From an uncultured Phaeodactylibacter sp. (GTDB lineage Bacteria > Bacteroidota > Bacteroidia > Chitinophagales > Saprospiraceae): DNA of 15,667 nucleotides. The translations under genes and the position numbers were made by a program. This document shows positions 1 to 15,667 of this stretch, one piece after another. Position 1 is the stretch's first letter. Each line of letters opens with the position of its first letter. Location: contig CAJXXJ010000017.1 of assembly GCA_913062745.1 (NCBI GenBank), positions 1 through 15,667 of the forward strand, read 5' to 3'. The notes beneath the pieces were generated by a model. The model saw nothing but the letters and a program-made list of their open reading frames with translations, did not search any database and was not told the DNA's origin.

Positions 1-702
1 GACGGCATAGCAGAGATTACTGAAAAAGATGATGAGGACAATTATATCATTCTCGTAGAGGACCCAATGCACGGCACTTCAGTAGCGGTTATTATCACGA
101 GCGGAGAGAATGAACTGCCTTACGGCGAAAACTTTAGTGCAAACCCCATCCTGACCCGCTCCGAGTGGAATGACGTAAATTTTAATAAAATGATCGATCC
201 CGATGAAGTGGAAACCCAGGGTGCTCTGCTGGGCGACCTCTGGCGGCTGTCAGGTAGTACTTGGGAGTTATTGGTCAGGCAGGAAGATCAGTTCCGCAGG
301 AGGGGGGCAGTAGGCATTGCTTCCGGCAGCCGCAATTACCTGCTGGGGGGAGATGACGGAATGTCCGGCTCGCCGGCAGCGACCATCTACTTCAGCAGCA
401 GCGGCAGTCCGGTCAATGTAGTGGATGAGATAGAAGGGCTCGGCTCTTCCTTCGGCATTCTTTTTCCCATCGGGCAAACGCTCTACTACGGTGGTGGTGA
501 AGATGCTGCGGGCAACCTGCTCAGCTTAAACCTGAAAAAACTGATGCTGCCTTCCACACTGGTGAACGCTACCGGCTGCGGCCTGAATACCCTGAGTGCT
601 GGTGTAGGCCTAAGCGTAGATGACCGAAAAGGGTTCATCGGCATCGGCCGTGTGGAAGATGGCCTGACCAATGAATTCTGGATGTACGTGCCGGTGGATT
701 AA
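1..702 (+). CDS. Kelch-like beta-propeller protein, 3' end (5' truncated)
   Basis: The reading frame is open from the first base, so the gene begins outside the window and 233 codons are visible. An internal ATG at 67 is not needed as a start. The visible protein has repeated blocks typical of kelch propellers: a 'GDLWRLSGSTWELL' segment followed by 'NYLLGGDDG', and near the end 'KGFIGIGRVEDG...NEFWMYVP', the usual Bacteroidota kelch closing blade. No enzymatic motif and no C-terminal sorting domain is seen; the protein ends 'YVPVD'. The next gene starts 48 nt downstream on the same strand, so it may be the first visible member of the WD40/CHAT/ATPase cluster. Propellers of this sort normally bind proteins or glycans, but the ligand cannot be inferred. 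The kelch call rests on blade pattern only and could be another propeller class. Confidence 0.6.
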   Translation, partial: DGIAEITEKDDEDNYIILVEDPMHGTSVAVIITSGENELPYGENFSANPILTRSEWNDVNFNKMIDPDEVETQGALLGDLWRLSGSTWELLVRQEDQFRRRGAVGIASGSRNYLLGGDDGMSGSPAATIYFSSSGSPVNVVDEIEGLGSSFGILFPIGQTLYYGGGEDAAGNLLSLNLKKLMLPSTLVNATGCGLNTLSAGVGLSVDDRKGFIGIGRVEDGLTNEFWMYVPVD

Positions 703-750
703 GCTGGCTTTTTGCCGGCAACGGCACTCAAACACCACTAAACCCATACT

Positions 751-1644
751 ATGAAACCACTATTCGTAACCCTTTTTATCCTGGTCGCCCTGACTTTTGC
801 CTTCGGTCAGGGCCGGCAAATTGAAGACCGTCGGACACTGCTGTTTCCGGTCTCGCTTGATATCACCCAAAATGGCGAATATATCCCGGAGATGCCGGCG
901 GCTGCATCCATGCTGAAAAGCCTGTACATTGAAGTCGACAACGCGGACCTCACGGTACACTACGAGCTGAAAAAATACAACGGCTTATACGCAATAGAGC
1001 TGCTCGGCTTCCAGACAGCGAATGGGCTGCAGCGCATTCCCGTAGAAAGGATAGAAGGCGTACTGGGGGAAGGAATTTCCGGCAAGGGCCCCCTGAGCCA
1101 CTCTTTCCAAATCATCAACAGCGCCGATAACAGCAACATCCGGCAGCTCAGCGGCCCGGTAGTGCTGCAGCTCCGCATCACGCAGTACGATATAGTCCTC
1201 GCGCGCGGGCGGGATACCATCAGCTGTTCCTATGAAATTCAGAAGCTCACCTATCCGGAAAATTATTGGGGAGAGACTATCTTCGGCGGGCTGGGGGCCA
1301 CAAGTATTTTCGTATCTCTGCATTTAGAGCACCGAGCCGACGTCCACTACGGCAACTACCGGGCACAGGAGGCTAAAAGCGATGCAGACCCGATTTATGA
1401 GGATAAGGTGCGCCCCAACCACCGGGGGGCAACGATCACTCGCGCGGCGGGGGCCGTACTTTTAGCCGGCAGCGCGATCTGGGGGCTGCTCCGGCACCGC
1501 AACAACAAAAAGAACCGGGAATTACAGCGTCAGTTGTGCCCTGAGCTACAGTTTCAGCCCCTGCTGGGCCTGCCTTCCAGCTTGCCTTCAGGCTTGCCGG
1601 CTCCGGACGGAACGCTGGGCCTTTCACTCACCTACAACTTCTAG
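751..1644 (+). CDS. Exported protein of unknown function with C-terminal membrane segment
   Basis: A 297-residue protein that I do not recognise as a named family. It begins with a clear signal peptide (residues 1-19, hydrophobic core FVTLFILVALTFAF). Residues 25-170 look like an all-beta extracytoplasmic domain. Two hydrophobic stretches follow, at about 175-191 and, more convincingly, 227-247 (TRAAGAVLLAGSAIWGLL), the latter flanked by basic residues (RHRNNKK). The tail contains a short Leu-Pro-Ser repeat (PSSLPSGLPAP) and ends 'LGLSLTYNF', with a C-terminal Phe as in outer-membrane strands; one strand alone does not make a barrel. The WD40 gene follows after only 2 nt, so the two are almost certainly co-transcribed and perhaps translationally coupled. 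By context it may be an envelope partner of the WD40/CHAT/ATPase system, but that is inference. Confidence 0.8.
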   Translation: MKPLFVTLFILVALTFAFGQGRQIEDRRTLLFPVSLDITQNGEYIPEMPAAASMLKSLYIEVDNADLTVHYELKKYNGLYAIELLGFQTANGLQRIPVERIEGVLGEGISGKGPLSHSFQIINSADNSNIRQLSGPVVLQLRITQYDIVLARGRDTISCSYEIQKLTYPENYWGETIFGGLGATSIFVSLHLEHRADVHYGNYRAQEAKSDADPIYEDKVRPNHRGATITRAAGAVLLAGSAIWGLLRHRNNKKNRELQRQLCPELQFQPLLGLPSSLPSGLPAPDGTLGLSLTYNF

Positions 1645-1646
1645 CT

Positions 1647-3461
1647 ATGCGGGTTATGATTACAACATTTTTGTTTTGGGCAGCCTGGGCTGCCGCCGCT
1701 GCACAATCTGCCGGCCAGGTTGCTACGGCATACCGGGACAATATGTATCTGGGCAACCGGGCAATGGAAGAGCGGGAATTCGAGGAAGCCATCAAGAAAT
1801 TCATCCTGGCCCGTATATCGCCCAATGCCCCTTCTGACGGAAAAGCCGAGCGCAGAATCATCGAGGCACTGGACCTGCGGGTGAGTGAGCTCACTGCAAT
1901 TGCCGACACTATCGCTCAACAGCGGGATCGCCTTAAAGACCTGAATGATAAAATAGAAAAAGAGAAAAAAGAAGCCCTGCAGCAACGGGACACGGCGCGT
2001 ATTGAGCGCAACCGGGCAGACCGCAATTACCGGCTTTTTTACAGCGTCTACGTAGCGGATGCCGCAATGCAGGATTTGCAGAAAGACTCCGCAGAGCTGG
2101 CCCTGAAAAAAGCGTTCCACGCTTATCGTAAACTGGATACCATACAGGTGCCTTCCGCGGTACACCGTGCCTTTAGCGCTGCCGTTTACAAGCGTTACGG
2201 TGAGCTCCTCATCAGCAGCCAAAATGCAGGGATCATCGCCATGGAAATGGCGGAAGACGGGCAGTCCTTCCACGTCATCAGCCGGGATACAAGCGTGCGC
2301 CGCCTGAGATACCAAACTGCCGGAGTATCGGGCATTAAGGATTTGACAGGCCTCGGGCAGTTTACAGAAGAGGTTGGCATAGCGGAAGAAGATATCATAC
2401 TCACAGCGGTGGCCTTGCCGGCTGACAGCGCTTTAATTGTAGGCGGGCGCGGTGCCAGTATCAAACGGGTAGCGGCCGATACAATAACTGCCTTACTGAA
2501 AAAATCCGGCCACGATGGCACTATAGTCCGGGTAAAAGCACTACCGGACGGCCACCTTTTATCTGCCGGGCGGGACGGCAAGGTATTGCTTTGGAGCCCG
2601 GAAGGGGAAGAGGTATGCACCATAGTGGAAGACGCGGCACCCATAGCCGACCTGCAGCTATCTGAGGATGGCAGCAGTGTGCTGATCCGCACCATGCGCA
2701 GCCTGTATCACTGGAAGCCCGGTGGAGGTGCGGACAAAGCCCGGCGGCTGGATGATGCCGGAGATGAGCTGGTTATTGCCGCCGTGTTGTCGGCCGATGG
2801 AGCACAAATACTCAGCAGCTATTCGGACGGACAGGTAATGCTTTGGGGTCAAAATGGCTTGCTGAAAGCCTTCCGGGAGGAGTACCCTGCCTTCGTCGTA
2901 GCCTTCACTTCTGCTGGAGCCGAATTGCTGGTAGCCCTGCAAAACGGAGATATAATTCGGTACACCCATCAGGGGGGCAGCAGTTGGATACGGAAGGAGC
3001 TCTACGCTCATCCCGGCGTAAACCGGCTGATACAGGGTAAAGGGCAAAGCAGCTTCCTGTCCATTGGCAGTGGGAATGACGCCATTTTATACCTGCCGCA
3101 GGATAAGGTGATTCGGCTAAGCGGGCATCAGGGGCCGGTCCTTTCTGCTGCGTTTTCGCCCCGCCCGGAAGACCAGGCAGTGGTGTCGGCCTCAATGGAT
3201 CATACGCTCAAAATGTGGTCGGCAAAAGGTGTGCTGCTCATGGATATTGATTTGGGTGCACCCGTAACCGACGTGATGTTTACCCCGGACGGGCATTACA
3301 TTCTGGCGGGCACTTCCCGGGGTACAGTCCATACGCTGCCGTCTCCCCTGTATGTGAGAGCGCAACTGCAACAGGCACAGGCCTCCGGCAGTGGTTTTGA
3401 TACGGCCGCTGTAGCGGAACAGCTGGGCCGGGAAATCGATCAATTACTGGGAAAAGAATGA
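1647..3461 (+). CDS. Exported WD40-repeat propeller protein with N-terminal coiled coil
   Basis: A 604-residue protein with a signal peptide (residues 1-19, Ala-rich and ending AAAAAQ). Residues 30-60 form a TPR-like helical hairpin (EEREFEEAIKKFILARIS). A charged coiled coil follows at about 77-128. A helical segment at 130-185 resembles the linker that precedes WD40 repeats in fused STAND proteins. A seven-or-so-blade propeller fills about 190-570. The clearest repeats are 288-317 (GHDGTIVRVKALPDG...AGRDGKVLLW) and 493-525 (GHQGPVLSAAFSP...SMDHTLKMW). No catalytic motif is visible. The gene sits 2 nt after the exported 297-residue gene and 4 nt before the CHAT gene. It probably serves as the sensor or scaffold of the system, placed outside the inner membrane by its signal peptide. 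The blade count is approximate. Confidence 0.88.
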   Translation: MRVMITTFLFWAAWAAAAAQSAGQVATAYRDNMYLGNRAMEEREFEEAIKKFILARISPNAPSDGKAERRIIEALDLRVSELTAIADTIAQQRDRLKDLNDKIEKEKKEALQQRDTARIERNRADRNYRLFYSVYVADAAMQDLQKDSAELALKKAFHAYRKLDTIQVPSAVHRAFSAAVYKRYGELLISSQNAGIIAMEMAEDGQSFHVISRDTSVRRLRYQTAGVSGIKDLTGLGQFTEEVGIAEEDIILTAVALPADSALIVGGRGASIKRVAADTITALLKKSGHDGTIVRVKALPDGHLLSAGRDGKVLLWSPEGEEVCTIVEDAAPIADLQLSEDGSSVLIRTMRSLYHWKPGGGADKARRLDDAGDELVIAAVLSADGAQILSSYSDGQVMLWGQNGLLKAFREEYPAFVVAFTSAGAELLVALQNGDIIRYTHQGGSSWIRKELYAHPGVNRLIQGKGQSSFLSIGSGNDAILYLPQDKVIRLSGHQGPVLSAAFSPRPEDQAVVSASMDHTLKMWSAKGVLLMDIDLGAPVTDVMFTPDGHYILAGTSRGTVHTLPSPLYVRAQLQQAQASGSGFDTAAVAEQLGREIDQLLGKE

Positions 3462-3465
3462 CGAA

Positions 3466-5214
3466 ATGGGGAATCGAGTATTTTTAGTTTTTGCAAACGA
3501 TGAGGATAATCCGCTCGGAACGCTGCGGGAGGAAGACGAAAAGCTGTACGAGCTGTTTGCTGAACGAGAGCGGCAGAAGCACCTGGCCATCTTCCGGGAT
3601 TCGTCTGTCCGTACGGAGACGCTGGGGCATTATCTGGAATTTTTCAGGGATGAAATTATCCTGTTTCACTACAGCGGGCACGCCGGCAGCGATCAGTTGA
3701 GGTTGGCGGACTTCAATGCGCATATCGAAACCATCAATGAGTACCTGGCGCAATGCCCCAATTTGAGGTTGGTTGTGCTGAACGGCTGCTCCACCGCCGG
3801 CGAAGTGGAGCAACTGGTCAATCTAAAATCCAAACCAGCGGTCGTCTTCACAAGTGCTCCGGTGGGTGACCGGGAAGCCACTGTATTCAGCAAAACCTTT
3901 TACAAGTACCTCTGTAGTCAGAGTGCTACCGTGGAGGAGGCATTCGATCAAGCCATCAGGCAGGTTCGGCTGGCCCACAACCACATCAGTGTAGTACGCA
4001 GCCTCGATTTGCTTTACGCGGAGGCAGAAAAGGGGAATACGACTCCCTGGGGGCTGTTGCCCGGCAACTCCTCCGTGCTGCACTGGAGGCTTCCCAACCG
4101 GAGCGGATACACAGAGGCGAACGCCTCATTTCAGAGCAACAGCATACTGATCCCCAAGCTACTTCAGGCCTTTTCGGATTATTACCCCAAGGCGCGGGAA
4201 GTGCTCCGCAAAGGAAAAGCCGCGAGCAGAAGCGATACAGCAGAAGCTGTTTTGGAGCCGCTCCCTTTGCCATTAAGCGAACAGCTGAGGGTACTCATGG
4301 CACGGCCGCAGCAAGGCTCTGAGAATACCTTCTTTATTGATCAGAACCCGGACCGTATAAAGCAAATCGCAATTGCGTACCGCACCCTCATGGAGCTTGC
4401 CGTATTCATCTTCCTGGCAGAATGCTGGGACTTGTACCTGGCCAGGCAAAACGCAGCCCGTGCGCTGAGCAACGGCTTTGCTGAGCCATTGAAGGCGTTT
4501 TTTCGGGCAGGTGTGGAAGAAAGGGATGAATTTGATATGCCGGCACTTGCAGAATCCCTGCGGGAACTGCTCCGGCGAAATCAGGCGGTCCTGTTCTGCA
4601 AAGAGATGGAGTCTCTGCCGCGGTTTGATCAGCCCGATACCGATTTCGGTGCTTCCGTAGGTTACCTCAATCAATGGACGGACAGAAAGATCCGCAGCCT
4701 GAGCGATGAAGAATGGCCATCGGTTTGCCAACAAGCGGAGAAAGCACTGGCAGATTTCTACGCTGGCTTCAATTTCCTGGCCCACTACAAGCTACGCTCT
4801 GTACGGGATATAGAGACGCATCACTACCGGCATCAGGCAAAAACGCGGTACAGCCATAAAGTCGTAAAGCTGATTCAGAAGTTCCACCATGAGCTGGATG
4901 ACGTAACGGAAGAGCGGCAGGCACCGATGTACACTTTTTCCGTATGCCTGTACCGGGAAGATACGGACGGCTATCTGAACCTCTCTCCGTTTGTCATCGA
5001 CCAGAATGCGTTCAGTGAGGATAAGACGCTGGCCAAACTTCATCACTTCATGTTTTACGACCGGTATCTGGATAGCTTCACCTTCCGCCATGTGTATAAG
5101 CGCCATGATGCTCCGTTGAATACGGCCCGCGACCGTGAAACCTACCAGGTCATACAGGAACAGTTCGATGCCTTTGCCCACCTTGTTTTCAAGAAAAACA
5201 TCAAAGACCTATGA
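3466..5214 (+). CDS. CHAT-domain caspase-like protease
   Basis: A 582-residue protein whose first ~200 residues are a CHAT domain, a member of the caspase/separase-like cysteine protease clan. The catalytic His is in FHYSGHAG (His72; His68 is nearby) and the catalytic Cys is in VVLNGCSTAGE (Cys108). The next conserved CHAT segments follow: VVFTSAPVGDREATVFSKTFY at about 126-146 (quoted in part: SAPVGDREATVFSKTFY) and the closing NTTPWGLLPG at 191-200. Both catalytic residues are present, so it is probably active. Residues 210-582 are mostly helical with no family I recognise; 300-325 is hydrophobic but contains charges, so a membrane helix is doubtful. No signal peptide is present, so it is cytoplasmic. 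It starts 4 nt after the WD40 gene and its stop overlaps the ATPase start (ATGA), indicating coupled expression. It is the probable effector of the operon; its substrate is unknown. Confidence 0.9.
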   Translation: MGNRVFLVFANDEDNPLGTLREEDEKLYELFAERERQKHLAIFRDSSVRTETLGHYLEFFRDEIILFHYSGHAGSDQLRLADFNAHIETINEYLAQCPNLRLVVLNGCSTAGEVEQLVNLKSKPAVVFTSAPVGDREATVFSKTFYKYLCSQSATVEEAFDQAIRQVRLAHNHISVVRSLDLLYAEAEKGNTTPWGLLPGNSSVLHWRLPNRSGYTEANASFQSNSILIPKLLQAFSDYYPKAREVLRKGKAASRSDTAEAVLEPLPLPLSEQLRVLMARPQQGSENTFFIDQNPDRIKQIAIAYRTLMELAVFIFLAECWDLYLARQNAARALSNGFAEPLKAFFRAGVEERDEFDMPALAESLRELLRRNQAVLFCKEMESLPRFDQPDTDFGASVGYLNQWTDRKIRSLSDEEWPSVCQQAEKALADFYAGFNFLAHYKLRSVRDIETHHYRHQAKTRYSHKVVKLIQKFHHELDDVTEERQAPMYTFSVCLYREDTDGYLNLSPFVIDQNAFSEDKTLAKLHHFMFYDRYLDSFTFRHVYKRHDAPLNTARDRETYQVIQEQFDAFAHLVFKKNIKDL

Positions 5215-7181
5215 AAAGCCCGTTCAAATTTCTGGATTCCTTTACGCTGCGGGACAAAGATGCCTTTTTTGGCCGGGAAGCAGAGACCAACCGCTTGTAC
5301 CAGATGGTATTCGAATCTCCGGTTCAGCTTATCTACGGGCTGAGTGGCACCGGTAAAACCAGCCTGATTCAGTGCGGCCTGGCCAGTAAATTTGACGGGC
5401 CTGACTGGTTCCCGTTTTTCATCCGCAGAGGAGACGACATCAACGCCGCTTTGCACGAAAGCCTCAATAGTTACCTGCCGGAAGAACGGCAGCGGGCCAT
5501 GAGCCTGCCTGATAAGGTCAGCGAATTATTCAGAGACTACCTAAGCCCGGTATACCTGATTTTTGATCAGCTGGAAGAGCTGTACATCCTTGGGGATAGT
5601 GAAGAACAGCGGCAGTTTGCAAAGAGCCTGCGGGAGCTGCTTGACGCAGAGCTGCCGTGCCGGGTCATGCTGGTCATGCGGGAGGAGTACCTCGGTTATC
5701 TTTACGAGTTGGAGCAGCACATCCCGTACCTGTTCGACTTCCGCCTGCGCGTAGAGCCTATGAACCGGCAAAACCTGATGCATGTGATGGGGGCTTCCTT
5801 TGAACAATTCAATATCGGGCTGGAGCCCCCGAAAGAGAAACGGCTGGAAGAAATGCTGCGGAATATCTCGGGAGAGAAATCCGGGGTGCAGCTCCCCTAC
5901 CTGCAAGTCTATCTTGATTTGCTTTACCGGGAGTGCTACGCAGAAACCTATCCGGATCAGGTGCCGGAAAGCCCTTTGCCCCCTCTGACGTTTCGGCATT
6001 CGGACATCGAACGTGCAGGAAGCATAGAGAATGTGCTGGAACGCTTTGTGCAGGAGCAGGAATCCGCATTGCAGTATAAACTCACGCAACAATTTGAAGG
6101 CTTGCCTGATGATGCGGTACGCAGGACCCTCGATGCCCTCGTGACCCGGGAAGGCACCAAACGGCCCGTCCACTTTCATCGGGAAGGGGAGCTCCTGCTG
6201 CCGGAAGCGGCTTTCTGCGAGCTCACCCCATTCCTGACTAAAGAAGCCCGCTCCTTTCTGCTGGAAGAATTGGAAAGGCGCCGCATCCTGCGCGCTGCCG
6301 GGGAGGTGGCCGAACTTGCACACGACAGCATCGCCGCCATCATTGACCAGAACCGGACAGAACAGCAACGGCAGATCAACCAAATCTACCGCCGGCTAAA
6401 ACACAGCTTTGAAGAGTACAAAGACAATGAAGTCTTCCTCACCGAGCGGCAGCTGAATGTGCTGGAAGAATATCTGCCTTTGCTGACCCTTGATGCCGAA
6501 GTCGAACAGTTTATCGCAGCGAGCCATGAGGAAGTCGCCCGCCTCCGCCAAGAAGCAGAAGAGAAAAAGCGTGCCCGGCTGCGCAAAAGGCTTTTTCCGC
6601 TCATAGTGAGCCTGGCTGTAGTGGCCATCCTGCTCAGTTTTTATGCCTTTGACCAAAAAGGCGAGGCAGAGCGGGCGCAAAGAGAACTGACCAGGCAGAC
6701 CATACAGTTTGACCTGAAAAGCAGCCAGTCCCTGGCAGAAGGCGGCAACTACAACGCTGCCAAAGCACGGCTGAGCGAAGCACTAAAAGTGATCAAAGGC
6801 AATGAGCTCGGCAATGAATACCTCGACACGCTCGAATTCATCAGTCAGCAGCTCAAAGCCTTCGATGAAGTTGCCGAACTGGTGCAAAATGCCGATGACC
6901 TGGTTAAGAAGGATACAACCGACCTGACCGATACACTCAAACTGCCTGCCTTGAAAAACTACGAAAAAGCCCTGAGCATAGTCGTAGACTCCGTCACCAA
7001 CCTCAAGAAGGAGAATCTGTTGGCAGGGCTCAAAAAAGATGCGGAAATCTGGTACGACCGGGCTCAAAATTATGCAGAATTCGACAGCCCGGAGCTGGCC
7101 AGGCAAGCGTTGCAGTACGCCAGGCGCCTTGACCCCACCCGGGTGGACCGGATTACCGCCCTGGAGCAAATGCTGAAGTAG
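5211..7181 (+). CDS. nSTAND1-type AAA ATPase with a transmembrane helix
   Basis: A 656-residue STAND ATPase, the NLR-like class that oligomerises on ligand sensing. The N-terminus FKFLDSFTLRDKDAFFGRE is the nSTAND1 entry motif. Walker A is GLSGTGKTS (43-51) and Walker B is VYLIFDQLEE (Asp119, Glu122/123), with the DQLEE form typical of nSTAND1. A sensor-like REEY lies at 157-160. A winged-helix region runs to about 380, with 'AELAHDSIA' at 367-375. A basic coiled coil (440-460) precedes one transmembrane helix (461-480, LFPLIVSLAVVAILLSFYAF). Residues 481-656 are TPR-like helices (GGNYNAAKARLSEALKVI and NYEKALSIVVDS). The positive-inside rule puts the ATPase in the cytoplasm and this tail in the periplasm. 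The usual C-terminal WD40 repeats are absent; a separate WD40 gene lies two genes upstream. It overlaps the CHAT gene by 4 nt and is likely the last gene of the operon. Confidence 0.92.
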   Translation: MKSPFKFLDSFTLRDKDAFFGREAETNRLYQMVFESPVQLIYGLSGTGKTSLIQCGLASKFDGPDWFPFFIRRGDDINAALHESLNSYLPEERQRAMSLPDKVSELFRDYLSPVYLIFDQLEELYILGDSEEQRQFAKSLRELLDAELPCRVMLVMREEYLGYLYELEQHIPYLFDFRLRVEPMNRQNLMHVMGASFEQFNIGLEPPKEKRLEEMLRNISGEKSGVQLPYLQVYLDLLYRECYAETYPDQVPESPLPPLTFRHSDIERAGSIENVLERFVQEQESALQYKLTQQFEGLPDDAVRRTLDALVTREGTKRPVHFHREGELLLPEAAFCELTPFLTKEARSFLLEELERRRILRAAGEVAELAHDSIAAIIDQNRTEQQRQINQIYRRLKHSFEEYKDNEVFLTERQLNVLEEYLPLLTLDAEVEQFIAASHEEVARLRQEAEEKKRARLRKRLFPLIVSLAVVAILLSFYAFDQKGEAERAQRELTRQTIQFDLKSSQSLAEGGNYNAAKARLSEALKVIKGNELGNEYLDTLEFISQQLKAFDEVAELVQNADDLVKKDTTDLTDTLKLPALKNYEKALSIVVDSVTNLKKENLLAGLKKDAEIWYDRAQNYAEFDSPELARQALQYARRLDPTRVDRITALEQMLK

Positions 7182-7238
7182 TTAGCCGGCACGTACTGCC
7201 TGATTCTTGTCAAAACCTGCAAAGCTGTTGCATATTCA

Positions 7239-7269
7239 TTTGCAAAAGCCTGATTTCGCCTTATCTTAG
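7239..7269 (+). promoter_or_regulatory. Bacteroidota-type promoter for the GbsR-like regulator
   Basis: A -33 element TTTG (7239-7242) is followed after exactly 19 nt by TATCTTAG (7262-7269), one mismatch from the Bacteroidota -7 consensus TAnnTTTG. The regulator ATG lies 32 nt further on. An inverted repeat, TGCAAA (7218-7223) and TTTGCA (7239-7244), overlaps the -33 element and could be an autoregulatory operator. The assignment is by motif only. Confidence 0.55.
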
Positions 7270-7301
7270 CCCGCCAGCTATTGTTTTTTTAAAGATACGG
7301 C

Positions 7302-7787
7302 ATGACGGAGCGCAAAGAACCCGAAAGCAAGAAAGCACGCATTCAGCGGAAGGTAGAACGAATGGGGGTTTTTTTTGAACAAGCAGGCCTTACCCCCATG
7401 ACTGGCCGCGTCTTTGCCTATCTGTTGCTGGCAGAGCCTCCCCACAAAGACTTCTACGAGATTCAGGAGTTTATGAACGCCAGCAAAAGCTCCATCAGCA
7501 CCGCGCTCAAATTTTTGCAAAACGATGGAGTGGTAGAGTACATTACCTTCAGTGGAGACCGCCGCCGTTACTTCCGTATCAATCCCGACAGGTGGTACGT
7601 CCGGCTCAAGGAACGCTTTCGGCAGTTGACAGAAATGCAGGCCCTCATAGCGAGCGTACTGGAAGAGCGGCAATCCGGGAAATATGATGATTTTAACGCC
7701 GAACTGCACCGCCTGGAGGCCTTTCACGCCTATCTCGCCGATGGTATTGAGCAATTGATCGAAAAGTGGGAACAGGCTAAACCATAA
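7302..7787 (+). CDS. GbsR/MarR-family winged-helix transcriptional regulator
   Basis: A 161-residue DNA-binding protein of the GbsR-like branch of the MarR superfamily. A basic N-terminal helix (ERKEPESKKARIQRKVERMG) leads into a winged helix at about residues 25-95. The recognition helix region SKSSISTALKFLQNDGVVEY (61-80) and the wing GDRRRYFRIN (85-94) are both typical. Residues 95-160 form the helical dimerisation part. Length fits the family. It has its own promoter 120 nt beyond the ATPase gene, so it is probably not part of the CHAT operon. Members of this family in Bacteroidota often sit beside efflux or envelope genes, but here the next gene is an ECF sigma factor 70 nt downstream on the same strand, and the target genes are not evident. 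The effector ligand is unknown. Confidence 0.85.
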   Translation: MTERKEPESKKARIQRKVERMGVFFEQAGLTPMTGRVFAYLLLAEPPHKDFYEIQEFMNASKSSISTALKFLQNDGVVEYITFSGDRRRYFRINPDRWYVRLKERFRQLTEMQALIASVLEERQSGKYDDFNAELHRLEAFHAYLADGIEQLIEKWEQAKP

Positions 7788-7799
7788 TTTTTTTACCTT

Positions 7800-7825
7800 G
7801 TTGGTTCTTGGAATGCCGAACTAAC
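7800..7825. promoter_or_regulatory. Inverted repeat upstream of the ECF sigma gene
   Basis: GTTGGTTC (7800-7807) and GAACTAAC (7818-7825) form an 8-bp inverted repeat with one G-T pair around a 10-nt spacer, about 32 nt before the sigma-factor ATG. It could be an operator for the adjacent GbsR-like protein or an RNA hairpin at the end of that gene. A T-run lies before it, not after, so it is not a normal forward terminator. Confidence 0.35.
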
Positions 7826-7857
7826 AGAATTAACCCTTTTCGCCCAAACACCCCGTT

Positions 7858-8331
7858 ATGCCCCTTTCAGAACACCTGCTGAGTATTCGTTCCGACCTGG
7901 AAGCCTACGCACTCCGGTTGACGAAGGACCCGGTCGCCTCCAGCGACCTGCTTCAGGATACTTACCTCAAAGTATTAGAGAACCTCCACAAATTTCAGCC
8001 CGGCACCAACTTCAAGGCCTGGAGCCTGACCATCATGCACAATTGCTTCGTGAGCAACTATCGCCGGCAACGGCGGGGCAGCGAAATACAGCGGGCACCC
8101 TTTACGCAAGCCTACCTGTACCGTGGCCAGGCAGTACAGCACAATGCCGCAGAATCGCATTTACAGCTGGAAGACCTGTTCCAGCGTATGGCCCGCCTGC
8201 CCATCCTTTACCGCTTGCCGCTGATGTATTACCTGGAGGGCCTCAGCTACCAGGAAATCGCTGAGCTGATCGATATTCCGCTGAATACCGTCAAAAGCCG
8301 CATCCGCACCGCCCGGCAGCGTTTGCGCTAA
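7858..8331 (+). CDS. ECF-type RNA polymerase sigma factor
   Basis: A 157-residue sigma-70 family factor of the extracytoplasmic-function size class. Region 2 spans about residues 10-73: DLLQDTYLKVLENLHKF contacts core polymerase, and FKAWSLTIMHNCFVSNYRRQ carries the -10-binding helix. Region 4 spans about 105-157: RLPILYRLPLMYYLEGLSYQ, then EIAELIDIPLNTVKSRI, the helix-turn-helix that reads the -35 region. The protein ends at RQRLR immediately after region 4, so there is no extra C-terminal domain. ECF factors redirect RNA polymerase to stress or envelope regulons and are usually held by an anti-sigma factor. No anti-sigma or FecR-like gene is adjacent; the neighbours are a GbsR-like regulator and, 100 nt downstream, a VPS10-like gene. 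Control must therefore come from elsewhere or from transcription of the gene itself. Confidence 0.93.
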   Translation: MPLSEHLLSIRSDLEAYALRLTKDPVASSDLLQDTYLKVLENLHKFQPGTNFKAWSLTIMHNCFVSNYRRQRRGSEIQRAPFTQAYLYRGQAVQHNAAESHLQLEDLFQRMARLPILYRLPLMYYLEGLSYQEIAELIDIPLNTVKSRIRTARQRLR

Positions 8332-8431
8332 ACGAGGCGGCCACACCTCCGTCACGACAGCCGGCAGCGCTACCTCAATCCGCCGGAAAGTAGGGCAGCT
8401 CAGAAATTTTCCTTTTTTTAGCTGGAAAAAC

Positions 8432-11305
8432 ATGCGGCTACTATCCTTTTTGTTCCTATTGCTTGTGAGCAGCCTTTCTGCTCAGGACAGCCCGGCACCC
8501 ACCCCGGCAGACGAGCGTTTGTCGAGCTATCAGCAGCGGATGGCGCTGAAGGAAGCTTCTATCGTCAATGAAATCGAATTCCGCAACGTCGGCCCCACCG
8601 TCATGAGCGGCCGGGTAGCGGATATCGATGTATGGGAAGAAGACCCTACCCACTTCTACGTGGCTTATGCTTCCGGCGGCCTGTGGAAAACCGAGAACAA
8701 CGGCCTTTCCTTTACTCCTGTCTTCGATCAGGAAGCCGTAATGACCATCGGCGATATTGCAGTAGACTGGGAGCGGGACATCATCTGGGTCGGTACCGGA
8801 GAAGTCAATTCCAGCCGTTCTTCCTACGCGGGCGCCGGTGTCTACAAAAGTGCGGACGGCGGGCAGAGCTGGGAACACCTCGGCCTGGCGGAGACACACC
8901 ACATCGGCCGCATCCTGCTGCACCCGGAAGACCCGAATACAGCCTGGGTGGCTGCCCTCGGCCACCTTTACTCACCCAGCGAAGAGCGCGGCTTGTATAA
9001 GACTACCGATGGCGGACAGAGCTGGTCGCATACCTTGGCGCTCGGAGATAATGCCGGCGCGGTAGACTTGCTGCGCGATCCGCTCAACAACAATACGCTC
9101 TATCTGGCAAGCTGGGAGCGGGAGCGCTACGCCTGGAATTTTGTAGAGTCCGGCCCGGCATCCGCTATTTACAAAAGCGAAGACGGGGGCGACAGCTGGA
9201 CACGGCTCACCACAGCGGGCAGTGGCTTTCCCACCGGCGAAGGGGTAGGCCGCATTGGTGTGGATGCAGTGGTGGAAAACGGAAAGACCGTGCTGTACGC
9301 TGCGCTTGACAACTATGGCCGCCGGCCTAAGGAAGCAGAAGAAGAGGAAGGCCTTAGCAAAGAAGAGCTGCGCGCGATGAGTGGCGAAGACTTTCTAAAG
9401 CTGCCGGTATACGAAATTGAGGAATACCTGCGCGGCAACGGCTTCCCCCGAAAGTATACAGCAGAATCGGTACGCGAACAGGTCAAAAGCGGTGACCTGC
9501 AGCCGCTGGCACTGGTAGAATACGTGGAAGATGCTAACTCCCTGCTGTTTGACACACCGGTGATCGGGCTGGAGGTCTACCGCTCCGACGATGGTGGCAA
9601 GAGCTGGTCCAAAACACACGACGGCTACATCGATCAGGTGTATAATTCTTACGGCTATTACTTTGGGCAGGTCCGGGTGGACCCCAATGATGCGGATAAA
9701 ATATTCGTGATGGGCGTGCCCATACTGCGCTCCGACGATGGCGGAAAAACCTGGTCCAACGTCATGCAGGACAACGTGCACGCCGACCACCACGCTCTCT
9801 GGATCAACCCTGAGCGAGAGGGGCACCTCATCCTGGGCAACGACGGCGGCATCAATATCAGCTACGATGATGGCGAATACTGGGCCAAGTGCAATAGCCC
9901 GGCTGTAGGTCAATTCTATACCGTCGCGGTGGACCACGCGGAGCCCTACCGTATCTACGGCGGATTGCAGGATAATGGTGTGTGGATGGGGCCGAGCACC
10001 TACGAGGCGAGCGACCGATGGCATTCCACCGGGCAGTACCCGTACCGCAGTATTCAGGGCGGGGACGGCATGCAGGTGGCCATCGACACCCGCGACAACA
10101 ACACCGTTTACACCGGCTTCCAGTTTGGCAATTACTTCCGTATCAATACCGCCACCGAAGAGCGGGCTTATATTACACCGAAGCCGGAACTGGGCGAGCG
10201 CCCCTATCGCTGGAACTGGCAGGCCCCCATCCACCTGTCCAACCACAACCAGGATATCCTCTACATGGGAGCCAACAAGCTGCTGCGCTCCATGAATCAG
10301 GGCAATGACTTTGAAGAAATTTCGGATGACCTGACGCAGGGCGGCCGCAAGGGCGATGTGCCCTATGGAACGCTTGCCAGCATTCATGAGTCTCCTCTGC
10401 AGTTTGGCCTGTTGTATACCGGCTCAGACGACGGCCTGGTGCACCTCAGCCGAGATGGTGGCTACAGTTGGCAGAATATTACAGCCGGTTTGCCGGAAAA
10501 CCTGTGGGTGAGCCGCGTACAGGCTTCTGCTCACGAAAAGCCCCGCGTTTACGTGGCGCTTAATGGCTACCGCTACGATGACTTTACGCCTTATCTATAC
10601 GTTTCTGATGACTACGGCAGCAACTGGCGGCGCATTGGCGAAGGCCTGCCCTTAGAGCCGGTGAACGTCATCAAAGAAGACCCCGCCAACCCGGATCTGC
10701 TCTACGTAGGTACAGATCACGCCCTGTATATTTCGCTGGATGGTGGACAGTCCTTTATGCTGATGGATAACAGTTTGCCTGCAGTGCCGGTGCATGACCT
10801 GGTCATTCACCCCAAAGCCAAAGAAGTGGTCGTGGGCACCCACGGCCGATCCATCTACGTGGGCCGGGTGAAGGAACTGCAGCAGCTGGACGATGCGCTT
10901 TTGGCGAAAGCCCTGCATGCTTTTACCCCGGACCCCATCCGCTACCGCTCCTACTGGGGCAGCAAGTCGATCTGGGAACGGGAGGAGCCCGAGGTGAAAC
11001 TCCCGCTCTACTGCGGTGCTGCCGGCGAGGCACAGCTAAGCCTGAAAACGGAGGACGGGCTTGAGCTCACCCGCTTTACAGCAGACTGTGTGAAGGGGTT
11101 GAACTACCTACCGTACGATATGACGATTGACGCTTCCGTGCTTGAAGCGTACAATGAGGAGCTGAACAAAGGCCGTTCGGAAGATCAAAAGCCCGTGAAA
11201 GTGGAAGCGGCGGATAACGGAAAAGCCTATCTGTACGAAGGCAAGTACACCATTGAGCTTACGCAAAACGGGGAGTCTGCTACTATGCAGCTGGAAGTGA
11301 AATAG
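8432..11305 (+). CDS. Exported VPS10/sortilin-like BNR-repeat propeller protein
   Basis: A 957-residue protein with a signal peptide (residues 1-17, LLSFLFLLLVSSLSA then QDS). It belongs to the large bacterial VPS10/sortilin-like family, often labelled 'glycosyl hydrolase' although activity is rarely shown. At least nine Asp-box/BNR motifs are visible: SADGGQSW (~139), TTDGGQSW (~191), SEDGGDSW (~249), SDDGGKSW (~385), SDDGGKTW (~434), SYDDGEYW (~477), SRDGGYSW (~673), SDDYGSNW (~725) and SLDGGQSF (~768). These indicate one or two propellers. Residues ~295-370 form a charged helical insertion (KEAEEEEGLSKEELRAMSGE), and a beta-rich C-terminal domain follows ~800. No type IX sorting tail or lipobox is seen, so it is probably periplasmic. 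It stands alone, 100 nt after the sigma gene, with no clear promoter match. No catalytic residues can be assigned. Confidence 0.9.
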   Translation: MRLLSFLFLLLVSSLSAQDSPAPTPADERLSSYQQRMALKEASIVNEIEFRNVGPTVMSGRVADIDVWEEDPTHFYVAYASGGLWKTENNGLSFTPVFDQEAVMTIGDIAVDWERDIIWVGTGEVNSSRSSYAGAGVYKSADGGQSWEHLGLAETHHIGRILLHPEDPNTAWVAALGHLYSPSEERGLYKTTDGGQSWSHTLALGDNAGAVDLLRDPLNNNTLYLASWERERYAWNFVESGPASAIYKSEDGGDSWTRLTTAGSGFPTGEGVGRIGVDAVVENGKTVLYAALDNYGRRPKEAEEEEGLSKEELRAMSGEDFLKLPVYEIEEYLRGNGFPRKYTAESVREQVKSGDLQPLALVEYVEDANSLLFDTPVIGLEVYRSDDGGKSWSKTHDGYIDQVYNSYGYYFGQVRVDPNDADKIFVMGVPILRSDDGGKTWSNVMQDNVHADHHALWINPEREGHLILGNDGGINISYDDGEYWAKCNSPAVGQFYTVAVDHAEPYRIYGGLQDNGVWMGPSTYEASDRWHSTGQYPYRSIQGGDGMQVAIDTRDNNTVYTGFQFGNYFRINTATEERAYITPKPELGERPYRWNWQAPIHLSNHNQDILYMGANKLLRSMNQGNDFEEISDDLTQGGRKGDVPYGTLASIHESPLQFGLLYTGSDDGLVHLSRDGGYSWQNITAGLPENLWVSRVQASAHEKPRVYVALNGYRYDDFTPYLYVSDDYGSNWRRIGEGLPLEPVNVIKEDPANPDLLYVGTDHALYISLDGGQSFMLMDNSLPAVPVHDLVIHPKAKEVVVGTHGRSIYVGRVKELQQLDDALLAKALHAFTPDPIRYRSYWGSKSIWEREEPEVKLPLYCGAAGEAQLSLKTEDGLELTRFTADCVKGLNYLPYDMTIDASVLEAYNEELNKGRSEDQKPVKVEAADNGKAYLYEGKYTIELTQNGESATMQLEVK

Positions 11306-11314
11306 GGGAGGAGA

Positions 11315-11358
11315 GGGCGTTGCTTCAGCCTCAGAGCCGGGGCAGCGCCCCTTTCTTA
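11315..11358. terminator. Hairpin between convergent VPS10-like and phosphoesterase genes
   Basis: GGGCGTTGC (11315-11323) pairs with GCAGCGCCC (11342-11350), nine pairs with one G-T, and the stem can extend by three more, two of them G-T. On the plus strand it is followed by CTTTCTTA, a modest T-rich tail, and it starts 9 nt after the VPS10-like stop. On the minus strand it begins just after the phosphoesterase stop, but the tail is C-rich. It is probably a rho-independent terminator for the plus-strand gene and perhaps weakly for both. Confidence 0.55.
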
Positions 11359-12114
11359 CTCCGGCCGGGCAGTATGATCGCCTTCCGGCAAATAGTGCAC
11401 CGCGTTCATCATTACGCCGTTCTCCCAGTAGATTTCCCGCAGTGCGATGCGCCGGTGGTCCACCTGAAATTCGCGGGACTGCTGCCCAATCTGGAAAAAG
11501 CAGGAAGGCGTGATGTGCACGACGATGTTGCGCTTTCGGATCACCTTATCCACATGATAATGCCCGGTGAATATGCTGATGTTGAAAGGATGGGCAAACA
11601 GCACTTCCTGTACCGCCTCCATATTTTGCAGCGCATGGTTTTCATCCATGAAGGGGACGCCGCTCGGCAGGGGAGGGTGGTGCATGAAGATCATCACTTC
11701 TTCCGCGTGGGCCGCCAATTGCCTGCGCAGCCACTGTAGTTGCGTATCAGAAACCAGGCCGGTAGTCGTATCGAGAAAAAGCACCGGGCGGCCGTTCAGC
11801 TGTTTGGCAAAGTACAATTCTCCGTCCTTGAGCTGTTCCCGCAGGTCAAAAGCATCCGCCAGAAGGGCAGGGTCGTCATGGTTGCCGGACATCACCTCGT
11901 AGGGGATATCCTGCTCATCCAGCTGTGTTTTGATCCATTTGTAAATCCGGGCGTCCCCGTCGCGGTAGCACAGGTCGCCGGAGATGACGAGCAGTTCAGG
12001 CTGCCGTTCATTGGCCTTTTTCAGAATCCGAAGAAAGTTGCCGCGCACGTCCACGCCGTAGGTGTCCTCCCCTTCGAGGCCAACGTGCAGATCAGTCAGT
12101 TGTATAATTCTCAT
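11356..12114 (-). CDS. Metallophosphoesterase, cyclic-nucleotide phosphodiesterase-like
   Basis: A 252-residue calcineurin-like phosphoesterase with every metal-binding motif in order: Asp8/His10 in QLTDLHVG, Asp47 in SGDLCYRDGD, Asn78/His79 in SGNHDD, His145/146 in FMHHPPL, and His185/His187 in TGHYHVD. The order and spacing resemble class III cAMP phosphodiesterases (CpdA/Icc-like), but the substrate is not proven; other phosphodiesters or nucleotides are possible. I chose the ATG at 12114 because MRIIQLTDLH is the standard N-terminus of the family. A longer frame to 12246 exists, but it runs into the upstream gene and its extra residues are not family-like. The start lies 58 nt after the stop of the membrane-protein gene on the same strand, so co-transcription is likely. 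A TACGTTAG (12149-12156, minus) could be an additional weak promoter. No signal peptide, so cytoplasmic. Confidence 0.9.
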   Translation of the reverse strand: MRIIQLTDLHVGLEGEDTYGVDVRGNFLRILKKANERQPELLVISGDLCYRDGDARIYKWIKTQLDEQDIPYEVMSGNHDDPALLADAFDLREQLKDGELYFAKQLNGRPVLFLDTTTGLVSDTQLQWLRRQLAAHAEEVMIFMHHPPLPSGVPFMDENHALQNMEAVQEVLFAHPFNISIFTGHYHVDKVIRKRNIVVHITPSCFFQIGQQSREFQVDHRRIALREIYWENGVMMNAVHYLPEGDHTARPE

Positions 12115-12172
12115 AGTACAGGGGCGTTTTTCGCTTGCCAGGTTAATGCTAACGTATGCCGGGCGGGAAAAA

Positions 12173-13072
12173 TTATTCACCCGGCTTACGGCCCGCATTC
12201 CGGATATTGACGAGCTTGCGCAAAAGGTCAAACCAGAAGGGGGCACCGAGCGATATGGCCAGGGCGGTTACGATCCAGCCCAGGATTTTAGTCAGTACAT
12301 CATCCCAGCCTACTTCATCCCATTTGACGTTCTTCCAGCCCAGGCCCAGCGGCGACTTGACGGATTCAATCTGAGATTCCACCATATCTTCCAGCTTAGC
12401 CAGTGAAGCCTCAAAGTCAGCAGAAAGATTAGGCGGGGCGATTTCCATACCATCTTTTCCGTTAACGTAGTCCTCTGCGAGGGTCAGCACCTGTTGCAGC
12501 GTCTCCGGGTCGGACTCCAGCCGCTCGTAGATGGCAATCGTATCCGCGTTGAAAACCACCGCAATCATAAAGCCGATGCCGATCAGGATTTTCTGAGCAT
12601 TCCGCTTGTACCATCCGGAGGCGCGGTCCATGATATCATTGTACCAGTTACAGACCTTTTGTTTGAAGACTTCCCGGTCGTTTTCTGCTTCCCGGAGGAA
12701 TTGCTGCAGCACCCGCTTCAAGTCGCTGTCCGGAAGCGTAGCGATCTGGTCCTCAATGCGGTCAATGCCTTCGCCATTCAGGATAACGTCGAACAGGATA
12801 GACTGAAAAGAGCGGTCGCTCAGGTAAGAAGGGGCATATCGTTTCTTGCCGTACTTGTAGGAAAGTTGCCGGTACAGCGAATTGTTCTGGAAAGCGTTCA
12901 GAATCCGCTCGTCCAGTTCGGTAGAATCCAGCATATTGCGCAGAGCTCTTTCCAGGTTACGGCCCCGCAGGGAAAAAGTGGAGGCGACCACCTCCATGAG
13001 CGTGGTGGCCAGCAAGCTAAGCAGCAGCAGTACGAAAACCAGTCCGATGACGACTTGCAGCATCCCTAACAT
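12173..13072 (-). CDS. Conserved membrane protein of unknown function, three predicted helices
   Basis: About 299 residues from the ATG at 13072 (MLGMLQVVIGLVF). The frame can be extended to 13129, but the added MWHMPAQS... segment is not family-like and overlaps the probable promoter. An ATG at 13063 is also possible. The N-terminal pattern (MLQVVIGLVFVLLLLSLLAT, then a short gap and FSLRGRNLERALRNML) matches a widespread uncharacterised membrane-protein family with a first helix followed by an 'LRxxNLExxxRxxL' motif. A cytoplasmic helical region follows. A second hydrophobic segment (ILIGIGFMIAVVFNADTIAI) lies near the middle of the protein. Near the C-terminus there is a third (ILGWIVTALAISLGAPFWF), then a basic tail. 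Its role is unknown. It precedes the phosphoesterase gene by 58 nt, suggesting a joint unit, and diverges from the small membrane-protein gene at 13212. Confidence 0.8.
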   Translation of the reverse strand: MLGMLQVVIGLVFVLLLLSLLATTLMEVVASTFSLRGRNLERALRNMLDSTELDERILNAFQNNSLYRQLSYKYGKKRYAPSYLSDRSFQSILFDVILNGEGIDRIEDQIATLPDSDLKRVLQQFLREAENDREVFKQKVCNWYNDIMDRASGWYKRNAQKILIGIGFMIAVVFNADTIAIYERLESDPETLQQVLTLAEDYVNGKDGMEIAPPNLSADFEASLAKLEDMVESQIESVKSPLGLGWKNVKWDEVGWDDVLTKILGWIVTALAISLGAPFWFDLLRKLVNIRNAGRKPGE

Positions 13073-13095
13073 GTCAAGTTGGTTTAGTTTGACAG

Positions 13096-13126
13096 GAAAG
13101 GTACAGCTTTGGGCTGGCATATGCCA
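13096..13126 (-). promoter_or_regulatory. Candidate promoter and 12-bp palindrome upstream of the membrane-protein gene
   Basis: On the minus strand TACCTTTC (13103 to 13096) differs from the Bacteroidota -7 element TAnnTTTG only in its last base and lies 23 nt before the chosen ATG. No good -33 TTTG is found at the expected distance. The perfect palindrome TGGCATATGCCA (13115-13126) lies just upstream, where a regulator could control one or both divergent genes. Motif evidence only. Confidence 0.35.
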
Positions 13127-13178
13127 CATTTAATCCGCAGAACCCCGCCCTCGGCTGCAAAATCCTGCCCGGAATCCT

Positions 13179-13186
13179 TAGCTTTG
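13179..13186 (+). promoter_or_regulatory. Bacteroidota -7 promoter element
   Basis: TAGCTTTG is an exact match to TAnnTTTG and lies 25 nt before the ATG of the small membrane-protein gene. The -33 position carries TGCA instead of TTTG, so only half of the promoter is convincing. Confidence 0.5.
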
Positions 13187-13211
13187 CCCGCACAAAAAAC
13201 TCAAATTGACT

Positions 13212-13643
13212 ATGTATAATATTCTCAAACATGCCCATTCCGGCCTGCGCTGGATTCTGCTGCTGGCACTGGTGGCAGCCATCGTTACCGCTTTTCAGGC
13301 CTGGAAACGCAACGCATCCTACAAAAAAGGCCCCAGCCTGATTGCGCTGATTGTTACGCACCTGCAGCTGCTGCTCGGCCTTGTGCTGTACTTCATCAGC
13401 CCACTCGTTAATTTCAACGAGGGCTTTATGAAGGATACCATCACCCGCTTCTACACCGTAGAGCACCTCACCATCATGATCATCGCTATTGCACTGATCA
13501 CCATCGGCTACAGCCGGGCGAAGCGCAAAGCAGATGATGCTGCGGCAGGCAAAGCCGTATTTGTATTTTACCTCATTGGCCTGCTGCTGATATTGCTGGG
13601 TATACCCTGGCCGTTCCGTGGCCTGGGTGCGGGTTGGTTTTAG
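13212..13643 (+). CDS. Small four-helix membrane protein with conserved-looking histidines
   Basis: 143 residues from the ATG at 13212 (MYNILKHAHSGLRWILLLAL). A TTG two codons upstream (13206) is an alternative start, but the ATG gives the usual family N-terminus. Four hydrophobic helices lie at about residues 10-30, 42-63, 84-100 and 116-131. Histidines His9 (HAHSGLRW), His50 (VTHLQLLLG) and His85 (VEHLTIM) fall in or at the ends of helices, a pattern that would suit haem b ligation. Relatives in Bacteroidota are, to my recollection, labelled 'cytochrome b-like' or hypothetical; no activity can be claimed. It is transcribed alone, away from the divergent membrane-protein gene and into a strong terminator. 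Confidence 0.82.
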   Translation: MYNILKHAHSGLRWILLLALVAAIVTAFQAWKRNASYKKGPSLIALIVTHLQLLLGLVLYFISPLVNFNEGFMKDTITRFYTVEHLTIMIIAIALITIGYSRAKRKADDAAAGKAVFVFYLIGLLLILLGIPWPFRGLGAGWF

Positions 13644-13665
13644 TCCGGCTTTCGCCGAAAAACGG

Positions 13666-13704
13666 AAGCGTCCCATACTGATCTTGTAGTATGGGACGCT
13701 TTTT
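13666..13704. terminator. Strong bidirectional rho-independent terminator
   Basis: A perfect 13-bp stem, AGCGTCCCATACT (13667-13679) and AGTATGGGACGCT (13688-13700), encloses an 8-nt loop. It is followed on the plus strand by TTTTATTTGG and another T-run. On the minus strand the tail reads TCCGTTTTTCGG, also T-rich. It lies between two convergent genes (stops at 13643 and 13728) and probably serves both. Confidence 0.92.
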
Positions 13705-13727
13705 ATTTGGTTTTTTTTGCGGAAGCA

Positions 13728-14762
13728 TTACTTCCCTCCCTGCGTAGCACAGCCGGAGTCCGCCAGCTCTTCGCAGATGATGCCCTGATCCAGGGAAGTG
13801 TAAAACTCATTGAGGTAGTCCGTGATCTCCCGGCGCGTGCGCTTAGGCAGCAGCTCAAATTCATTGACTGTTTGGTACAGCGCTGCCTTTTTAGAGCGGA
13901 AGAAGTCTGCTGTTTCCTGTAGTTCTGCGTTGCGCGTTTCGCTGCCCAGGTAGACGCGGTCGCCCACTTTTTCCTGGCCAAGGCCGGAGTTTGCCAGCGC
14001 ATAGTTGACGTCTACCAGACCGGAGAAATCAAAATCGTAAGGTGCTACCCAATAGCTGCTGCCGTCGATAGGCTGCATGACTTTCAGGTTGCGCATTTGC
14101 GAAAGCGACCAGTCTACGTTGCCGATCATATACTGGTACATCGCGTGCAGCTTCAGGTTATCCGCCTGCATATCAGAAGCAGTCAGGCCGTAGCATTCGT
14201 CGCACTCCTTACTGCCCATGCGGGCAGCCAGCTCATCCACATCTTCCAGCAATATACCGTAGGAGGTGATTTCCTGCCGGCTGCCGGTATCGTGGTAAGT
14301 TACTTCTACCAGTTGCGCCCGCAGGGAGCGCTCCGTCAGCTGATTGTAGAGGCGGTAGGCCAGATATTCCCGCAGTACGGCTTCTTTGCCCTCGCGGCCT
14401 TCCTGGCAGTGCGTAACGAGCTTCAGGTCATCGAAGTCGAGCAAACCGCGGGCGCGCAGGTCTTTCTTGGAGAAGTCGATGCGCAAAGGCGGAAACTCAC
14501 AAGTGCGGCGGCGGAAGCGGCCACGGGTGCGCAGCTCGCTCATCAGTTCTACCCAGTTGCCGTTGCTGTCCTGAAAGCGGAAAACAGCGGGATACTCCTC
14601 ATTGGTCTTGATGTTGTCATACATCGTTTGGAAATCCAGCTCCAGCTCCAGCTGCAAGACTTCACTGTGGTGAAACTGATCGAAAAGGGACGGTATGCCA
14701 GCGGTAAGGCTGACAGGCAACAGCAAGGCTGCTGCGAACATTGTTTTAAAAAAGGTTTTCAT
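13728..14762 (-). CDS. Exported CotH-kinase-like protein
   Basis: A 344-residue protein with a signal peptide (residues 1-21, FFKTMFAAALLLPVSLTAG). It shows the pattern of CotH-like atypical protein kinases. There is a beta-rich start with LRTRGRFRRRTCEFPPLRID (78-97), then LLDFDDLKLVTHC, a helical EYLAYRLYNQLTERSL segment and SYGILLEDVDEL (167-178). A catalytic-loop-like YMIGNVDWSLSQMRNLKVM (211-229; Asn215, Asp217, Asn225) follows, and then a metal-binding-like PYDFDFSG (241-248; Asp243, Asp245). CotH proteins phosphorylate secreted or surface proteins; whether this divergent one is active is not known. Cys187 and Cys190 (CDEC) and four other cysteines could form disulfides in the periplasm. 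It is monocistronic, ending at the shared terminator and starting beside a hairpin-rich leader. Similarity is by motif and moderate in strength. Confidence 0.72.
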   Translation of the reverse strand: MKTFFKTMFAAALLLPVSLTAGIPSLFDQFHHSEVLQLELELDFQTMYDNIKTNEEYPAVFRFQDSNGNWVELMSELRTRGRFRRRTCEFPPLRIDFSKKDLRARGLLDFDDLKLVTHCQEGREGKEAVLREYLAYRLYNQLTERSLRAQLVEVTYHDTGSRQEITSYGILLEDVDELAARMGSKECDECYGLTASDMQADNLKLHAMYQYMIGNVDWSLSQMRNLKVMQPIDGSSYWVAPYDFDFSGLVDVNYALANSGLGQEKVGDRVYLGSETRNAELQETADFFRSKKAALYQTVNEFELLPKRTRREITDYLNEFYTSLDQGIICEELADSGCATQGGK

Positions 14763-15234
14763 AAAGGTGTAAGTTGTCGTGGTGATTTCAAAAATGCGGG
14801 CATTTCGCCCGTCGGGTGTGCCCTGAAAGGGCTAAATCCTTTAAAAAAGGACGGTTGTGTTGTGTATTTGTTACGTCAAAGGTGCAGCTACGGCCGATCA
14901 ACTTCAATTTTTATCGATAAGCATCCAGGAATTTTTGATACACCTCCTTTATATAGTCCGTTTTCAGCCCTCAGGGTTGCGTGGATATTGTAAAAAGGGA
15001 CAAAACCGTACCGGAACTGCAATAAAAATGTGCTTAATTTTACACTCATCGTGGTGCAAAGACGCTGCGAATTGATACATTCGCGTAACAGGTTTTCGGA
15101 GAAAGCAAATCTAAGTTCTTATCCCCCAACCACTTTTCATCACCATTCAGTTGATTGAATACGAGTTTCAGGAGTCCGGAGGGCTTACCGGGGGGATGCT
15201 CCATTTTTCAGAATTTTAAAAAGCAACGATTTCA
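14763..15234. other. 472-nt intergenic region between divergent genes
   Basis: No convincing gene is seen here. A 72-codon frame at 14857-15075 (+) lacks family features and a good start. The half next to the CotH-like gene contains three consecutive small hairpins. The other half is A+T-rich, as expected for promoters. TACATTCG (15076-15083, +) is one mismatch from the -7 consensus but lacks a clear -33 element; if used it would give a leader of about 150 nt for the hydroxylase gene. Confidence 0.6.
14797..14851. repeat. Cluster of three small hairpins (REP-like or leader structure)
   Basis: Three perfect inverted repeats follow one another: CGGGC-ATTTC-GCCCG (14797-14811), GCCCT-GAA-AGGGC (14820-14832) and TCCTTT-AAA-AAAGGA (14837-14851). 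They lie 35-90 nt upstream of the CotH-like ATG. Read on the minus strand, the hairpin nearest the gene is followed by CATTTTTG, resembling a weak attenuator. Whether this is a dispersed repeat or a specific leader cannot be judged from one copy. Confidence 0.5.
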
Positions 15235-15667
15235 ATGAGTAAAACAAAAATGACGCTGGAACAAGTCTTCGCGATGGATTTGCCGCCTATCATCATCTAC
15301 GCAGCGCCTATCATGTTCACTTTGGTTTTGGTAGAGTATTTCATCCGCATTCGAAAAATGCGTAAAGAGTACGACACCAAAGATGCATGGGCTGCTACAG
15401 CGGTGGGAATTGGCAACATTATTTCCTCAGCCCTCTTTAAAGTAGCAACCTTCTCCGTAGTCCTTTTCTTCTACAATATGGTCCCCTGGCGCGTCCCCAC
15501 CACCTGGTGGTCCTTCCTCCTCTGCCTTATCGTACTGGATTTCTGCCGTTACTGGGCACACCGTGTAGCGCACGAGCAGCGCTTCTGGTGGGCTACCCAC
15601 GTGACGCACCACTCCTCCGAGCAGTACAACTTCACCGTCTCTTTCCGGCTGTCCTGGATCCAGCAAC
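15235..15667 (+). CDS. Fatty-acid-hydroxylase/AGMO-like membrane di-iron oxygenase (3' truncated)
   Basis: The frame starts at ATG 15235 and is open to the window edge, giving 144 residues of what should be a protein of about 300 or more. Hydrophobic segments at about 17-37, 55-80 and 92-103 precede the first two histidine clusters of the fatty acid hydroxylase superfamily: HRVAH (109-113) and HVTHH (122-126). The following SSEQYNFTVSFRLSWIQQ resembles sterol-desaturase-like and alkylglycerol-monooxygenase-like members ('HHSSExYN'). The remaining His motifs must lie beyond the edge. Such enzymes use a di-iron centre and O2 to hydroxylate or cleave lipids in the membrane; the substrate here is unknown. 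In-frame ATGs at 15250 and 15274 are alternative starts. It diverges from the CotH-like gene across a 472-nt spacer. Confidence 0.88.
   Translation, partial: MSKTKMTLEQVFAMDLPPIIIYAAPIMFTLVLVEYFIRIRKMRKEYDTKDAWAATAVGIGNIISSALFKVATFSVVLFFYNMVPWRVPTTWWSFLLCLIVLDFCRYWAHRVAHEQRFWWATHVTHHSSEQYNFTVSFRLSWIQQ

Follow-up and report, generated by a model that had tools for sequence, protein, structure and literature searches.

The window, that is, the whole stretch of 15,667 nucleotides from an uncultured Phaeodactylibacter sp. analysed here, carries four closely packed genes on its forward strand. The first (751..1644) encodes a probably exported protein of 297 amino acids belonging to an unnamed family, here termed U297. 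It is followed by the genes for a WD40 protein (1647..3461, 604 aa; the proposed exported sensor), a CHAT protein (3466..5214, 582 aa; a predicted cytoplasmic protease) and an nSTAND1 ATPase with a single membrane helix (5211..7181, 656 aa). The latter three were described in a first-pass annotation, and their coordinates, the 4 nt gap and the 4 nt overlap (ATGA) agree with the open reading frames; the U297 gene, separated by 2 nt from the WD40 start, was absent from the operon given there. The contig start (the window opens at contig base 1) truncates a codirectional gene, the 3' part of which occupies positions 1..702 and whose membership in the operon is uncertain. A Pfam search of 67-702 returned no match, and BLASTP aligned the gene product to the kelch protein of locus L099 at E 0.007 over 54 residues and to L039 at 0.30. 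A kelch-type or other lipoprotein occupies this position in several relatives. The MarR and ECF genes downstream (7302-8331) were rejected as parts of the operon, being missing from the 22 largest recurrent neighbour clusters of 80 loci. A genomic-island origin inferred from composition was rejected as well, the G+C content of the genes being 0.51-0.57 throughout, with no contrast.

The WD40 protein (Pfam WD40, 68.5 bits) comprises a putative signal peptide (approximately residues 1-20), a TPR-like module (approximately 28-84), charged helices up to about residue 200 and the WD40 repeats (approximately 250-565). Of the N-terminal coiled coil annotated previously, the charged helix was recovered, but it is preceded by the TPR-like module, residues 36-84 of which match a profile built without this protein at E 3.3e-5. 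The same module stands at the start of exported sensors whose further domains are WD40, LRR or amidase. Signal peptides were called by three rules devised for this analysis (loose, medium and strict), the loose rule being positive for 38% of background genes and the medium rule having been devised after the strict one had missed the WD40 protein of the window. The signal peptide claimed for this protein was called by the loose and medium rules and not by the strict rule. Homologues in L162, L099 and L157 pass the strict rule, while that of L143 fails. The aligned WD40 proteins (those of L143, L157, L099, L162 and L039 being alignment entries L098, L113, L099, L120 and L039) share only 13-22% identity with that of the window.

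The CHAT protein consists of a catalytic domain (approximately residues 1-200) and about 370 conserved, unnamed residues of helical and beta structure. The Pfam CHAT score of the single sequence is modest (27.8 bits, cut-off 24). A profile of 26 relatives matched the SAVED-CHAT chain 8tl0 with 1.4e-16 over profile positions 3-169, and the predicted structure (pLDDT 87.5, pTM 0.68) had its best Foldseek matches in 8tl0 and caspases. The dyad His72/Cys108, earlier reported as intact, is kept in all 80 distinct CHAT relatives, the window included. The C-terminal part had no confident match among the 50 matches listed; it is proposed to be an adaptor to the ATPase. The nearest relatives in a protein-database search (P0051 and P0054) show 46-47% identity. 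A contig scan with the single CHAT protein gave no match, and a scan with the CHAT alignment was successful. PADLOC, applied to 26 CHAT relatives, gave one weak SAVED_CHAT match.

The third protein of the annotated operon was assigned to nSTAND1 (PF20703) with 123.5 bits against a cut-off of 27.1. It is divided into an NTPase and STAND part (1-450), a helix (461-479) and a helical, TPR-like tail predicted to lie outside (481-656), in which residues 609-653 gave a weak Pfam match to TPR_9 below its cut-off. Its Walker A and B motifs were borne out by the relatives, Gly48 and Lys49 being present in all 92 distinct ATPases and Asp119 in 91 of them, with one gap (the alignment of 131 rows includes near-copies). 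The single membrane helix was recovered as a hydrophobic stretch at 461-479, with eight K/R before and three after it, and Pfam detected no WD40 repeats, as the first reading had stated. In the predicted structure (pLDDT 86.4, pTM 0.59) the tail is all helix and parts of 462-478 are under 50; Foldseek matches include 2qen, ORC/Cdc6, Avs5 (9jap) and CED-4 (8jns). With a proposed exported WD40 sensor, a predicted membrane-crossing ATPase and a predicted cytoplasmic CHAT effector, the operon is fairly likely to encode a membrane-spanning STAND switch.

A contact between sensor and ATPase tail through their TPR-like parts is hinted at by profile searches. The iterated TPR profile was found in 11 of 34 short ATPase tails and in none of 35 others, the profile having absorbed those tails during iteration. 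Among 1406 ORFs, the sensor profile made only from the seeds gave no match to an ATPase tail at E 0.001 and matched a single tail, present as two rows (L088, L135), at 0.005; that the tail of the window ATPase was unmatched by it counts against the switch model. Among the nine loci reached later through U297, the seed-only profile did match ATPase tails in L246 (2.8e-7), L248 (2e-5, on a second chain) and L251 (2.5e-4). Since the profile seeds were picked by the first cysteine of the sensors, this residue is worthless as evidence on its own.

The search for the same gene order suggested earlier was successful: exported WD40 protein, CHAT and membrane-bound nSTAND1 follow each other in five of 80 distinct CHAT loci, the window included. 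The order U297-WD40-CHAT-nSTAND1 is found in the window and four other genomes (L143, L157, L099 and L162), and L039 has U297-WD40-nSTAND1 without CHAT. Other effectors occur as well. Two further loci keep the gene order with the effector exchanged: L246 has a SIR2-EAD11 protein where CHAT would stand, and L251 a nucleotide cyclase in place of the CHAT domain, ahead of the same C-terminal part. In L052, TIR is located in front of nSTAND1. A second nSTAND1 operon in the genome of the window encodes a SIR2 protein, an nSTAND1 protein with a helix and an LRR protein with a signal-peptide-like start. The nature of the effectors bears on whether the system serves regulated proteolysis for envelope stress or surface remodelling, CHAT cleaving a regulator with no cell death. 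Adhesin-like and peptidoglycan-linked proteins are among the exported partners, the effector place may be filled by a nucleotide cyclase, and genes for an ECF sigma factor and a MarR-like protein come next in the window; the absence of the latter two from the 22 largest recurrent neighbour clusters and the exchange of the effector for SIR2 or TIR, enzymes familiar from death and defence systems, make this reading improbable.

The layout of sensor and membrane helix could be read in 69 CHAT loci. The ATPase has a helix and a short tail in 34 of them and a helix and a long tail in 17, while the helix is on a second protein in 18. Eleven of the 80 loci are outside this count: two without a gene after CHAT, three in which the ATPase is cut by the contig end, and six split loci where no second chain was recognised directly behind the ATPase (L150b, L187, L193, L167, L197 and L173). 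The helix of unsplit ATPases lies beyond residue 380 in 49 of 51 at a hydropathy of 1.5, and in L141 and L179 only at 1.0. In the split systems it was found in 17 of 18 second chains, L188 having a weaker stretch. The K+R number is higher before the helix than after it in 64 of 68 cases (mean 6.0 versus 2.8). These N-inside, C-outside flanks hold across the layouts and therefore place the sensor side outside in each of them, supporting the periplasmic location previously argued for the segment behind the helix. In L041, of the split class, the ATPase chain has another weak hydrophobic stretch besides the first, seen at 1.5 and not at 1.6, which counts against the switch model. Domains acting outside cells are present in several loci, namely Amidase_2 (L106, in the exported protein encoded downstream of the pair), a peptidoglycan-binding domain (L042, following the helix) and a Por secretion tail (L091). 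L187 and L195 each encode more than one helix-bearing chain per ATPase, so that one switch may read several sensors.

By the medium rule, an exported codirectional neighbour within 150 nt was found for 16 of 34 short-tail ATPases (15 of 33 without the window), 1 of 17 long-tail ATPases and 4 of 18 split systems (short- versus long-tail, one-sided p 0.0027). Signal peptides were predicted in 165 of 445 other genes of these loci, a rate to which 16 of 34 is not far superior, and the contrast arises because the long-tail rate is low. The exported neighbours of these 16 ATPases all lack a helix beyond residue 25 at a hydropathy of 1.6, whereas the second chains of the split systems have their own helix and a signal peptide in none of 18. 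This difference, and the passing of the strict rule by three of the four WD40 homologues from loci with this gene order, make it very improbable that the WD40 protein is cytoplasmic, its N-terminus being no working signal peptide, and the operon an ordinary membrane-tied cytoplasmic STAND system, a reading favoured by the strict rule having missed the window protein. Against the membrane-spanning switch, the rule calls no exported neighbour for 18 of 34 short-tail ATPases. The pairs of L136, L101 and L145 are clearly alone; the contigs of L102, L104 and L107 end too early to judge. Among 24 control nSTAND1 genes of the phylum, a long tail is frequently accompanied by an exported neighbour, so that a sensor separate instead of fused is not a general rule.

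Fused relatives combining nSTAND1, membrane helix and WD40 repeats, as sought by the first-pass annotation, were found in L165, L051 and L054. Its statement that the canonical single chain has been split is unsupported as worded, as short- and long-tail ATPases intermingle on the CHAT tree. The unrooted tree, on which direction is undefined, requires 13 layout changes in all, with 10 for the short-tail layout, at least seven of these by starred branches. One clade with a support of 100 unites a separate LRR protein (L192), a U297 neighbour (L115), a fused WD40 (L165) and a fused FGE (L170). A single ancestral split of a fused chain is therefore too simple and was rejected as stated.

U297 of the window has no match in Pfam or NCBIfam, and a signal peptide was called at its start by the loose rule. 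The family occurs in 10 distinct loci of the set selected for CHAT or nSTAND1; the 80-locus set came from searches directed at these two and does not represent nSTAND1 genes at large. Searching with U297 in place of CHAT gave matches in 12 of 398 genomes, comprising the window, G183 and G156 (both in the CHAT/nSTAND1 set) and nine further loci. An exported TPR-WD40 gene adjoins U297 in all nine, and an nSTAND1 gene with a membrane helix is in the same cluster in six; two of the other three are on contigs under 6 kb. In L250, neither CHAT nor nSTAND1 occurs within 20 kb of the U297-WD40 pair, which counts against the switch model. A word-based search of limited reach through 5.8 billion proteins with the window U297 alone gave only the self-match. 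These loci bear on the alternative that CHAT and nSTAND1 form a self-contained switch, which would sense through the periplasmic TPR-like tail of its ATPase or respond to a cue inside the cell, with the WD40 protein and U297 as passengers sharing a promoter. It would account for the lone pairs, for the locus without CHAT (L039) and that without a nearby ATPase (L250), and for the varying position of the U297/WD40 module, upstream in some loci and downstream in L161, L244, L245 and L252. It is, however, at odds with the six of nine loci found by U297 that carry nSTAND1, with a linkage that persists despite the low identity of the WD40 proteins, and with the TPR-like module shared by exported sensors of several kinds, and is considered unlikely, if less so than the other alternatives. 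The nine further loci and the effector exchanges strengthen the membrane-spanning switch and weaken both the passenger reading and that of a cytoplasmic WD40 protein; they also add some weight to the idea of a broader receptor class, set out below.

In such a membrane-spanning switch, CHAT and the ATPase domain would be cytoplasmic, CHAT being docked via its C-terminal 370 residues. The ATPase would cross the inner membrane once, its helical TPR-like tail reaching the periplasm, where the exported WD40 protein would contact it, probably together with U297. An envelope signal (phage, toxin, damaged wall or neighbouring cell) might alter the WD40 protein, and this change would travel via tail and helix, upon which the ATPase would exchange its nucleotide and oligomerise on the membrane. 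The gathered CHAT would turn active and cleave a cellular substrate, and the cell would be arrested or killed. While we infer the contact, the oligomerisation, the signal, the substrate and the outcome (death or arrest on an envelope signal), the logic is, as judged from sequence, NLR-like, predicted sensor, STAND switch and effector domains being present and linked in one unit.

A STAND switch, an effector and a repeat sensor are likewise combined in Avs and other antiphage STAND proteins and in APAF-1/CED-4, which are cytoplasmic single chains with no known membrane passage. The CHAT protease fold is shared with SAVED-CHAT and Craspase (TPR-CHAT) of type III CRISPR systems, 8tl0 being the closest solved structure. 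SAVED-CHAT and Craspase are activated by cyclic nucleotides or guide RNA; no SAVED, Cas10 or gRAMP was found in nine window proteins by Pfam or in three by PADLOC, on a contig that begins within the upstream gene. With PADLOC-DB 2.0.0, the three window proteins matched the core proteins of no system and gave partial matches only, to HEAT-ARM_XIII in the WD40 part (34 bits) and to LmuB, PDC-S53 and Aga2 in short ATPase stretches (14-18 bits). STAND NTPases of the nSTAND1 family have been described in predicted conflict systems with effectors such as caspase or TIR (PMC8195603). The central NTPase family and the effector kinds are common to both; the accessible part of that source describes no exported partner, whereas the window sensor is separately encoded and predicted outside the membrane. 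The available text on 'System 4', a two-gene EACC1-caspase membrane system with STAND NTPases among the attached domains (PMC7159879), likewise has a caspase-superfamily protease near the membrane, as proposed here; the membrane part there is the EACC1 domain, with its gene 5' of that for the caspase, whereas in the window the ATPase itself is predicted to cross and its partner to be exported. The nine window proteins gave no EACC1 call with a Pfam library in which the presence of an EACC1 model is uncertain. STAND sensors diversified by DGRs are predicted in the cytoplasm and periplasm, with one STAND target predicted to be periplasmic, according to PMC10907252; those sensors are variable, lectin-like and retroelement-diversified, in contrast to the WD40, LRR or other separately encoded, putatively exported proteins of the window and its relatives. 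The searched literature yielded no description of a STAND conflict-system variant with such a predicted exported sensor.

To our knowledge, the bacterial NLR-like proteins tested to date all sense intracellularly. The operon appears to resemble an animal- or plant-type immune receptor turned outwards, its relatives representing many versions of this plan. Outward-facing STAND receptors, each with one membrane-crossing ATPase and with swappable effectors and exported sensors, may well form a broad class in Bacteroidota, above all in Saprospiraceae-like ones, although we stop short of calling this probable. The cytoplasmic effectors of such a class would be CHAT, SIR2, TIR and nucleotide cyclase, some on one shared adaptor domain, and the exported sensors (WD40, LRR, or WG with amidase) would plug in via periplasmic TPR-like modules. 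Concrete targets are the U297 family, which travels with an exported WD40 gene, and the unnamed domain common to the CHAT and cyclase effectors; separate and swappable sensors and effectors would allow sensor, switch and killer to be tested one by one. Sensors beyond the inner membrane would reveal how a STAND switch reads the envelope, and the class, if real, would amount to a bacterial version of the surface receptors that set off caspase-like death.

The three open reading frames described in the first-pass annotation were reproduced in the window with their ends, the 4-nt gap and the 4-nt overlap. All lie on the forward strand and encode a protein with WD40 repeats according to Pfam (1647-3461), a CHAT protein (3466-5214; Pfam CHAT 27.8 bits, cut-off 24) and an nSTAND1 ATPase (5211-7181; Pfam nSTAND1 123.5 bits), the tail of which is all helix in an AlphaFold2-type model and weakly TPR-like by Pfam. 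Upstream on the same strand, the gene for U297 (751-1644), a probably exported protein of 297 amino acids without a match in Pfam or NCBIfam, has its stop 2 nt ahead of the WD40 start, and a fifth gene (1-702, forward strand) is incomplete at the contig end. PADLOC gave only partial matches for three proteins of the window. Further downstream (7302-11305), a MarR-like gene and an ECF sigma factor gene are consecutive and are followed by the gene for a 957-aa exported protein of the sortilin/BNR type; nothing indicates that these genes belong to the operon. The window lies at the beginning of contig C17 in a genome bin of 4.7 Mb (84% complete, 874 contigs).

The order U297-WD40-CHAT-nSTAND1 recurs in four loci of relatives (L143, L157, L099 and L162), so the proposed three-gene order is conserved. 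U297, WD40 and nSTAND1 genes without CHAT are found in L039, while U297 and WD40 are located downstream, not upstream, in L161 and farther downstream in L091, with other exported genes in between. The aligned WD40 proteins are 13-22% identical to that of the window; therefore, the gene linkage is old. A lipoprotein-like gene is often located upstream of the operon. It is of the kelch type in L099 and L162 (identical to L120) and weakly so in L143 (L098), while no kelch-type lipoprotein was found upstream in L157 (L113) or L039.

A search led by U297, and thus independent of CHAT, gave 12 matches in 398 genomes: the window, two loci already in the set (genomes G183 and G156) and nine new loci, all of which were examined. 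An exported WD40 gene with a TPR-like start adjoins U297 in all nine. In six (L244, L245, L246, L248, L251 and L252), the cluster also includes nSTAND1 together with a membrane helix; in L248 the helix is on a second chain and the effector was not recognised. The three loci without nSTAND1 comprise L247 and L249, on contigs of 5.8 and 5.0 kb, and L250, where neither CHAT nor nSTAND1 was found in the 20 kb around the U297-WD40 pair. L250:8007-12387 (genome G023) carries the genes for U297, an exported WD40 protein and a lipoprotein. The same genome also has a CHAT-nSTAND1 pair (L036) lacking an exported neighbour; L136 is likewise from G023.

The layout of the ATPase was readable in 69 of 80 CHAT loci. 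In 34 (short-tail), the ATPase carries the membrane helix, followed by no more than 220 residues of tail, and in 17 (long-tail) the tail after the helix exceeds 300 residues. A sensor-type domain was detected in five of six long tails tested by Pfam, namely WD40 (L165, L044), LRR (L183) and an FGE-sulfatase-type domain fused C-terminally to the nSTAND1 membrane helix (L152, identical to L109, at L109:6462-9215, and L170:11848-14496); none was found by Pfam in L155. In the remaining 18 systems (split), the ATPase chain ends short of the helix, which resides with the last STAND part on a second protein. WD40 is present on this second chain in eight of the 18, seven by motif (L105 also by Pfam) and L041 by Pfam alone, and a signal peptide was found on none by the strict home-made rule. 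The helix of two unsplit ATPases (L141, L179) was seen at a relaxed threshold only, the second chain of L188 has only a weaker hydrophobic stretch, and the split ATPase chain of L041 shows an additional weak stretch. L187 and L195 each encode a single CHAT protein, a helix-less ATPase and two proteins with the last STAND part and a membrane helix, one of which in L187 has a WD40 motif; possibly, several sensors serve one switch here. Lysine and arginine are more frequent before than after the helix in 64 of 68 helices (after in three, equal in one; means 6.0 before and 2.8 after), and therefore an N-inside, C-outside orientation is assigned. The claimed topology, with the segment behind the helix outside the cytoplasm, is accordingly judged right.

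Exported neighbours were defined as genes within 150 nt on the same strand, exported by the home-made medium rule, which was relaxed after its strict form failed on the window's protein. The rule was positive for 165 of 445 background genes and called 6 of 305 CHAT or ATPase proteins falsely. Such a neighbour accompanies 16 of the 34 short-tail systems, one of the 17 with a long tail and four of the 18 split ones (short- versus long-tail, Fisher one-sided p 0.0027). By this rule, 18 of the 34 short-tail systems have none. Exported genes lie slightly beyond 150 nt in L106, L089, L140 and L135 and were overlooked by the rule in L143 and L091; the contig stops beside the pair in L102, L104 and L107, and no exported neighbour was found in L136, L101 and L145. 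The exported partners are WD40 proteins in the window, L169, L196 and L159, an LRR protein in L192 (L114), and Ig-like, P-domain or Por-tail proteins in L088 and L091. In L106, a WG/Amidase_2 (PGRP-like) protein with LRR matches below cut-off is encoded 193 nt behind the CHAT-nSTAND1 pair (L106:115-2373). Amidase and Por-tail domains function outside the cell; in the nSTAND1 chain of L042 (L042:9044-12877), a peptidoglycan-binding domain is located after the membrane helix. This chain also has WG repeats and, at its C-terminus, a phosphopantetheine-attachment match. As a control, 24 nSTAND1 genes from twenty regions of the phylum were inspected, 22 of which encode a hydrophobic stretch past residue 420. 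Twelve have a codirectional gene directly behind, counted at any gap length, that is exported by the medium rule (two calls doubtful by eye). Since these ATPases are mostly long-tailed, exported partners are not limited to short-tail ATPases. Distant nSTAND1 genes of the phylum (L222-L233) encode one membrane helix and long tails, many with an exported gene behind; the genes upstream encode putative TIR proteins, going by their starts.

His72 and Cys108 of the CHAT protein, noted as intact before, are kept in all 80 distinct, full-length relatives assembled, and conservation spans the full length of about 580 residues (26 relatives aligned). Structure comparison of the AlphaFold2 model (pLDDT 87.5) gave matches to SAVED-CHAT (8tl0) and to caspases. 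At the profile level, the similarity to 8tl0 extends over positions 3-169; for the other 370 residues, a confident match was absent among the best 50 structure matches listed. This C-terminal part is interpreted as an adaptor that links the effector to the ATPase. L042 and L043 encode it on its own, with no CHAT domain, L043 downstream of a separate TIR gene, and in L251, which has the window's order, it is fused (profile 205-575) to a nucleotide cyclase domain (residues 3-162) in the CHAT position of an otherwise equal operon (L251:7331-9070). In L246, also with the window's order, a SIR2-EAD11 protein replaces CHAT (both domains above cut-off), and a TIR gene is located upstream of nSTAND1 in L052. 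The own genome encodes only one nSTAND1 protein besides that of the window (two in all at E 0.001), in an operon on contig C40 (L055, 1260-6720 and, with the adjoining gene, 7110-10091) for a SIR2 protein (EAD11 match below cut-off), nSTAND1 with a membrane helix and a WG-LRR protein, the N-terminus of which is signal-peptide-like by eye. The neighbouring gene on the opposite strand encodes a protein of 993 aa that matches Peptidase_C14.

In 17 of the 80 loci, a caspase relative is encoded no more than three genes away from CHAT (21 loci for a distance of six genes), and His and Cys motifs are present in all 17. Two tested by Pfam showed Peptidase_C14 and an alpha/beta-hydrolase-like part. They are more common beside long-tail (9 of 17) than short-tail systems (6 of 34); one is near a split (of 18) and one near an incomplete system (of 11). 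SAVED-CHAT acts in a protease cascade, and by analogy the proximity suggests a similar cascade here. None is encoded in the window, while six Peptidase_C14 matches occur elsewhere in the own genome.

The ATPase query matched 11 of 39 genomes at E 0.001, including the own genome but none of the five others of the genus. Within the family, the CHAT query matched 98 of 398 genomes, the own counted and weak matches to other CHAT proteins included, one of five in the genus (weakly) and, at E 1e-20, 8 of 395 in the class, own counted. These rates indicate a distribution that is both patchy and concentrated. Among named genomes, a scan retained 79 loci, mostly labelled Saprospiraceae, Lewinella, Phaeodactylibacter, Aureispira and Saprospira, besides Chitinophaga, Dyadobacter, Larkinella, Fibrisoma, Pedobacter and odd bins, e.g. 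Thermoanaerobaculia and Williamsia.

Outward sensing is not new as an idea, because cytoplasmic and periplasmic sensors are both proposed in PMC10907252, and PMC3501461 describes a single metacaspase whose receptor domain lies outside. Separate exported sensors for nSTAND1-CHAT were not described among the literature matches listed, from a search outside which most subscription journals and preprints fall.

An unrooted tree of the 69 CHAT proteins, built by a quick method with SH-aLRT as the only support measure, requires 13 changes between the three layouts, with the split systems clustering. One clade of support 100 unites a separate LRR protein (L192), a U297 neighbour truncated at a contig end (L115), a fused WD40 (L165) and a fused FGE domain (L170). 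Of the earlier interpretation, topology and conservation stand, while the splitting of a canonical single chain is too simple a description: judged from these sequences and an unrooted tree, the layout of the system has changed more than once.
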